This document shows, in pieces, positions 1 to 64,000 of a DNA stretch of 64,000 bases (within the stretch, counting starts at the first letter, position 1; each line of letters starts with the position of its first letter). The translations under genes were made by a program, and so were the position numbers. The notes beneath the pieces were generated by a model. It was not told the DNA's origin. It searched no databases and was given only the letters and a program-made list of their open reading frames with translations. This stretch comes from Leisingera sp. S132. Lineage in GTDB: Bacteria > Pseudomonadota > Alphaproteobacteria > Rhodobacterales > Rhodobacteraceae. The stretch is taken from NCBI RefSeq assembly GCF_025144465.1, contig NZ_CP083553.1, positions 1,238,001-1,302,000 of the forward strand, in the 5' to 3' direction.

Positions 1-308
1 TCAGCCGAGTTGTTGCCGCGGTTCACGCCAGACAGCACCAGGTCCGGTTTCTGGTCGTGCATCGCCACATGGATGCCCGCCAGCACGCAGTCGGCGGGCG
101 AGCCTTCTGCGGCAAAGCGGCGTTCGCCCAGCTGGCTCAGCATGGTGGGGCGGGTGTAGCTGATGCAGTGGCCGACGCCGGACTGCTCAAACGCGGGCGC
201 CACGGTCCAGACCTCACCGCCGGGTCCCGCGACCTCATGGGCAATGGCGTCCAGAACCTTGAGCCCTTCGGCGCTGATGCCGTCGTCATTGGTGATCAGA
301 ATGCGCAT
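1..308 (-). CDS. surE: 5'/3'-nucleotidase SurE (C-terminus outside window)
   Basis: The 102 residues visible begin [11 protein letters not shown], the hallmark N-terminus of SurE, a divalent-metal nucleoside monophosphate phosphatase. The metal ligands expected from the family are present: Asp8, Asp9, a Ser at about 43 and Asn96 in the SGVNRGNN motif. The ATG is at 306-308. The gene runs off the left edge, so about 60% of a normal 250-260 residue SurE is missing from view. In many proteobacteria surE precedes pcm and a lipoprotein gene; that cannot be tested here. Identification is secure from the N-terminal motif alone. Confidence 0.96.
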
Positions 309-542
309 GGGGTGCCTGCCGTCTTCAACCGGGTTTTCGATTGAATAGGACCTGCACCTGAAGGGGGCAAGGATTTCGCAGGGAGAAGCCGGATCCGCGG
401 CAAAGCGGGGCAGGGAGGCAACAGGCGGGACGGACGGGAGAGGCGGGGAGCGCTCCCGCGCCTTTGGCCTGCATCCAAAGATGCCGCCCAAAGCCTTGGG
501 CCGGGCGCCGCGCAGGAGCGCGGCGCGGGCCGGTCTGAGAGG

Positions 543-1190
543 TCAGTCCGCCAGGATCAGCGGCAGCAGGCGCGCGGCCTCGTCCTGGATCGGGGTCAGC
601 GCATCACGGTCCTCGCCCGGATGGAAGCGGGCGCGCAGCGCGGTGGCCATCGGCTGCGGCTCCAGGATCCGAACCCGCGGGCCTGTGCGCTCTGTCTCGG
701 CCTGCCAGCTGCGGGCCAGCGCCATCTGCGCCGCCTTGGTGGCGCCATAGGTGCCGTAGAACTTCTCGCCCGCGCGTGCGTCGTCAAAGAACACCGCGCG
801 GCCCGACTGACCCAGCAGCGGCGCCACATAGGGGATCAGCACCGAGGTCGCGGTGGCGTTGACCGCCACGGCCCTGGTCCAGTCCTTGGGCGCAACCGAC
901 GGCGCCGGGCACAGGGCAGTGGCATGGATCGCGGTGTGCAGCCACAGGTCCAGCTTGCCCCAACGGTCATGGATGCCGCGGCAGAGCGTCGCCATCGCCT
1001 CCGGCACGGTGATGTCCATCGGCGCCAGGGTGGCAGAGCCGCCCGCCGCCTTGATGCGGTCGTCCAGTTCTTCCAGCGCGCCGGTGGTGCGGGCGACGGC
1101 AACGATGTGATGGGTGGGCGCAAGCGCCTCGGCCAGGGCCGAGCCCAGGCCGCGCGATGCACCGGTGATGAGAGCGATTTTGTCTGTCAT
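543..1190 (-). CDS. Short-chain dehydrogenase/reductase family protein with altered active site
   Basis: A 215-residue Rossmann-fold protein. The glycine-rich NAD(P) loop TGASRGLG is at residues 9-16 and the YxxxK pair is Tyr148/Lys152. The ATG at 1188-1190 is chosen because MTDKIALITGAS is the usual SDR start; the frame is open 12 codons further upstream but that stretch is unlike the family. Two family features are missing. The NNAG motif after beta-4 reads HTAI, and the catalytic Ser expected about 12 residues before Tyr148 falls in FFDD, so it is Asp or Phe. It may be a divergent reductase or a binding protein; the substrate is unknown. Confidence 0.85.
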   Translation of the reverse strand: MTDKIALITGASRGLGSALAEALAPTHHIVAVARTTGALEELDDRIKAAGGSATLAPMDITVPEAMATLCRGIHDRWGKLDLWLHTAIHATALCPAPSVAPKDWTRAVAVNATATSVLIPYVAPLLGQSGRAVFFDDARAGEKFYGTYGATKAAQMALARSWQAETERTGPRVRILEPQPMATALRARFHPGEDRDALTPIQDEAARLLPLILAD

Positions 1191-1305
1191 GGCCGCCTTC
1201 TTGGGCCGCCCGCGCGGGCAGGTCAAGAGGCGGAAGGCAGCGCCGGGGATTTTCGAAAATCCCTGGCAGATTTCCTGGAAGAAATTTGCGCCGCAGCCCG
1301 CCTGC

Positions 1306-1566
1306 TCAGCTGCCCGGCATCTCCAGGCGCCGGGTTTCGCCGCGCTGGTTCAGCACCAGGCCATGGGCGTCGATGGCAATCACCTGGCCCTGCGACAGCC
1401 TGGTGCCGCGCTTCACCTCGCGGGTGCGCCCGGAGGGCAGGCGGATCAGCGCGCTCATGCTGTTTTCCGGCCCGTAGACCCCCAGCAGGCTCAGGTTGCT
1501 GCGGTTCACTGCATTGGTCTGGGTTGCCAGCCCCGCCACCTTGGCGGAGGTCTGCTCGTTCGCCAT
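1306..1566 (-). CDS. Small PilP/GspC-like periplasmic-domain protein
   Basis: An 86-residue protein. Its second half (LLGVYGPENSMSALIRLPSG, then RGTRLSQGQV and a final strand LVLNQRGE) has the beta-rich pattern of the PilP/GspC homology-region domain of type IV pilus and type II secretion systems. It has no signal peptide or membrane segment of its own and no pilus genes are nearby, so a secretion or pilus role is inference from fold similarity only. The ATG at 1564-1566 is preceded by a purine-rich GGGGCAGACGAAG. It is transcribed in the same direction as its neighbours. Confidence 0.6.
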   Translation of the reverse strand: MANEQTSAKVAGLATQTNAVNRSNLSLLGVYGPENSMSALIRLPSGRTREVKRGTRLSQGQVIAIDAHGLVLNQRGETRRLEMPGS

Positions 1567-1723
1567 CTTCGTCTGCCCCTTGTTTGTCCGGATGGCATCT
1601 GGCGTGCGGCCGCTGCTGTTTCAAGCGGGCAGGGCAGGCCTCGGCGGAAAGCTGCAGTTGGCTGAGTGGAGGACCGCCGACGGCCCCGCGTCAGGCTGCT
1701 TGCACCGGGCCTTGCATCATGAC

Positions 1724-2311
1724 TCAGGCGTCATAGACCAGCGACGGCAGGTCGTGCCCGTAGGCATAGAGCAGCTCCAGCAGCTCCTCCAGCTCTGCGC
1801 CGTCTTTCTGCAGCGGGTAGAGCGGGTGGTTCTGTTCGGTGACTTTCAGCTCCGGGTACTGGCCGCCGGGGCGCATTTCCAGCATGCAGCCCGCAGGCAG
1901 CGGCATGTCCGGCGGGATGGCATTGGCGAGCCAGGCCGGGCGGTCGCCCAGCTTGTCGGTCTCGCGCATCTCAAAGAGGTCGAGATAGGCGTCGAAATCA
2001 TCGCGGCTGAGGCTGGCCCAGGTGCCCAGGATGAACTCCTCGCCGCGGGTGCCGTTCAATGGAATTGCCAGAACCGCGCGGACAAAGCGCAGATCGCCAA
2101 GGCGGCAGAAGTCCTCGGTCAGGATATCGCCGCGGGTCGCCAGAACGGCAGAGTTGTCCTCCACCTCCATGTCCTCGGAACAGGTGTCGGGCCGGTCGCA
2201 GCTAAGGCTGAGCAATTGCGCGAAAGTCGCGCCGCAGCAGCGGCACTGGCGCGGAGAAGTCAGCATGCGGGCAAGATGCGCGTCCAAGGGGCGGCCTTTC
2301 GTCAGGAGCAT
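1724..2311 (-). CDS. DUF2199 domain-containing protein
   Basis: A 195-residue soluble protein. Near the N-terminus is CRCCGATF, a Cys-rich motif, followed by acidic CSEDMEVED and aromatic/proline patches (LGTWASLS, AIPLNGTRGEEFILG), a pattern I associate with DUF2199 proteins of unknown function. An alternative ATG lies 15 codons in (MLTSPRQ). No catalytic motif is recognised beyond a possible metal-binding Cys cluster. It lies just downstream of purF on the same strand with a gap of about 100 bases, so it may be read through from purF. Confidence 0.7.
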   Translation of the reverse strand: MLLTKGRPLDAHLARMLTSPRQCRCCGATFAQLLSLSCDRPDTCSEDMEVEDNSAVLATRGDILTEDFCRLGDLRFVRAVLAIPLNGTRGEEFILGTWASLSRDDFDAYLDLFEMRETDKLGDRPAWLANAIPPDMPLPAGCMLEMRPGGQYPELKVTEQNHPLYPLQKDGAELEELLELLYAYGHDLPSLVYDA

Positions 2312-2411
2312 AGGAAAAGGCGCGGGCCATCACGGCCAGCGCCTCCCCATGCAAAGTTCCGGGCCCTCATAGACGCATGCGGGCCAAAGTTCAAACCCCT
2401 GTTGGCTGGGG

Positions 2412-3932
2412 TCAGCCAGTGGCCAGCTTGGAGGCGTTCCAGGAGGCGCCGGGGGCCGGCATGTCCTTGATCTTGGCGCTGACCCGGCTGCTGCCTTCCA
2501 AAGCCTCCAGATATTCCTCGGTGACACCGGTGATGTAGTTGCCGTCAAAGCAGGAGCAGTCAAAGCCCTGGATGTCCGGGTTGCCCTCCTGCGCTGCCCA
2601 GATCAGGTCTTCGAGCTTCTGGTAGAACAGCGCGTCGGCGCCCAGCTCCTCGCGGATTTCCTCGATGCTGAGGCCGTTTGCGATCAGCTCGTGCTTGGTC
2701 GGCATGTCGATGCCATAGACGTTGGGGTAAACCACCGGCGGCGAGGCAGAGGCGATATAGACCTTCTTGGCGCCGGCCTCGCGGCACATCTGCACGATCT
2801 TCTTGATGGTGTTGCCGCGCACGATGGAATCGTCGATCAGCAGCACGTTGCGGTCCTTGAACTCCAGCGGGATCGCGTTGAGCTTGCGGCGCACCGATTT
2901 CTGCCGCTCCGCCTGGCCCGGCATGATGAAGGTGCGGCCCACGTAGCGGTTCTTCACCAGCCCCTCGCGGTAGCGGATGCCGGTGGAGTTGGCGACTTCC
3001 AGCGCCACGGGGCGGGCCGAATCAGGCACCGGGATGATGCTGTCGATTTCGAGCCCCGAGTCCTGGATCTGCTTGGCCAGCGCCTGGCCCATGCGCAGCT
3101 GGGTTTTATACACGGAAACGCCGTCCATCATCGAGTCCGGGCGCGCCAGGTAGACATATTCAAAGATGCAGGGGGTCAGCTTGCCCTCGACCGCCTGGAA
3201 GGTATGCAGGTTGCCCTCAAGATCGATCAGAACTGCCTCGCCGGCCTTCACATCGCGGACCTTCTCGAACCCGTTGATGCCGAACGCCACGTCCTCGGAC
3301 GCAATGCAATAATCGTCGCCGTCGCCCTGCGCCGGGCGCTTGCCCAGCGACAGCGGCCGGATGCCATGCGGATCGCGGAAGGCCAGCATGCCGACACCGG
3401 CAATCATGCACAGCACAGAATAGGCGCCCTGCACCCGCTCCATGGTCATCTTGACGCCGGCAAAGATGTTGCGGATCGGCTCGGCGTTGCCATTGACCTT
3501 GATCGCATCGGCCACCTTGTCGGCCAAGACATTCAGCAGGATTTCGGAATCGGAGGTGGTGCGCAGGTGGCGGCTGTATTTGCCGGTCACCTTCTCTCGC
3601 TGCTCGGCGGTGTTGGTGATATTGCCGTTATGGACCAGGTAGATGCCGTAAGGCGCGTTCACAAAGAACGGCTGCGCCTCTGCGGCACTCAGCGATCCTG
3701 CGGTGGGGTAGCGCACATGGCCCATGCCGACCCGGCCCGTGAGGGTTTCCGCGTCCGAAGGCCCGAACACATCCTTGACCAGTCCGTTTGCCTTGCGCTC
3801 GCGGAAGAACTCGCCGGTGTAGGTCACAATCCCCGAGGCATCCTGGCCGCGGTGCTGCAGCATCAGAAGCCCGTCATATATCTCTGCAAAGACTTCTGTG
3901 TCCCGGCTTGCGATCCCCAAAATCCCGCACAT
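2412..3932 (-). CDS. purF: Amidophosphoribosyltransferase
   Basis: PurF catalyses the first committed step of purine synthesis, transferring glutamine amide nitrogen to PRPP. The protein (506 residues) begins MCGILGIA, so Cys2 is the N-terminal nucleophile of the class II glutaminase domain without a long propeptide. The glutaminase half carries LMLQHRGQDASGI and GMGHVRYPT. The phosphoribosyltransferase half carries the PRPP loop LLIDDSIVRGNT at about residue 364 and the Cys-rich tail DCSCFDGNY. Length matches the E. coli enzyme (505). In relatives purF often follows radA-cvpA; here a three-gene module lies between cvpA and purF. Confidence 0.98.
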   Translation of the reverse strand: MCGILGIASRDTEVFAEIYDGLLMLQHRGQDASGIVTYTGEFFRERKANGLVKDVFGPSDAETLTGRVGMGHVRYPTAGSLSAAEAQPFFVNAPYGIYLVHNGNITNTAEQREKVTGKYSRHLRTTSDSEILLNVLADKVADAIKVNGNAEPIRNIFAGVKMTMERVQGAYSVLCMIAGVGMLAFRDPHGIRPLSLGKRPAQGDGDDYCIASEDVAFGINGFEKVRDVKAGEAVLIDLEGNLHTFQAVEGKLTPCIFEYVYLARPDSMMDGVSVYKTQLRMGQALAKQIQDSGLEIDSIIPVPDSARPVALEVANSTGIRYREGLVKNRYVGRTFIMPGQAERQKSVRRKLNAIPLEFKDRNVLLIDDSIVRGNTIKKIVQMCREAGAKKVYIASASPPVVYPNVYGIDMPTKHELIANGLSIEEIREELGADALFYQKLEDLIWAAQEGNPDIQGFDCSCFDGNYITGVTEEYLEALEGSSRVSAKIKDMPAPGASWNASKLATG

Positions 3933-4303
3933 TGGCTGGCTCCAATCCCACTTAGGCTTTGCTGTTCGATGGCTGATGGAAACGGTTCTGCCGGCAGTCT
4001 AGCGCATTCTTGCGCGCCCGCGCCATTCTGGCGGCACCAAAGCAGCTTGCCGGCATAACCTCCGGAGCCTGGTGGCCGGTTGCAGCCCTGCTCCCTGGCG
4101 CTGCGCGCATCAGGTCAGGTCCACAAGGGCAGGCGGGCAGCGTCTGCAGCAGCGGCAAGGCGGTGTGGCTCCGAATCCGTTTCCTGTTCGCGCCCTCACA
4201 TAGAGGCTTTCGCGGCTGCTGTCATCAAAGGATCACATTTCCCTTCTGCGCTGCGGCAACAGGGGCGGTTTGCCGGCTGCGCGGGCAGGGCGGGCCGCCC
4301 GCA
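3933..4303. other. Intergenic leader of purF (371 bases, no gene seen)
   Basis: This gap separates purF from the membrane-protein gene upstream of it; both are on the minus strand, so it should hold the purF promoter. GGAG lies 9 bases before the purF ATG. Two short palindromes are visible: CTGCCGGCAG at 3988-3997 and GCGCA-TTCT-TGCGC at 4002-4015, which could form adjacent hairpins in the leader. I see no convincing coding frame, riboswitch or -35/-10 pair. Confidence 0.4.
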
Positions 4304-4963
4304 TCAATGCAGCGTCAGCAGCGACACTGCGCCAACCAGGACCAGGCTCAGCGCCCAGACCAGATCCAGGTTGAACCAGCCGCGGGACAGGAACTTCAGC
4401 CCCAGCCAGTGATAGACGCCAAAGGCGATGGCGCCGCCCGCCAGCGTCATTGCCAGCGTATGGGCCAGGGCGACCATTATGGCGATGCCCGCGCTGCCGG
4501 TCATCAGCGTCCCCGCAGCAGCATGTCCGGCATCTGTTTCCGCCGTAGCGCATAGCCCCAGATAGATAGGCACCAGCATCAGCCCGGCGCCATGCGCCAT
4601 TGCTGCCAGGAACGACCACAACGCCAGCCGCGACGGCGGCACGCGGGCCAGCAGGCGCGGGTGGCGGCGGTTCCACAAAAGATACAGCCCCAGCGCCATC
4701 ACCAGGCAGGCAGCGCCGATCCGGATCTCGCGCTGCCATTCGGCCAGCACCAGCAGCATCGAGAACGGAAACAGCACCGCTGCCATTGCCAGCAGGTGCC
4801 CCGCCGCCAGCGCGGCCAGCGCCCGCCACAGGCTGCCCCGCGCGCGCTCCATCAGCGCGGCCGACACCGCCAGCGGCCAGCCCATGCCGGGGTTTACACC
4901 GTGATACACGCCCGAAAGCGCAACGGCCCCCCACAGGGCCGCCGCCGTGCTGATCTCTGCCAC
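4304..4963 (-). CDS. Polytopic membrane protein linked to SBP56
   Basis: A 219-residue integral membrane protein with six to seven hydrophobic segments. Near the N-terminus is SGVYHGVNPGMGWPLA, and mid-protein LAAMAHGAGLMLVPIY; both place a His in or beside a membrane helix, reminiscent of NicO/RcnA-type metal transporters, although the classical HxxxxD motif is absent. It starts 3 bases after the stop of the SBP56 gene, so the two are almost certainly co-transcribed. A role supplying metal to, or moving substrate or product for, the methanethiol oxidase is an inference from this linkage. I do not recognise a named family. Confidence 0.75.
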   Translation of the reverse strand: MAEISTAAALWGAVALSGVYHGVNPGMGWPLAVSAALMERARGSLWRALAALAAGHLLAMAAVLFPFSMLLVLAEWQREIRIGAACLVMALGLYLLWNRRHPRLLARVPPSRLALWSFLAAMAHGAGLMLVPIYLGLCATAETDAGHAAAGTLMTGSAGIAIMVALAHTLAMTLAGGAIAFGVYHWLGLKFLSRGWFNLDLVWALSLVLVGAVSLLTLH

Positions 4964-4966
4964 GCG

Positions 4967-6367
4967 TCAGACGGAGGGGTAGCAGAAGCTGTCTGTGGAG
5001 CAGTCGCCGCCTTCCAGCCGGATCTGGTGGCTGCGGTAGCCCTCGGGGAACTCGACATAGAAGTCCTTGTCCAGCTCCAGCCCGCCGCTTTCGCCGACGT
5101 TGGCCATCACCATCTGGCCGCCGCCGCTGTCCGGGTAGAACTGGTCGTCCCAGGTGGAGTAAAGCGAGTTGGTCCAGTAGACCCGCTTGCCGTCGCGGCT
5201 GATCTCCACCATCTGCGGGCCATAGGCGAAGTCCTTGCCGTTCGGATGCTTGGCACCGCGCGCAATGCCGCCAAGCTCGACCTTGCCGGCCAGCTTGGGG
5301 TTCATCGGGTCGCTCACATCATACTGATGCATCTCGCCCAGCCCCCAGCAGGCCACATAGAGGTATTTGTCATCCAGGCTCAGGTCGATGTCGGTGACCA
5401 GCGGCGGCACCGCCTCGAACCCCTGCAGCAGCGGCGGCAGGTTTTCCGCCTTTTCCGGGCGCGGGTCGATGGTGATGGTCTTCTTGGCCTCAAAGGTGCC
5501 GTCGTCCTTCTGCCACCAAGTGAAGATCGAACCTTGCAGGTTGGTGGTGTCCACCACCACGCCGCAGAACCCGTAATCGCGTGAGGGATCATGCGCGGGC
5601 CGGATTTCCAGCGCCATCTGGTGGTTCTCGCCCAGGTCGATGGTCTGCACGTTCTTGCGCTGGCGCAGGTTCCAGAAATGGATCGAATGGCCGTATTTGT
5701 TGCTCAGCAGGTCCTCCGGCACGATGCCGTTCTCAAACTGCGGCGGCAGGCCCCATTCGGAACTGACCATGTAATCGCGCGGCAGGTTCCACCAGAAATC
5801 ATAGTGCTTGTCCTGCTTGCCGCGGTCCATCTCATAGCGGCCGAGGATCTCGAAGGTCTCGCAATCCATGATGAAGATGCCCGGCGGCCCGTCGGTGCCG
5901 TCCTCGCCGCCGCCGCCCAGGGTCGAGACATAGATGCCCTCGGGGCCGCAGTGGATGGTGTGCGGGCGCGAATAGCCGGTCTTGGCAAAGACCTCCTCCG
6001 GCTCGATGATCTTGTGGATCTTGGCCTTCAGCGGCTCTTTCACGTCCACCACATAGATCCGGCTGGAGCGGATGCCGGGGATGATCAGATAGCGCCGCTC
6101 CAGGAACGCATGGCCCGACAGCGGCGACAGCGAGGAGGAACAGGCGTTCCAGCCGAAATGATGAAACTCGTCGCCCTTGTTGGGCATGATCAGCTGATGC
6201 ACGATCTGGCCGTAGGTGTCTGAGCCCGGGTCGACATCGACCACTGCCAGTCCGTCGGGCTGCGAGAAATCGGGGCTCAGCATCAGCGTGAAGGCCAGCT
6301 TTTCCGCCGGCGCCTCCATCGCCAGTTTGGGTGTTGCGTGAAATGTTGGGTCGGGCCGCAAGTTCAT
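4967..6367 (-). CDS. mtoX: Selenium-binding protein 56 family / methanethiol oxidase
   Basis: A 466-residue beta-propeller protein matching SBP56 along its whole length: DVDPGSDTYGQIVHQL, GDEFHHFGWNACSS, RSSRIYVVDVK, LSLDDKYLYVACWG, SLYSTWDDQFYPD and the C-terminal GGDCSTDSF. Family members oxidise methanethiol to formaldehyde, H2S and H2O2, a step of DMSP and DMS sulfur cycling in marine bacteria. No signal peptide is seen, whereas the Hyphomicrobium enzyme is periplasmic. The ATG at 6365-6367 has an AGGGAGGA site 8 bases upstream; the frame continues upstream without resemblance to the family. The His residues in EFHHFGW and RSHQIR are likely copper ligands. mtoX is used on family resemblance. 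Confidence 0.88.
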   Translation of the reverse strand: MNLRPDPTFHATPKLAMEAPAEKLAFTLMLSPDFSQPDGLAVVDVDPGSDTYGQIVHQLIMPNKGDEFHHFGWNACSSSLSPLSGHAFLERRYLIIPGIRSSRIYVVDVKEPLKAKIHKIIEPEEVFAKTGYSRPHTIHCGPEGIYVSTLGGGGEDGTDGPPGIFIMDCETFEILGRYEMDRGKQDKHYDFWWNLPRDYMVSSEWGLPPQFENGIVPEDLLSNKYGHSIHFWNLRQRKNVQTIDLGENHQMALEIRPAHDPSRDYGFCGVVVDTTNLQGSIFTWWQKDDGTFEAKKTITIDPRPEKAENLPPLLQGFEAVPPLVTDIDLSLDDKYLYVACWGLGEMHQYDVSDPMNPKLAGKVELGGIARGAKHPNGKDFAYGPQMVEISRDGKRVYWTNSLYSTWDDQFYPDSGGGQMVMANVGESGGLELDKDFYVEFPEGYRSHQIRLEGGDCSTDSFCYPSV

Positions 6368-6550
6368 CGTCAAATCCTCCCTGAATACCGGGCGCCGGTT
6401 GCTCTGCGGGGCCTTTGGCGCCTGGGGGGATGCTGGCATACATATATTTTCCGGGCAACTTTTTCCGGAAATGCTCCTGCGTATGGAACGGACGTTCCGT
6501 CTTTCCGCCAAAATGCAGGGGCGGAACCATGCGAGCCTCTCCGGGTTCCC

Positions 6551-6579
6551 AAAAGAAGAGGCCCGCACAAAGGCGGGCC
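6551..6579 (-). terminator. Rho-independent terminator of the Hint gene
   Basis: A GGCCCGC/GCGGGCC stem (6560-6566 with 6573-6579) and 6-base loop lies 38 bases past the Hint-gene stop. On the minus strand it is followed by a T-rich run read as CTCTTCTTTT. Confidence 0.65.
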
Positions 6580-6617
6580 CGAGGGGGGAGGGAATGTCTT
6601 GCAGGCTGGCCTTTGGG

Positions 6618-7298
6618 TCAGGCCGCCAGGATGCGGTCCAGAAGGTTGTCCAGCGGGCCGGGCAGGCGGGCGTCAATCTCGCCCATGCCGGTCTGCGACA
6701 GCGCGCGGCCTTCGTCGCTGGCCAGAACCTGGCGGGTCTCTGTCAGCGACAGCTGGTGGAACGCGGAGTCCCTGGTGGCGTCACCGGCGGACAGCAGCAT
6801 GCCGCATTCGGCCCAGACCAGCTCTTCCTCTGCGAATTCGAAATGGATGCGGCCCAGGCGCTCCGGTGCAGCCGCGGTGATCCCCTTGTATCCGGCCAGG
6901 GCGATCAGCTTGGCGACAACAACCGGCAGGCCGAACAGGCGTTCCGCGGTCTCCATCTCCAGCGCCACTTTCTGGTCCGAGGGCAGCATCAGGGCAGTGT
7001 CATTCCCCAGCGCACCGGCCGGGATATGCATCAGCGTGGTCAGGCGCGGCACAGCGTGTTTCACCGCCTTCACTTCCTGGGCGCCGCCGTCAAAGGTGAA
7101 CACCATGTCGCCGGGCTTGATGTCGCGGGCCTGCTTGAAGCCTTCTTCGGTCTCCACCAGCGTATCGGGCAGGAAGCCGCCGCTGCGGATACGGGCACGC
7201 TTGGGCGCCGGCTTCACGGAGTGCGGCAGGGGATTGGTCAGCAGCAGCACGTCAACCGGCAGGTAGTCTGCGAAATCTGTGGTGTGATCCAGCTGCAT
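6618..7298 (-). CDS. Hint (hedgehog/intein) domain protein
   Basis: A 226-residue protein. Residues from about 38 (GGFLPDTLVETEEGFKQARDI) and the following KPGDMVFTFDGG match the Hint_2 type hedgehog/intein N-terminal block common in Rhodobacteraceae. The usual splicing Cys or Ser after the glycine is not seen, so autoprocessing is doubtful. The ATG at 7296-7298 has GAAGGGA upstream. The gene has its own upstream AT-rich promoter region with a perfect CtrA-type box (7542-7556) and its own terminator, so it is probably a monocistron. Relatives are often RTX-like or flagellum/GTA-associated; the function here is unknown. Confidence 0.8.
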   Translation of the reverse strand: MQLDHTTDFADYLPVDVLLLTNPLPHSVKPAPKRARIRSGGFLPDTLVETEEGFKQARDIKPGDMVFTFDGGAQEVKAVKHAVPRLTTLMHIPAGALGNDTALMLPSDQKVALEMETAERLFGLPVVVAKLIALAGYKGITAAAPERLGRIHFEFAEEELVWAECGMLLSAGDATRDSAFHQLSLTETRQVLASDEGRALSQTGMGEIDARLPGPLDNLLDRILAA

Positions 7299-7541
7299 TG
7301 TAGCGTCCCTTCTGAGCGTCTTCGTCCCGGCGTTTTGCCGTTGACGCCATGTGGCCCCCGAATTGGGACCAAATTGGGGCAGGGGTGCGTCGCCTTTCGG
7401 GATGAGGCGGTTTTTTGGGGATAAAAGCTGCTTTTTCCGAGGTATTGTTAACCTTTTCACGGTGCAGGCTGAGGATTTATTAAGAATTGACGCAATTTTT
7501 GAGACGCGCTGAATTGCCCTCTGGCGCCCGATTCTCTTTGG

Positions 7542-7556
7542 TTAACAAAGTGTTAA
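7542..7556 (-). promoter_or_regulatory. CtrA-type box TTAA-N7-TTAA
   Basis: On the minus strand the sequence reads TTAACACTTTGTTAACC, an exact TTAA-N7-TTAAC match to the alphaproteobacterial CtrA consensus. It lies about 245 bases upstream of the Hint gene in an AT-rich stretch (7440-7620) with further GTTAAC hexamers at about 7445 and 7572. That CtrA acts on the Hint gene is inference. Confidence 0.5.
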
Positions 7557-7628
7557 TGCGAGTTTGCTGTGTTAACGGCTGCACCCCGCAACCTGTGGGT
7601 AACTGTGTGAACGCATTGATATTCAAGC

Positions 7629-7653
7629 AAAACGGGCGCCCCTTGGGCGCCCG
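7629..7653 (-). terminator. Rho-independent terminator of radA-cvpA
   Basis: A 9-bp stem CGGGCGCCC/GGGCGCCCG (7633-7641 with 7645-7653) with a 3-base loop, followed on the minus strand by TTTT. It lies 33 bases past the cvpA stop and would end the cvpA transcript before the Hint gene. Confidence 0.8.
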
Positions 7654-7685
7654 CGTATCTGACTGAAGGTGGTAATCCCTTGGAA

Positions 7686-8240
7686 TTACTGGCCACAGGC
7701 CCCGATCAGCGCCTCATATTGCTCAGTCACCCAGCCCAGGGCCTGCTCCGGGTTGCGTTCCTCGATTTTGCCGGTCAGGCGCTCGAACACCTCGGCAGAG
7801 CGGCTTTCGTCAACGATTGTGAAGCTCTGCCCGGTCATCACAACATCATAGAGGAAGAAGGCAATTGCGATCAGAAGAATGCCGCGCAAGACGCCAAAAA
7901 AGAAGCCCGCGCCCTGATCCAGGCCGCCAAGCGCCGACCGCTGAACAAGGGTGGAAAACAGCGGCGTGAAGAAGGAGACCACGATCAGCGCCAGGGCAAA
8001 CACCGCGGCAAAGGCGGCAATGATCGACAATTCGCAGCTGTCGGCGATGAAGTCGCCGATCACCGGGATCTCCGCCATCAGCGGCTCCACCTGCGGCGCG
8101 AAGATGAAGGCCAGGACACCAGCGGCGATCCAGCCGGCAATCGCCATCGCCTCGCGCACGAAACCGCGCGAATAGGCCAGCAGCGCCGATACCACGATGA
8201 CCAGGGCCACGACCCCGTCGATAATTGTGAAACCTTCCAT
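7686..8240 (-). CDS. cvpA: CvpA family inner-membrane protein
   Basis: A 184-residue protein with four predicted membrane helices in the CvpA arrangement (DGVVALVIVVSALLAYSRG, then IAGWIAAGVLAF, AAFAAVFALALIVV and GFFFGVLRGILLIAIAF). The C-terminal tail is soluble and acidic. CvpA was named for colicin V production in E. coli, where it precedes purF; its biochemical role is unsettled. Here it directly follows radA (42-base gap) on the same strand, the usual alphaproteobacterial order, and is followed by a strong terminator. Confidence 0.93.
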   Translation of the reverse strand: MEGFTIIDGVVALVIVVSALLAYSRGFVREAMAIAGWIAAGVLAFIFAPQVEPLMAEIPVIGDFIADSCELSIIAAFAAVFALALIVVSFFTPLFSTLVQRSALGGLDQGAGFFFGVLRGILLIAIAFFLYDVVMTGQSFTIVDESRSAEVFERLTGKIEERNPEQALGWVTEQYEALIGACGQ

Positions 8241-8282
8241 GTCCCTCGCCCGTTTGCCTGCGATCTCAAATTTTTTGCGACT

Positions 8283-9644
8283 TTAACCGGCCCCGAAGAA
8301 TTCGCCAACAAAACCTGCCAGATCGCCCGACTTTCTGAGGTTCAGGCCGTTTACGGACACGGTTTTGCTGCCGCCAGGGGCAATCGCCGCCGTGAAACCA
8401 AGTTTTTGCGCCTCTTTCAACCTGTTTTCGGTCTGCGGGGCGGGCCGGAGGGCGCCTGACAGCGAAATTTCTCCGAAAACCACCGTATCGGCGGGCAGGG
8501 CGACGTCCTCCCGCGCGCTCAGCAATGCAGCCGCTACCGCCAGGTCGGCGGCAGGTTCCGAGATCTTCATGCCGCCCGCCACGTTCAGATAGACGTCCAG
8601 GCCCGCAAAGGGGATGCCGCAGCGCGCCTCCAGAACGGCCAGGATCATCGCCAGCCGCGATGAATCCCAGCCCACCACCGCGCGGCGCGGCTGCGAATGG
8701 GGGGAGGGCGCAATCAGTGCCTGCATCTCGACCAGCACCGGGCGGGTGCCCTCAATGCCGGCAAAGACCACCGACCCGGGCGAGGGCTCGCCGCGCTCCG
8801 ACAGGAACAGGGCAGAGGGGTTGATCACCTCGCTGAGGCCGCTGCCGGTCATCTCGAACACGCCGATCTCATCCGCCGGGCCAAATCGGTTCTTGACCGC
8901 CCGCAGGATGCGGAACTGGTGGCCGCGCTCGCCCTCGAAATACAGAACCGTGTCGACCATATGCTCGACCACCCGCGGGCCTGCGATCTGGCCCTCCTTG
9001 GTGACATGGCCAACCATGATGATCGAGATCCCGTGCCGCTTGGCGAATGTGGTCAGCTCATGGGCGGCGGCGCGCACCTGGCTGACCGAGCCGGGCGCGC
9101 TGTCCACATGGTCCGCCCACATGGTCTGAATGGAGTCGATAATGGCCAGCTGCGGCCTTTCCGCCTCCAGCGTGGTCAGGATGTCGCGCAGGTTGGTTTC
9201 GGCCGCCAGCTGCACCGGCGCATCCGCCAGCCCCAGCCGCTGCGCCCGCATCCGCACCTGGGCCGAGGCCTCCTCGCCGCTGACATAGACGGTCTTGACG
9301 CCGGCCTGGGCAAACCGCGCAGCCGCCTGAAGCAGCAGGGTGGACTTGCCGATGCCCGGATCGCCGCCCACCAGAATGGCCGAGGCTGCAACAAGGCCGC
9401 CGCCCAGCACCCGGTCCAGCTCGCCGACGCCGCAGCAGGCGCGCGGCGGCGGGGTTTCCCGGGTGGACAGATCAGTCAGCGGGATGGCGCGGCCGCGCTT
9501 GACGCCCAGCGACTTCTTGGAGGGGCCGGAGGACAGCCCCTGATCCTCGGTGATGGTGTTCCACTCGCCGCAGCCCTCGCAGCGGCCCGACCATTTCGAA
9601 AAGCTGGCCCCGCAGGCGGAGCAGGAGAAAGATGTTTTTGCCAT
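8283..9644 (-). CDS. radA: DNA repair protein RadA (Sms)
   Basis: RadA is a hexameric ATPase that drives branch migration during recombinational repair. All domains are present in 453 residues: an N-terminal four-Cys zinc finger (CSACG...CEGC, residues 8-25), the RecA-like core with Walker A GGDPGIGKSTL near residue 100, Walker B LAIIDSIQTM, the diagnostic KNRFG motif, and a C-terminal Lon-protease-like domain (LDVYLNVAGGMKISEPAADLA) lacking protease residues. Length agrees with the family (about 455-460). It is followed by cvpA and preceded by a membrane coiled-coil gene on the same strand. Confidence 0.97.
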   Translation of the reverse strand: MAKTSFSCSACGASFSKWSGRCEGCGEWNTITEDQGLSSGPSKKSLGVKRGRAIPLTDLSTRETPPPRACCGVGELDRVLGGGLVAASAILVGGDPGIGKSTLLLQAAARFAQAGVKTVYVSGEEASAQVRMRAQRLGLADAPVQLAAETNLRDILTTLEAERPQLAIIDSIQTMWADHVDSAPGSVSQVRAAAHELTTFAKRHGISIIMVGHVTKEGQIAGPRVVEHMVDTVLYFEGERGHQFRILRAVKNRFGPADEIGVFEMTGSGLSEVINPSALFLSERGEPSPGSVVFAGIEGTRPVLVEMQALIAPSPHSQPRRAVVGWDSSRLAMILAVLEARCGIPFAGLDVYLNVAGGMKISEPAADLAVAAALLSAREDVALPADTVVFGEISLSGALRPAPQTENRLKEAQKLGFTAAIAPGGSKTVSVNGLNLRKSGDLAGFVGEFFGAG

Positions 9645-9707
9645 TCCGGATCAGTGGCAGATGTTTCCCTTTTGTTCAAGGGGCTGCGCGCCGCGGCCTG
9701 CGGCGCG

Positions 9708-10490
9708 TCAGTCGGCGCGGCGCGGCGGCTGGATCGGCACCACGCTGCCGCCTTCCGGGTCCGACCCGTCCGGCTGGCCCTGCAACTGCGCCGACAGTTC
9801 CGGCAGCAGTTCGAACAATTCGCCGCGCAGCCGGGAGAGATGCGACTTGGCGATGCTTTCCTCGATCTCCACGTCGCGGGTCCACTGGCGCAGCTCATGC
9901 ATGATGATCTGGGCATCCTCCAGCCGCGCCTTGAAGGTCTGCAGCTCCTCCTGCCGCTGTTTCAGGAACTGGCGGGCGCGGGCCACCTTGGCATTTGAAT
10001 AGGTCTCCGCCAGTTCGCGGCTCACCTGGCTCATCTGCGCGGCGACTTCCAGCACATCCGGCTCCAGCCCCTGCAGGTCCGGGTGATCGCGCAGGAAGGT
10101 CAGCCGCTCCTTCACCGCATCAAACTCTGAGGCCAGCGTGAAAACGCCTGCGCGGTCGCCGGCATGAGCCAGCTGATAGGCCTGCAGCACGTCCTCCATG
10201 TTCATGGAAAACCGCCGGTGCGAGGTCTCAAGCGCCATGATGCGCCCGTTGGCGGGCAGAAAGAACGCCAGCATCACCGCCAACGCGGTCAGGGTGATCT
10301 GCGCGGCCATGCCGGCCCGCGGCATGACTTCGCCGCCAAGGCCCGCTTGCAGTGACAGCCAGGGCCAGACGCCCAGGGCGGCCAGCGTGGTTGCCGCCAG
10401 CATCGCCGCAGCGGCCAGGCAAATCAGCGCAAAGGCAAACCGCATCAGCACGGTCTGCGCGGTGAACAGGATGGATTGAATGCCGGCCAT
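9708..10490 (-). CDS. Membrane protein with coiled-coil domain, upstream of radA
   Basis: A 260-residue protein of unknown function. Two membrane helices near the N-terminus (residues about 15-45 and 60-80, ALAVMLAFFLPANG) are followed by a long charged helical region (about 95-235, e.g. EVAAQMSQVSRELAETYSNA) predicted to be coiled coil, and a short Pro/Arg tail. This two-helix anchor plus cytoplasmic coiled coil resembles proteins often labelled DNA repair protein next to radA in roseobacters, but that label rests on position only. It ends 63 bases before the radA start and may be co-transcribed. Confidence 0.8.
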   Translation of the reverse strand: MAGIQSILFTAQTVLMRFAFALICLAAAAMLAATTLAALGVWPWLSLQAGLGGEVMPRAGMAAQITLTALAVMLAFFLPANGRIMALETSHRRFSMNMEDVLQAYQLAHAGDRAGVFTLASEFDAVKERLTFLRDHPDLQGLEPDVLEVAAQMSQVSRELAETYSNAKVARARQFLKQRQEELQTFKARLEDAQIIMHELRQWTRDVEIEESIAKSHLSRLRGELFELLPELSAQLQGQPDGSDPEGGSVVPIQPPRRAD

Positions 10491-10636
10491 TGGCCCCCCT
10501 CCAGCAAATGCACGCCCGGAACCGGGGCCTGCAAGGCGGGGGAGCCCGAAAAGGGCGCAGCTGGCCAGGTCCGCGACGGTGCGTTTTCACTTGTCCGGTC
10601 TTATGAAATGGAGCGGTTTGCTCCCGGATCAAGGGT

Positions 10637-11098
10637 TTAACGCGGCTTGTGCTGCATCCTGGCCGTGCGTTCCGTCAGCATTCCCAGCACAATCGACGCC
10701 AGAATACAGGCGGTGAACAGGTACAATCCCCAGGCGGTCTCAAGCGTGGCAAGGCCGATGCCCTTGGCCAGCGTGATGTAAAGCGCGATCAGGAAAATGT
10801 CGGCCATCGCCAGTTTGCCCAGAACATGCAGCGCAGGCTGCACCCGTGCATCCAGCAGATCCCACTGCACCAGCGCGGTGCCGATGGTCTTGAGGTAGGG
10901 CGCAAAGATAGCAAAGAAGGTGACAATCAGCGCAAGCACGGCATCGCTGCCCCACAGGGATTGCAGCCCGGTGATCACCGAGATCTCGCTGAGGCCGAAG
11001 ATCGGCAGCAGCCCCGCCCGCATCAAAGGGGCAAACCAGGCGACGGGGTAGAGGATCAGCAGCGACAGGGTCGCAATCTTTATCAGGCGTTTGTTCAT
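10637..11098 (-). CDS. Paraquat-inducible protein A family membrane protein
   Basis: A 153-residue protein with four membrane helices, corresponding to a single PqiA domain (E. coli PqiA has two such domains in 417 residues). Matching features are the periplasm-facing PLMRAGLLPIFGLSEISVI after helix 1, LKTIGTALVQWDLLD, and GKLAMADIFLIALYI. PqiA-type proteins work with MCE-domain proteins in envelope lipid transport. mlaE and mlaF homologues lie two genes upstream, and no MCE-domain protein is in the window, so a functional link is only suggestive. Confidence 0.8.
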   Translation of the reverse strand: MNKRLIKIATLSLLILYPVAWFAPLMRAGLLPIFGLSEISVITGLQSLWGSDAVLALIVTFFAIFAPYLKTIGTALVQWDLLDARVQPALHVLGKLAMADIFLIALYITLAKGIGLATLETAWGLYLFTACILASIVLGMLTERTARMQHKPR

Positions 11099-11119
11099 TC
11101 GATGTCTCAGGCGCGCAAT

Positions 11120-11812
11120 TTAGTCTGTACAATTCCGGTTGCCCACTATGTCCGCGGTAAGCTCTTTGCCTTGTTTTCTGAGGGCATCAGCTGCGAAATT
11201 CCGCAGCTTGTCGCTGGTCGCACATGGCGGAAGGCTGGTCGCTCGCGGTGTTGTGTACCAGACAAGTCCCCCGGCAGTCAGACATCCGGCTATAAAGAAT
11301 ACCAGAGCATGACGGAGTTTCAGCCTCCTGCCTGAATTCGAAGCGTCCTTACCTTGTTCTGCTTCCTGCTTGCTTTCTTCCTTCCGGTGCCCGCGGCGGT
11401 CCTCTGGAGGGTCAAAAAGAACCCAGCCAAGAAGCAAGCCAAAGACTGCGATCGACAAAGCGGAGAGGATGGCCCAGCCTGGGTAAAACTCTTCCTGCGA
11501 AGATAGCCCACCAAACATGAACCCGTACAGCAGGTACACAAAGCCTGCTGCGGATAGGGTGTAGGCTGCCAGCGAAAGTCCGCGTGCCCGCTGTGCCATG
11601 CCAAGCGCTTCGATGATCCCCCAAATAAGAGAGGCCACCATCAGAAAAAGGCCGCTGATGACAGCACCTATGAACTCGAAAACAGGAAAGAGAAAGGGTG
11701 CCAAGAGCTCTAAGAAAAAGGCCGCGACGCCCTGAAGAAATGCGAAAATTGCTTCAAAAACTGGGGCAAGCAGTGCCCCAGCTAAGTCTCCGAACGCCAT
11801 TGACGGTTTCAA
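11120..11812 (-). CDS. Hypothetical membrane protein of lower G+C content
   Basis: A 230-residue protein with about five hydrophobic segments (residues 10-70, 82-105, 115-140 and 172-190), a charged cytoplasmic stretch near 145-170 (EESKQEAEQGKDASNSGRR) and a C-terminal soluble tail with two Cys residues. I recognise no family. A TTG start at 11812 is preferred because GAGG sits 7 bases upstream; the ATG four codons later (MAFGDLAG) lacks a site. Base composition is visibly poorer in G+C than the flanking genes, suggesting acquisition into the mlaF-pqiA interval. Confidence 0.65.
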   Translation of the reverse strand: MKPSMAFGDLAGALLAPVFEAIFAFLQGVAAFFLELLAPFLFPVFEFIGAVISGLFLMVASLIWGIIEALGMAQRARGLSLAAYTLSAAGFVYLLYGFMFGGLSSQEEFYPGWAILSALSIAVFGLLLGWVLFDPPEDRRGHRKEESKQEAEQGKDASNSGRRLKLRHALVFFIAGCLTAGGLVWYTTPRATSLPPCATSDKLRNFAADALRKQGKELTADIVGNRNCTD

Positions 11813-11923
11813 GATTCTACCTCAAAATGAATTCACACAGTACCTGATTGGTTCTGGCTGAGAATTCAAGAGAGGTGGTTCGAAGAAAGTCCACAGGTAG
11901 GGTAGTTCCTGAACGGGGAAGCT

Positions 11924-12670
11924 CTACCGCACCGCCTCAATCGGCCCCTCTGCGCGGCCGTGGATGAACTGCTCCATATAGGGGTCGCCTGACTGGTCCA
12001 TCTCAGCCACCGGGCCTGTCCATTGGATCACCCCGCCGTGCAGCATCGCCACATTGTCGGCAATGGCGCGCACCGAGGTCATGTCGTGGGTGATGGTCAT
12101 CGCCGTCGCGCCCATCTCCACCACGATCTCGCGGATCAGGTCGTTGATCACACCTGACATGATCGGGTCGAGGCCGGTGGTCGGCTCATCGAAAAAGATG
12201 ATCTCAGGCTCAGCCGCAATCGCGCGGGCGAGGCCGACGCGTTTCTGCATGCCGCCTGACAGTTCCGCCGGGAACCGGTCGGCGACATTCGCCTTCAGTC
12301 CCACCCGGCGCAGCTTTTCGATGGCGATTTCGCGGGCTTCCTCCTGCGGGCGTTTCAGGGCACCGCGCAAGAGGCGGAAGGCAACATTCTGCCAGACCGG
12401 CAAGCTGTCAAACAGCGCGCCGCCCTGAAACAGCATGCCAAAGCGCGCCAGGAACTTGTCGCGGTCGCCTGATCCCGCCGGCTTGCCGTCGACGTAGATC
12501 TGGCCTGAGTCCGGCTGGATCAGCCCCAGGATGCTTTTCAGCGCCACCGACTTGCCGGTGCCGGAGCCGCCGATGATCACCATCGAGGTGCCCTTGGCGA
12601 TCTCCAGGTTCATGCCGTTCAGCACACGGTTGTCGCCAAAGGCCTTGTGGACGTTTTCCATGCGGATCAT
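11924..12670 (-). CDS. mlaF: ABC transporter ATP-binding protein, MlaF type
   Basis: A 248-residue ABC ATPase: Walker A GGSGTGKS near residue 36, signature LSGGMQKRVGLARA, Walker B IIFFDEPTTGLD and H-loop TITHDMTS. The sequence VHKAFGDNRVLNGMNLEI at the start and the PTTGLDPI motif are characteristic of the MlaF/Ttg2A group, which powers phospholipid transport between the two membranes. It overlaps mlaE by four bases (ATGA), so the two are translationally coupled. The MCE-domain substrate protein MlaD is not in the window. Confidence 0.9.
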   Translation of the reverse strand: MIRMENVHKAFGDNRVLNGMNLEIAKGTSMVIIGGSGTGKSVALKSILGLIQPDSGQIYVDGKPAGSGDRDKFLARFGMLFQGGALFDSLPVWQNVAFRLLRGALKRPQEEAREIAIEKLRRVGLKANVADRFPAELSGGMQKRVGLARAIAAEPEIIFFDEPTTGLDPIMSGVINDLIREIVVEMGATAMTITHDMTSVRAIADNVAMLHGGVIQWTGPVAEMDQSGDPYMEQFIHGRAEGPIEAVR

Positions 12671-13449
12671 AGCGAGAAGAACACCCCTGTGAGGACAAAG
12701 TTGGCGGCCAGGATCAGGACGGCGGCGGATTCCACCGACCCCTTGGTGGCCCGGCCCACGCCCTGGGCGCCGCGGCCCGACTGCATGCCGTAGTAGCAGC
12801 CCATCATCGCCGCGATAGTGCCAAAGGCGGCTCCCTTGACCAGCGAGGAGATGATGTCGAGCGCCTCCAGGAAATCGACGGTGTTCTTGAGGTAGGCCGC
12901 CGGGTTGAAGCCGAGGTTCTGCACCGCCACGGTGTAGCCGCCCATGATGCCGATGATGTCGCCGACACCGACCAGCACCGGCACCGTGATCAGCGCGGCC
13001 AGCACCCGCGGCGCCACCAGGTATTTCATCGGATGGGTGGAGAGCGTGACCAGCGCGTCGATCTGCTCCGTCACCTTCATGGTGGCGATCTCAGCCGCGA
13101 TGGAGGAGGTCACGCGCGCCGCGATCATCAGGCCGACCAGAACCGGGCCGAGTTCGCGCACCATGCCGATGGCGACGATCTGCGGCACCACCGCCTCGGC
13201 GTTGAACCGGGCGCCGCCGGCATAGATCTGCAGCGCCAGCGCGCCGCCGGTGAAAATCGCGGTGAGGCCCACCACCGGCAGCGACAGCCAGCCGACGTTC
13301 AGCAGCGCCTGAAGGAACTCGCGCGGGTAATAGGGGGGGCGGATCATGTGGCTGAAGGCAGACAGGGCAAACAGCGCCGCGCGGCCGACAGCCGCCAGTC
13401 CCGCCAGGGCGGTGCGGCCCAGCCGGGCCAGGAGAGCGATTGGGTTCAT
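12667..13449 (-). CDS. mlaE: ABC transporter permease, MlaE type
   Basis: A 260-residue permease of the MlaE family with about five membrane helices. Family motifs include [25 protein letters not shown], the [15 protein letters not shown] segment, [14 protein letters not shown] and the C-terminal [15 protein letters not shown]. MlaE forms the membrane channel of the Mla phospholipid transport complex with MlaF. It is coupled by four-base ATGA overlaps both to alr upstream and to mlaF downstream, an arrangement common in Rhodobacteraceae. Confidence 0.92.
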
Positions 13450-14483
13450 CCCAGATAGGTCCGCGCCGACCGGTGGCCCGAGGAGGTCAGGATCTCATAG
13501 CCGATGGTGCCTGCCGCGTCGGCCAGCACGTCCACGGTCTGACGCTCATTGAGGATCGCCAGCATCTGCGGCACCTCCGCCAGATCCGTGACATCCACGG
13601 TGATCAGGTCCATCGAAACGCGGCCGACCACGGGGCAGGGGGTCTCGCCCGCATAGACGTGAATGCCGCCCTTGCCCATCGCCCGGTGCAGCCCGTCGGC
13701 GTAACCCGCGGCGACAGTTGCGATGCGGCTGGGGCGCTGGGCGACCCAGGCATTGCCGTAACCGGCGCTTTCGCCCGGTTCCATATCGCGCACCTGAATG
13801 ACCGGCAGGTCCAGCTGCACCACCGGTACCGCATCCGTGAACGGCAGCCCGCCATAAAGCCCGACACCGGGGCGGCAGAGGTCGAAGTGATAGTCCTTGC
13901 CCAGGAGCATGCCGCCGGTCGCAGCCAGCGAGCGCGGCACCTCCAGCCCGTCCGACATCTCGCGGAAGGTCCTCAGCTGCTGTGCATTCATCTCGTGCGC
14001 GGGTTCATCGGCGCAGGCCAGATGCGACATCAGCAGAACCGGGTTCTGGCCCAGGGCGATCTCCGCCACCGCGGCCCATTCGCCATGCTCCATCCCCAGC
14101 CGGTTCATGCCGCTGTCCAGCTGCACCCCGAACGGGTGGCCCGGAAGCGTCTCGAAATGGCGCAGCATCTGGTCCAGCGAATTCAGCATCGGCGTCAGCT
14201 GGAAATCCTTCAACAGCTTCGCATCGCCCTCCATGTGGCCGGAAAACACCGAGATGCCGGGACCCGGTCCCAGCGCACGGCGCAGCGCGCCGCCTTCCTC
14301 GGCTGCCGCCACAAAGAAGTTGCGCGCGCCCGCCTTGGCCAGCGCCTTGCCCACCCGGCCTGCATCCAGGCCGTATCCGTTCGCCTTCACCACGGCTGCA
14401 GTCTCGCAGCCTGTCAGCGCATCCAGATTCCGCCAGTTGGTCACCAGCGCATCCAGGTTGATTGTCAGTTTTGCCGTGCTCAT
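13446..14483 (-). CDS. alr: Alanine racemase
   Basis: A PLP enzyme converting L- to D-alanine for peptidoglycan. The PLP lysine lies in [12 protein letters not shown] (Lys34), and the C-terminal beta-barrel carries GYGNAW (the catalytic tyrosine region), RPGVGLYGG and the [10 protein letters not shown] motif. Length (345) is slightly under the E. coli enzymes (356-359). The ATG at 14481-14483 is the first in frame. It heads a coupled alr-mlaE-mlaF set, linking cell-wall precursor and envelope-lipid functions. Confidence 0.96.
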
Positions 14484-14587
14484 GCGGTGTTCATGACATG
14501 GGAGGTGCGCAGGTCAAGTGGGAAAACCCGCCAAACAGGCCATTTGTTGCCAGCTTTCAGGGCGCTGATCAGCCTGTTGCAGCCAGC

Positions 14588-15676
14588 TCAGGCGGGCATC
14601 TGCTGGGTGGCGCAATGGATGCCGCCGCCAAGCTCTGCCAGCAGATCGGTGTCCAGCATCACCAGTTCACGCTCGGGGTAATGGCGGCGCAGCGCCTCTG
14701 CGGCCAGCGCATCGGTGCGCCTGTCGCCGCTTTCAGGTGCGATCACCCCGCCGTTGCAGACATAATAGTTCACATAGCTGCACTGGCTGTTCACGTCCCT
14801 GATCCGCCCGGCCTCGGGCCAGGGAAGGGTGTCCACCTGAAGGCCCTCTGCCTGCAGATGCCGCTGCAACTGCCGGGCCGAGGCATCAAAGGGATCATTT
14901 GGATCGGGCGCGTCTGCCAGCATCATCAGCACGCGGTCGCCGCCGGTAAAACGGGCCAGCCCGTCGATGTGGTCGTCGGTCACGTCCTGGCCCTTGACGC
15001 CCGTGCCCCAGATCATCCGGTCCGCGCCATAGGCGGCCAGCAGGGCCGTTTCAATTCCGCTGCGGCTCAGGCCGGGATTGCGGTTAGCATTCACCCAGCT
15101 GCTTTCATTGGCCATCAACAGGCCATGGCCGTCCGCCTCCGCCCCTCCGGCCTCGCCCCTGATGCCGCTGTCAAACAGCGGCAGCCCCAGCCGTTCTGCC
15201 ACCCGTGCGGCGATGCGTTCGTCATTCGGCAGATGGTAGCGGCCCCAGCCGTTGAAGTTCAGCTGCCGAACGGACAGCTGCCCGCGCGTGTCGCGCCCGA
15301 ACAGCGGCCCGGAGTCGCGGCACCACAGATCATCTGCAGGAATGTCCCACAGCTCGACGTTGCCGGACAGCTTGCGCCGGACACGGGCGTGTTCCTCCGG
15401 CGCGGCCAGCATCACCACCGGCTCGAAAGCGGCCACCGTATTGGCAATCCGCGCGATCTGGTTCTGCACCTGCCTGCGGTAGCGCCCGGTGCCATAGACC
15501 TGGGGTGTCACCGGCCATTGCATGAATGTCAGCTGATGCGGCGCCTCCTCGGGCGGCACCCGGAAACCGTCCTCTGCCATACCCGGACCTCCCGCAATGG
15601 ACAGGGCGCCGGCGCCCGCGGCACCGGCCATTGAACCGGACAGAAACCGGCGGCGGTTAATAACCGCCGTCCTCAT
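14588..15676 (-). CDS. Agmatine deiminase / peptidyl-arginine deiminase family, Tat-exported
   Basis: A 362-residue guanidino-group hydrolase of the PAD/AguA family: DLWCRDSGP, GWGRYHLPND, a degenerate GGAEADG in place of the usual GG(A/S)I(E/H) motif, DDHIDGLARF and the catalytic Cys355 in GGGIHCATQQMP. The N-terminus carries a twin-arginine motif RRRFLSG (residues 8-14) and a hydrophobic A/G-rich stretch, so export through Tat is predicted. AguA proper is cytoplasmic and makes N-carbamoylputrescine, so the substrate here may be extracytoplasmic. Its ATG lies inside the last 20 bases of dnaB. Confidence 0.83.
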   Translation of the reverse strand: MRTAVINRRRFLSGSMAGAAGAGALSIAGGPGMAEDGFRVPPEEAPHQLTFMQWPVTPQVYGTGRYRRQVQNQIARIANTVAAFEPVVMLAAPEEHARVRRKLSGNVELWDIPADDLWCRDSGPLFGRDTRGQLSVRQLNFNGWGRYHLPNDERIAARVAERLGLPLFDSGIRGEAGGAEADGHGLLMANESSWVNANRNPGLSRSGIETALLAAYGADRMIWGTGVKGQDVTDDHIDGLARFTGGDRVLMMLADAPDPNDPFDASARQLQRHLQAEGLQVDTLPWPEAGRIRDVNSQCSYVNYYVCNGGVIAPESGDRRTDALAAEALRRHYPERELVMLDTDLLAELGGGIHCATQQMPA

Positions 15677-17195
15677 GCCCCTGCTGCCAGGCCTTGGCGA
15701 GGTTGCCGAAGCGGGTGAATTGCGCCTCGAACGACAGTTCCACAGTGCCGATGGGACCGTGACGCTGCTTGCCGACGATCACCTCGGCCTTGGCATGCAG
15801 CCGTTCCATCGCCTGCTTCCACTCTTCCATCTTTTCCAGCTCGTGGTCACCGGGCTTTTCGCGTTCCTTGTAGTATTCCTCGCGGAACACGAACATCACC
15901 ACGTCGGCGTCCTGCTCGATCGAGCCCGATTCCCGAAGGTCCGACAGCTGCGGGCGTTTGTCTTCGCGGTTTTCCACCTGGCGCGACAGCTGCGACAGCG
16001 CGATCACCGGAATGTTCAATTCCTTGGCAATCGCTTTCATCCCCATCGAAATCTCGGCGATCTCGTTCACCCGGTTGTCGGCCATGCCGCGGCAAAGCTG
16101 CAAATAGTCGATCACCAGAAGGTCCAGCCCATGCGTCCGCTTCAGGCGGCGGGCGCGCGCGGCCAGCTGCGAGATCGGGATTGCAGGCGTGTCGTCAATG
16201 AACAGCGGGCAGCTTTCCAGGTCTTTTGCAGCCTGCACAAAGCGGCGGAACTCGCCCTCTGTCATGTCGCCCTGGCGGATCTTGTGCGAGGAAATCTCTG
16301 ACGCTTCCGCCAGAATACGCCCCGCCAGCTGCTCGGCGCTCATCTCGAGGCTGAAGAACCCCACCACGCCGCCATCCAGCGCGCCTTCCGATCCGTCGGG
16401 TTTCACCCCGCGTTTGTATGCCTTGGCAACGTTGAAGGCGATGTTGGTCGCCAGCGACGTCTTCCCCATAGAGGGGCGGCCTGCGAGGATGAGAAGGTCC
16501 GAGGGATGCAGGCCGCCAAGTTGCTTGTCTAGGTCGACCAGGCCTGTCGAGATGCCGGCCATGCCGCCACCGCGCTGGTACGCCTCGTTTGTCACATTGA
16601 CCGCTTCGGTGACGGCCTTGAGGAACGATTTGAAACCGCTTTCCGTCTGGCCCTGCTCTGCCAGCTGGTAAAGCGCCTGCTCAGCCTCAACGATCTGCTC
16701 TTTAGGTTCTGATGCCACGTCTACGCGGCGCGCCTTGTCCGAAATCGATTGGCCCAGGGCGATCAGCTCGCGCCGGATCGCCAGGTCGTAGATCATCTGC
16801 GCGTAATCCCGCACCGCAAAGGCGGAGATCGACGCGCCTGCGAGCTTGGCCAGATAGGCCGGCCCGCCCAGTTCCTTCAGACCTTCGTGGTCCTCCAGGA
16901 ACGCCTTCAGCGTCACCGGCGAGGCCAGCGCGTTCTTGGAGATCCGCGCCGCCGCCACCTCATAGATGCGGGCATGGACCGGGTCGTAGAAATGCGACGA
17001 GTCGATGATCAGCGCGATCTTGTCGTAGACCTCGTTGTTGGTCAGGATCGCGCCCAAGAGCTGCTGTTCCGCCTCCACTGAATGCGGCAGTTCGTTGTCC
17101 GGCATCGCCTGGTCCGCCTGCGCGGGGGCCGGCAGATGCTCCGGCATCGGGGCGGGGGGCGGCATGTCGCCGTCGAAAGGGGTAATTTCGTTCAT
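15657..17195 (-). CDS. dnaB: Replicative DNA helicase DnaB
   Basis: The hexameric replication-fork helicase. The N-terminal DnaG-interacting domain (LPHSVEAEQQLLGAIL) occupies roughly residues 30-140. The RecA-like core contains Walker A GRPSMGKTS, Walker B LLVIDYLQL, and the ALSQLSRQVENR and SIEQDADVV motifs. An ATG at 17193-17195 gives 512 residues; a longer frame starts five codons upstream but MNEITPF fits better. Near the 3' end lies a family-typical charged insert. The stop overlaps the following deiminase gene by 20 bases. DnaA-box-like sequences lie upstream. Confidence 0.97.
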   Translation of the reverse strand: MNEITPFDGDMPPPAPMPEHLPAPAQADQAMPDNELPHSVEAEQQLLGAILTNNEVYDKIALIIDSSHFYDPVHARIYEVAAARISKNALASPVTLKAFLEDHEGLKELGGPAYLAKLAGASISAFAVRDYAQMIYDLAIRRELIALGQSISDKARRVDVASEPKEQIVEAEQALYQLAEQGQTESGFKSFLKAVTEAVNVTNEAYQRGGGMAGISTGLVDLDKQLGGLHPSDLLILAGRPSMGKTSLATNIAFNVAKAYKRGVKPDGSEGALDGGVVGFFSLEMSAEQLAGRILAEASEISSHKIRQGDMTEGEFRRFVQAAKDLESCPLFIDDTPAIPISQLAARARRLKRTHGLDLLVIDYLQLCRGMADNRVNEIAEISMGMKAIAKELNIPVIALSQLSRQVENREDKRPQLSDLRESGSIEQDADVVMFVFREEYYKEREKPGDHELEKMEEWKQAMERLHAKAEVIVGKQRHGPIGTVELSFEAQFTRFGNLAKAWQQGHEDGGY

Positions 17196-17259
17196 CACTG
17201 CTCTCGTCACTCGGCCCGCTTATACGGTGCCGCGCGGGTTTCTCCTATCTGGGAATCTC

Positions 17260-17422
17260 TGTGGATTCCCTGTGGATAAAGCCGCAGGGTTTGTGGGCCG
17301 TTTACCACAAAAGGCCAGTAAGCCTGTCCTATCCAGGCTACATGATGCGGTGCGCTGTGGGAAGGCCCCAAGATCTGCGCATCAACCTGTGCGGGAAACG
17401 ATTCGGGGCGGGCTTGTCCACA
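17260..17422. promoter_or_regulatory. dnaB upstream region with DnaA-box-like sequences
   Basis: The 354-base gap between dnaB and pyrE has no gene. It contains a perfect DnaA box (TGTGGATAA at 17271-17279, complement of TTATCCACA), a one-mismatch box TTGTCCACA at 17414-17422 and a weaker TGTGGATTC at 17260-17268. Regulation of dnaB by DnaA is a reasonable inference; there are too few boxes and no AT-rich unwinding region to call an origin. Confidence 0.5.
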
Positions 17423-17549
17423 TCCCGTCCCGTAACGCTTTCCCTTGCGTTAATCTGCAAGGGGCGCGGCAGGACACCGGTGCCGGCACGGGATGCAAAT
17501 TGCCGCCCTGCGGGGGCGTGCAGGGCGGGCGGTTCCGCCCGCCATCCGA

Positions 17550-18227
17550 TCAGGCCTTATGCGCGTCCTGCCAGGCGCGCGGGTCTTTCAGGAACTTTTC
17601 CACCTCGGCCAACGTCTCTTCGCTGAAGCTCTTCTGCGCCTTGGCCTCGGCCAGCACATCCCACCAGGTGCACAGGTAATGCAGCTCAACCCCGTGGTCG
17701 CCCAGGCGCTTAGTAGTTTCAGGAAAGATGTCGTAATAGAAGATCACCGCGGTGTGGCCGCAGGAGGCACCGGTTTCGCGGATCGCATCGACAAAGGACA
17801 GTTTGGAGCCGCCGTCGGTGGTCATGTCCTCCACCAGCAGCACCCGCTGATCCTCGGTCATCACCCCTTCAATGCGGGCATTTCGGCCATATCCCTTGGG
17901 TTTCTTGCGCACATAAGTCATCGGCAGCGCCATGCGCTCGGCCACCAGCGCGCCAAAGGGGATGCCGGCGGTTTCCCCGCCCGCAATATTGTCAAACGCC
18001 TCGAACCCCGCGTTGCGCATCACGGTCACGGTCAGGAAATCCATCAGCGTGGTGCGGATGCGCGGAAAGGAGATCAGCTTGCGGCAGTCGATATAGCTGG
18101 GCGAGGGCAGGCCGGAGGCCAGAGTGTAGGGCTCATCCGTGTTGAAGTTCACCGCGCCGATTTCCAGCAGCATCCGGGCCGACAGGCGGGCGATTTCTTC
18201 GCGGGAAGGGTAGGAGGTGGGGATCAT
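17550..18227 (-). CDS. pyrE: Orotate phosphoribosyltransferase
   Basis: PyrE joins orotate to PRPP in pyrimidine synthesis. In 225 residues it shows [15 protein letters not shown] (orotate side), [28 protein letters not shown] and the PRPP loop [13 protein letters not shown]. The ATG at 18225-18227 (MIPTSYP) has AAGG 12 bases upstream; another ATG four codons earlier has no spacing to a site. In relatives pyrE follows pyrC directly. Here 2.4 kb of RTX remnant and an insertion sequence intervene, so the pair is probably no longer one transcript. Confidence 0.96.
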
Positions 18228-18360
18228 GGCGGCAGGCATCCTTTGCGGCAGCGGTTTTGCTGTCCATAAACCGGAACTCCGCCGGTTAGAAGCCCCAGAG
18301 GCGCAACGCGCAAACGTTGCCTAGTGCTGTTCAGGATCAGGCCGGTCCCCAAGGGATCTC

Positions 18361-19656
18361 TTACCAAACGACATCGAAGCAGGGCTCTATTATGTAATTT
18401 GAAGTTAAACGAAGATCATCTTCCGCTTCAGGTGCTGGGTCATCGCCGCTTTGCTCCGGCCCAATCGGAATGACTTCAAATCCTTCTTCGCCAACCCCGC
18501 AGGGGTTCCACGCGGGGAGATCAAAATTGAAGTCTGTTTCATCCAGATCCGTCAAATCCACGTTCAGCAGTGTGATGGTGCTCCCATGCGCGTCCTCGAT
18601 CAGAACGTCTTGGCCGTCCTGCCGGATGTGGTTTTCGAGCAGGTCGGTCATATCCGTGATGCTGGAAACTGTGCTGAGGTCGATCTTCTCAAGGCTGCTC
18701 GTCGCGTCGAAATCAGTAATGGTGTCGTTGCCAAAATTTCCGAATCCGTCCCAGAACACAAACAGGTCATCGCCAGCTCCGCCTGTCAGAAGGTCATCAC
18801 CAAGCCCGCCGTCCAGCGTGTCCTGACCTTGCCCTCCGTCGAGGGTATCATTGCCGGTATCTTCCTGAATCATTTCGCCAGATGGTGCGGCCCTCACGAA
18901 CCGCAGAGGCGACAAAAACCAGTTCTGGGTAAAGGTCCCACCCGATAGCTCGTCATCACCGTTGCCGCCAGAGAGGGCATCATCGCCGTTAGCGCCGCGC
19001 AGGCTGTCGTTTCCGGCTCCCCCGTCTAAGGCATCGTTGCCTTCCCTGCCGTTCAGGGTGTCATTGCCCTCGCCGCCGCTGAGGTCATCGTTGCCGCTAG
19101 TGCCGGTAATATTCAAGTCTTCCACCGTCCGGACGGTCTCAGGGTCCCAGTCCAGGGTCTGGTTCGGGTCCAGCGTCCCAGTGACCGGTTGCTTATGCGT
19201 GATTGAATTCTGAAAGTTCTGGTAATCGCCGAAGCTACTGATTTCCGGCAGGGCTGCACCTCTGAGGGCAAAGAGTTGGATACTGCCGCCGTCGATGCCC
19301 CAAAAATTATTGATTATCAGAACTACCGTGGTGCCACCGCTCCAGGTTATTTCGGAGAGGGTCAGCCTGGGCAATAGAATATCGTTGCCGTCCGCTGGCG
19401 CCTCGGGAAGCCCGGAAATCTCTGTGCCCGGGATGAATTGCACCTCGCCATCGGGCAGGAAACTGACGGGAGAGTAGGAGAAGGGTTCACCCTCAGAAAC
19501 GTTTAACCGCAGTTCCAGATCGCGGGCTGCAAGGGAGGGAAGCAGCCGGCTTGGGCCGTTGTCCTGGATAGACTCTGTTGCGCAAATCGGTTGAGGGCCA
19601 AGGTTCCCCTTTCCCCAGACGGACTTATCCCACTGCCTCTGTGACGGGTATGCCAA
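18361..19656 (-). CDS. RTX-type calcium-binding repeat protein, 5' end lost to an IS
   Basis: The frame encodes 431 residues. About nine GGxGxDxL nonapeptide repeats occur in two blocks (residues about 185-245 and 265-295, e.g. GGEGNDTLNGREGNDALDG), followed by a C-terminal region FVFWDGFGNFGNDTITDFD typical of type I secreted RTX proteins. The first 28 or so codons, including the only possible start (a TTG at 19654-19656), lie inside the neighbouring IS element, so the native start and 5' part are gone. The G+C content is lower than that of flanking genes. It is probably a non-functional remnant, although the open frame is intact. Confidence 0.75.
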   Translation of the reverse strand: MAYPSQRQWDKSVWGKGNLGPQPICATESIQDNGPSRLLPSLAARDLELRLNVSEGEPFSYSPVSFLPDGEVQFIPGTEISGLPEAPADGNDILLPRLTLSEITWSGGTTVVLIINNFWGIDGGSIQLFALRGAALPEISSFGDYQNFQNSITHKQPVTGTLDPNQTLDWDPETVRTVEDLNITGTSGNDDLSGGEGNDTLNGREGNDALDGGAGNDSLRGANGDDALSGGNGDDELSGGTFTQNWFLSPLRFVRAAPSGEMIQEDTGNDTLDGGQGQDTLDGGLGDDLLTGGAGDDLFVFWDGFGNFGNDTITDFDATSSLEKIDLSTVSSITDMTDLLENHIRQDGQDVLIEDAHGSTITLLNVDLTDLDETDFNFDLPAWNPCGVGEEGFEVIPIGPEQSGDDPAPEAEDDLRLTSNYIIEPCFDVVW

Positions 19657-20620
19657 GCGCGGTGAATCCGTTCATGACCGCAACACGGAGCTGAAGCTCG
19701 GCAACCTGACGTCCAGGATCCCGTGCCATCAGTCTTTGTCCCAGCAGTTTCATGCAGTGCATCTTGGTTTCGGCACGACTTCGGCGGTGGTATCCACTCC
19801 ATTTCCGCCAAAGCGCTCGGCCAAGGTATTTCGACGCCCGCAGCGCTTCGTTGCGCGCAATCGCGCCTGCGGTGTCGGGTTTCCAGGGCTTGGCGTTCTT
19901 GCGGGGCGGGACGACGGCATTGGCACCTCGGTTGGCGATGGCATCGTGGCACTTGCGCGTATCGTAGGCGCCATCTGCCGTGACACTGCCGATCTCCTGC
20001 TCGGGCGGGATCTGATTAAGCAGTTCCGGCAGCATGGGCGCATCACCAATGTTGCTACTGGTGAACTCGACTGCCCGGATTTCCAGTGTCTTTTCGTCGA
20101 TACCGAGGTGAACCTTGCGCCACACGCGGCGTTTCGAGCCACCGTGCTTGCGCGCATTCCACTCGCCTTCGCCCTCTACCTTTATCCCAGTGCTGTCGAT
20201 CAGCAGGTGTAGCGGCCCCTCAGAACCACGATACGGGATGTTCACGGCGAGAGACTTCTGGCGGCGTGAAAGCGTGCTAAAATCCGGTACCGACCAGTCC
20301 AATCCACTCAATCGCAGGAGACTTTCCACGAAGCCGGTCGTCTGCCTGAGCGCCATACGGAACAGCACCTTCATCGTCAGGCAGGTCTTGATCGCGGCGT
20401 CGCTATAGATGGGCTGTCGGCCTCTCTTGCCGGTCGGCCGGGCCTCCCACGTCATCTCGGGATCGAACCAGATCGTCAGAGAGCCACGACGCTTCAGCGC
20501 TTCGTTATAGGCCCGCCAGTTCTTGATCTTGTAGGTCGGGGGTGTTGGTCTGCTCATGCCCTCCAGCTATCACGCTGGATTCATGAGATGAATCCCTCAC
20601 CCGATTTGCGCAACAGAGCC
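19571..20620. mobile_element. IS5-family (IS903-like) insertion sequence
   Basis: A 1050-bp element with near-perfect terminal inverted repeats: left GACTCTGTTGCGCAAATCGG, right (complement) GGCTCTGTTGCGCAAATCGG, one mismatch in 20 and continuing TTGAGGG/GTGAGGG. It holds one transposase. IS903-group elements are about 1.05 kb and make 9-bp target duplications; here the flanking 9 bases (TCCTGGATA and GCAAGAGAC) do not match, so a deletion or rearrangement has removed one original flank. The right end is 22 bases from the pyrC stop. Confidence 0.92.
19625..20557 (-). CDS. IS5-family transposase (IS903 group)
   Basis: A 310-residue DDE transposase occupying nearly the whole element. It begins with YKIKNWRAYNEALKRRGSL typical of the IS903 group. 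The catalytic triad is visible as Asp in LLIDSTGIK, Asp in VTADGAYDTRK and Glu in RRSRAETKMHC. The frame has no disruption and the ATG at 20555-20557 has GGAGGGCATGAGC just upstream, so this copy may be active. Confidence 0.95.
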   Translation of the reverse strand: MSRPTPPTYKIKNWRAYNEALKRRGSLTIWFDPEMTWEARPTGKRGRQPIYSDAAIKTCLTMKVLFRMALRQTTGFVESLLRLSGLDWSVPDFSTLSRRQKSLAVNIPYRGSEGPLHLLIDSTGIKVEGEGEWNARKHGGSKRRVWRKVHLGIDEKTLEIRAVEFTSSNIGDAPMLPELLNQIPPEQEIGSVTADGAYDTRKCHDAIANRGANAVVPPRKNAKPWKPDTAGAIARNEALRASKYLGRALWRKWSGYHRRSRAETKMHCMKLLGQRLMARDPGRQVAELQLRVAVMNGFTALGIPVTEAVG

Positions 20621-20641
20621 GCAAGAGACTGTTTCAAGGAA

Positions 20642-21685
20642 TTACCCGGCCACGTTCCAGAAAACGTCAAAGCCCGGGTCGAATACGGTGACGGGGCCGT
20701 CGCCGCTTTCGATCTTCTCCGGGAAAGCCACCGGCGCATCCTGCTTGGTCAGGGTCAGCGTCTCGCTGCTCACCGGCAGGCCATAGAACGCCGGGCCGTT
20801 TTCCGAGGCAAAGCCCGCCAGCTTGTCCAGCGCGCCCTCTTCCTCGAACACATGCGCCAGGAGGGACATGGTGTTGGTGGCGGTGAAACAGCCGGCACAG
20901 CCGCAGGCGCTTTCCTTGTTGGGGTCGGTGTGCGGCGCCGAGTCGGTGCCCAGGAAATAGCGCGCATCACCGGAGGTCGCAGCGGCCCGCAGCGCCAGAC
21001 GGTGCTCTTCGCGCTTGGCCACCGGCAGGCAGTAGTAATGCGGCTTGATGCCGCCGACCAGGATGTGGTTGCGGTTGATGATCAGGTGGTGCGTGGTGAT
21101 GGTCGCGCCCAGATCCCGCTCCTGGCTGGCCACGTAATCAGCCGCGTTTTTGGTGGTGATATGCTCCATCACCACCCGCAGGCCGGGGGTCGCCTTGCGG
21201 ATCGGGTCCAGCACCCGGTCGATGAACACGGCTTCACGGTCGAAGATGTCGATGTCGTGGTCGGTCACTTCGCCATGGGTGCACAGCGGCAGGCCGATTT
21301 CGGCCATCTTTTCCAGCACCGCACGGACGTTATCGAAATTGGTCACACCCGAAGCCGAATTGGTGGTGGCGCCCGCCGGATACAGCTTCACTGCCTTGAC
21401 CAGCCCGCTGGCGTGGGCGGCAGCCACATCCGCCGGATCGGTGTCCTCGGTCAGGTACAGCGTCATCAGCGGCTCAAACGCCATGCCTTCCGGCAGCGCC
21501 GCCAGAATGCGGTCGCGGTAGGCCGCGGCCTGCGCCCCGGTCACCACCGGCGGCACCAGATTCGGCATGATGATCGCCCGGCCGAAATGGCGGGCGGTTT
21601 CGGGCAGCACGGCCTGCAGCATGGCGCCGTCGCGCAGGTGCAGGTGCCAGTCATCGGGGCGGGGGATGGTGAGCGTGTCGGTCAT
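20642..21685 (-). CDS. pyrC: Dihydroorotase
   Basis: PyrC cyclises carbamoyl-aspartate in pyrimidine synthesis. The 347-residue protein is of the short class II type as in E. coli: metal motif DWHLHLRDG at residues 11-19, the carboxylated Lys in [14 protein letters not shown], metal His residues in THGE and VMEHITT, and the catalytic Asp in FLGTDSAPH. The stop lies 22 bases from the IS5-family element, which together with the RTX remnant separates it from pyrE. Confidence 0.97.
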
Positions 21686-21749
21686 GCGCGTGCGTTAGCA
21701 CATGGCAGCACGGAAACAAAGCGGCAGAATGCGCGCTGATCCAGCCGGA

Positions 21750-22706
21750 TCAGCGCTTGTCCGGGATGGTGAATTCGCCGCTGCCGGCCCGCTTCTGCAT
21801 CTCCTCCAGGCGGCGGCGGAACCGCGGCGCCCGCATCCGCTCCGTCACATTGCGGCACAGAAGCGCGATCAGCACCCCGCGGTCCTCCCGCTCCAGCCGG
21901 CCCAGGAGGTTGCGCAGGAAGAAGGGGTTGTTGCGCCGCGCCCGGAACAGCTTGCAAAAGGCCGCCTCCGACAGCTTGCCGCTGCCTGCCAGCGACAGGA
22001 TGTGATAGAGCATCTCCATCTCGATCAGCCGGGTCTGCACCGCGTCCCCCATGTGGCTGGCGCGCAGCCGGGTCACGTTCCTGCGGGCAAACAGCGCCGC
22101 ATGCATCGCGTCCAGCCGCTCCTGCGGGTCGTAGATGACAAAAGCCTGCCCGGCAGCATCCAGCATGTCCGGCGCATAGCCGTAGCGGTCGGTGAACGAC
22201 AGCCGCCGGTTCTCGGCAAAGCGGTCGTCCCATTCGGTCATCCGCGGATCCAGCGTCGCCTGCGGCTGCACCGCCACAACGGTGGCCCCGGGCGAGGCCA
22301 CGGAATACGCAGCCGCCGCATAGCCGCAGGGGCCTGCGCCGTAGAACAGCACGTTTTCAAATTCGTCAAAAAAGCCGTCGTCGATCAGCTGATCGAAGAA
22401 GCCATAGATGCGCTCGTCGCGGAACCAGGTGTCGCCGTCGGAGACCACGCACATATGCGACCAGCCCAGGTTCTTCACCAGATCGAACCCCAGCGGCTGC
22501 GCCTGGTCCGACAGGTTGTGAATGCCCTGCATGGTCTCAAAGGTCACCAGCAGGGTGTTGCCCTGGTCGATGAAGGTGGTGAAATGCTTTTCGCCCAGCG
22601 GCTGGTACATGCCGTGCTGTTCGGCCAGCGCCGCCATCCGCGCCTTCCATTGCGCCGGTTTCAGCCCCGAAAGGTCTTCGTCCAGATTTTCGAGTCCGTC
22701 CTGCAT
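21750..22706 (-). CDS. Conserved hypothetical protein, alpha/beta-hydrolase-like segment
   Basis: A 318-residue protein beginning MQDGLENLDEDL. The ATG at 22704-22706 has AAGGTGG upstream. Mid-protein is FYGAGPCGYAAAAYSVASPGATVVAVQPQATLDP, a nucleophile-elbow-like G-x-G-x-x-G pattern reminiscent of alpha/beta hydrolases, with Asp and His candidates before and after. The C-terminal part is Arg-rich (RAPRFRRRLEEMQKRAG). Homologues in roseobacters have been labelled phosphoadenosine phosphosulfate reductase, but no PAPS-reductase motif is visible. Function unknown. Confidence 0.7.
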   Translation of the reverse strand: MQDGLENLDEDLSGLKPAQWKARMAALAEQHGMYQPLGEKHFTTFIDQGNTLLVTFETMQGIHNLSDQAQPLGFDLVKNLGWSHMCVVSDGDTWFRDERIYGFFDQLIDDGFFDEFENVLFYGAGPCGYAAAAYSVASPGATVVAVQPQATLDPRMTEWDDRFAENRRLSFTDRYGYAPDMLDAAGQAFVIYDPQERLDAMHAALFARRNVTRLRASHMGDAVQTRLIEMEMLYHILSLAGSGKLSEAAFCKLFRARRNNPFFLRNLLGRLEREDRGVLIALLCRNVTERMRAPRFRRRLEEMQKRAGSGEFTIPDKR

Positions 22707-22863
22707 GACTTCCACCTTGAGTACCCCCTGCGCCGAGCGGCGGTTTTGCTGGTTTACGCTTAGGAGACAAATAAGGCTAAATTTGGAAAAACTAAGGCCT
22801 CTTTACTGTCTGGTCCGGGGCGATCAGCGGGCCATTGCCTGCCTGCCGCGTGCTGATCACCTC

Positions 22864-23925
22864 TCAGCCTGGCTGCCTTCCGCTCTCCGCCGCCAGCCCC
22901 AGCATCGCAAAGCGCCGCATCTGCGCGCCTTGCTCCGCAGTCAGCACCCGCGCCGGCGGGGCCATCAGCAGGCGGGTGAACAGCGCCCGGTTTTCCTCGG
23001 CCAGCATCAGCTCCAGGAACCGCGCCTTGCGCCAGGCCACGGCAGTGCCATGCAGCCTGGCCAGTTCCGTATCCGCCATCAGCTCTGCCTGCAGCGCCGC
23101 GCGCGCGGGCGCATAGCGGGCAATCGCGCGGTCTTCGCAGGCGGCATAGTTGCGCTCCACCCAGTAATCCATCCCCAGCGGGGCCTGCCGGTTCACGCGG
23201 CCCCGGGCCGCCTTCACCACATAGCTCTCCATTGCGCCCAAGGGGTAATGGTTCAGCTGCGCCAGGCGGTAATTCGGCTGGCCGTAATCGGTAAACAGCC
23301 GCTTGGTCTTGAACGCCTCACCCAGCTCGCGCCCCTCGCAGTCGAACCAGCGATAGCCTTTCAGCTGCGCCTTTTCTTTCACACCGCGGGGCCGGTGCAC
23401 GCCGCATTTCCGGTAGGTGCCGTTGTTGCGGTAGAGCGTCTTGAACATCACCGCCCGCCAGGGCCAGTGGACCACCTCCGGCGCACACTGTGTGAATTGC
23501 TCCGTGACCGGGCGGTCCTCATAGGCCACAACGCCGCCATTGCCGAACAGCCGCCAGGTCAGCGGAATGGCATCCGCATCCGGCAGCGCCGCCAGCAGGT
23601 CCGCCACCGTGCCCTCGCTGGTCTTGATGCAAGGGAACTCATCGGCATCGGCAACCAGCACCCAGTCCGCGGCCTTCATCAGCGGATGCTTGTCCGCCAT
23701 TTTCAGCGCAGCGAACTGGATGCCCTCGCGGCCATATGGGCCTTCGTTGCGCACATGCGCCAGCTGCCCCATCGCCTGCAGCCGGTCCAGCATCATATCG
23801 GTGCCGTCCTGGCAATCGTTGGAAAACACCAGGAAATCGGTGAAGCCGGCCGTACGGTAATGGGCCAGCCATTCCAGCAGGAACGCGCCCTCGTTGCGCA
23901 CGCAGAGAATGGCCAGCACCCGCAT
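22864..23925 (-). CDS. Family 2-like glycosyltransferase
   Basis: A 353-residue protein starting MRVLAILCVRNEGAFLLEWL, typical of the Glyco_tranf_2_4 type (as in proteins annotated GT2 or GT92-like). The donor-binding region has ADWVLVADADEF (a DxD motif near residue 95), followed by LTWRLFGNGG and a WPWRAVMFK motif. The C-terminal third is helical and basic. The acceptor is unknown; roles in capsule or exopolysaccharide synthesis are typical. ATG at 23923-23925; a GTG two codons upstream is possible. Confidence 0.85.
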   Translation of the reverse strand: MRVLAILCVRNEGAFLLEWLAHYRTAGFTDFLVFSNDCQDGTDMMLDRLQAMGQLAHVRNEGPYGREGIQFAALKMADKHPLMKAADWVLVADADEFPCIKTSEGTVADLLAALPDADAIPLTWRLFGNGGVVAYEDRPVTEQFTQCAPEVVHWPWRAVMFKTLYRNNGTYRKCGVHRPRGVKEKAQLKGYRWFDCEGRELGEAFKTKRLFTDYGQPNYRLAQLNHYPLGAMESYVVKAARGRVNRQAPLGMDYWVERNYAACEDRAIARYAPARAALQAELMADTELARLHGTAVAWRKARFLELMLAEENRALFTRLLMAPPARVLTAEQGAQMRRFAMLGLAAESGRQPG

Positions 23926-24143
23926 CGTCACACGTCCCCGCAGCGCCGGGCTGCCGGTTTCAACCGCATCTGGAGAGTTCTGCTCATGCCTCGGCCTTCT
24001 GTCTTGCTGCTGCCAGTCTTACCCCAAGCCGGCGGCGATACAAACCCTCCCGCGCCGCTGCCGGGCCGCAGCGTCGCAGGCAGCCGCCGCTTGACCGATG
24101 CGCCTGCCCGTGGCCTGTTGGACGGGGCAAGGGGAGGTCAGAC

Positions 24144-25061
24144 ATGCAGGCACAATCCATCGAGCAGGTGCAGGACCTGCTGTCGCAGCAGGGCTACGTC
24201 TGCGGCCGGGCGCTTGCCACCGTGGTGTTCCTGTCGCTGAAACTGGGCCGCCCGCTGTTCCTGGAGGGCGAGGCCGGCACCGGTAAGACCGAGATTGCCA
24301 AGGCACTGGCCGCCAGCCTAGGCCGCCGCCTGATCCGCCTGCAATGCTACGAGGGGCTGGATGCCGCCAGCGCCGTTTATGAATGGAACTTCGCGGCGCA
24401 GATGGTGGCGATCCGCACCGCTGAAGCTGCGGGCGAGGCCGCGGGCAGCGCCGGCCGCGCCGCGCTCCAGAACGAACTGTTCTCCGCAGATTACCTGATC
24501 GAACGGCCGCTGTTGCAGGCGATGCGCCCGGATGAGAACGGCGCCCCGGTGCTGCTGATCGACGAGCTGGACCGCACCGATGAACCGTTCGAGGCCTTCC
24601 TCTTGGAGGCGCTCAGCGACTTCCAGGTGACGATCCCCGAACTTGGCACCATCCAGGCGCCGGAGCCTCCGATTGTTATCCTCACCTCCAACCGCACGCG
24701 GGAGGTGCATGACGCCCTCAAACGCCGCTGCCTCTACCACTGGGTCGACTACCCCGATTTCAGCCGCGAACTCGATATCCTGCACGCCCGCGCGCCGCAG
24801 GCCAGCGAACAGCTCAGCCGCGAGATCGTCGCTTTCGTGCAATCCTTGCGCACCGAGGATCTGTTCAAGAAACCGGGGGTGGCCGAAACCATCGACTGGG
24901 CTAATTGCCTCCTGGCGCTCGACGTCATCGCCCTCAGCCCCGAGGTGATCGCCGACACCCTCGGCGCGATCCTCAAATACCAGGACGACATTGCCCGCCT
25001 GCACGGTTCCGAGGCCAAGCGCATCCTTGATGAGGCCAAGGCCAGCCTGGACGCGGCCTGA
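24144..25061 (+). CDS. MoxR-family AAA+ ATPase (CoxD-like)
   Basis: A 305-residue AAA+ ATPase of the MoxR group: Walker A GEAGTGKTE (residues 42-50), Walker B VLLIDELDRTDEPFEAFLLE, sensor 1 ILTSNRTREVHDALKRRC. CoxD of this family helps form the sulfur-containing Mo-Cu site of CO dehydrogenase; with CoxE it is a chaperone-like pair that matures molybdenum hydroxylases. GGGGAGG lies 9 bases before the ATG. It starts the seven-gene plus-strand cox-like cluster. Confidence 0.92.
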   Translation: MQAQSIEQVQDLLSQQGYVCGRALATVVFLSLKLGRPLFLEGEAGTGKTEIAKALAASLGRRLIRLQCYEGLDAASAVYEWNFAAQMVAIRTAEAAGEAAGSAGRAALQNELFSADYLIERPLLQAMRPDENGAPVLLIDELDRTDEPFEAFLLEALSDFQVTIPELGTIQAPEPPIVILTSNRTREVHDALKRRCLYHWVDYPDFSRELDILHARAPQASEQLSREIVAFVQSLRTEDLFKKPGVAETIDWANCLLALDVIALSPEVIADTLGAILKYQDDIARLHGSEAKRILDEAKASLDAA

Positions 25062-25062
25062 T

Positions 25063-25111
25063 GTTTCATCATTCTGGAAATACTCCGGGGGTATGGGGGC
25101 AGCGCCCCCAT
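25063..25111 (-). repeat. Intergenic repeat GGAGTATTT-GATGAAA, copy 1
   Basis: Read on the minus strand: a short GC hairpin (GGGGGCGCTGCCCCC), then CCCGGAGTATTTCC and a GATGAAAC end. It fills the gap between the MoxR and CoxE genes. Related copies occur at 31553, 42430, 47176 and 50735. Confidence 0.75.
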
Positions 25112-25119
25112 GTTCGCTA

Positions 25120-26382
25120 GTGCCTGACTATCCGCCGCTCACCCTGCCGGACAATCCTAAGCTGCTCCGCAACATCACCCATTTTGCCCGCGCCCTGCGC
25201 AAGGCCGGGCTGCCCATTGGCCCGGGCCGGGTGCTGGACGCGGTGCGCGCGGTTGCCGCGGCAGGCTTCACCAGCCGGCAGGACTTCTATTGGGCCTTGC
25301 ACGCTTGTTTCGTGACCAAGCCGGAGCAGCGGGTTGTGTTTGCCCAGGTCTTCCGCCTGTTCTGGCGCGATCCGCGGTATCTGGAGCAGATGATGGCCGC
25401 GATGCTGCCCGCCATCCGCGGCGTGCAGGAGGAGCGCCCGGCCAAGCCCGCCGAGAAACGCGCCGCCGAGGCGCTGCTGGACGGCATGCTTGACCCGCCG
25501 GACGTTCCGGAAGCGGAGCCGGAAGGCACAGAGATCGAGATCGACGCCTCCCGCACCATGTCGGCGGAGGAACGCCTCAGGACGCTGGATTTCGAACAGA
25601 TGAGCACGGCGGAGATTGCCGCCGCCAAGCGCATCCTGGCGCAGCTGAAACTGCCGGTGACACCCATCCAGTCCCGCCGCCTGATGGCCGCACCACGGGG
25701 GCACCGCGCCGACTGGCGCAAAACCTTACGCAATGCCGCGCGGCAGGGCGGCGACCTGCAGCAGATTGCCCGCGCCAAGCGCCGCATCCGCTGGCCCAAT
25801 CTGGTGGTGCTCTGCGACATCTCCGGCTCGATGAGCCAGTACAGCCGCATCATCCTGCATTTCCTGCATGCCGCCGCCAATGCCCGGGGAAAATCTGGTG
25901 GGCAGGGCTGGGCACGGGTGCATGGCTTCACCTTCGGCACCCGCCTGACCAACATCACCCGGCATCTGCAGCAGCGCGATGTCGACGCAGCGCTGGCCGC
26001 TGCAGGGGCAGAGGCGCAGGACTGGGAGGGCGGCACCCGGATCGGCGACTGCCTGCACGCCTTCAACCGCGACTGGTCGCGGCGCGTCATGGGGCAGGGC
26101 GCGGTGGTGCTGCTGATCACCGACGGGCTGGACCGCGGCGACCCCGAGGGCCTTTCGCGCGAGATGCAGCGGCTGCAGCTGTCGTCGCGCCGCCTGATCT
26201 GGCTGAACCCCCTGCTGCGCTGGGACGGGTTCGCCCCCAAGGCGCAGGGCATCCGTGCGATGCTGCCCTACACGGACAGCTTCCGCGCCGGCCATTCCAT
26301 CGCTTCACTGCAGGACCTGGCACAGGTGATAACCAGCCCCTCCGACGCGGGTGAAAAGGCACGGCTGATGGCGCTGCTCTAG
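25120..26382 (+). CDS. CoxE-type von Willebrand factor A domain protein
   Basis: A 420-residue CoxE-family protein. The C-terminal VWA domain carries the metal-ion-dependent adhesion site DISGSMS (about residue 233), the matching Thr in GGTRIG and LLITDGLDRGD. The N-terminal half is helical (NITHFARALRKAGL, HACFVTKPEQR). CoxE partners the MoxR ATPase in cofactor maturation. A GTG at 25120 is chosen because the only earlier in-frame ATG (25093) lies inside the intergenic repeat. No strong ribosome site is visible. Confidence 0.88.
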   Translation: MPDYPPLTLPDNPKLLRNITHFARALRKAGLPIGPGRVLDAVRAVAAAGFTSRQDFYWALHACFVTKPEQRVVFAQVFRLFWRDPRYLEQMMAAMLPAIRGVQEERPAKPAEKRAAEALLDGMLDPPDVPEAEPEGTEIEIDASRTMSAEERLRTLDFEQMSTAEIAAAKRILAQLKLPVTPIQSRRLMAAPRGHRADWRKTLRNAARQGGDLQQIARAKRRIRWPNLVVLCDISGSMSQYSRIILHFLHAAANARGKSGGQGWARVHGFTFGTRLTNITRHLQQRDVDAALAAAGAEAQDWEGGTRIGDCLHAFNRDWSRRVMGQGAVVLLITDGLDRGDPEGLSREMQRLQLSSRRLIWLNPLLRWDGFAPKAQGIRAMLPYTDSFRAGHSIASLQDLAQVITSPSDAGEKARLMALL

Positions 26383-26457
26383 CCGCCGCCGCTTGCAATC
26401 CGCCGTCCAAGTACCGATTTTGACAACATCTCCCGCCGCAACCCTTAAGGCCCGCCA

Positions 26458-27438
26458 ATGCAATCCATGACCCCGTTTGAGCACGCCCCGGAGACCGCGC
26501 AGGACTGGCACCATTCCGGCACCGGCGCTGTGCTGGCCACTGTTGTGCAGACCTGGGGCTCCGCCCCGCGCCGCACCGGATCGCAGCTGGTGGTGTCTGG
26601 CACCGGGCAGATCGAAGGATCCGTCTCCGGCGGCTGTGTCGAGGGCGCGGTGGTGGTTGAGGCGCTGGAGGCGCTGCAGGACGGCCAGCACCGGCTGCTG
26701 GAATTCGGCATCAGCGACGAAGACGCCTTTGCCGTCGGCCTGGCCTGCGGCGGCACCATCAAGGTGCTGGTGGAACCGGTTGGCTCAGCGCTGCCCGGGG
26801 ACCTGCTGGAGGATCTGGTGGCCGCCCGCGCAGCCCGCACCCCCGTGGCCTATGAGGTGAACCTCGCCACCGGCGCCCGGCGGCTCACCCGCAAAGATTA
26901 CCCGGACCGCATGCGCATGGATCGCTCCGGTCTGGAAGAGGATGGTAAGACCTTTGTGGCCGTTCACAACCCGCCGCTGCGGCTGGTTAGCGTCGGTGCG
27001 GTGCATATTACGCAAGCGCTGGTGCCGATGGCGCGGATCGCGGGCTATGATCCGGTAATCATCGACCCGCGCGCGGCCTTCGCTTCCCCCGAACGGTTCC
27101 CCGGCGAGACCCTGATGGACGACTGGCCCGACGAGGCGGTCGAAAAACTCGGCCTCGACACCCGCACCGCGCTGGTGCTTTTGACCCATGATCCGAAACT
27201 GGACGACCCGGCACTGCAGGCGGCACTGGCGGCGGATGTCTTCTACATCGGCGCGCTGGGCAGCAGGAAAACCCACGCCGCCCGCGTCGCCCGGATGCAG
27301 GATGCAGGTTTCACAGAGACGCAGATCAACCGCATCCACGGCCCCATCGGCCTGGATATCGGCGCCGCCAGCCCGGCGGAAATCGCGGTGTCGATCCTGT
27401 CGGAAATGACCGCCGTCCTGCGCGGCAAACAGCCATGA
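26458..27438 (+). CDS. xdhC: XdhC/CoxI family molybdenum-cofactor insertion protein
   Basis: A 326-residue protein of the XdhC family, which binds molybdenum cofactor, promotes its sulfuration and inserts it into xanthine-dehydrogenase-like enzymes. Motifs are ATVVQTWGSAPRRTGSQL, GSVSGGCVEGAV (the conserved Cys), GLACGGTIKVLVE, and the C-terminal Rossmann-like half ending IGALGSRKTH and GPIGLDIGAASPAEIAVSI. TTAAGG lies 7 bases before the ATG. The stop overlaps the next gene by four bases. Confidence 0.92.
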   Translation: MQSMTPFEHAPETAQDWHHSGTGAVLATVVQTWGSAPRRTGSQLVVSGTGQIEGSVSGGCVEGAVVVEALEALQDGQHRLLEFGISDEDAFAVGLACGGTIKVLVEPVGSALPGDLLEDLVAARAARTPVAYEVNLATGARRLTRKDYPDRMRMDRSGLEEDGKTFVAVHNPPLRLVSVGAVHITQALVPMARIAGYDPVIIDPRAAFASPERFPGETLMDDWPDEAVEKLGLDTRTALVLLTHDPKLDDPALQAALAADVFYIGALGSRKTHAARVARMQDAGFTETQINRIHGPIGLDIGAASPAEIAVSILSEMTAVLRGKQP

Positions 27439-28436
27439 GGTTCGGCCCGGTCCCCATTTCAGACGCCGAGGGCGCCATCCTCGCGCATTCACTCTTGGGC
27501 GCCAGCCGTAAGGTCGCCAAGGGCACGGTGCTGAGCGCAGACGACCTCTCAGATCTCGCCGGCGCTGGCCATGACACCCTGACCGTGGCCCGGCTCGATC
27601 CCGCCGACCTGCACGAGGATGCTGCGGCGGAGGCGCTGGCCAAGGCGCTGGTGCCGGACCCCTCCGCACAAGGCATCCGCATCTCCGGCGCTGGCACCGG
27701 GCGGGTGAATCTCTATGCAACGGGCGCCGGGCTGGTGCGGCTGGACCGGGACAAGCTGGAGGGTGTCAACGCGGTTGACCCGATGATCACCGTTGCCACC
27801 GTGCCGGACTATCACCGCGCCGATGCGGACGGCATGCTGGCCACGATCAAGATCATTTCCTATGGCGTGCCGGCCGACGCCATCCGCCGTGCCAGCGAGG
27901 GGGCAGGGGACGCCATCCGGGTGCTGCCGCCGGTCCTGTCCTCTGCCACGCTGATCGAAACGGCGGTCACGGAAGACACCCCGCCGGATAAGGGTCGCGC
28001 CGCAATGGCGGGCCGCCTGCACCGGATGGGTCTCAGCCTGTCGCCGCGGCTGGTCGTCCCGCACCGGGAGGATGCGCTGGCAGAGGCGATCCTAAACGCG
28101 CCCGGACAACTGGTGCTGATCCTCACTGGCTCCGCTACCTCTGACGCCCATGACGTGGCGCCTCAGGCCCTGCACAACGCGGGCGGCAGCGTGACCCGCT
28201 TTGGCATGCCGGTGGATCCCGGCAACCTGCTGTTTCTGGGCACACATCAGGACAGGGTGGTGATCGGCCTGCCGGGCTGCGCGCGGTCTCCGGCCCTCAA
28301 CGGCGCCGACTGGGTGCTGGAGCGGGTGATCTGCGGCCTGCCTGTGACCTCCGCCGATATCGCCGCCATGGGCGTGGGCGGGCTGCTGAAGGAAATCCCC
28401 ACCCGCCCGATGCCGCGCCGCGATGCAGAAGGCTGA
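27435..28436 (+). CDS. Molybdopterin-binding domain protein
   Basis: A 333-residue protein related to MoeA/MogA-type molybdopterin-binding domains. The N-terminal part (VPISDAEGAILAHSL...GTVLSADDLSDL) resembles MoeA domain II. The C-terminal half has LVLILTGSATSDAHDVAPQAL and FLGTHQDRVVIGLPGCARSP, corresponding to the substrate-binding loops of MoCF domains. A role in handling molybdenum cofactor for the adjacent hydroxylase is inferred. ATGA overlap with xdhC indicates translational coupling. Confidence 0.85.
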   Translation: MRFGPVPISDAEGAILAHSLLGASRKVAKGTVLSADDLSDLAGAGHDTLTVARLDPADLHEDAAAEALAKALVPDPSAQGIRISGAGTGRVNLYATGAGLVRLDRDKLEGVNAVDPMITVATVPDYHRADADGMLATIKIISYGVPADAIRRASEGAGDAIRVLPPVLSSATLIETAVTEDTPPDKGRAAMAGRLHRMGLSLSPRLVVPHREDALAEAILNAPGQLVLILTGSATSDAHDVAPQALHNAGGSVTRFGMPVDPGNLLFLGTHQDRVVIGLPGCARSPALNGADWVLERVICGLPVTSADIAAMGVGGLLKEIPTRPMPRRDAEG

Positions 28437-28458
28437 ATGCGGCACTGCAGCGCGGGAT

Positions 28459-28477
28459 TTGTGACGCAAGGTCACAA
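28459..28477. promoter_or_regulatory. Palindromic operator candidate upstream of coxS
   Basis: A 19-base perfect inverted repeat, TTGTGAC-GCAAG-GTCACAA, lies 122 bases before the coxS start in a 163-base gap. It resembles a CRP/FNR-type half-site arrangement but with a spacer one base off the E. coli CRP consensus. The regulator is unknown. Confidence 0.5.
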
Positions 28478-28599
28478 CCATGGGTAAGCGCTGCTGACGC
28501 GAATTTGCACTTCTGCTCCGCCGGAAAACACTTCGCGGACGGCGCGGCCCGTGCTTAACTCCCGTCAGCCAGACAAAAACAAGCTAAAGGGAGGGTACT

Positions 28600-29085
<486 letters not shown>

Positions 29086-29183
29086 TTTGCGACGGCCCAG
29101 GCCGGACCCGGCCTGAAACGGACAAGGAGTGACTGACAAAGAGGTGCGCCACGGCAGCACCCTCCAGGGAGGAAAGACCAGAC

Positions 29184-31547
29184 ATGCCCAAGGACCAAGG
29201 TATCGGCGCCAGCCCCAAGCGGCGCGAGGACGTGCGGTTCCTGACAGGAGCCGGAAACTATACCGACGACATCAACGTGAACGGACAGGCATACGTGCAT
29301 TTCCTGCGCGCGGATGTTGCCCATGCGACCATCAATTCCATCGACACCAGCGCGGCTGAGGCGATGCCCGGGGTGGTGAAGATCTTCACCGGCGCAGATT
29401 TCGCCGAGGTGGGCGGCATCCCCTGCGGCTGGGGCGTCACCGACCGCCACGGCAATCCGCAGCAGGAGCCCCGCCACCCGATCATCGCGCATGACACGAT
29501 CCGCCACGTGGGCGAGATCGTCGCCGCGGTGGTGGCCGGCACGCTGGAACAGGCCCGCGATGCGGCCGAGGCGATCGAACTGGATCTGAGCGACAAGCCC
29601 GCGGTCGTGAATATGGCGGCGGCCCTGGCCGATGGCGCCACCAAGGTGCATGAGGATCTGACCTCAAACCTTTGTTATGACTGGGTGTTTGGAAACCCGG
29701 ACGACGATGCGGTGCAGGCGGCCTTTGACAGCGCCGCCCATGTGACGACGCTGGAACTGGTCAACAACCGCCTGGTCGCCAACCCGATGGAACCGCGCGT
29801 GGCGATCGGCGATTACAGCCGCGCAACGGATGAGTACACGCTCCACACCACCAGCCAGAACCCGCATGTGATCCGCCTCTTGATGTGCGCCTTTGTGCTG
29901 GGCCTGCCGGAACACAAGGTGCGGGTGATCGCGCCGGATGTGGGCGGCGGTTTCGGCTCCAAGATCTTCCACTATGCCGAGGAAGCATTCTGCACCTTCG
30001 CCGCCAAGGCCTGCGGGCGGGCGGTGAAATGGACCTCCACCCGGGCAGAGGCGTTCATCTCCGACGCCCATGGCCGCGACCATGTGACCAGGATCGAGCT
30101 GGCGCTGGATGCAGACAACAACTTCACCGCGCTGCGCACCAACACGATGGCCAATATGGGCGCGTATCTGTCGACGTTTTCGACCTCGGTGCCCAGCTAC
30201 CTGCACGGCACCCTGATGGCCGGCAACTACAAGACGCCCATCGTGCAGGTGAACGTCAAGACCGTCTTCACCAACACGGTGCCGGTTGATGCCTACCGCG
30301 GCGCGGGCCGGCCGGAGGCGACCTATCAGCTGGAGCGGGTGATCGACAAGGCTGCGCGCGAGCTGGGCGCCGACGCGATTGCGCTGCGCCGCCAGAACTT
30401 CATCACCGAGTTTCCCTATGAAACCCCGGTGGCGCTGACCTATGACACCGGCGATTACGTGGCGACGATGGACAAGCTGGAGGAGGTAGCCGACGTGGCG
30501 GGCTTTGCCGCCCGCCGCGCCGAAAGCGAGAAGAACGGCAAGCTGCGCGGCTTTGGCGTCAATTGCTATATTGAGGCCTGCGGCATCGCCCCCTCCAATA
30601 TCGTCGGCATGCTGGGCGCCCGTGCAGGGCTTTATGATGCGGCTACGGTGCGGGTCAATGCCACCGGCTCCATCAGCGTGATGGTCGGCGCGCATGCGCA
30701 CGGGCAGGGGCATGAGACCACCTTCCCGCAGGTGGTGGCCGACATGATCGGCATCGATGAAAGCATGGTCGATATCGTGCATGGCGACACCGGGCGGGTG
30801 CCGTTCGGCATGGGCACCTACGGGTCGCGCTCCATCGCGGTCTGCGGTTCTGCCATGGTGCGGGCGACCGAGAAGATCATCAGCAAGGCCAAGAAGATCG
30901 CGGCCCATCTGATGGAGGCCTCGGACGCCGATATCGAGCTGAAGGACGGCCAGTTCACCGTTGCGGGCACCGACAAGTCGGTGGCCTGGGGCGATGTCTG
31001 CCTGACGGCTTATGTCCCCCACAACTACCCGCTGGAGGAGCTGGAGCCAGGGCTGGAGGAGACCGCGTTTTATGACCCCGCAAACTTCACCTATCCGGCC
31101 GGCGCCTATGCCTGCGAGGTGGAGGTGGATCCCGACACCGGCAAGGTGACAATCGAACGGTTCGCGGCCGCCGATGACTTTGGCAATATCATCAACCCGA
31201 TGATCGTTGACGGCCAGGTCCATGGCGGGCTGGGGCAGGGCATCGGCCAGGCATTGCTTGAGAACGCCGCCTATGATGAGGACGGCCAGCTCTTGTCGGC
31301 GTCCTTCATGGATTACGCCATGCCCAGGGCCGATGACGTGCCGTTCTACCAGGTGGATCATTCCTGCCAAACGCCGTGCACTCATAACCCATTGGGCGTG
31401 AAGGGCTGCGGCGAGGCCGGCGCCATCGGCTCGCCGCCGGCGGTGGTCAACGCGGTGATCGACGCGCTGCAATCGGGCGGCAAGAACGTCACCCACATTG
31501 ACATGCCGCTGTCGCCTGCGCGGGTCTGGGCGGCGATGAACGGGTAA
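29184..31547 (+). CDS. coxL: Form II CODH-like large subunit, molybdopterin protein
   Basis: A 787-residue molybdenum hydroxylase large subunit. Molybdopterin-binding motifs include GGGFGSKIF, GAGRPEATYQ, GQGHETTFPQV and the C-terminal CTHNPLGVKGCGEAGAIGSPP with the active-site Glu. The active-site loop is AYRGAGR (residues about 370-376), the form II signature; genuine form I CO dehydrogenase has AYxCSFR with the Cys that binds copper. So CO oxidation is not supported and the substrate is unknown, possibly a purine-like or other aldehyde/heterocycle. Confidence 0.93.
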   Translation: MPKDQGIGASPKRREDVRFLTGAGNYTDDINVNGQAYVHFLRADVAHATINSIDTSAAEAMPGVVKIFTGADFAEVGGIPCGWGVTDRHGNPQQEPRHPIIAHDTIRHVGEIVAAVVAGTLEQARDAAEAIELDLSDKPAVVNMAAALADGATKVHEDLTSNLCYDWVFGNPDDDAVQAAFDSAAHVTTLELVNNRLVANPMEPRVAIGDYSRATDEYTLHTTSQNPHVIRLLMCAFVLGLPEHKVRVIAPDVGGGFGSKIFHYAEEAFCTFAAKACGRAVKWTSTRAEAFISDAHGRDHVTRIELALDADNNFTALRTNTMANMGAYLSTFSTSVPSYLHGTLMAGNYKTPIVQVNVKTVFTNTVPVDAYRGAGRPEATYQLERVIDKAARELGADAIALRRQNFITEFPYETPVALTYDTGDYVATMDKLEEVADVAGFAARRAESEKNGKLRGFGVNCYIEACGIAPSNIVGMLGARAGLYDAATVRVNATGSISVMVGAHAHGQGHETTFPQVVADMIGIDESMVDIVHGDTGRVPFGMGTYGSRSIAVCGSAMVRATEKIISKAKKIAAHLMEASDADIELKDGQFTVAGTDKSVAWGDVCLTAYVPHNYPLEELEPGLEETAFYDPANFTYPAGAYACEVEVDPDTGKVTIERFAAADDFGNIINPMIVDGQVHGGLGQGIGQALLENAAYDEDGQLLSASFMDYAMPRADDVPFYQVDHSCQTPCTHNPLGVKGCGEAGAIGSPPAVVNAVIDALQSGGKNVTHIDMPLSPARVWAAMNG

Positions 31548-31552
31548 GGGCT

Positions 31553-31601
31553 CATGGGGGCGCTGCCCCCATACCCCCGGAGTATTTTCGGAAAGATGAA
31601 A
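31553..31601 (+). repeat. Intergenic repeat GGAGTATTT-GATGAAA, copy 2
   Basis: GC hairpin ATGGGGGCGCTGCCCCCAT followed by ACCCCCGGAGTATTTTCGG and AAAGATGAAA, between coxL and coxM. It is in the opposite orientation to copy 1. The hairpin could attenuate transcription between coxL and coxM. Confidence 0.75.
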
Positions 31602-31633
31602 GCCGGCGGGCCGGTTTTCAGAAAGGATACGAA

Positions 31634-32422
31634 ATGTATGAATTCGAATTCGAGAAGCCCTCAACCGTCGCCGAGGCCGCGGCCGCGCTGGCGGATGAGG
31701 ACGCGCAGGCGCTGGGCGGCGGGCAGACGCTGATCCCGACGCTGAAACAACGGCTGGCGATGCCGTCGAAACTGGTCTCCCTCAGCAGCATTCCGCAGCT
31801 GAAGGAGCTGAGCGTCAATGGCGGCATGCTGACCATCGGCGGTGCGGTCACCCATGCCGAAGTGGCTGAAGGGGCTGCAGGCGCCTACCCGGCGCTGGCG
31901 GATCTGGCCGGCCATATCGGCGACCCGGCGGTCAGAAACCGCGGCACCATCGGCGGTTCGCTGGCCAACAACGACCCGGCGGCCTGCTATCCGGCGGCGG
32001 CGCTCGGGAGCGGTGCGACCATCGTGACCAACGCCCGCGAGATCGCTGCGGATGACTATTTTCAAGGGTTGTTTGAAACCGCTCTGAACGAAGGCGAGAT
32101 CATCACCGCGGTGCGCTTTCCGGTGCCGGAGAAGGCCAATTACCAGAAGTTCCTGCAGCCGGCCTCGCGTTTTGCGCTTGTGGGTGTCTTTGTGGCGAAA
32201 TATGCGGCGGGCGTCCGGGTGGCGGTCACCGGCGCGTCAGAGGAGGGCGTGTTCCGCTGGCATGAGGCCGAGGCGGCGCTGGACGCCGGTTTCGCGCCGG
32301 ACGCGCTGGATGGGCTCAGCGTGGATGCCGGCGGCATGATCGGCGATCTGCACGGAACGAAAGAATACCGCGCCCATCTGGTCGGGGTGATAACAAAACG
32401 CGCGGTGGCCGCAGCGGGCTGA
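31634..32422 (+). CDS. coxM: Form II CODH-like medium subunit, FAD-binding
   Basis: A 262-residue FAD subunit of the CoxM/KdhA family. FAD-binding motifs AQALGGGQTLIP (near residue 30) and TIGGSLANNDPAACYPA (near 110) are intact, followed by a CODH FAD C-terminal domain. It passes electrons from the CoxS iron-sulfur clusters to an acceptor. GAAAGGATACGAA precedes the ATG. A strong hairpin follows the stop. Confidence 0.92.
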   Translation: MYEFEFEKPSTVAEAAAALADEDAQALGGGQTLIPTLKQRLAMPSKLVSLSSIPQLKELSVNGGMLTIGGAVTHAEVAEGAAGAYPALADLAGHIGDPAVRNRGTIGGSLANNDPAACYPAAALGSGATIVTNAREIAADDYFQGLFETALNEGEIITAVRFPVPEKANYQKFLQPASRFALVGVFVAKYAAGVRVAVTGASEEGVFRWHEAEAALDAGFAPDALDGLSVDAGGMIGDLHGTKEYRAHLVGVITKRAVAAAG

Positions 32423-32444
32423 ACCTCCGCAAGCTCTTGAATGC

Positions 32445-32469
32445 ACAGGCACCGGTTTCCGGTGCCTGT
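32445..32469 (+). terminator. Hairpin terminator after coxM
   Basis: An 11-bp perfect stem (ACAGGCACCGG, loop TTT, CCGGTGCCTGT) between the convergent coxM and MCP-like genes. Only a weak T run follows (TGCCGTTT), so termination may be partial. Confidence 0.6.
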
Positions 32470-32476
32470 TGCCGTT

Positions 32477-33115
32477 TCAGTGCCGCAGATAGGCAGACAT
32501 CTCTTCCAGCAGGGTCTGGGTCTTGCCGGACAGCTCCCGGATTTCGGTGGCGATGACGGCAAACCCTTTGCCCATGTCGCCGATCCGGGCCGCCTCGATC
32601 GAGGCATTGAAGGAAATGAACTTGATGTTCTTGCCGACGCCTTCGGCCGTGGCGATGGTGGCCCGCATCTGCGCGTCGCGGTCTTCCTCGCGCTGCTGCT
32701 GCGCCTCGCGCAGGGTTTGCACCATGTCCTTGAGGAAGTCCGACACCGCCGGTTCCAGCCGGTAGAGGCAGAGGGCAGCGAGATCCGGCACCGCGCGCAC
32801 CTGCGCCAGTGCTTCGCCCTCGGCGGCCGTGACGGCGCGATGCAGCGGCACCAGCATTTCAAGACAGGACTGGCGTTTGGTCTCCAGTTCAGCGGGCAGG
32901 GCATAGCTGCACTCCGCCAGCAAGGCGTCCAGCCCGCCGCCGAGCATGTCATGCGCGGCGCAAATCCGCTGCACCGACAGCGCCAGAACGCCGTCAGCGC
33001 CGCTGCCGTCCGCATCCTGAGGCGCCTGCGCCAGGGCCAGCAGCGACAGCGCGGCGATGCGGCTGGGGCCGATGGCCATGAAGGCGGTGTTCTGAACGTC
33101 GGTCAAGCTGGTCAT
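32477..33115 (-). CDS. Soluble MCP-like signalling-domain protein
   Basis: A 212-residue protein without membrane helices. Its C-terminus contains KFISFNASIEAARIGD and GFAVIATEIRELSGKTQ, the conserved hairpin tip of methyl-accepting chemotaxis proteins that contacts CheA and CheW. The rest of the usual coiled coil is very short, and the N-terminal 130 residues are a helical domain that may sense a ligand. It may be an accessory cytoplasmic receptor or a cluster-interacting regulator. No che genes are in the window. Confidence 0.8.
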   Translation of the reverse strand: MTSLTDVQNTAFMAIGPSRIAALSLLALAQAPQDADGSGADGVLALSVQRICAAHDMLGGGLDALLAECSYALPAELETKRQSCLEMLVPLHRAVTAAEGEALAQVRAVPDLAALCLYRLEPAVSDFLKDMVQTLREAQQQREEDRDAQMRATIATAEGVGKNIKFISFNASIEAARIGDMGKGFAVIATEIRELSGKTQTLLEEMSAYLRH

Positions 33116-33181
33116 GCGTCTGCCTTCACTGGGGATGGCTCCGGTATAGCGGGCAGGCGTTAAGGCACCGCTAACCGAAGC

Positions 33182-33217
33182 AAAAGAAAAGCCCCGCAGG
33201 CGGCGGCCTGCGGGGCT
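33182..33217 (-). terminator. Rho-independent terminator of infC
   Basis: An 11-bp stem AGCCCCGCAGG/CCTGCGGGGCT (33190-33200 with 33207-33217) with loop CGGCGG, followed on the minus strand by TTTCTTTTG, 26 bases past the infC stop. Confidence 0.85.
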
Positions 33218-33243
33218 GTGCCTGGCACCAGCGGTGCGCGGGC

Positions 33244-33792
33244 TTATTTCTTGGCGAGCGGCCCGATCAGCATGATCATCTGGCGGCCTTCCATCTTGGG
33301 GAAGTTCTCGACCTTGCCGATTTCCTTGGTGTCCTCGGCAACCCGCTCCAGCAGCTCGCGGCCAAGGTTCTGGTGCGCCATTTCACGGCCGCGGAAGCGC
33401 AGGGTGACCTTCACCTTGTCGCCGTTCTCCAGGAACTTGACGACATTGCGCATCTTCACATCGTAGTCATGGGTGTCCGTGTTGGGACGGAACTTGACCT
33501 CTTTGACCTCGATGATCTTCTGCTTCTTGCGGGCTTCGCTCTCGCGCTTCTGCTGTTCATACTTGAACTTGCCGAAGTCCATGATCTTGCACACGGGCGG
33601 GGTGGCGTTGGGCGAGATTTCAACCAGATCAAGTCCGGCCTCTGCCGCCATGTCCATGGCTTTGGCCGGGTGCACAACCCCGACGTTTTCGCCATCGGCG
33701 CCGATCAGGCGGATTTCGGGGGCACGGATTTTTTCGTTGACGCGCGGGCCGGTGTCGCGTTGCGGCGGCGCGTTATGAGGTCTGCGGGCTAT
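33244..33792 (-). CDS. infC: Translation initiation factor IF-3, non-canonical start
   Basis: IF-3 keeps 30S subunits free and proofreads the start codon. The frame from ATA at 33790-33792 encodes [20 protein letters not shown] and gives 182 residues, against 180 in E. coli. AGAAGG stands 9 bases before the ATA. The first ATG/GTG/TTG codon in frame is a GTG at 33673-33675, 39 codons in, and would remove the conserved N-terminal domain. C-terminal motifs [15 protein letters not shown] and MIGPLAKK are intact. A rare start codon is the known autoregulatory device of infC (AUU in E. coli). An ATC three codons earlier is possible but badly spaced. Confidence 0.93.
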
Positions 33793-34164
33793 GACTGCGA
33801 TCCTTCTGTCATTGCAAAAAGTGCGGGAACGCTACTGCCCCCGCGCGTGTGATTCAAGCGTTATGGGCGGTATGGCGGCAGGAAAGGCGCTTTTCAAGGC
33901 CGCATGTTGCAAAAGGCTTGGAAAACAGGCGTGAAACCGGCGGGTGGCGGCGGCTGAGAGGTGCGGCGCAACAATCTGAAAAGGCGCGGTTGCGGCGGCC
34001 TTCCGCCAGTTTCGCGCCGCCAGGGCGGCGCCCGCCCGCCCGTGACGCGCCTGGCGCAAACTTCCCCCTTGAGCTGCGCCCCGCGCATCGCCATCTGGCA
34101 GGCAGATGCCGCACCAGCTGCGGCCCCGGCCCAGGCGGGCCGGCAGGAGTGAGGAGAGAGATCT
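33793..34164. other. Intergenic region between divergent infC and Ala-rich gene
   Basis: This 372-base G+C-rich gap should carry the promoters of both divergent genes. Frames open on either strand have no family resemblance. I see no convincing promoter hexamers, riboswitch or RNA gene. GAGGAGAG just before 34165 is the ribosome site of the downstream gene. Confidence 0.4.
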
Positions 34165-34734
34165 ATGAAACAGTTGTTGATCGTGCTGGCGCTGGGTGCC
34201 GCGGCCGTTGGGGCCTATGTGGTGGTCAGCCGCCAGGACACGCAGGAGCCGGTCCCGGCTGAAGCGCCGACGGTGCAGGAAGAGCAGAGCAGCACCGCGC
34301 CGGTGACCTCGGAAGAGCCGGCAGCTGCAGCAGAGGAAGCGGCCCAGGAGGCTGCCGAAGCGGTCGAAGAGGCCGTTGAGGCTGGCGCCGAGGCGGCAGG
34401 TGCCGCTGTCGAGGCTGCGCAGGATGCGGTGAACGAAGCCGCAGAGGCGGTGACCGAAACCGTGGGCGATGCGCTGGACAGCGCGGGTGAAGCGGCTGGG
34501 AACGCCACCGGCACTGCAGCAGATGCAGCGGCCGCTGCGGCTGACAGCGCGGTGGACACCGCAACAGGCGCGGCTGACAGCGCTGCGGATGCGGCGGCGG
34601 GCGCGGCTGACGCCACCCAGGACGCCGCCAGCGAAGCGCTGGACAGCGCCACCTCTGCCGCTGAGGAGCTGCTGAACCAGTCCGGCACTGCCGCAACCGG
34701 CACCGCTGATGAGGCCGCAACCGCCAGCGAGTGA
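34165..34734 (+). CDS. Membrane-anchored Ala/Glu-rich LEA-like protein
   Basis: A 189-residue protein with an N-terminal hydrophobic signal or anchor (QLLIVLALGAAAVGAYVVV). The rest is a low-complexity Ala/Glu/Asp/Thr-rich region with roughly 11-residue periodicity (EAAEAVEEAVEAGAEAAG, then AADSAVDTATGAADSAAD), no Cys and few aromatic residues. This resembles late-embryogenesis-abundant or apolipoprotein-like amphipathic helices, suggesting a disordered periplasmic stress or surface protein. That is inference from composition. GAGGAGAG lies just upstream of the ATG and a strong terminator follows. Confidence 0.75.
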   Translation: MKQLLIVLALGAAAVGAYVVVSRQDTQEPVPAEAPTVQEEQSSTAPVTSEEPAAAAEEAAQEAAEAVEEAVEAGAEAAGAAVEAAQDAVNEAAEAVTETVGDALDSAGEAAGNATGTAADAAAAAADSAVDTATGAADSAADAAAGAADATQDAASEALDSATSAAEELLNQSGTAATGTADEAATASE

Positions 34735-34765
34735 TTGCGCCCGCCGCATTTGCAGAAAAAGGAGA

Positions 34766-34794
34766 GGCGGCCGGGACATTCCGGCCGCCTTTTC
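34766..34794 (+). terminator. Rho-independent terminator of the Ala-rich gene
   Basis: A 9-bp stem GGCGGCCGG/CCGGCCGCC (34766-34774 with 34781-34789), loop GACATT, then TTTTCC, 32 bases past the stop. Confidence 0.9.
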
Positions 34795-34828
34795 CATTCC
34801 AGCATTGGTCAGCGCTGCATCTGCCGGA

Positions 34829-35374
34829 TCAGTGCGGCCTCGGTTGCGCGTGAGTGTGCGCCTGGGCCTGCTGGGCAAGGCGCGCCATATGCTGCAGCGG
34901 GGCCTGGGCCGCGGGATGGTCTGCCGGCGATTGCGGTGCCAGGAACGTCAGGAAGCTCTCCCAGCCGCCGCTGGCGCCGCCCTGCTTGCGGGCGCGCTGG
35001 ATCTGCAGCTGCGCCACCGCGATCAGGTCCAGCGCCTTGCCGCCGTCGTAGTCCTTGCCGGTGAGGCCCGCCAGATGGCTGCGGAAGCGGTCGCCCATCG
35101 AGTTCAAAAGCAGCATCGGCGCGGTCATCGGCTGGCCTTCCTGCACCAGCGCGTCGAACATCTGGTCGATGTCCTGCGGTGTCATAGCGCGCAGGTCGAA
35201 ACGGGCCTTGATGGCGGCAATCCTGTCCTGCAGCGGCGGCTGCACCGGGTCGGGGCGGTTCTGGAAGCCGGTGAGGGCGGCGCGGACGCGCGCCTTGCCT
35301 GCTTCGGTTCTGACGGACTGAAAGACGGGCGCCTGCCCGGGGGCCGTTTCGTTGTGCATCTGCTGCTGCTCCAT
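34829..35374 (-). CDS. Hypothetical protein
   Basis: A 181-residue soluble protein, Gln- and Ala-rich with a His/Gln/Pro C-terminus (QQAQAHTHAQPRPH). The middle (LQDRIAAIKARFDLRAMTPQDIDQMFDALVQEG) reads like a helical domain with an EF-hand-like acidic segment but no complete calcium loop. I recognise no family. The ATG at 35372-35374 begins MEQQQMHNE. It is transcribed away from the Ala-rich gene and towards it, ending convergently. Confidence 0.65.
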   Translation of the reverse strand: MEQQQMHNETAPGQAPVFQSVRTEAGKARVRAALTGFQNRPDPVQPPLQDRIAAIKARFDLRAMTPQDIDQMFDALVQEGQPMTAPMLLLNSMGDRFRSHLAGLTGKDYDGGKALDLIAVAQLQIQRARKQGGASGGWESFLTFLAPQSPADHPAAQAPLQHMARLAQQAQAHTHAQPRPH

Positions 35375-35410
35375 TCTGGATCTCAGCAGCAGAAATACCG
35401 ATTCATCACC

Positions 35411-35444
35411 AACAAAAGATAAACGGGAGGCGGCAGCCTCCCGT
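35411..35444 (-). terminator. Rho-independent terminator of fpr
   Basis: A 9-bp stem ACGGGAGGC/GCCTCCCGT (35423-35431 with 35436-35444), loop GGCA, followed on the minus strand by TTATCTTTTGTT. Confidence 0.85.
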
Positions 35445-35493
35445 CAAAACAGTGTCAAAATTCGGGCAGCCCGCCGGGCGGCCCGGCCCGGGA

Positions 35494-36360
35494 TCAGTCC
35501 AGGAACGCCTTTTCCACCACGAAATGCGCAGGCTTGGAGTTGGCGCCTTCTTCCAGCCCATAGGTGTTCTCAAAGAGGTCCTTGAGCTCCAGGTTGAAGG
35601 CCAGGTTGCCGCAGATCATCGCGCGGTCGCTTTCCGGGTTCAGCGGCGGCACGCCGAGATCGGCAAAGGCCTCGCCGGAGCGCATCAGGTCGGTGATGCG
35701 GCCCATCTTGGGGCTCTCTTCGCGGGTGGTGGTCGGGTAATACTTGATCTTCTTCCAGAAGCCTTCGCCGATCACCTCATTCAGGAGCTCGTCGTCCTTC
35801 AGGCTCTCGATCAGCTCAGCACCATAGGTCAGCTCACCCGCTTCGCGGCAGGTGTGGGTGATGATCACCTCGTCGAATTTCTCGTAGGTTTCCGGCTCGC
35901 GCAGCAGCGAGGCAAAGGGCGCAAAGCCGGTGCCGGTGGCAAAGAACCAGATCCGCTTGCCCGGAACCAGCGCGTCATGCACCAGGGTGCCGACGGGCTT
36001 GGGGCGCAGGATGATCTCGTCGCCTTCCTTGATGTGCTGCAGCTTGGAGGTCAGCGGGCCGTCCTGCACCTTGATCGAGTAGAACTCCATTTCCTCGTCC
36101 CAAGAGGGCGACGCGATGGAATAGGCGCGCAACAGCGGCTTCTGCTTGCCGGTCTTGGGGTCCGGGTCATTCATCAGGCCGATCATCACGAACTCGCCGG
36201 AGCGGAACCGCAGGGATGCCGGGCGGGTGCAGCGGAAGGAGAACAGCCGGTCGGTCCAGTGTTTCACCTGGGTCACGGTCTGCGCATCGGGCAGGGCCGG
36301 CACGGCTTTGGCCGGTTTCGGGTCGGTTGCAGTGTCGGTCACGGGTGTCATCTCATTCAT
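35494..36360 (-). CDS. fpr: Ferredoxin-NADP+ reductase
   Basis: A 288-residue FAD-containing reductase of the bacterial FPR type. FAD binding is shown by LRAYSIASPSWDEEMEFYSI (RxYS motif), the pyrophosphate site by GPLTSKLQHIKEGDEI, NADP binding by FFATGTGFAPFASLLREPE, and the C-terminus ends VVEKAFLD, as in subclass I FPRs whose last residues follow the catalytic aromatic. It exchanges electrons between NADPH and ferredoxin or flavodoxin. It lies downstream of the cys operon and could supply reduced ferredoxin to sulfite reductase. A second ATG three codons in is possible. Confidence 0.93.
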   Translation of the reverse strand: MNEMTPVTDTATDPKPAKAVPALPDAQTVTQVKHWTDRLFSFRCTRPASLRFRSGEFVMIGLMNDPDPKTGKQKPLLRAYSIASPSWDEEMEFYSIKVQDGPLTSKLQHIKEGDEIILRPKPVGTLVHDALVPGKRIWFFATGTGFAPFASLLREPETYEKFDEVIITHTCREAGELTYGAELIESLKDDELLNEVIGEGFWKKIKYYPTTTREESPKMGRITDLMRSGEAFADLGVPPLNPESDRAMICGNLAFNLELKDLFENTYGLEEGANSKPAHFVVEKAFLD

Positions 36361-36435
36361 CGGGTCCACTGCCGGAGGAGTAGCCGGCACCTCTGATTAG
36401 TCTTTGATACAGGTCAGGAAAACCCCCTGTTTTGC

Positions 36436-36473
36436 GAAACCGGCCCCGCGTCTGACGCAACGGAGCCGGTTTC
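36436..36473 (-). terminator. Hairpin after the cys operon
   Basis: A 13-bp stem with one mismatch (GAAACCGGCCCCG with CGGAGCCGGTTTC) downstream of the DUF934 gene. The T run (TTTTCC) is displaced about 10 bases, so terminator activity is likely but not certain. Confidence 0.5.
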
Positions 36474-36501
36474 AGGGAGTGTCCCGGGTTAAGGGGCTGG
36501 C

Positions 36502-36897
36502 TCAGCGGGCAGCGGTGCTGCCGCGCAGGCGGGCCTGATAGCTGTGGTCTTTCCAGTTGGCGCGGGCCAGCCACTGGTCCTCGGGCTGGCGGGCGGCGAG
36601 GTCGTCGCTCAGCTCCACCTCGTCAAAGCCGGAACGGCGGGCCATGGCGTACTGGTCGGCAATCACATGGCCAAAGGCGCGCAGACGGCCCTGATACCCC
36701 TTCAGCCGCAGCTGGCGGGCCAGGGTAAAGCCGCGGCCGTCGGCAAAGCTGGGGAAGCTGATCCGCACCAGTTCAACCCCGTCCAGCGGCACGTTGTTCA
36801 GATTGGCGTCGGAGGCCAGCTCCAGCACGTTGCTGCCCTCAAAGCCGCCGGTCCAGTCGTCGGCGGCAAAGCCGGTGTCGGTCACGATAACAGTCAT
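36502..36897 (-). CDS. DUF934 family protein of the cys operon
   Basis: A 131-residue protein with the DUF934 pattern: a short N-terminal strand, VELVRISFPSFADGRGFTLARQLR, GYQGRLRAFGHVIADQYAMARRSGFDEVEL. DUF934 proteins accompany cysH and cysI in proteobacteria and are presumed to assist sulfite reduction; the mechanism is unknown. The ATG at 36895-36897 is five bases after the cysH stop with GAGTGAG upstream, so it is in the operon and is its last gene. Confidence 0.85.
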   Translation of the reverse strand: MTVIVTDTGFAADDWTGGFEGSNVLELASDANLNNVPLDGVELVRISFPSFADGRGFTLARQLRLKGYQGRLRAFGHVIADQYAMARRSGFDEVELSDDLAARQPEDQWLARANWKDHSYQARLRGSTAAR

Positions 36898-36902
36898 CTC
36901 AC

Positions 36903-37664
36903 TCACGCTCCTGTGCGTACAAATTGGCCGTCCACCACGTGGATGCCGCATTCTTCTTTGTTCTCGCCGCGCCACCGGCCGGCGCGCGGGTCTTCGCCTT
37001 CCTTGACCGGGCTGGTGCAGGGCGCGCAGCCGATCGACGGGTATCCCTTGGCCACCAGCGGATGGCGGGGCAGGCGGTTTTCATCCATATAGGCGCGCAC
37101 GTCCTCGGGCGCCCAGTGGGCCAGCGGGTTGATCTTGAGCCGGCCGGTGCCTTCCTCGACCTCGAAGAACTCCAGCGCGGCACGGGTGCCCGACTGGAAC
37201 CGTTTGCGGCCTGTGATCCAGCCATCATAGTTCGCCAGCGCTTTCTGCAGCGGCACGGTCTTGCGCAGCGTGCAGCAGGCGTCCTTGTCGCTGAACTTGA
37301 GGGCCCCATAGGGGTCTTTCTCGGCGATGTCGTCGGCGCGGATGATGCGCACATTGCGCAGGCCCAGCCGCTCGCTCACTTCCTGCTGATAGATCAGCGT
37401 CTCGGTGAACAGCAGTTCGGTGTCCACGAACACAACCGGCGTCATCGGGTCGATGATCGCGGCCATATGCAGGAGCACCACGGATTCCGCGCCGAAAGAG
37501 GAGACCAGGGCGATGTGCCCTGCGTCCCGCAAAGCGCCCTCCATCACCGAGGTGGCCGAATGGTGGCGGTAGCGCGCATTGAGCGCTTCCGCCTTGGCGG
37601 CCAGCTCCCGGTCCCGGAGAAGTTCGGCTTCTCCGGCGGGCTTGTTTCCGGCTGTATGGAACAT
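36903..37664 (-). CDS. cysH: Adenylylsulfate (APS) reductase
   Basis: A 253-residue thioredoxin-dependent reductase of assimilatory sulfate reduction. It has the [4Fe-4S] Cys set of APS reductases: Cys130-Cys131 (DACCTLRK) and Cys213/Cys216 (IGCAPC), which PAPS-specific enzymes lack, and the catalytic Cys239 in ECGIH. The PP-loop is SSFGAESVVLLHM near residue 55. The ATG at 37662-37664 lies four bases after the cysI stop. The product sulfite is the substrate of CysI. Confidence 0.95.
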   Translation of the reverse strand: MFHTAGNKPAGEAELLRDRELAAKAEALNARYRHHSATSVMEGALRDAGHIALVSSFGAESVVLLHMAAIIDPMTPVVFVDTELLFTETLIYQQEVSERLGLRNVRIIRADDIAEKDPYGALKFSDKDACCTLRKTVPLQKALANYDGWITGRKRFQSGTRAALEFFEVEEGTGRLKINPLAHWAPEDVRAYMDENRLPRHPLVAKGYPSIGCAPCTSPVKEGEDPRAGRWRGENKEECGIHVVDGQFVRTGA

Positions 37665-37668
37665 CAGA

Positions 37669-39333
37669 TCAGGCGACCTTTTTCTGAGCCTCGGGGTACA
37701 GTGCTGCCTTGAACGGCTCCATACCGATCCGGCGGTAGGTTTCGAGGAAGGTCTCCTCGGCGCTCTCACGCTGGGCCATGTAGACCTCGACGATGCGCTC
37801 CACGGCGGGAACGATTTCGTCATAGGCAAAGCCGGGGCCGGTGCGGGTGCCGATGGCAGCCGTTTCGGTGGCGTCGCCGCCCAGGGTGATCTGGTAGTTT
37901 TCGACACCGGCGCGGTCCAGGCCCAGGATGCCGATATGGGCAACATGGTGGTGGCCGCAGGCGTTGATGCAGCCCGAGATCTTGATCTGCAGATGGCCGA
38001 TATCGTGCTCCATCTTCAGTTCGTCAAAGCGGGTTGCAATCTCCTGCGCGACCGGGATCGAGCGGGCGGTCGCCAGCGCGCAGTAGTCCATGCCCGGGCA
38101 GGCGATGATGTCCGAGATCAGGCCGATGTTGGCAGTGGCCAGGCCATGCTCTTTCAGCTTGGCGTGGATTGCCGGCAGATCATTCTTGTGGACATGCGGC
38201 AGGATCACGTTCTGCTGGTGGCTGATGCGCAGCTCGCCATAGCCGTACTGCTCGGCCAGATCGGCCATCACCCGCATCTGCTCCGCCGTTGCGTCGCCCG
38301 GGGTTGCCCCATGCGCCTTAATCGAGATGGTGGCGATGGCGTGGCCTTCGGCGCGGTGCGCGTGCAGGTTGGTGTCGGCCCAGGCGCGGAACACCGGGTC
38401 GTTTTCATAGGCCGCGTCGAACGCATCGGTCGGGGCGGCGCGGAACTCCGGCGCCTGGAAATGCGTCTTGATCTCTTCCAGCAGCTCTTGGTCGGTGCCG
38501 TCGTACTGGCCGCGGATCGCCATAAAGGCTTCCTCGGTCATCGCGCGGTAGGTGTCGATGCCGTTCTCGGAGACGGTGATCTTGATGCGCGCCTTGTACT
38601 TGTTGTCACGGCGGCCCAGCACGTTGTAGACGGTCAGAACCGACTCCAGATAGGGCAGCAGATCCGCCTGCGGCAGGAACTCGCGCAGCACCTGGCCGAT
38701 CATCGGGGTCCGGCCCAGGCCGCCGCCGACGATGACCTTGAAGCCGATCTTGCCGTCCTGCTCCACCACCTGCAGGCCCACGTCATGCGCCTTGATCACA
38801 GCGCGGTCGGCGCTGCTGCCGGTGATGGCAATCTTGAACTTGCGGCCCAGGAACTGGAATTCCGGGTGGTCGGTGGACCACTGGCGGATCAGCTCAGCAT
38901 AGGGGCGGGGGTCGGTCAGCTCATCCGCGGCGGCACCGGCGAAATGGTCGGCGGTGGTGTTGCGGATGGTGTTGCCCGAGGTCTGGATGGCGTGCAGCCC
39001 GACCTCACCCAGTGCGTCCAGCATGTCCGGCAGGTCGCGCAGCTTGGGCCAGTTGTACTGGATGTTCTGGCGGGTGGTGAAATGGCCGTAGCCCTTGTCC
39101 CACTTCTCACCCAGCAGCGCCAGGGTGCGCATCTGGTTCGGGTTCAGGGTGCCATAGGGGATCGCGACCCGCAGCATATAGGCATGCAGCTGCAGGTAGA
39201 CGCCGTTCATCAGGCGCAGCGGCTTGAACTCGTCCTCGGTAAGCGAGCCGTCGATGCGGCGCTCGACCTGGGCGCGGAACTGGGCGTTGCGTTCGGCCAG
39301 GAAGGCTTCGTCGAATTCATTGTACTTATACAT
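37669..39333 (-). CDS. cysI: Sulfite reductase hemoprotein (nitrite/sulfite reductase)
   Basis: A 554-residue siroheme/[4Fe-4S] reductase. The cluster-binding Cys pattern is complete: CPGMDYC (about residue 410) and SGCINACGHHH (about 455). The duplicated ferredoxin-like domains are visible as TTRQNIQYNWPKL and ISHQQNVILPHV. It reduces sulfite to sulfide with six electrons. It overlaps the upstream DUF2849 gene by 8 bases and is followed by cysH after four bases. The siroheme precursor is made by the first gene of the operon. Confidence 0.95.
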   Translation of the reverse strand: MYKYNEFDEAFLAERNAQFRAQVERRIDGSLTEDEFKPLRLMNGVYLQLHAYMLRVAIPYGTLNPNQMRTLALLGEKWDKGYGHFTTRQNIQYNWPKLRDLPDMLDALGEVGLHAIQTSGNTIRNTTADHFAGAAADELTDPRPYAELIRQWSTDHPEFQFLGRKFKIAITGSSADRAVIKAHDVGLQVVEQDGKIGFKVIVGGGLGRTPMIGQVLREFLPQADLLPYLESVLTVYNVLGRRDNKYKARIKITVSENGIDTYRAMTEEAFMAIRGQYDGTDQELLEEIKTHFQAPEFRAAPTDAFDAAYENDPVFRAWADTNLHAHRAEGHAIATISIKAHGATPGDATAEQMRVMADLAEQYGYGELRISHQQNVILPHVHKNDLPAIHAKLKEHGLATANIGLISDIIACPGMDYCALATARSIPVAQEIATRFDELKMEHDIGHLQIKISGCINACGHHHVAHIGILGLDRAGVENYQITLGGDATETAAIGTRTGPGFAYDEIVPAVERIVEVYMAQRESAEETFLETYRRIGMEPFKAALYPEAQKKVA

Positions 39334-39634
39334 TGGCTTCAGCCTCCTGTTTGCCGTGGAAGTAGTTCGAGGGTCCGGTGCGGCGGAATTCCTCGCGGAA
39401 GTGGGTCGGCTCGGGCCCGTTCGGGCCGGCCTTGGCGTCGGCCAGATAGGCGCCGACGATCCGGATGTTCTGCTTCTCCGCTTCCAGAAGGCGCAGCTGG
39501 GCGTCTGCCTCGTCGGTGATCAGCTCAGCCTCCGACAGCTCGCGGGTCCAGGTGTCGTCGGCGGTGAAATAGATCACGTCGCCCTCGAGCAGGTCGTTGG
39601 CGGTGATGACTTTGGGCGTAAAGGCGCGGGCCAT
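39326..39634 (-). CDS. DUF2849 family protein of the cys operon
   Basis: A 102-residue protein (KVITANDLLEGDVIYFTAD...WTRELSEAELITDEADAQLRL) that matches DUF2849, a small alphaproteobacterial family found between the siroheme synthase and sulfite reductase genes. Function unknown; position suggests a role in siroheme handling or assembly of CysI. It overlaps both neighbours by a few bases, so translation of the three is coupled. Confidence 0.88.
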   Translation of the reverse strand: MARAFTPKVITANDLLEGDVIYFTADDTWTRELSEAELITDEADAQLRLLEAEKQNIRIVGAYLADAKAGPNGPEPTHFREEFRRTGPSNYFHGKQEAEANV

Positions 39635-40452
39635 TATGCAAGCTCCGTTTTGAGATCGTTCAGGGCTGCCGCCGCCTGGCGCGGGGCAAGACCCAGGAAT
39701 GTGAGGGCAGGGCCGCCGAAACCAGCCGCATCCAGGTCGGCGGGCAGGCGGTCCAGTGTGGTTTCCAGCACCCGCTGACCGGGGCGCGAGGCGTTTTCGA
39801 CAATGGTCACCGGCGTTGCGCGGTCGGCGCCATGCATAATCAGGCGGCCCTGCACAAAGCGGGCGGATTTCTTGCCCATGTAGACGGCGGCCACCTCGCC
39901 CGGGCGCGCCAGCGCAGCCCAGTCGTGATCGGCAAAGCCGGTCATCGCATGGCCGGTCAGGAAGCGGACCGAGGTATTGCGGCCGCGCTGGGTCAGGCTC
40001 TGGCCGATGGCGGCCACGGCGGCAGAGGCGGCGGTGATGCCGGGGATGATGCTGTAGATGATGCCCGCTTCCTCGCAGGCGGTCAGCTCCTCATCCAGAC
40101 GGGCAAAGATCGCCGGATCGCCGCCTTTCAGCCGCAGCACCTTCTTGCCCTGCTTGGCCAGCTCCACCAGACGGGTGTTGATGTCCGCCTGAGAAACCTG
40201 AGCACCAAAACCTTCCTTGCCTGCGTCTTCCAGCACCGCCTGAGGGCCCGCCAGCGCGAGAATTTCATCGCTCACCAGACGGTCGTGCAGAATCACGTCG
40301 GCGGCTTGCAGCGCGCGCAGGGCTTTCAGGGTCAGCAGCTCTGCATCGCCGGGGCCGGAGCCCGCAAAGCACACCTGACCCGCAACCATACAGTCCATGC
40401 TGCCACGGGTCTGAGTGGCGGCGTTGGCAGCATGTGTCGATGGTGCGGACAT
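39634..40452 (-). CDS. cobA: Uroporphyrinogen-III C-methyltransferase
   Basis: A 272-residue methyltransferase that makes precorrin-2 from uroporphyrinogen III for siroheme. SAM-binding motifs are GSGPGDAELLTLKALRAL near residue 30, LRLKGGDPAIFARLDEE near 120 and the PGITAASAAVAA loop near 147. It lacks the CysG N-terminal dehydrogenase/chelatase domains, so the later steps must be elsewhere. The ATG at 40450-40452 has ACAGGA upstream; a longer frame is unlike the family. It is the first gene of the cys operon and divergent from lrp. Confidence 0.93.
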   Translation of the reverse strand: MSAPSTHAANAATQTRGSMDCMVAGQVCFAGSGPGDAELLTLKALRALQAADVILHDRLVSDEILALAGPQAVLEDAGKEGFGAQVSQADINTRLVELAKQGKKVLRLKGGDPAIFARLDEELTACEEAGIIYSIIPGITAASAAVAAIGQSLTQRGRNTSVRFLTGHAMTGFADHDWAALARPGEVAAVYMGKKSARFVQGRLIMHGADRATPVTIVENASRPGQRVLETTLDRLPADLDAAGFGGPALTFLGLAPRQAAAALNDLKTELA

Positions 40453-40493
40453 TCCTGTACCCTCTGTGCGTGTTTGACTTGAGGGTAGATATA

Positions 40494-40504
40494 GGAAATA
40501 TTCC
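40494..40504. promoter_or_regulatory. Palindrome between cobA and the Lrp-type regulator
   Basis: GGAA-ATA-TTCC in an AT-richer patch (flanked by ATATA and GGTAT) in the 146-base divergent gap is a plausible operator for the Lrp-type regulator or another repressor. The match to any known consensus is weak. Confidence 0.35.
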
Positions 40505-40598
40505 CGGTATTGCGCTATATGGGCGGGGAAATAAGAACATTGGTTTTGCCGCGGCGGGACATCGGGCCGGTTGGTCCTCACAAAAGGAGAAAACAGGA

Positions 40599-41066
40599 AT
40601 GACGGTGCGGATCGACGGCACGGACCGGAAAATTCTGGCTGAGCTGCAGCGCGACGCCAGCCAGTCGCTGGATGAAATAGCCCGCCGGGTGGGGTCTTCC
40701 AAGACCCCGGTGTGGAATCGCATCCGCAAGCTGAAGGAGGCCGGGGTGATCGGCCAGCAGACAGTGCTGCTGGATCCGGAGGCGCTGGGGTTTGAGGCCT
40801 GTTTCTTTGTCCTCATCCGCACCTCGGAGCATGAGGCGGAATGGCAGGCCAAGTTCCTGAAGGCACTGCAGGAACGCCCGGAGGTGCAGGAGGCGCACCG
40901 GCTGGCGGGGGACATCGATTATATCCTCAAGGTGCGGGTGCAGAACGCGCGCGCCTATGATGTGTTCTACCAGGCGCTGATCTCAGAGGTGAAGGTGCAC
41001 AATGTGACCGCGCTTTTGTCGATGGAGGAGATCAAGTCGACAACCATGCTGCCGCTGGGCAGCTGA
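40599..41066 (+). CDS. Lrp/AsnC family transcriptional regulator
   Basis: A 155-residue regulator. The winged helix-turn-helix occupies residues 5-60 (DGTDRKILAELQRDASQSLDE then ARRVGSSKTPVWNRIRKL), and the RAM ligand domain follows (GDIDYILKVRVQNARAYDVFYQ). AAAGGAGAAAACAGGA precedes the ATG. It is transcribed divergently from cobA, so it probably controls the cys operon; its effector may be cysteine or another sulfur compound. That is inference from position. Confidence 0.93.
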   Translation: MTVRIDGTDRKILAELQRDASQSLDEIARRVGSSKTPVWNRIRKLKEAGVIGQQTVLLDPEALGFEACFFVLIRTSEHEAEWQAKFLKALQERPEVQEAHRLAGDIDYILKVRVQNARAYDVFYQALISEVKVHNVTALLSMEEIKSTTMLPLGS

Positions 41067-41105
41067 GGGCACGCGCGGCGGCGGCCGGCAGGCCGCACCT
41101 GAATG

Positions 41106-41387
41106 TCACAGAGGCGGGCGCAGCAGCAGGTGGCGCCCGTCTTGCAGCCGCCAGGGCGATGTGTCCTCAGCCGTGCCTGCGGGCACGACCCCGATATCGG
41201 CCAGCAGGTGCGGAGAAATCTCCGACAGCCGCTCCATGTCGCGGCGCGGCACGCGGACCGTTTTCCGGGGCGCGTTTGTAAAAGGCTCAGTTTTTCTCAG
41301 CCCCGTCAGGCCTGCTATCCAGCCAAACACGTTGCGGGCCAGGGTCCGGCGGGGCCGGATGCCGGCCGTTTCGCAATTTGAAGTCAT
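41106..41387 (-). CDS. Small DUF1127-like protein
   Basis: A 93-residue basic protein. Its second half (RRDMERLSEISPHLLADIGV) has the DUF1127 pattern LxxLsdhlLxDIGl. The N-terminal half has a short amphipathic segment (ARNVFGWIAGL). DUF1127 proteins are small, often phosphate- or RNA-linked; function here is unknown. The ATG at 41385-41387 has GAGGAACAG upstream. Divergent from the LysR gene, so it may be its target. Confidence 0.65.
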   Translation of the reverse strand: MTSNCETAGIRPRRTLARNVFGWIAGLTGLRKTEPFTNAPRKTVRVPRRDMERLSEISPHLLADIGVVPAGTAEDTSPWRLQDGRHLLLRPPL

Positions 41388-41492
41388 GGCTGTTCCTCCG
41401 TTCTGGCATTTGAGAGATAGGGGCGGAGGGGGCTTGCGCGCAAACCAGTTAATCTCCACCCTGGATCAGGAAAACTGACCCATGGTGAACTG

Positions 41493-42401
41493 ATGCGCCT
41501 GCCGCCCCTCAATGCCTTGCGCGCCTTTGAAGCTGCCGCCCGCCACGAGGGCTTCATTGCTGCCGCGGAGGAGCTGTTCGTGACCCGCGGCGCGATCAGC
41601 CGCCAGGTGAAGATCCTGGAGGACCACATCGGCGTGCAGCTGTTTCACAGGGGGGCCCGCGGGGTGGCGCTGACGGAGGCGGGGCGGCGGCTCTATCCGG
41701 TGCTGACAGAGGCCTTTGCGAAGATGCTGCAGGAGGTGGAGCGGATCGCGGCGGATGCCTCGGAGCTGCGGGTGATCTGCCCGCCGACCCTGTCGTTGCG
41801 CTGGCTGCTGCCGCAATTGGAGCTGTTCCGCGCCACGCATCCGGAGATCACGCTGCGGCTGGCCACCGACTTTTATGGCAGTAAAGGATTTGAACGGTCG
41901 GAATACGATCTTGGCATATCGCTGGAAAACATCCCGGGACGGCCTGCGGATATCGAGGTCATGCCGCTGTTCGGCATGATCCTCTCACCGGCCTGCGCGC
42001 CATCGCTGCTGCCTGCGCTTGCGGACGGTCCTTCGGCACTGGCGGGTCTCAGGCTGTTGCACGAAACTCCGCGCCGCCAGGATTGGGCAACGTGGCTGCA
42101 GCACTTCGGAGTGGACGGGGTGGACCCGGCCAGCGGCGAGGTCTTCCCGAACCTCGACATGGCCACCCGCGCGGCGGTGATCGGGACCGGCGTGGTGATG
42201 GCCGACCTGGTCCTGTGCCGCGATGAACTGGAACGGGGCGATCTGGTGCTGCCCTTCCCGGATATGGCCTGCGCCACCCCGCAAGGGTCCTATGCGCTGA
42301 TCGGCGACCGGCAGAAATGGTATGACCCCAAGGTGGCCGCGTTCCGGGAGTGGCTGCTGAACAGTCCCGGCATGGCGGCCCTGCCGGTCTTGCCGGAGTA
42401 A
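41493..42401 (+). CDS. LysR-family regulator, GcvA-like
   Basis: A 302-residue LysR regulator. The DNA-binding domain is residues 1-65 (PLNALRAFEAAARHEGFIAA, then ELFVTRGAISRQVKILEDHIG, LTEAGRRLYP), with the sequence style of the GcvA subgroup. The substrate-binding domain follows (LRWLLPQLELFRATHPEITLRL, DLGISL). Divergent from the DUF1127-like gene with a gap of about 105 bases, and convergent with the P450 gene. The effector is unknown. Confidence 0.92.
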   Translation: MRLPPLNALRAFEAAARHEGFIAAAEELFVTRGAISRQVKILEDHIGVQLFHRGARGVALTEAGRRLYPVLTEAFAKMLQEVERIAADASELRVICPPTLSLRWLLPQLELFRATHPEITLRLATDFYGSKGFERSEYDLGISLENIPGRPADIEVMPLFGMILSPACAPSLLPALADGPSALAGLRLLHETPRRQDWATWLQHFGVDGVDPASGEVFPNLDMATRAAVIGTGVVMADLVLCRDELERGDLVLPFPDMACATPQGSYALIGDRQKWYDPKVAAFREWLLNSPGMAALPVLPE

Positions 42402-42429
42402 CATCCCGGCAAGACGCGGAAGGGGGGAG

Positions 42430-42490
42430 GGGGCGCTGCCCCCTCGGCGCCGGGGCGCCTCACCCCCGGAGTATTTTGCCAAAGGTGAAA
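42430..42490 (+). repeat. Intergenic repeat GGAGTATTT-GATGAAA, copy 3
   Basis: GGGGGCGCTGCCCCC followed by an 18-base spacer, then CACCCCCGGAGTATTTTGCC and AAAGGTGAAA, between the convergent LysR and P450 genes. It has one substitution in the tail (AAAGGTGAAA for AAAGATGAAA). Confidence 0.7.
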
Positions 42491-42578
42491 AAGGGCGCGC
42501 GCCGCGTCAGCGGCGCCTGGCCCAACCGGGCAAGGGGATCTGTGATCCCCGCTGCGCGGGCGGGAGCGCCCTGTTGCG

Positions 42579-43763
42579 TCAGGTGCGGGTGACCATCAGC
42601 CGGGTGAGCCCGTGGAAGTGGTAGGTGTTTGAGTATTCCGGCTCTGCCGCCAGTTTCAGGCCGGGGCAGCGGTCGAACAGAATGGGCAGGGCGATCTGCA
42701 TTTCCAGCCGCGCCAGCGGCGCGCCGACGCAGAAATGCAGGCCGCCGCCGAAACTCTTGTTCACCTTTGGCGGACGGGTTGGGTCGAACACGTCCGCATC
42801 GTCCAGCACCGATGCGTCCCGGTTGGCGGCGCCCAGCAGCAGCGCCACCTGGTCGCCGCGCTGGAAGGTGTGGCCGAAGACCTCCGCTTCCTCGTAGGCG
42901 TAGCGTGTGAACATATGCAGCGGCGGATCAAAGCGCAGGATTTCCTCGACCAGCCCCTCGATCCCCTCCGGTGCCAGCCAGTCCGGCTGCCAGCCCTGCT
43001 GCAGCATGGTCTTCACACCGTTGCCCAGCGAATGCACGGTGGCCTCATGGCCGGCGTTCAGCAGCAGGACACAGGTGCCGATCAGCTCATCCGTTGAAAG
43101 CGTGTCGCCTTCTTCCTCGGCTGCGATCAGCCGGGTGATCAGGTCGTCCCGCGGGTCGTTGCGGCGGCTGTCAATGTAGCCGCGCAGGAAATCCGTGAAC
43201 TCCTGCGATGCCTGCGCCGCGGCGTGTTCAGTCTCTTCCGTGCGCGCCGCCTGATACATCGCCACGATCTTGTGCGACCAGTCCACCAGGTTGGCGCCCA
43301 TCTCTTCCGGCACCCCCAGCAGGCGGCAGATGGTCACCACCGGAACCTGGGTGCAATAGGCCCCTAGCAGGTCAAAGGGCTGATCCGGAAAGGCGTCGAT
43401 CAGCTGGTGGCACAGCGCCTCGATACCAGGTTCCAGCTCTGCAATCCCGCGCGAGGTGAAGGCGCGCAGCACCAGCTTGCGCAGGCGGGTGTGGCGGGGC
43501 GGCTCGGCATCCAGCATGGAATGCGCCTCGACCGCCAGGAAGGGGGCGAGATGGGCAGGGCCGGGCCTGCGCAGCTCTTCCGGAACTTCGCGGCCGAAGC
43601 GGCGGTCGCGCAGCAGCATATGCACGGCGGCATGGCCAAAGGCGGCCACCATGCCGTAGTCCTGCCAATGGTGCAGCTGGCCCTGGTCCCGGGCCGCCGC
43701 ATAAAAGGCGTAGGGGTCCTGCACAAAGGCGGGATCGGTGGGGGATTGGCTTAAAGTCTTCAT
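42579..43763 (-). CDS. Cytochrome P450
   Basis: A 394-residue class I bacterial P450. The heme-binding loop FGGGLHFCVGAPLARLE gives axial Cys at about 344. The ExxR motif is EEILRFDP and the I-helix is LLNAGHEATVHS, with Ala before the O2-activating Thr. CYP107/CYP-like substrate enzymes hydroxylate small molecules; no ferredoxin or reductase gene is adjacent, although an FPR lies 7 kb away. The ATG at 43761-43763 gives MKTLSQSPTDP. The promoter overlaps that of dctB, which starts 60 bases away on the other strand. Confidence 0.92.
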   Translation of the reverse strand: MKTLSQSPTDPAFVQDPYAFYAAARDQGQLHHWQDYGMVAAFGHAAVHMLLRDRRFGREVPEELRRPGPAHLAPFLAVEAHSMLDAEPPRHTRLRKLVLRAFTSRGIAELEPGIEALCHQLIDAFPDQPFDLLGAYCTQVPVVTICRLLGVPEEMGANLVDWSHKIVAMYQAARTEETEHAAAQASQEFTDFLRGYIDSRRNDPRDDLITRLIAAEEEGDTLSTDELIGTCVLLLNAGHEATVHSLGNGVKTMLQQGWQPDWLAPEGIEGLVEEILRFDPPLHMFTRYAYEEAEVFGHTFQRGDQVALLLGAANRDASVLDDADVFDPTRPPKVNKSFGGGLHFCVGAPLARLEMQIALPILFDRCPGLKLAAEPEYSNTYHFHGLTRLMVTRT

Positions 43764-43822
43764 ACACCGGTTGTTGCCGTTGCGTCTGGTCAATGCAAGG
43801 GGCGCTTTGATAACGTGCCGCA

Positions 43823-45568
43823 ATGAAAACACAGCATTATCTTCGCTGGAGCCTGCCTGCCGGGTTCCTTCTGGCCGTGGCGGCCCTGGCGCTTGCGGTC
43901 TGGTCCTATGGCTACCGCCAGGCGCTGAACAGCCTGGCAGAGCGCAGCGCGGCGGATCTGGCGCTGGCCTCGGACCGGGTCAGCACCCAGCTGCAGGTTT
44001 ATCAGGAGCTGGCGGTGCTGACGGCGGAGCATCCGGCACTGGCGGATTTGTCCTCGCCCGCGGCGCGGGCGGCGGCGGCAGACTTGCTGCGCGCGGTCGC
44101 CGACAAGACCGCGGCGCTGGATGTGTTCTTTGCTGCCGCGGACGGGCGGGTGCTGGCGGCGGCCGAGGGGATTTCCGGGCCGCAGGTGGCGGACCAGGCC
44201 TATTTCATCCGCGCCATGCAGGGGGCCATGGGCACCGGCCACGCGGTTTTGCGGCAGGACGGGCGGCGGGCGTATTTCTATGCCGCGCCGGTGTTCCAGC
44301 CCGGCGGTGTGCGCGGGGCGCTGGTTGTGGCGGCGGATGTGAATGACGTGGAACAGACCTGGCGCGGTTCGCTGCCTGCCGTGTACTTCAGCAGTCAAAG
44401 CGGTGAGGTGTTCATTTCCAACCGGGCGGAGCTGCTGTTCTGGCGGCGCGGCGCGGAGGGACAGAGCCCAAGTGTGACAGACCGGGATTTCCACGCCGGG
44501 CATGAGATCTGGACCGTGCAGGGCAGCCCCTATCTGCCTGCGCAGGCGCTGCATCTGTCGGTGGATCTGCCGCTCATTGGGATGACCGGGGAGATTCTGG
44601 TGGATGTGGCGCCGGCCCGGCGGATCGCGCTGCTGCAGGCGGCAGCGCTGGCGGCGGTGTGCCTGGCGTTCGGGGCGATGCTGTTCATCGTGATGGAGCG
44701 GCGGCGCACCCTGGCTGAGGCCAACGCGGTGCTGGAAACCCGGGTCGCGCAGCGCACCCGCGACCTGTCGGCGGCCAACACGCAATTGCGCCGCGAAGTG
44801 CGCGAGCGCGAGGAGGCCGAAGCGGCCCTGAAGCGGGCGCAGCAGGAGCTGGTGCAGGCGGGCAAGCTGTCGGCGCTGGGCCAGATGTCGGCGGGCATCA
44901 GCCACGAGCTGAACCAGCCTCTGATGGCAATCCAGCAATATGCCGAGAACGGCGCTGCCTTCCTGGAGCGCGGCAAGGCGGAGCGGACCGGCGAGAACCT
45001 GGGCCGGATTGCCGATATGGCGGCGCGGATGGCGCGGATCATCAAGAATCTGCGCGCCTTTGCCCGCAACGAGAGCGAGCCGATGGGGCGGGTGGATCTG
45101 GTGCAGGTGATCGGCACCGCGGTGGAGCTGACCGCACCGCGGCTGAAGGCGGACCAGATTGACTTGCGCTGGAATGCGGCAGACTGCGGCGGACCAGTCC
45201 ATGCGTGGGGCGGCGAGGTGCGGCTGACGCAGGTCTTTGTGAACCTGATCAACAATGCCGCCGATGCGATGCAGGGGCAGGTGGAGAAGGTGATCTCGAT
45301 CTCTGTCGGCACCGGGCCGCGGCTGCAGGTGCGGGTGCAGGACAGCGGTCCCGGCATCCAGGAGCCGGAAAAGATGTTCGATCCGTTCTATTCCACCAAG
45401 GCCGTGGGCAGCTCAGAGGGCATGGGGCTGGGGCTGTCGATCTCTTACGGTCTGGTGCAGAGCTTTGGCGGCAATATCCGCGGCGCCAATACTGGCGGGG
45501 GCGCGGTGTTCACGGTGGAGCTGGAACCGTGGCGCGAGGATGACGAGAAGAAGGGAGACGCTGCATGA
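43823..45568 (+). CDS. dctB: C4-dicarboxylate sensor histidine kinase DctB
   Basis: A 581-residue sensor kinase. An N-terminal helix (residues 12-30) and a second near 270-295 bracket a periplasmic PDC-like (double Cache) domain of about 240 residues. After a coiled linker, the H-box is MSAGISHELNQPLMAIQQ (His about 360), N-box VNLINNAADAM, and G-boxes VQDSGPGI and GLGLSISYGLVQSFGG. DctB senses C4-dicarboxylates and signals to DctD. Coupled to dctD by ATGA overlap. A P450 gene is divergent upstream. Confidence 0.93.
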   Translation: MKTQHYLRWSLPAGFLLAVAALALAVWSYGYRQALNSLAERSAADLALASDRVSTQLQVYQELAVLTAEHPALADLSSPAARAAAADLLRAVADKTAALDVFFAAADGRVLAAAEGISGPQVADQAYFIRAMQGAMGTGHAVLRQDGRRAYFYAAPVFQPGGVRGALVVAADVNDVEQTWRGSLPAVYFSSQSGEVFISNRAELLFWRRGAEGQSPSVTDRDFHAGHEIWTVQGSPYLPAQALHLSVDLPLIGMTGEILVDVAPARRIALLQAAALAAVCLAFGAMLFIVMERRRTLAEANAVLETRVAQRTRDLSAANTQLRREVREREEAEAALKRAQQELVQAGKLSALGQMSAGISHELNQPLMAIQQYAENGAAFLERGKAERTGENLGRIADMAARMARIIKNLRAFARNESEPMGRVDLVQVIGTAVELTAPRLKADQIDLRWNAADCGGPVHAWGGEVRLTQVFVNLINNAADAMQGQVEKVISISVGTGPRLQVRVQDSGPGIQEPEKMFDPFYSTKAVGSSEGMGLGLSISYGLVQSFGGNIRGANTGGGAVFTVELEPWREDDEKKGDAA

Positions 45569-46794
45569 TCCGCAAGGTGCTCTTGGTGGATGACGACGCG
45601 GCGGTGCGCGAAGCGCTGGCGCAGACGCTGGAGCTGAACGATCTTGAGGTGGTGGTCTGCGGGTCGTTTGTGGCGGCCAAGGATCACATTACCCCGGCGT
45701 TCGGCGGCATCATCGTGTCGGACATCCGGATGCCGGGGCGGGACGGGTTTCACCTGCTGGACTATGCCCGCGGCATGGATGAGGAACTGCCCGTGGTGCT
45801 GCTGACCGGCGAAGGCGACATTCCGATGGCGGTGAAGGCGATGTCGCAGGGCGCCTTTGATTTCCTGGAGAAACCCTGCGCGCCCGCCGATTTCCTGCCG
45901 GTGCTGGAGCGTGCGCTTAAGACCCGGGCGCTGGTGCTGGAGAACCGGCGGCTGAAGCACCAGCTGGAAACCGGCGACCCGGCTGCGCGTCTGCTGTTCG
46001 GAACCTCGCCGCAGGCCAAGGAAATGCGCCAGCGGGTGCGGGCGGTTGCGCCGACCGGCGCGGAGGTGCTGGTCACCGGGGCGCCGGGCAGCGGCATTTC
46101 CAAGGTGGCGGAGGTCATCCACCTGATGTCGCCCGCGGGCCAGGGGCCGTTTGTGAAACGCACTGCCGCCGGGCTGGAGGCGGAAACTGTTGCGGAGCTG
46201 TGTCGGGAAGCAGCGGGCGGCTCGCTGTTTCTGGATGAAGTGCAGGCGCTGCCGGAGGCGGCGCAATACGCGCTGCTGGCGCAGCTGGAGCAGGGCGGCG
46301 GTGTGCGGATCATCGCGGGGTCCAGCGCTGATCTGGCGGGCAGGGCGGAAGCGGGCGGGTTCAGTGCCGACCTGTTTTACAGGCTGGACGTGATGCGGGT
46401 GCGGATCCCCTCGCTGGCGGAGCGGCCGGGCGACATTCCAGTGCTGTTCCGCCATTACGTGGCGCAGGCGGCAGAGCAGGCGGGGATCGATCCGCCGGAG
46501 ATTTCGCAGGACCATCTGGCGGCGCTGATGGCGCAGGACTGGCCGGGCAATGCGAGATCATTGATGTCGGCGGCGATGCGGTTTGTGCTGGGAATGCCGG
46601 AAGAGGCTGCCGCGGCGGCAGGGCTGGGGCTGGCAGAGCAGATGGCGCAGGTGGAACGCTCGCTGCTGATCGCGGCGCTGGGCCGCGCCAACGGGCGCGC
46701 GGCTGCGGCCGCCGAAGCCCTGAAGCTGCCGCGCAAGACGTTCTACGATAAGCTGGCCCGCTATGGCATCCGGCCCGAGGATTACCGCCGCTGA
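45565..46794 (+). CDS. dctD: DctD-like response regulator with degenerate AAA+ domain
   Basis: A 409-residue NtrC-family regulator. The receiver has phospho-acceptor Asp53 (VSDIRMPG), Thr and Lys in LLTGEGD and EKPC. The central domain has lost key parts. The Walker A Lys is replaced (GAPGSGIS, about 172-179), and the L1 segment carrying GAFTGA is deleted between GLEAETVAELC and GGSLFLDE. The Fis-type C-terminus is intact (ALGRANGRAAAAAEALKLPRKTFYDKL). It probably binds DNA but cannot remodel sigma-54 polymerase, as seen for some rhodobacterial relatives. Downstream dctPQM is the likely target. Confidence 0.9.
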   Translation: MIRKVLLVDDDAAVREALAQTLELNDLEVVVCGSFVAAKDHITPAFGGIIVSDIRMPGRDGFHLLDYARGMDEELPVVLLTGEGDIPMAVKAMSQGAFDFLEKPCAPADFLPVLERALKTRALVLENRRLKHQLETGDPAARLLFGTSPQAKEMRQRVRAVAPTGAEVLVTGAPGSGISKVAEVIHLMSPAGQGPFVKRTAAGLEAETVAELCREAAGGSLFLDEVQALPEAAQYALLAQLEQGGGVRIIAGSSADLAGRAEAGGFSADLFYRLDVMRVRIPSLAERPGDIPVLFRHYVAQAAEQAGIDPPEISQDHLAALMAQDWPGNARSLMSAAMRFVLGMPEEAAAAAGLGLAEQMAQVERSLLIAALGRANGRAAAAAEALKLPRKTFYDKLARYGIRPEDYRR

Positions 46795-47238
46795 GGGCGC
46801 TGGGCTGGAGCCTTGCGGTTTGTCCGGTCCGGCGTTTGGGCCGGGGGACGTTAAGGAGGCGGCGCCGCCGGGAAGCCCCGGGTGGGGCCATGGGCGGAGG
46901 GAGGCCGGGGGTCGCAAGCCCCCGTGTCCGCTGAAGCCTTCGGTGCGGGACGCCCCTGAACCCGATGAAGAGATGGTCTCGGGGGCCCTGTGATCTCCTG
47001 GTGGTGCGGGGTGTCAGTCCGCACCGGTGTCGCGACGGGAATGAGTATCGCAAGCCCGGGTTAAGGAGCGGCAAGCGGTGCGTACGGCGGGTGCGCAACA
47101 CCCCGGGCCGGGGCGTTATGGGAGAGGCCGGGAGCCTCCCCTCCCGGCGGCATAGCCGCCTGACGGGCAATGGGACTGGAGTATTTGGGGAAAGATGAAG
47201 CGGGTTGCGATTCCCGGAGCACTTGTCTGGCGCTAACA
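46795..47238. other. Hairpin-rich intergenic region upstream of the dctP operators
   Basis: About 445 bases follow dctD without a recognisable gene. Several strong inverted repeats are visible: GGTGCGG/CCGCACC at 47003-47025, GGCGG-CATAG-CCGCC near 47147, and CCGGGGG-TCGCAAG-CCCCC near 46907. None is followed by a T run. One copy of the intergenic repeat lies at 47176. A small RNA cannot be excluded. Confidence 0.35.
47176..47200 (+). repeat. Intergenic repeat GGAGTATTT-GATGAAA, copy 4 (partial)
   Basis: CTGGAGTATTTGGGG then AAAGATGAAG. This copy keeps the core but has no CCCC before GGAG. It lies about 40 bases upstream of the dctP palindromes. Confidence 0.65.
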
Positions 47239-47292
47239 TTTGTGCGGAATTCCGCACAAAGCTGGAATTGCCCTGTGCGGGATTTCGCACAG
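47239..47292. promoter_or_regulatory. Tandem palindromic operators upstream of dctPQM
   Basis: Two related palindromes: a perfect one of 22 bases at 47239-47260 (half-site TTTGTGCGGAA plus its reverse complement) and an imperfect copy, CTGTGCGGGATTTCGCACAG, at 47273-47292. Their centres are 33 bases apart, about three helical turns, so both face one side of DNA. From memory this matches the GTGCG/CGCAC sites that DctD occupies in tandem upstream of rhizobial dctA. They lie 196-249 bases before dctP. Confidence 0.7.
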
Positions 47293-47487
47293 CTTTTGGC
47301 AGGCGCTGCTGACGCGTCTTTGATGTGCCCCGTAAGCTCATGCAAAGACGCGGAGAATCTCGTGGAATGATGATTCTCGAATCAATTGTTGAGCGGTTTT
47401 CCGCAACTTGGGATGCTCTTGCCAGGCCTCAGCCCTGCGCTGAGTGCACCATCGGATTTACAGACGATTTTTCTGGGAGGAAAAACC

Positions 47488-48489
47488 ATGAAATTCCTGA
47501 CAACTGCCGCCACCGCATTGGCTCTGGCCGTTTCCGCAGGCGCCGCAAGCGCTGCCTGTGACGACGGCGAGATCGTGGTGAAGTTCAGCCACGTCACCAA
47601 CACCGACAAGCATCCCAAGGGCATCGCCGCAGCGCTGCTGGAAAAGCGCGTGAACGAGGAAATGAACGGCACCATGTGCATGGAGGTCTATCCGAACTCC
47701 ACGCTGTACAATGACAACAAGGTGCTGGAAGCGATGCTGCAGGGCGACGTGCAGCTGGCAGCACCGTCGCTCTCGAAGTTCGAGAAGTTCACCAAGCAGT
47801 TCCGCCTGTTCGACCTGCCGTTCATGTTCAAGAACATCGAAGCCGTGGATGCCTTCCAGGCGTCCGAGACCGGCCAGGAGATGCTGAACTCGATGCAGCG
47901 CCGCGGCCTGCAGGGGCTGGGCTACTGGCACAACGGCATGAAGCAGATGTCCGCCAACAAGCCGCTGGTCGAGCCGTCGGATGCCAACGGGCTGAAGTTC
48001 CGCGTGCAGTCCTCTGACGTGCTGGTGGCGCAGATGGAAGCAATCGGCGGCAGCCCGCAGAAAATGGCGTTTTCCGAAGTGTACGGCGCGCTGCAGCAGG
48101 GTGTTGTCGACGGGCAGGAAAACACCTGGTCCAACATCTACGGCAAGAAGTTCTTTGAGGTGCAGGACGGCATCACCGAGACCAACCATGGCGCGCTGGA
48201 TTACCTGGTGGTGACCTCCGTTGACTGGCTGGACAGCCTGGATCCGGCAGTGCGCGACCAGTTCCTGACCATCCTGAACGAGGTGACTGCCACCCGCAAC
48301 GCCGAGTCGACCAAGGTGAACGGCGAAGCACGCCAGGCGATCATCGACGCCGGCGGCGTGGTGCGCGAACTGACGCCCGAGCAGCGCGCGGCCTGGGTCG
48401 AGGCGATGAAACCCGTATGGGAGAAATTCGCAGGCGACGTCGGCCAGGAGAAGATTGACGCGGCGCAAGCCATCAACGCAGGCCTCTAA
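47488..48489 (+). CDS. dctP: TRAP transporter substrate-binding protein DctP
   Basis: A 333-residue periplasmic receptor of a C4-dicarboxylate TRAP transporter. The signal peptide (residues 1-22, KFLTTAATALALAVSAGAASA) is followed by DctP motifs VVKFSHVTNTDKHPKG, FRVQSSDVLVAQMEAIG with the carboxylate-binding Arg, and VVDGQENTWSNIYGKKF. GGGAGGAAAAACC precedes the ATG. It starts the dctPQM operon. Regulation by DctB-DctD through the tandem palindromes is likely. Confidence 0.96.
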   Translation: MKFLTTAATALALAVSAGAASAACDDGEIVVKFSHVTNTDKHPKGIAAALLEKRVNEEMNGTMCMEVYPNSTLYNDNKVLEAMLQGDVQLAAPSLSKFEKFTKQFRLFDLPFMFKNIEAVDAFQASETGQEMLNSMQRRGLQGLGYWHNGMKQMSANKPLVEPSDANGLKFRVQSSDVLVAQMEAIGGSPQKMAFSEVYGALQQGVVDGQENTWSNIYGKKFFEVQDGITETNHGALDYLVVTSVDWLDSLDPAVRDQFLTILNEVTATRNAESTKVNGEARQAIIDAGGVVRELTPEQRAAWVEAMKPVWEKFAGDVGQEKIDAAQAINAGL

Positions 48490-48500
48490 AGGCCACCTCC

Positions 48501-48523
48501 GGGGTGCCCTGCGCGGGCGCCCC
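48501..48523 (+). promoter_or_regulatory. Hairpin between dctP and dctQ
   Basis: A 9-bp stem GGGGTGCCC/GGGCGCCCC (one G-T pair) with loop TGCGC sits 12 bases after the dctP stop. It lacks a T run, so partial termination or 3'-end stabilisation that keeps DctP in excess over DctQ and DctM is the likely role. Confidence 0.5.
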
Positions 48524-48590
48524 GTGACCGCAGGCGGCGCGGGGATCCGCCGCCTGCACCCCTTCTTTCCGCAAAACTTGGGAGGCAGCC

Positions 48591-49268
48591 ATGGCGGGGT
48601 CCAGAACCGGCCCGAGCGGGCTTATCAATTCACTCGAAGAAACCCTGATCGCGCTTCTGCTGGGGCTGATGACGGCGATTACCTTCGCCAATGTGATCGC
48701 GCGCTTCGTGTTCAATTCCAACATTCTATGGGCACTGGAACTGACCGTGTTCCTGTTTGCCTGGCTGGTGCTGCTGGGGGCGTCTTATGCAGTGAAGACC
48801 CATGCGCATCTGGGCGTTGATGCCATCGTCAACATGCTGGCCCCTGGCGCGCGCCGCGCCGTCGGGCTGTTTGCGGCTGCCTGCTGCATCGTGTTTTCGC
48901 TGCTCTTGCTGAAGGGCGCCTATGACTACTGGGCGGTGTTTGCCGACCTGCCGCCCACTTCGGGCCGCTGGTTTCCGACCGGGCTGGACATGAAGGCGCG
49001 CAGCCAGAGCTTCTATGAGGTGCAGGACGTGCCGATGGTCGCGGTGTTCAAGTTCCTGGAGGACCTGATCAATTACGGCGACTCCTACGAAAAACTGCCG
49101 AAGGTGGTGCCATATGTGGTGCTGCCGGTGTCGATGCTGCTTCTGGTGTTCCGCTTCATCCAGGCGGCGTTCCAGATTGCCCGCGGCGAGGCCGACCGGC
49201 TGGTCGCCAGCCATGAGGTCGAAGATGAAATTGCAGAAGTGCAGGCGCGGCGCGGGGAGCATGACTGA
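48591..49268 (+). CDS. dctQ: TRAP transporter small membrane subunit DctQ
   Basis: A 225-residue membrane subunit with four helices (residues about 14-36, 46-68, 85-105 and 170-192) and the DctQ motif ANVIARFVFNSNILWALELTV. It carries a larger soluble segment between helices 3 and 4 (about 60 residues, with SGRWFPTGLDMKARSQ) than the shortest DctQ proteins. It joins DctM in the inner membrane. The stop codon overlaps the dctM start (TGATG). Confidence 0.93.
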   Translation: MAGSRTGPSGLINSLEETLIALLLGLMTAITFANVIARFVFNSNILWALELTVFLFAWLVLLGASYAVKTHAHLGVDAIVNMLAPGARRAVGLFAAACCIVFSLLLLKGAYDYWAVFADLPPTSGRWFPTGLDMKARSQSFYEVQDVPMVAVFKFLEDLINYGDSYEKLPKVVPYVVLPVSMLLLVFRFIQAAFQIARGEADRLVASHEVEDEIAEVQARRGEHD

Positions 49269-50644
49269 TGGAAGTGGTAATCCTCTTTGCGATGGTGATC
49301 GGCCTGCTGCTGATCGGGGTGCCGATTGCGGTGTCCCTGGGCCTCAGCTCGACCATCTTTCTGCTGATCTATTCCGACAGCTCGCTGGCGTCTGTTGCGG
49401 GCACGCTGTTTGAAGCCTTCGAGGGGCATTTCACCCTGCTGGCGATCCCGTTCTTCATCCTGGCGTCCAGCTTCATGACAACGGGCGGCGTGGCGCGGCG
49501 GATCATCCGTTTCTCCATCGCTTGCGTCGGCCATCTGCCGGGCGGTTTGGCGATTGCGGGTGTCTTTGCCTGTATGCTGTTTGCCGCGCTGTCCGGGTCG
49601 TCGCCCGCGACCGTGGTGGCGATCGGCTCCATCGTGATCGCGGGCATGCGGCAGGTGGGCTACACCAAGGAGTTCGCGGCCGGCGTTATCTGCAACGCAG
49701 GGACGCTCGGTATCCTGATCCCGCCGTCAATCGTGATGGTGGTCTATGCGGCGGCGGTTGAGGTCTCCGTTGGACGGATGTTCCTGGCCGGTGTCATTCC
49801 GGGCCTGCTGGCTGGTCTGTTCCTGATGGTCACGATCTATGTGATGGCCAAGGTCAAGAACCTGCCCAAGGGCGAGTGGAAGGGCTGGGGCGAGATCATC
49901 ACCTCGGGCCGCGAGGCCGGCTGGGGGCTGTTCCTGATCGTGATCATCCTGGGCGGCATCTATGGCGGCATCTTCACGCCGACTGAGGCCGCAGCGGTGG
50001 CGGCGGTCTATGCCTTCCTGATCGCCTCGTTTGTCTACAAGGACATGGGGCCGCTGTCGAACGGCGAGGGTGAGGCCAAGACGCCGCTGATCCAGAAGCC
50101 TTATGCGCTGGTGACGGCGTTCTTCCACAGCGACACCAGGCACACGCTGTTCGAGGCGGGAAAGCTGACTGTGACACTGCTGTTCGTGATCGCCAATGCG
50201 CTGATCCTGAAGCATGTGCTGACGGACGAACAAGTGCCGCAGCATATTGCCAATGCGATGCTGTCCGCGGGCTTTGGCCCGGTGATGTTCCTGATCGTCG
50301 TCAACGTGATCCTGCTGATTGGCGGCCAGTTCATGGAGCCTTCGGGCCTGCTGGTGATCGTGGCGCCCTTGGTGTTCCCGATTGCCATCGAGCTGGGCAT
50401 CGACCCGATCCACCTGGGCATCATCATGGTGGTCAACATGGAGATCGGCATGATCACCCCGCCGGTTGGCCTGAACCTGTTCGTGACCTCTGGTGTGGCG
50501 GGGATGCCGATGATGGGGGTGGTGCGCGCGGCGCTGCCGTTCCTGGCGGTCTTGTTCGTGTTCCTGATCCTGATCACCTATGTGCCGTGGCTGTCGACGG
50601 TGCTGCCAAATGCGGTGATGGGGCCGGAAATCATAACAAAGTAG
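49268..50644 (+). CDS. dctM: TRAP transporter large permease DctM
   Basis: A 458-residue permease with about 12 membrane helices. DctM motifs include PFFILASSFMTTGGVARRI, SGSSPATVVAIGSI, CNAGTLGILIPPSIVMVVY, GGIFTPTEAAAVAAVYA and IGMITPPVGLNLFV. It uses a sodium gradient to import succinate, malate and fumarate delivered by DctP. Compared with the usual ~425-440 residues it has an extra loop near 265-300 (MGPLSNGEGEAKTPLIQ). It is followed by a strong terminator. Confidence 0.95.
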   Translation: MEVVILFAMVIGLLLIGVPIAVSLGLSSTIFLLIYSDSSLASVAGTLFEAFEGHFTLLAIPFFILASSFMTTGGVARRIIRFSIACVGHLPGGLAIAGVFACMLFAALSGSSPATVVAIGSIVIAGMRQVGYTKEFAAGVICNAGTLGILIPPSIVMVVYAAAVEVSVGRMFLAGVIPGLLAGLFLMVTIYVMAKVKNLPKGEWKGWGEIITSGREAGWGLFLIVIILGGIYGGIFTPTEAAAVAAVYAFLIASFVYKDMGPLSNGEGEAKTPLIQKPYALVTAFFHSDTRHTLFEAGKLTVTLLFVIANALILKHVLTDEQVPQHIANAMLSAGFGPVMFLIVVNVILLIGGQFMEPSGLLVIVAPLVFPIAIELGIDPIHLGIIMVVNMEIGMITPPVGLNLFVTSGVAGMPMMGVVRAALPFLAVLFVFLILITYVPWLSTVLPNAVMGPEIITK

Positions 50645-50660
50645 CTTTAAGCCAAAAAGA

Positions 50661-50688
50661 AACGCCCCGGAGAGCCGGGGCGTTTTCG
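50661..50688 (+). terminator. Rho-independent terminator of dctPQM
   Basis: A 10-bp stem AACGCCCCGG/CCGGGGCGTT with loop AGAG, followed by TTCGTTTC, 16 bases past the dctM stop. Confidence 0.92.
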
Positions 50689-50734
50689 TTTCAGGGCAGG
50701 GGCGCTGCCCCTCTTGTCCCTTCGGGCCAATTCA

Positions 50735-50803
50735 CCCCGGAGTATTTGAGGAAAGATGAAAGCTGCCGGAGTTTCATCTTTCTGGAAATACTCAATCCCG
50801 GGG
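50735..50803. repeat. Intergenic repeat GGAGTATTT-GATGAAA, copies 5 and 6 in inverted pair
   Basis: Copy 5 (50735-50761, CCCCGGAGTATTTGAGG then AAAGATGAAA) and an inverted copy 6 (50771-50803) face each other across about nine bases and could form one long imperfect hairpin between the convergent dctM and tpiA genes, possibly a bidirectional terminator. Confidence 0.8.
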
Positions 50804-50822
50804 TCAGCGCCGCAGCGGAATG

Positions 50823-51572
50823 TCAGCTGTTTTCCAAAGCGCTGATGATCGGGGAGAAATCCGCGGCCTTGAGGCTGGCGCCGCCCACCAGCGCGCCGTC
50901 GACGTTGGAGACAGCAAAGATTTCCGAAGCGTTCGACGGTTTGACCGAGCCGCCGTAGAGCAGGCGGATGCTGTTTGCGGTTTCCGCCCCGAAGCGGGCG
51001 GTGAGTTCTGCGCGCAGGAAATCGTGCACTTCGGCGATCTGTTCCAGGGTGGGTACCTTGCCGGTACCGATGGCCCAGACCGGCTCATAAGCGATCACGG
51101 TATTGGCGCCAGTGCTGGAGGCCGGAACGGAGCCTGCAAGCTGGGTGCCTGCCACCTTGAGGGTGTCGCCGGCCTCGCGCTCTGCCAGGGTCTCGCCGAT
51201 GCAGATCACCGCAATGAGGCCCTCGCCGATGGCGGCTTCGGCCTTGGCGCAGACCTGGGCGTCGGTCTCTGCATGGTCGGCGCGGCGTTCGGAGTGGCCG
51301 AGGATCACGGCGGAGGCGCCTGCGTCCTTGAGCATCGCAGCCGACAGATCGCCGGTGTGGGCGCCAGAGGCGTTTGCGTGGCAGTCCTGGCCGCCGATGG
51401 CAACGGCGCTGCCCCGGGCGGTGTCTGCGGCACGCGACAGCAGGGTTGCGGGCGGGCAGATCAGGATGTCGGCAGAGGGGCTGCCGTGGCTTTCCGCCAG
51501 AGCCGCCAGTTCGGCGAGGCCTGCGCCGGTGCCGTTCATTTTCCAGTTGCCTGCTGCCAGTTTGCGCCGCAT
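50823..51572 (-). CDS. tpiA: Triose-phosphate isomerase
   Basis: The glycolytic isomerase, 249 residues. Motifs: AAGNWKMNG with Lys11, His in ILGHSERRA (His about 94), the catalytic Glu in [12 protein letters not shown] and the phosphate-binding GGSVKPSNA and LVGGASL. ATG at 51570-51572, where [14 protein letters not shown] aligns with the family; an earlier alternative start adds 20 unrelated residues. It stands alone between terminators. Confidence 0.97.
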
Positions 51573-51656
51573 GGGTGCCTCCGATTGTGCTGTTTGGGCG
51601 TGACTGGTAGCACCGGCGGCAGGTTCGTGCAATTCGCTTGCGCCCGGTTCAGCGTA

Positions 51657-51683
51657 GCAAAAAGGGCGGGAAAGACCCGCCCT
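51657..51683 (-). terminator. Rho-independent terminator of the A-type carrier gene
   Basis: An 8-bp stem AGGGCGGG/CCCGCCCT (51663-51670 with 51676-51683), loop AAAGA, followed on the minus strand by TTTTTGC. Confidence 0.88.
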
Positions 51684-51708
51684 GTTACCTTTGCTGCCCT
51701 GACCGGTG

Positions 51709-52068
51709 TCAGGCGCCGGGTATTTCCTTGAACGAGATCGACTCGCCGCAGCCGCAGGCCTCGGAGACGTTCGGGTTGTTGAACTTGAAGCCGCTTTCCA
51801 GCAGCGTCACCTCATAGTCGATTTCGGTGCCGAACAGGAACATCTGCGCCATCGGCGCGATCAGGATGCGGGCGCCGTCCTGTTCCACGACCTCGTCATT
51901 GGCGTCGGGCGCGTCGACGTATTCCATGGTGTATTCCATGCCCGCGCAGCCGCCTTTCTTGACGCCGATGCGCAGGCCGGCATGGCCGTCCTTGGCCATC
52001 AGTTTGGCGATCTGGGCCGCAGCCTTGGGCGTCATGGTCACCGCCTGTTTGCCGGGAATGCCGAACAT
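51709..52068 (-). CDS. A-type iron-sulfur cluster carrier (IscA/SufA-like)
   Basis: A 119-residue HesB/IscA family protein. The three cluster-binding Cys residues are Cys in [10 protein letters not shown] and the pair in EACGCGES near the C-terminus. It carries nascent iron-sulfur clusters to apoproteins. GGAG lies just upstream of the ATG at 52066-52068. In roseobacters such a gene usually lies near the suf operon; here a SufT-like gene is 1.5 kb away with a diesterase gene between them. Confidence 0.92.
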
Positions 52069-52169
52069 GTCTTTCTCCTTGCGCTTCCCCTGTTATCTAG
52101 GATGGGTGCGGGGGCGGCTCAACCCCGGATGCGACGGGGAAGCAATAACATATACCCGATATGCAGAAA

Positions 52170-52203
52170 TAAAAGGGGCCGCCTCCTGGGCAGGGAGGCG
52201 GCC
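52170..52203 (-). terminator. Rho-independent terminator of the glycerophosphodiesterase gene
   Basis: A 10-bp stem GGCCGCCTCC/GGAGGCGGCC (52177-52186 with 52194-52203) with a 7-base loop, followed on the minus strand by CCTTTT. Confidence 0.85.
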
Positions 52204-52235
52204 GGTGATGGGGTCCGTCAAAGGGGGGACGGCGG

Positions 52236-53459
52236 TCAGAGCCCCATGCAGTTCGCGTAATAGGTGGTGGTGGCGGGCCAGTCGGAGAACACGCCCGCGA
52301 CCCCCACATCCCGGGCCAGCACATCCAGCAGCTGGTAATACATGCTGTCGTCCGTGGTGAGGTCCGCAACTGACTGGAAGTACCAGCCGCCGCCCGAGGC
52401 CAGCGGGCCGGAGCGTTCCAGCGTCCAGGTGATCAGCTTGAGGCCGGCGGCCTTGGCGGCCTTGGCATAGGCCGACGGAACGATCTGGCCGTCCTCAGCG
52501 GTAACCAGCATCCACATCGGCGGCGCGATGTAGTTGACGCCTTTGGCGTGCAGCGCGGCAAAGTCATGCGGGAAAGTTTCCGGGTTGTTGTGGTCGAAGC
52601 CCTGGTGCTCGTAGCTGGCGTCGAGGAACACCGCCTGTTTGCCGAATTCCGGTTCGTTTTCAATCCAGTAGAGCACGTCATCCAGGTTGAAGCTTTGCGC
52701 CCAGACGTCTGAGGCGGGGATGCCGGCGGATTTGTATTCGTCGATCAGTTTCTGGGCGTAATCTGCCTGGGAGAAGCCGTTGAAGGGCATCTCCACCGCC
52801 GGGCCTTTCAGCTCCGGGGTGAATTTGGCGCCAAGCGATTTGAACAGGGCAATCGACTCCGCGTGGGTCATGCTGGTCGCATCACCGGCAAACAGGGTGG
52901 AGCGCCAGCTGGCGGTGCCGCCCTGGTAGGCCTCGGCAGTCAAGGCCGTCTTGTCGGCGCTGTCCATCTTGGGCTGCAGGCTGCGGAACTCTGCCAGGGT
53001 GATCTCAGACGTGCGGCACTCGGCCGTTGCAGGCGTTTCACCGTCCGCCGGGGTGAAGGGGGTGACGCAGGTGTCCGCCAGCTCAGAGGTCAGGATGTTG
53101 GTGGTGGTGTGCAGGTCATTCTGGGCGTGGCGGCAGACCAGCTCCAGGTCCTTGGTGAAGGTGACGTCGCATTCCAGGATGCCTGCGCCCATCTGGGCGG
53201 CGGCAATGTTGGATTCGGCGGTGTGTTCGGGGAACATCAGCGGCGCGCCGCGGTGGCCGATGGAGAAATCAGAGCGCTGCGGCACCTGGCGCAGGCAGGA
53301 CTGCAGCTTGTCCTTCAGCGCGCCCTCCGGCAGCTTGGAGATCAGATAGGCAGGGCGGGGGCCGTAGCTGAGGCCGGTATCCGCCGCAACCGGGGGATTG
53401 CCGGCAAAGAGGGCGGTGGACACAAGCAGGGCGGTTGCCGGCGTCAGGGCAAAGCGCAT
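52236..53459 (-). CDS. Periplasmic glycerophosphodiester phosphodiesterase
   Basis: A 407-residue GDPD-family enzyme. A signal peptide (residues 1-26, ending VAADTG) exports it. The catalytic start is [18 protein letters not shown] (His and Arg of HRG, Glu of PEHT) and [22 protein letters not shown] (Glu-x-Asp metal pair and His). [10 protein letters not shown] near 350 completes the barrel. It releases glycerol-3-phosphate from phospholipid head-group diesters. Longer than E. coli GlpQ (358). No glp or ugp genes are adjacent. Confidence 0.92.
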
Positions 53460-53585
53460 TGAAAATTCTCCGGTTGGTCAAAATTTGCGCCAAGAGTGGC
53501 GCCTGTATGTAACACCCGGATTGCGCCCGCATGACGGGCGCATCAAATTCCCATGACAACCAGCGCGGCGCGCAGGCCTGGACCC

Positions 53586-53948
53586 TTACATGAAGCCCAG
53601 TTCGAGGCGTGCCTCGTCGGACATCATCTCCATGCCCCAGGGCGGCTCCCAGGTCAGTTCGACATCGACGCTTTTGACGCCGTCGACCGGAGAGACGGCA
53701 TCGATCAGCCAGCCCGGCATCTCGCCTGCCACCGGGCAGCCCGGCGCGGTCAGGGTCATGATGATCTTCACGTCGTTCTCGTCGCTGATATCAACGGTGT
53801 AGATCAGGCCCAGTTCGTAGATGTTCACCGGGATTTCCGGGTCATAAACGGTGCGGCAGGCGTCGACGATGGCCTCGTACAGCGGGTGGCTGACGGAGGA
53901 GGGCGCGATCAGCGGGGCGCCTTCGAGCGGTTCGGCAGGGTTGGTCAT
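53586..53948 (-). CDS. SufT/MIP18-family Fe-S assembly protein (DUF59)
   Basis: A 120-residue protein of the DUF59/PaaD-MIP18 family. DACRTVYDPEIPVNIYELGLIY, the conserved IMTLTAPGCPVA with its reactive Cys, and VELTWEPPWGMEMMSDEARLELG are diagnostic of SufT-type proteins that help mature Fe-S proteins. ATG at 53946-53948. Nearby A-type carrier supports the role, although a suf cluster is not in the window. Confidence 0.9.
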   Translation of the reverse strand: MTNPAEPLEGAPLIAPSSVSHPLYEAIVDACRTVYDPEIPVNIYELGLIYTVDISDENDVKIIMTLTAPGCPVAGEMPGWLIDAVSPVDGVKSVDVELTWEPPWGMEMMSDEARLELGFM

Positions 53949-54188
53949 GAGGATCCCGGTTCTATTATCCGACGGTTTATATAGGGAATAAGCGCCCCGG
54001 CGTCCAGAGGCGGCGGGCATGGCGGGATCAGGGAAATATGCCTCACGCTGATGTGAAAATTTGATTTGGGGCGGCACCCGCTCTACGTTGTGAGTCCCCC
54101 GCGATGTTTTTGTAAAGGCTGCCAGATTGCAGCGGACCGGATGCTGTTTGCCGTCCGGGCCGGGCGGGCTGGTGCGCCGGGAGGAGCG

Positions 54189-54947
54189 ATGCGTGATCCG
54201 ATTGCACCCCTACGCGCTGCCGCGCAGGTCTGTCTGACGGCCGCCGCGGGCCTGACGGGCGCAGTTGCCGCCACAGCCGGGGAAAGCTGGCAGTGGCAGC
54301 TGACGCCCTTCATGGTGGCGCCTTCCATCGACAGCACGACCGAGCTGGGCTGGAGCGGCGGCGATGTTTCCATTGACGCCGGCGATGTGTTCGACCAGTT
54401 GCAGGCGGGCGGGATGCTGCAGTTCGAGGGCACCCACTACAGCAACTTCGGTTTCCGGCTGCGCTATGCGGTGCTGGATGCCGATTCCAATGCGCTGTCG
54501 TCAGTGGGGCCGGGCGGGGTGCGCTATGACCAGAACCTGGCCGAGGCGCTGGTGACCTACCGGTTCGGCCGCGGGCTCGACCAGTTCGAAGTTTTCGGGG
54601 GCCTGCGCCACTGGGACGTGGATGTGACCGCCTCCTTGCCGGGGGCGGCCCTGCGGCGCGGGGCGGACTGGACCGATCCCGTGGTTGGCATGCGCTGGGA
54701 ACGGCGGCTGTCGGACAGCTTCAGCGTGACCCTGGAAGGGGACATCGGCGGTTTCGGCGCCGGGTCGGAGGAGAGCTGGTCGGTGATGGGCGGCCTGGTG
54801 CATCACCGCTGGAAAAATGCGTCCATCTATGTGCTCTACCGCGGGCTGGGGGTGGAGTATGAGGAAGGCACCCGCGGCACCGGCAGTTTCTTCCGCCATG
54901 ACGCGGTGACGCACAGCCTGCTGGCCGGAGTCGGGTTCCGGTTTTGA
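54189..54947 (+). CDS. Outer-membrane beta-barrel protein
   Basis: A 252-residue protein with a signal peptide (about residues 1-29) and alternating amphipathic strands, e.g. GMLQFEGTHYSNFGFRLRYAVLD and EALVTYRFGRGLDQFEVFGGLRH, ending with the C-terminal Phe motif LLAGVGFRF used by the Bam machinery. It looks like an eight- to ten-stranded barrel of the OmpW/OmpA_membrane-like type. GGGAGGAGCG precedes the ATG. The IS3-family element begins 45 bases past its stop. Confidence 0.75.
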   Translation: MRDPIAPLRAAAQVCLTAAAGLTGAVAATAGESWQWQLTPFMVAPSIDSTTELGWSGGDVSIDAGDVFDQLQAGGMLQFEGTHYSNFGFRLRYAVLDADSNALSSVGPGGVRYDQNLAEALVTYRFGRGLDQFEVFGGLRHWDVDVTASLPGAALRRGADWTDPVVGMRWERRLSDSFSVTLEGDIGGFGAGSEESWSVMGGLVHHRWKNASIYVLYRGLGVEYEEGTRGTGSFFRHDAVTHSLLAGVGFRF

Positions 54948-55067
54948 GGGCCGAAAAGTGAGCTTGCCTTTGCCCTGCGCCTGTATGTGGCGTGCCCCCA
55001 TCGGGTGGTCCGGTTTAATTGTTAGTGCATCGTGGGTCTGGAGCTCACCCCATTTTTGGCCCGGGCT

Positions 55068-55947
55068 TCATGCGACCTTTCGGGTTTCGTTCAGTTGGGC
55101 CGCACATTCGCTCGGCGTCAAGTTCCCCGGCGAGGAATGCGGCCTGGCTTCATTGTAATCGGCTCTCCATTCGCTGATCCGCTTTCGGGCGTCGTCCATC
55201 GACAGGAACCATGAGGCGTTCAAGCATTCCTGTCTAAGGCGGCTGTTGAACGCTTCGATGTATGCGTTATCTTTCGGTTTTCCGGGCCTCGAGAAGTCCA
55301 ACTCGACCTTGTTCAGGTAGGCCCGCTGGTCAAGTAACCGGCCGGCGAACTCAGGCCCCTTGTCGGCTCGAATGCTTCGTGGCTTGCCTCGGATCCGGGC
55401 TAACCGATCCAATTCATCACTGACCTGGCAGGCTCGGAAGTTTGTCCTCGCAGCAGTCGCGAGAGCCTCTCTCGTAAAGCAGTCGGCAATGGTCGCAATA
55501 CGAAACGGTTTTTCGTCGAACGGCCGGTCCGACATGAAGTCCCCTCCCGGCGATGCACGGCATCGCCTGCCGGGCAGGGATTGCCCAGATCTCATTCATG
55601 CCGTCAGCCTCGGATCGGCCGGATCGATACCGGCAGGCCCGGCGCCGCTTCGGGCTGCGGGTCCGGATCGACAGGCCCTCTTCGCAGTACAGGCGGTACA
55701 GGCGCTTGTGGTTCACATGCCACCCCTCCCTTTGCAGCAGTATGTGCAGGCGACGATATCCATACCGCACACGGCTTTCGGCCAACTCCTTCAGGCGCAT
55801 CCGCAATTCAACCGCCGGATCGCGCCTGGATTGATATCTGCGGGAAGCCCGTCCGAAGCCCATGGCATTACAAGCACGGCGCTCCGACACCTCAAACACA
55901 CCCTGATAGTGCCGGACGACCTCGCGGCGGCGGACAGGCTTCACCAC
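55068..55947 (-). pseudogene. IS3-family transposase orfB, frameshifted by a 37-bp insert
   Basis: The first half (55947 down to 55580) has YGYRRLHILLQREGWHVNHKRLYRLY and NEIWA; the second half, in another frame, has DFMSDRPFDEKPFRIATIADCF, IRADKGPEFAG and NAYIEAFNSRLRQECLNASWF. Removing bases 55543-55579 joins them as NEIWAMDFMSD, the family sequence. The second catalytic motif reads ADKGPEF instead of VDNGPEF. The frame also relies on the overlap with orfA at an A6G slippery run. Not functional as it stands. Confidence 0.92.
55543..55579 (-). repeat. Double-hairpin micro-insert A (37 bp) inside IS3 orfB
   Basis: On the minus strand: palindrome CCTGCC-C-GGCAGG, hairpin CGATGC-CGT-GCATCG, tail CCGGGAGG. 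It splits the codons of the conserved AMDF motif, and its removal restores the frame exactly. Same architecture as the insert at 56320-56360. Confidence 0.8.
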
Positions 55948-56207
55948 TTTTTTCTCAGCGCGTCCTGCAACATCGTTTTGTCCAGCGTCAGATCAGCGAC
56001 CAGGCGCTTCAGCTTGCTGTTCTCGTCTTCGAGCTGTTTCAGCCGCCGGATCTCCGACACACCCATCCCCGCATAGACCTTCTTACCGCGATAGAACGTC
56101 GCTTCCGCGACCCCCATCTTGCGGCAAATCTCTCCAACCGCCGTCCCGGCTTCCGCTTGCCTTAAAGCAAAGGCAATCTGTTCGTCGCTCAATCGTTTCT
56201 TCGGCAT
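55941..56207 (-). CDS. IS3-family transposase orfA
   Basis: An 88-residue helix-turn-helix protein (KRLSDEQIAFALRQAEAG, EICRKMGVAEATFYRGKKVY) with the C-terminal leucine-rich coiled coil KQLEDENSKLKRLVADLTLD. GGGAG precedes the ATG. It ends at AAAAAAGTGGTGA, where the A6G run is the usual minus-one slip site for making the OrfAB fusion. Intact. Confidence 0.93.
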   Translation of the reverse strand: MPKKRLSDEQIAFALRQAEAGTAVGEICRKMGVAEATFYRGKKVYAGMGVSEIRRLKQLEDENSKLKRLVADLTLDKTMLQDALRKKW

Positions 56208-56279
56208 CGGTACACTCCCTCTCTTGCCAGAAATGTTCCCAAAAATTCGCATTCACTCCGGACCAGTTTCAGGGGGCAC

Positions 56280-56467
56280 ATGCCCGCCGAGCGCCTCGGT
56301 CCGGCAGGCTTCGATCGCCCCCTCTCGTGACATTGCTTAGCAATGCACTGCCGGGCAGTGGACATTACCCTGAGCTGGGTGTGGCTGACATGCCCGGCAT
56401 TGGCCCGCCGCCATGCGGGACCATGGGCGCGAAAGATGTCAGCGATTTCAAGCCTCGGGCGGGGCAC
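56280..56467 (-). pseudogene. IS91-family transposase, N-terminal fragment
   Basis: Starts [19 protein letters not shown] and [15 protein letters not shown], matching the start of IS91-family transposases. The frame then breaks at a 41-bp insert (56320-56360). Beyond it, in another frame, AIEACRTEALGG continues the family sequence until the IS3-family end at 56279. The remainder (about 85-90% of a normal transposase) is not found on the other side of the IS. Confidence 0.82.
56320..56360 (-). repeat. Double-hairpin micro-insert B (41 bp) inside the IS91 fragment
   Basis: On the minus strand: palindrome CACTGCC-C-GGCAGTG, hairpin CATTGC-TAA-GCAATG, tail TCACGAGAGGG. Its removal rejoins VMS-AIEACR, the family sequence. 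The stems differ from insert A by paired compensatory changes. Confidence 0.78.
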
Positions 56468-57225
56468 CGCCCCGGTCCGCTTATCCCGCCTTCGATCCTG
56501 CAGCTTGGCCAGCGTCTCGTAGGGGCTGCCGTGTCACGGATCAGCTTCGTGGCGACATGTGTGTAGCGCTCCGTTGTCTCGAGTATGGAATGCCCGAGCA
56601 GCACCTGGATCACCCGCAGATCTGTCCCAGCCTCCAGAAGATGTGTCGCGAAGCTATGCCGCAGCGTGTGCAGCGTGCTGCCTGGCTTCTTGATCCCCGC
56701 GATGAGCTTTGCCGAGCTGAAGGTGCGGTGGAGCTGGCGCGACGAGAGGGGGTTGATCTTGGGCTTGCCCGGAAACAATCAGCCCTCGGGCCGCGCCTCG
56801 CGCCAGTAATCGCGCAGCAGGTTCAGCAATCCCGGCGACAGCATGAAACTCCGGTCCTTCCGCCACTTGCCCTGTTCGACATGGATCAGCATCCGGTCGC
56901 TGTCGATATCGCTGACCTTGAGATTGCAGGCTTCAGATGCACTGAGCGCGGCCCCATAGAAAATTCTGAGCGCCGCCCGGTTCTTCAGCCCCGGTCCTGG
57001 TACGACCCGCAGCAGCGCCGCTACTTCCTCGGCGCTGAACACCACGGGGAGCTTGCGCGGCTGGGTGCGGAACTGCATGTGCCGCTTCATCTCGCCCCGC
57101 CCGCAGGTGGTCTCAAAAGAGAACTTCAGCGCAATGAGACGGGTGTTGTAGGTCGGCGACCTGACACCGCGGTTGGCAAGAGAGGGCGGTGCTTGCTGCA
57201 CAGCCCGTGCGGCTCGCAAGGTCAT
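56365..57225 (-). pseudogene. Tyrosine recombinase, inactivated (IS91-associated type)
   Basis: Upstream part: RKLPVVFSAEEVAALLRV, FYGAALSASEACNLKVSDID. Downstream part in the same frame: [36 protein letters not shown] with His-x-x-Arg and the nucleophile Tyr. The two are split by a TGA at 56779-56781 where the family has Trp (ARPEG-Trp-LFPG). In addition the first catalytic Arg is Ser (ALSASEA for GLRASEA), and the N-terminal SAM-like domain is incomplete. Two independent inactivating changes show long decay. It precedes the IS91 fragment on the same strand, a known pairing. Confidence 0.85.
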
Positions 57226-57348
57226 GGTGCCGCCGGACTTGCTGGTTATTGAGGGGAAATGCGCCGGTGCCTGGCTCGTGTTAAAAGGTGCAGCGGGAGG
57301 CTGCGTGCCGAGAGGCCGCGCCGGCTGGAGGTAAGTGCCACACCAGAA

Positions 57349-57370
57349 CCGGAGCCCAAGCGGGCTCCGG
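57349..57370 (-). terminator. Hairpin terminator of qmcA-nfeD
   Basis: A 9-bp stem CCGGAGCCC/GGGCTCCGG with a 4-base loop, 9 bases past the nfeD stop. The following minus-strand TTCTGG is a weak T run. Confidence 0.6.
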
Positions 57371-57378
57371 CCAAAGGA

Positions 57379-57654
57379 TCAGTCGTTGATATCGTGGTTG
57401 AAGGTCTTCACCTGGCCCTTGGGCAGGGCGAAGAGCTTGCGCATCACCAGCCAGGCCGCCAGCGACAGGGCGGCGAAGCTCAGGAGCAGCGGCGGCAGGG
57501 TGATGCCGGCGCCGGCCAGCAGCAGCAGCGCCACCACCGCGGCGCCAATGGCAAAGCCCAGGAAGACAAAGCCCGGCGCCAGCACCTCGAGGATCGCCAG
57601 CACCAGCGCGCCCGCGCCCCAGACCCACCACAGGGCCCAGAAGGGGGTGTCCAT
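57379..57654 (-). CDS. NfeD-family membrane protein
   Basis: A 91-residue protein with two to three membrane helices (FWALWWVWGAGALVLAILEVLAPGF, AIGAAVVALLLL, LSFAALSLAAWLVM) matching the membrane part of NfeD. The soluble OB-fold of longer NfeD proteins is missing, so this is the short type that pairs with SPFH proteins. The ATG overlaps the stop of the SPFH gene (TGATG), so translation is coupled. Confidence 0.85.
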   Translation of the reverse strand: MDTPFWALWWVWGAGALVLAILEVLAPGFVFLGFAIGAAVVALLLLAGAGITLPPLLLSFAALSLAAWLVMRKLFALPKGQVKTFNHDIND

Positions 57655-58544
57655 CACTTGCCCCCTTTCAGCAGGTTGAAGGCATTGCCGAAGGCTTCCA
57701 GCGCGTGGGCCGGGACCAGGATGGTCTGCTTGCCTTCGCCCTTGCCGAGCGCGGTCAGCGATTCCACCTGTTTCAGGGCGACCTGGTACTGGGCCGCCTC
57801 GATGCCGTTTTCGCGGATCGCCTTGGCGACCACTTCGGTGGCATAGGCCTCTGCCTCGGCCTGGATGCGGCGGGCCTTGGCGGTCTGCTCGGCGGCATAA
57901 AGCTCCGCATCGGCATTGAGCTCCACTGCGCGTTTCTGGCCTTCGGCCTTGGTGACTTCGGCGCGGCGGGCGCGCTCGGCGTTCAGCTGCTGCAGCATGG
58001 CGTCGCGGGTGGCCTGGTCCAGATTCACGTCCAGGATCTCGGCGCGGGTCACTTCGATGCCCCAGTCATCCACTGCGCTCTCGACGCTTTCCTGGATGCG
58101 GGCGATCAGCTGGGCGCGGTTCGACTGCACCTCGTCCAGGTCCATCTTGCCGATCTCGGCACGCACGATGCCGGCCACGGTGGTGGCAATGGCGCCATCC
58201 ACGTCGCGGATCCGGTAGACGGTCTTTTCCGGTTCCAGAATGCGGTAGAACACCGACGTGTCGATCTGCACCAGCACGTTGTCCTTGGTGATCGCGTCCT
58301 GGGTGGCGTTGGGCAGCTGGCGTTCCAGGATCGAGATCTTGTGGCGGGCCACATCCAGGAAGGGCACGATAAAGTTGATACCCGGGCCCAGCACCGAATG
58401 CAGGCGGCCAAAGCGTTCGACCACGTATTTCTCCGACTGCGGCACGATCTTGATGCCCTTAAGGACAATGATGATCAGCAGCACCGCGCCCAGCAGATAC
58501 AGCAGGTTGCCGGACAGGAGGTCGAGGATGAGGTCTTCGTTCAT
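57654..58544 (-). CDS. SPFH/Band 7 membrane protein (QmcA-like)
   Basis: A 296-residue SPFH protein: an N-terminal membrane helix (NLLYLLGAVLLIIIVL), then VPQSEKYVVERFGRL, VPFLDVARHKISILERQ, KDNVLVQIDTSVFYRI, and a C-terminal coiled coil rich in Ala/Glu (DAELYAAEQTAKARRIQAEA). This is the QmcA/stomatin arrangement of membrane microdomain scaffolds, which with NfeD and FtsH-type proteases form quality-control assemblies. The ATG at 58542-58544 has AAAGGA upstream; the frame extends from a TTG 36 codons earlier through a Pro/Ala-rich stretch that is probably not translated. Confidence 0.9.
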   Translation of the reverse strand: MNEDLILDLLSGNLLYLLGAVLLIIIVLKGIKIVPQSEKYVVERFGRLHSVLGPGINFIVPFLDVARHKISILERQLPNATQDAITKDNVLVQIDTSVFYRILEPEKTVYRIRDVDGAIATTVAGIVRAEIGKMDLDEVQSNRAQLIARIQESVESAVDDWGIEVTRAEILDVNLDQATRDAMLQQLNAERARRAEVTKAEGQKRAVELNADAELYAAEQTAKARRIQAEAEAYATEVVAKAIRENGIEAAQYQVALKQVESLTALGKGEGKQTILVPAHALEAFGNAFNLLKGGK

Positions 58545-58778
58545 GTAAAATTCCTTTGATGGATCAGCGGGGGCCGCAGGAGCTGCAAGCGCAGCCGGTT
58601 CCGCCGGCGCGCCGGGCAGGGGCTCTGCGCCCGGTGTCTTGGCCTTGTTCAATGACAGGCCTCTTTGTGTGCAATGGTATGCAAGTGAGTGTTTGCCGCG
58701 GCAGTTTCAAGAGGTTGCGGGCGTATATGACGCCTCGCAGCGCAGGCTGGCAAGCCCGGACAGGCCTGCCGGCACAGG

Positions 58779-60185
58779 TCAGTTGCTGGAGGGTTTCAGC
58801 CGCCGCAGCGGGGCCGGGCGGACCCGGTGCTCGATCTCGGCATAAATCAGGCCCGCGATATTCTTGGCGGAGGTCTTCTCGATCCCTTCCAGGCCGGGGG
58901 AGGAGTTCACCTCCAGCACCTTGGGGCCGGTTTCCGAGCGCAGCAGGTCGACGCCCGCCACATTGAGGCCAAACGCGCGGGCCGCGCGCACAGCGGTGGC
59001 CCGCTCCTCCTTGCTGATGCGGACCGTCTCGGCGCTGCCGCCCAGGTGCAGGTTGGAGCGGAAGTCGCCCTCCGCCCCCGAACGTTTCATCGAGGCCACC
59101 ACCTTGGAGCCGACGACGAAGCAGCGGATGTCCACGCCCGCGGCCTCCTTGACGAACTGCTGCACCAGGAAGTTTGCCTTGAGCCCGCGGAAGGCGGTGA
59201 TCACACTTTCGGCGGCCTTCTTGGTTTCCGCCAGCACCACGCCCTTGCCCTGGGTGCTTTCCAGCAGCTTCACGATCAGGGGCGCGCCGCCGACGATCTG
59301 GATCAGGCTGCCGGTGTCCTTGGGCGAGGCGGCAAAGGCGGTGGCGGGCATGCCGATCTTGTGGCGCGCGAGGATCTGGTGCGCGTGCAGCTTGTCGCGG
59401 CTGGCGGTGATGCCTTCGGAGCCGTTGACGCAGAAGGTGCCGAGCGTTTCGAACTGGCGCAAGAGCGCGGTGCCGTACTGGGTGACAGAGGCGCCGATGC
59501 GCGGGATCACCGCGTCATAGCGGGGCAGGCGCTTGCCGTCATAGTGGATTTCCGGCGCCAGCGCGTTCAGCGCCATGTAGCAGCGGGTGGTGTTGATCAC
59601 CTCGACCGTATGGCCGCGGTTTTCGCCTTCTTCCACCAGGCGGCGGGTGGAATAATTGTCCTCGCGGCTGAGAACGGCGATGCGCAAGGCGCGCTTGGGG
59701 GCGGATTTGCGGATGTTGGCAGAGGCGTAGACGGAATAGTCCAGCGCCGGCTGGCACATGCGTTCGCCGGGCACCACGGTCACGTTCTCGGTCAGCGCCT
59801 GGCGGCCGAGCAGCATATGCTTGGCCATGCCGCGCCGGTCGGTCAGCGTCAGCTCCACCGGCCAGGACTGGCCGCCGATCTCCAGCGGGGTTTCGATCAC
59901 AAAGCGCATCTCGCTTTCGCCGTTTGACGATGTCACCTCGCGCCGGTCCTTGATCAGGGCAGAGCAGGGGATTTCCAGATCGTACTGGCCGGGAATGGGG
60001 TGCACCATAAAGCGCACTTTGGGGGCGCTGGCGGGCCCGAAAGTTTCAATCCCGGTCGCGTGCAGCGACGAGGTGCGGGCGCCGGTGTCGACCTTGACCC
60101 GCAGCGCGGGCAGGCCAAGATCCGGAAGGCTGACCCATTCTTCCCAGCCGAGTTTCAATTGCGGTGCAGGGTCGGCTGTGGACAT
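58779..60185 (-). CDS. RimB-RimK fusion: retropepsin-like domain plus ATP-grasp ligase
   Basis: A 468-residue two-domain protein. Residues about 10-150 are a RimB-like domain ([38 protein letters not shown]), with the DTGA motif of retropepsin-like proteases. Residues about 170-460 are a RimK-like ATP-grasp ligase ([51 protein letters not shown]). In E. coli RimK adds glutamates to ribosomal protein S6, and in some bacteria RimB is a separate regulator or protease. It is divergent from tgt, 70 bases away. Confidence 0.88.
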
Positions 60186-60255
60186 ACGCGGGGCTCCTTG
60201 GCATTAGGGGGAATCGCCGCGGCAGCTATGCGGCAGAGAAGCGCAGGAATACGAT

Positions 60256-61386
<1,131 letters not shown>

Positions 61387-61525
61387 AGCCGCGCAATTGA
61401 ACAGTTTGCTGTGCGCAGATGAGCAGCAGTTCAGGCCGGCCCCCGCTTGAACGCGCGGAGCGGAATGCTCAGGTCTTTCCGGCAACGTTCCTGTTGCTGG
61501 AAACTTTGACCGGAGGGAATTCCCC

Positions 61526-62611
61526 GTGAGCCAAGAATTGTTTTCTGCCAGCACTGCTGGTGCAATTGAGCTGAAAAACCGCATCGTCATGGCACCGCTG
61601 ACCCGCAACCGGGCTGACGACCAGACCGGCGAGGTTCTGGACCGGCATGCGGAATATTATGCCCAGCGGGCGGGCGCCGGACTGATCATCACCGAGGGCA
61701 GCCAGATCAGCCCCGAGGGCAAAGGCTATATCCAGACCCCGGGCATCCACACGGCGGCGCAGGCCGCAGCCTGGCGCAAGGTCACGGATGCGGTCCACGC
61801 GAAGGGTGGCAAGATCGTCATTCAGCTGTGGCATGTCGGGCGGATTACGCATGACTCGCTGCTGCCCGGAGGCACCCATGCTGTGTCTTCCACGGATGCC
61901 GCTGCAGAGGCCCAGACCTTTACCCATGAAGGTTTCGTGCCGACCGCCACGCCGCAGGCGCTGAGCGCTGAAGGCATCCAGCGGGTGGTCGCCGATTACG
62001 TGCAGGCTGCAAAATACGCCAAGGACGCAGGGTTCGACGGTGTCGAGCTGCATGCGGCCAACGGCTATCTGCTGGAGCAGTTTCTGAAGGACGGGGTGAA
62101 CACCCGAACCGATGCCTATGGCGGGTCGCCGGAGAACCGCGCCCGGATCGTTTTCGAGGTTCTTGACGGGCTGCTGACGGTTTGGGAGGCTGGCCGCATT
62201 GGGTTGCGTCTGTCGCCCTTTGCCACCTTCAACGACGTGTCCGACAGCGATCCCGTGGGCCTGTACACGCCGCTGATCCAGCGTCTGAACAGCTATGGCC
62301 TGGCCTATTTGCACATGGTCGAAGGGGAAACCGGCGGTGCACGGGACGGCGATTTCGACGCCCTGCGCCAGCTTTACACCGGCACCTACATGGCCAACAA
62401 TGGCTATGACCGTGAAACTGCGCTGGCGCGGACCGCATCTGGCCAGGCCGACCTCGTGGCCTTCGGGCGCCCCTTCATCGCCAACCCGGATCTGGCTGAG
62501 CGGCTGGCAGCGGACGCGCCGCTGAACGAAGGCAATCCGGAAACCTACTATGGCGGCGGAGACGACGGCTATACCGATTACCCGGTGCTGGAGCAGGTGG
62601 CGGCCGAGTAG
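61526..62611 (+). CDS. Old yellow enzyme family ene-reductase
   Basis: A 361-residue FMN enzyme of the OYE/NemA type: NRIVMAPLTRNRADD, IITEGSQISPEGKGY, IVIQLWHVGRITH, the substrate HAANGYLLEQFLKDGVN, RTDAYGGSPENRARIVFEV and the FMN phosphate site ADLVAFGRPFIANPDL. Such enzymes reduce activated alkenes, N-ethylmaleimide and nitro-compounds. A GTG start (61526-61528) is used because GGAGGG is 7 bases upstream. Stands alone. Confidence 0.93.
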   Translation: MSQELFSASTAGAIELKNRIVMAPLTRNRADDQTGEVLDRHAEYYAQRAGAGLIITEGSQISPEGKGYIQTPGIHTAAQAAAWRKVTDAVHAKGGKIVIQLWHVGRITHDSLLPGGTHAVSSTDAAAEAQTFTHEGFVPTATPQALSAEGIQRVVADYVQAAKYAKDAGFDGVELHAANGYLLEQFLKDGVNTRTDAYGGSPENRARIVFEVLDGLLTVWEAGRIGLRLSPFATFNDVSDSDPVGLYTPLIQRLNSYGLAYLHMVEGETGGARDGDFDALRQLYTGTYMANNGYDRETALARTASGQADLVAFGRPFIANPDLAERLAADAPLNEGNPETYYGGGDDGYTDYPVLEQVAAE

Positions 62612-62744
62612 CCAGCGGTCTTTCGGATTGGGGGTTTGCAGCCGGGCAGCACACGCCCGGCCGCAGATAGCGGGCCGTGCGCCCGCGTTCACCTGTTATG
62701 AAGACCTGATCCGCTATCCTGCCGCCAAATTGCGGAGGATGGCG

Positions 62745-63404
62745 ATGACATTTTTGCGTGCGCTGGCTCTGGCCGCCCTGCTGGGCGGCTCTCCTGCAGC
62801 CGAGGCGCAGACTGCACAAGGCAACACAGCGCCGGGTTCCCTTGCCGAAGCCTCAAGTTTTTTCAAGGCGCCGCCGCTGGATGGCTGCCGGATTTCCATT
62901 GACGATTTGATCAAGGGCGGTTCGCAGGCTTTGCGCGGGCAATGGATCGTGCAGAAGGGCCCGGGCGAGATATCATTGAACACAGGCGGGCGCATCGAAA
63001 TGGTGCCGCTGCCGCAACGCACCGGCGACGTGTTGCGGCTGGGGTTCCGGGGCGGGCGGCTGGTGGCGGATTCCGCTGCCTTGGGGTTCCTGCCCGTCGG
63101 GGTCGAGGACAGGGCGCCGCTGAAGCCCGGCACGGGACTGAGAGCCGACAGTGCGGGCCGCGGCGATCTGGCGGAAGGGACGGAGGTTTTCCTGGATGAG
63201 CTGGCGCTGGGCGCGCTGCCCTGCGGCGCGGATCAGCTGCTGCGGCTGAACCTGCTCGCAGAGCGCGACAGCGGCACCGGAGAGGTGCTGCGGCAGGATA
63301 TCCGCCTGTTTCTGGTCGACCAGGGCCGGATGAGCGGCACCTACCGCGAAACCGGACCAGGCGGGCGGCTGGAGCGCGGGCTGATCACGCTCTTGCGGCG
63401 CTGA
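62745..63404 (+). CDS. Secreted hypothetical protein
   Basis: A 219-residue protein with a signal peptide (TFLRALALAALLGGSPAAEAQ). The mature part is soluble and charged, with a single Cys pair (DGCRISIDD and LPCGADQ, about 150 residues apart) that could form a disulfide. The second ATG (62745) is used because GGAGG is 6 bases upstream; an earlier ATG two codons before overlaps that site. No family recognised. It lies just before lon. Confidence 0.72.
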   Translation: MTFLRALALAALLGGSPAAEAQTAQGNTAPGSLAEASSFFKAPPLDGCRISIDDLIKGGSQALRGQWIVQKGPGEISLNTGGRIEMVPLPQRTGDVLRLGFRGGRLVADSAALGFLPVGVEDRAPLKPGTGLRADSAGRGDLAEGTEVFLDELALGALPCGADQLLRLNLLAERDSGTGEVLRQDIRLFLVDQGRMSGTYRETGPGGRLERGLITLLRR

Positions 63405-63651
63405 TGGCCCCAATGGCGCAGCGTGTTCAGTTATTCACAAGCGCCTCTTGCGGGGCCTTCATCATTTGCTCACCCTTCCTGCATTTGCGCCCTTGTGGTC
63501 CCGGCGCGCAGCGGGCAAGGTGAGCCCCAGCCTTGAGGATGCGCGGTTGAAAACTCTTCGCCGCCCCACCAAGTAAAGACATCCAATGAGGAGACGGGCC
63601 AAAGCTGCCAATACCGGGGCCGGGCCGTCTTGCCTAACCAAAGGACCGAGT

Positions 63652-64000
63652 ATGCAAGAGCCACTCAATTCCTCCTACCCAGTCCTGCCGCTGCGCGACA
63701 TCGTGGTGTTTCCCCACATGATCGTGCCGCTGTTCGTGGGCCGGGAAAAATCGGTGCGCGCCCTGGAAGAGGTGATGGCCGACGACAAGCAGATCCTGCT
63801 GTCGAGCCAGATCGACCCTTCCGAGGACGATCCCGAAACCGATAGCATCTACACCGTTGGCGTGCTGGCCAATGTGCTGCAGCTGCTGAAACTGCCCGAT
63901 GGCACCGTCAAGGTGCTGGTCGAGGGGCAGAGCCGTGTGAAGATCACCGAATTCCTGGAAAACGACAACTTCTTCGAGGCCAAGGCCGAAGAACTGGCGG
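63652..64000 (+). CDS. lon: ATP-dependent protease Lon (C-terminus outside window)
   Basis: The first 116 residues show the Lon N-terminal domain: YPVLPLRDIVVFPHMIVPLFVGR, VRALEEVMADDKQILL, VGVLANVLQLLKLPDGTVKVL and EGQSRVKITEF. The ATG at 63652 gives the expected start. Lon degrades misfolded and regulatory proteins with an AAA+ and Ser-Lys protease domain, neither yet reached in this window. AAAGGACC lies 9 bases upstream. Confidence 0.96.
   Translation, partial: MQEPLNSSYPVLPLRDIVVFPHMIVPLFVGREKSVRALEEVMADDKQILLSSQIDPSEDDPETDSIYTVGVLANVLQLLKLPDGTVKVLVEGQSRVKITEFLENDNFFEAKAEELA

Follow-up and report, generated by a model that had tools for sequence, protein, structure and literature searches.

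What are the short, hairpin-forming inserts that interrupt two different transposase genes of Leisingera sp. S132 with one and the same architecture? We have addressed this question for the window, by which we mean the whole 64,000-nt stretch of DNA analysed, by following the two inserts into relatives of their host genes and into other genomes. The best explanation is that both window inserts are members of one non-autonomous mobile-element family, ∼33–48 bp in length, in the Rhodobacterales.

Two inserts interrupt nested insertion sequences

The inserts and their surroundings are organised as follows.

55068..55947, minus strand: IS3 orfB, split by the 37-bp element; N-terminal arm HTH_21, C-terminal arm rve and rve_3 (Pfam)
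55543..55579, minus strand: 37-bp element inside IS3 orfB, located between the WAM codons and the DF codons; CCCTGCCCGGCAG, then a hairpin around GCGATGC-CGT-GCATCGC, then a GGGAGG tail
55941..56252, minus strand: IS3 orfA; HTH_Tnp_1
56262..56467, minus strand: putative 5' fragment of an IS91-type transposase gene with the 41-bp element, left limit approximate, truncated by the IS3
56320..56360, minus strand: 41-bp element in the 5' part of the IS91-type transposase gene (VM-S-AIEACR); CACTGCCCGGCAG, hairpin GTGCATTGC-TAA-GCAATG-T-CAC (G shared), then a GAGAGGG tail
56365..57225, minus strand: remains of a tyrosine-integrase gene, companion of this IS91 type, by reading of the translation

Inspection of the sequence places both inserts on the minus strand where an earlier note on this DNA had described them. 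Omitting the 37 bp at 55543–55579 gives back WA-M-DFMSD in IS3 orfB, with HTH_21 and rve/rve_3 matches in its two arms, and omitting the 41 bp at 56320–56360 gives back VM-S-AIEACR in the IS91-type gene, so that the interruption of both frames claimed in that note is borne out. The stretch 56262..56467 is read as an IS91-type fragment by its similarity to loci L302 and L033, its 35-aa arm having no Pfam match. Across 55040–57225 of the window the IS3 sits inside the IS91-type element and, because one has inserted into the other, two element-bearing mobile elements are nested here.

When aligned with intact relatives, for which genome relatives were used in place of ISfinder, the inserted bases are missing from the relatives. 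An empty homologue of the IS91 site in G009 is 96.9% identical over 131 bases, an empty homologue of the IS3 site in G005 is 81% identical over 161 bases, and the match of a Sagittula plasmid to the complete IS3 has 38 bases fewer than the query. Three further copies of the 37-bp element, equal in length and score, are present in the same genome (L016, L018 and L019), and a different insert is observed in G019 (L103) at the nucleotide identical to that of the window's IS91 site. An Rfam search of 55000–57000 gave no match at E<=5. Folded alone, the window inserts give z scores of −1.4 to −2.3 relative to shuffles, a modest gain; the structural claim rests on covariation across the family.

A widespread family with conserved structure

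A strict pattern has 7 matches in the same genome, compared with 0 for a reversed-pattern control, and a covariance model built from four inserts detects 15 copies there at E<=1e-5, both of which speak against chance. All 15 are located in IS genes at six sites, as judged from host frames read by eye: five at one site in an IS5-type host, four in the window's IS3 type, three in another IS3, two in IS427-type hosts (two sites) and one in IS91. At E<=0.1, copy number among genus-mates reaches 74 in G002, 68 in G009 and 60 in G003, other genus-mates having 1 to 9, some of them weak; G019 carries 36 copies. G033 gives 32 matches at E<=0.1, the best at 2e-6, perhaps representing a diverged subfamily that is poorly modelled here. 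In a family-wide sample, 87 of 295 genomes have a match at E<=1e-5. Scanning genome contigs with the pattern detects at least 120 stretches; among the 80 matches listed, ∼72 are Rhodobacterales by their titles, and matches such as those from Halomonas, Streptomyces and Paludibacteraceae, also among those listed, look like chance. Nine viral contigs match the pattern. At L061, L064, L071 and L097, a single IS-rich stretch contains between four and six matches to the element, oriented both ways. The covariance-model search, which the earlier note had proposed, thus reveals many further copies and, combined with the empty relatives, supports its suggestion of a very small, structure-defined family of mobile elements. 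That this is a real mobile family we regard as practically certain. Titles and the opening parts of abstracts, the portions of the literature searched, contained no description of these elements.

Sites were collected with regular expressions, which limits element lengths and tails; within these limits lengths range from 33 to 48, 41 being the commonest (147 of 251). The unit is ordered as C-N-Y-TGCCCGGCAG, hairpin 2 and CGAGAGGG. Covariation was analysed in 75 of the 92 distinct 41-mers that end GAGAGGG; these 75 begin with C and end in CGAGAGGG, the tail having been required at selection. In this set the palindrome CTGCCCGGCAG is fixed and hairpin 1 is almost invariant; hairpin 2 is free in sequence with its structure kept, double changes being observed at 8 of 8 pairs, such that the paired stem changes which the earlier note had seen between two inserts extend to the 75 distinct 41-mers. 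Hairpin positions are paired in 96.7% of cells with a covariation score of 0.401, compared with 0.133 in shuffles, and shuffled and slid controls are far lower than the real alignment. Position 31 of the 41-mers is a nearly constant unpaired T, which is lacking, by eye, from shorter units. Full elements account for 277 occurrences of CTGCCCGGCAG among the fetched loci, without de-duplication, and it is also present at 30 other distinct places, some resembling decayed or cut elements and others chance coding matches; no half-element family was seen among these stray places.

Insertion at a weak motif without target duplication

The cleanest filled and empty pair, L067 and L311, is ∼95% identical, and the filled copy is longer at the site by precisely 41 bp, target bases being neither duplicated nor lost at the junction. 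Of 271 distinct sites, 190 have an empty homologue among the fetched loci. In different species, a filled and an empty copy of an IS can be 98–99% identical, which suggests, on the basis of sequence identity, that insertion activity is recent. The target flanks of 158 clusters, in which 28-base targets were joined at <=10 differences, read C/T, C, A/G, T, C and then G, a weak motif YYRTC^G; elements insert 3' of YYRTC and in most cases in front of a G. The earlier note had located both inserts just before GG; the G does form part of the motif, but the motif is weak and lies mainly on the 5' side. A target hairpin was considered and rejected, there being no consistent complementarity across the site and the best diagonal (3-nt loop) being weak. 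At a common site, CCATC^AGGGCCAGCGG, three different inserts are observed in L048, L152, L194 and L246; a copy in L316 has flanks matching this site near a frame that we read as IS110-like, and the site may lie in IS110 DNA.

Hosts and orientation

Transposase-similar DNA adjoins 85 of 126 sampled copies compared with 762 of 20,000 random points (3.8%). Loci were taken from the genome-contig scan with self-matches excluded, random points were >1.5 kb from any element, and the comparison proteins were the element hosts' own, so that host bias here measures concentration in those families. The remaining 41 of the 126 copies are not beside DNA resembling the host set, some of them resembling IS sequence by eye. 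Compared with Pfam, 143 host arms match mainly DDE_Tnp_1, rve, Y2_Tnp, IS66, IstB and Mutator, among the best 25 of 41 families. Where a frame was chosen (179 of 249 sites), elements lie against the coding strand in 92 and with it in 87, the even orientation expected for a process at the DNA level. Of the 141 sites whose frame was weak or absent, 28 lacked similarity to the other host proteins. Ten doubtful host arms comprise eight without a Pfam match and two non-IS matches (ADDB_N in L205, FrhB_FdhB_C in L228), and these sites are perhaps chance pattern matches.

Recurrent insertion at the same nucleotide

Two or more different inserts are present at the same nucleotide in 47 of the 158 target clusters, including the window's IS91 site. 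Fifteen variants are observed at the IS5-type DSTG site, nine at IEIMFG and five at DATYLK of the IS427 type, motifs which we take to contain catalytic residues. Scored with a matrix built with the hot spots included, the IS5 DSTG site ranks 13th of 2,936 positions, and DATYLK and IEIMFG rank 6th and 12th of 1,630 in IS427. Better-scoring positions are unhit and insert counts are far more uneven than motif scores; the short motif leaves both the preference for ISs and the exact nucleotide unexplained.

Seven DSTG hosts share an identical variant at one and the same nucleotide, and two of these hosts have diverged to dS ∼1.1 with dN/dS ∼0.10 over 160 codons. In a tree of 29 IS5-type copies, in which L077, L206 and L172 were set to filled by hand, empty and filled copies interleave, with several mixed sister pairs at support >=0.98. 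That the 41-mer is unchanged while its hosts have diverged at synonymous positions suggests that it was either gained repeatedly or, as a frozen insert, lost exactly on repeated occasions. Purely vertical descent of such a frozen insert is unlikely, given the empty copies interleaved on the tree and the IS91 site, at which the inserts of the window and L103 differ at three compensated pairs although their IS91 hosts each share ∼97% identity with the same set of empty copies. A single generic variant is present at 12 distinct sites. Stop codons are present, in the stretch examined, in 13 of 17 filled DSTG hosts but also in 8 of 9 empty ones, and host decay is therefore not decisive.

Insert-bearing ISs as vehicles

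G002 contains five near-identical 887-bp IS427-type copies, each with the same insert before DATYLK, four differing by 0–3 bases and the fifth being 99.8–100% identical (BLAST). The insert aside, frames are open, with the frame change between orfA and orfB that is usual for the IS427-type group. No intact full-length close relative of this IS was found in G002 at E<=1e-10, the relatives found being a piece of 85% identity that covers residues 1–88 of 119, further fragments and one remote gene at 30% identity. Another IS in G002, with four inserts, is 99.4–99.8% identical to two further copies. As judged from these near-identical copies, ISs with inserts have themselves multiplied. The plain explanation is that the insert-bearing 887-bp IS was probably moved in trans by intact relatives. 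L302 and L098 (G009) contain an IS91-type element with three inserts, two copies being identical over 1,739 bp.

Proposed mobilisation and alternative explanations

Our best explanation, which we consider probable, is that the inserts form a REP-like, non-autonomous family that is mobilised in trans, perhaps as single-stranded DNA, and hitchhikes on ISs. A trans-acting enzyme would recognise the hairpins and tail, cut 3' of a YRTC site and join the element there; transfer would most simply proceed as a single strand, as for IS200/IS605 or REP elements, and an element once within an IS would travel as a passenger whenever the IS is mobilised. The lack of target duplication, the one-sided motif and the hairpins in combination suggest strand transfer by an enzyme of HUH type or one like it. 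Movement in trans, probably as single-stranded DNA, which the earlier note had already raised, is by itself a tentative proposal. In the fetched loci and the genomes examined, neither a mobilising gene nor a larger parent element was found. RAYT-type Y1 (PF01797) has no match in the same genome, in G002 with its 74 copies or in G019 with its 36, and 69 of the 87 element-bearing family genomes are without a Y1 match (overlap counted by hand). The Y1 genes located close to elements in L085 and L316 appear to be there by coincidence, and IS91 was rejected as the parent, the ends of the G009 IS91 copies being unlike the element.

One observation is at odds with this explanation, as an untargeted element should not recur as the same variant at the same site in diverged hosts. 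Homing-like spread into matching empty IS sites, either by cutting and repair from a filled copy or through a trans-acting guide, would be consistent with the identical variant in seven IS5-type hosts at dS ∼1.1 with empty copies interleaved, with the several variants in 47 of 158 clusters and with the location of the hottest sites within the conserved stretches DSTG, DATYLK and IEIMFG. In pairs with <70% flank identity, the nearest 15 bases on each side are somewhat more alike where inserts are identical (0.87 versus 0.81; 0.90 versus 0.80), but bins of 70–98% flank identity have no excess near the insert, and no clear conversion tract is observed there. A guide in the element was rejected, as hairpin 2 and the target share words at a frequency barely above that in shuffles (152 target clusters), the observed mean being reached by 24 of 500 shuffles at ±6 nt, 255 at ±8 and 367 at ±12; junction-spanning 7-mers number 5 versus 2.2 expected, a value reached by 29 of 500 shuffles. 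Mutual information between element and target, with z up to 7.5 in 400 single-position tests, probably arises because inserts at related sites are themselves related. Targeting of active sites was also rejected, the excess of Asp codons being mostly a consequence of the motif (18 seen versus 13.3 expected among the 38 of 82 distinct sites that have the exact motif), and the presence of the generic variant at 12 different sites also argues against homing, which we consider unlikely. A site-addressed, anti-transposon form of insertion, in which a guide or homing directs the element to conserved active-site stretches as a reversible IS off-switch, appears quite improbable; if true, it would account for the landing of different variants on one nucleotide in hosts that are unrelated and for the return of one variant to one site, and ISs would be kept silent yet still carry the element.

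Two further explanations concern what the inserts are rather than how they are aimed. We doubt strongly that they are ordinary REPs of a known REP/RAYT or CGTC-REP system that happen to sit in IS genes, even though the size, the hairpin, the tag on one side near a C-R-T-C site and the alphaproteobacterial host agree with this and CGTC REPs are likewise reported to have no dedicated transposase in the part of the published account drawn on here (PMC3733652). Y1_Tnp genes do co-occur with elements, which are present in 18 of 30 genomes with Y1 versus 69 of 265 without it (odds ratio 4.3, p 0.00025). However, IS91-type Y2 co-occurs similarly (odds ratio 3.1, p 0.008; 295 genomes, overlaps counted by hand), a general IS load may lie behind both associations, and Y1 was not found in the same genome, G002 or G019. 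In addition, the C-R-T-C belongs to the target and not to the unit, the hosts are mainly IS genes rather than intergenic DNA, and the two hairpins, GAGAGGG tail and fixed CTGCCCGGCAG match neither published description in the portions consulted. Removal or skipping of the insert during expression, by a mini-intron or translational bypass that leaves the broken transposases functional, is very improbable. The G002 IS has multiplied though every copy has the insert and no intact full-length close relative was found there, and, once joined, the frames of L001, L002 and L006 are otherwise open, with dN/dS ∼0.1 between L001 and L002; trans mobilisation, however, is the usual explanation, the helper may have been lost, and a low dN/dS can predate insertion. 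Both orientations are about equally common, which an RNA process should not tolerate.

Relation to known elements

Insertion 3' of a short target without duplication, as in L067 versus L311 and in the motif, and hairpins near the ends recall IS200/IS605, and most 41-mers have in hairpin 2 an unpaired T reminiscent of the extrahelical T at the ends of IS608. In the present case there is no Y1 match in the same genome, no guide relation was found and shorter units are without the unpaired T; a full-length parent was not recognised among the fetched loci, nor was Y1 found in G002 or G019. GTAG REPs and REPINs with RAYTs are likewise non-autonomous, hairpin-defined, present in many copies and presumed to be mobilised in trans; the 5' GTAG/GTGG foot is replaced here by an initial C and a YYRTC flank, and the RAYT-type Y1 gene is not found in the same genome or the two high-copy relatives. 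A classical MITE of a DDE transposon does not fit, as there is no target duplication and the two ends differ. Mitochondrial byp elements are frame-interrupting hairpin inserts which are skipped by the ribosome; the present elements are hairpin inserts of similar size that interrupt frames, but in both orientations about equally.

The portions of Di Nocera et al. 2013 (PMC3733652) considered here describe CGTC REPs as short and palindromic, commonest in Alphaproteobacteria and sometimes intragenic, with a C-R-T-C-like tag beside one end and no dedicated transposase known. The same portions give CGTC, TGTC or CCTC within the unit, one 8–9 bp stem starting AT, a 4–5 nt loop and a CCA-like tail, the units often being head-to-head dimers and mostly intergenic. 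The present family shares with them the short palindromes, the C-R-T-C-like tag at one end, the alphaproteobacterial hosts and the lack of a known dedicated transposase. In contrast, it has two hairpins, the fixed CTGCCCGGCAG and a CGAGAGGG tail; the alignment and pair counts do not fit the stem, loop, tail or in-unit tag, C-R-T-C being present in the empty target, and the setting also differs, with transposase-similar DNA beside 85 of 126 copies. CGTC REPs, likewise without a known enzyme, are the closest described kind, from which the family is set apart by stem, loop, tail and setting, as far as these portions of the account go. Rickettsia palindromic elements (RPEs) are also short palindromes within protein genes of Alphaproteobacteria, and the same source, in the part considered, has them and other intragenic REPs translated within varied host genes (PMC3733652), whereas the present elements break frames and favour transposase genes.

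The family would represent mobile DNA near the lower size limit, with an identity that resides more in structure than in sequence, and one that parasitises other mobile elements or is directed at them. Its natural hot spots, with both empty and filled copies, are a place to seek the missing enzyme, and the answer could transfer to CGTC REPs because the same missing-transposase problem exists there. The annotation of IS 'pseudogenes' in marine bacteria is directly affected.

Four copies of 34–37 bp are located between other open frames rather than in ISs, at L123:7540-7573, L181:4632-4665, L192:1353-1386 and L129:4399-4435. Three of them have the hairpin GGCGGC-NNN-GCCGCC, two or three share a AAATACTC-like flank and their target bases differ from YYRTC; they possibly constitute a separate REP-like branch.
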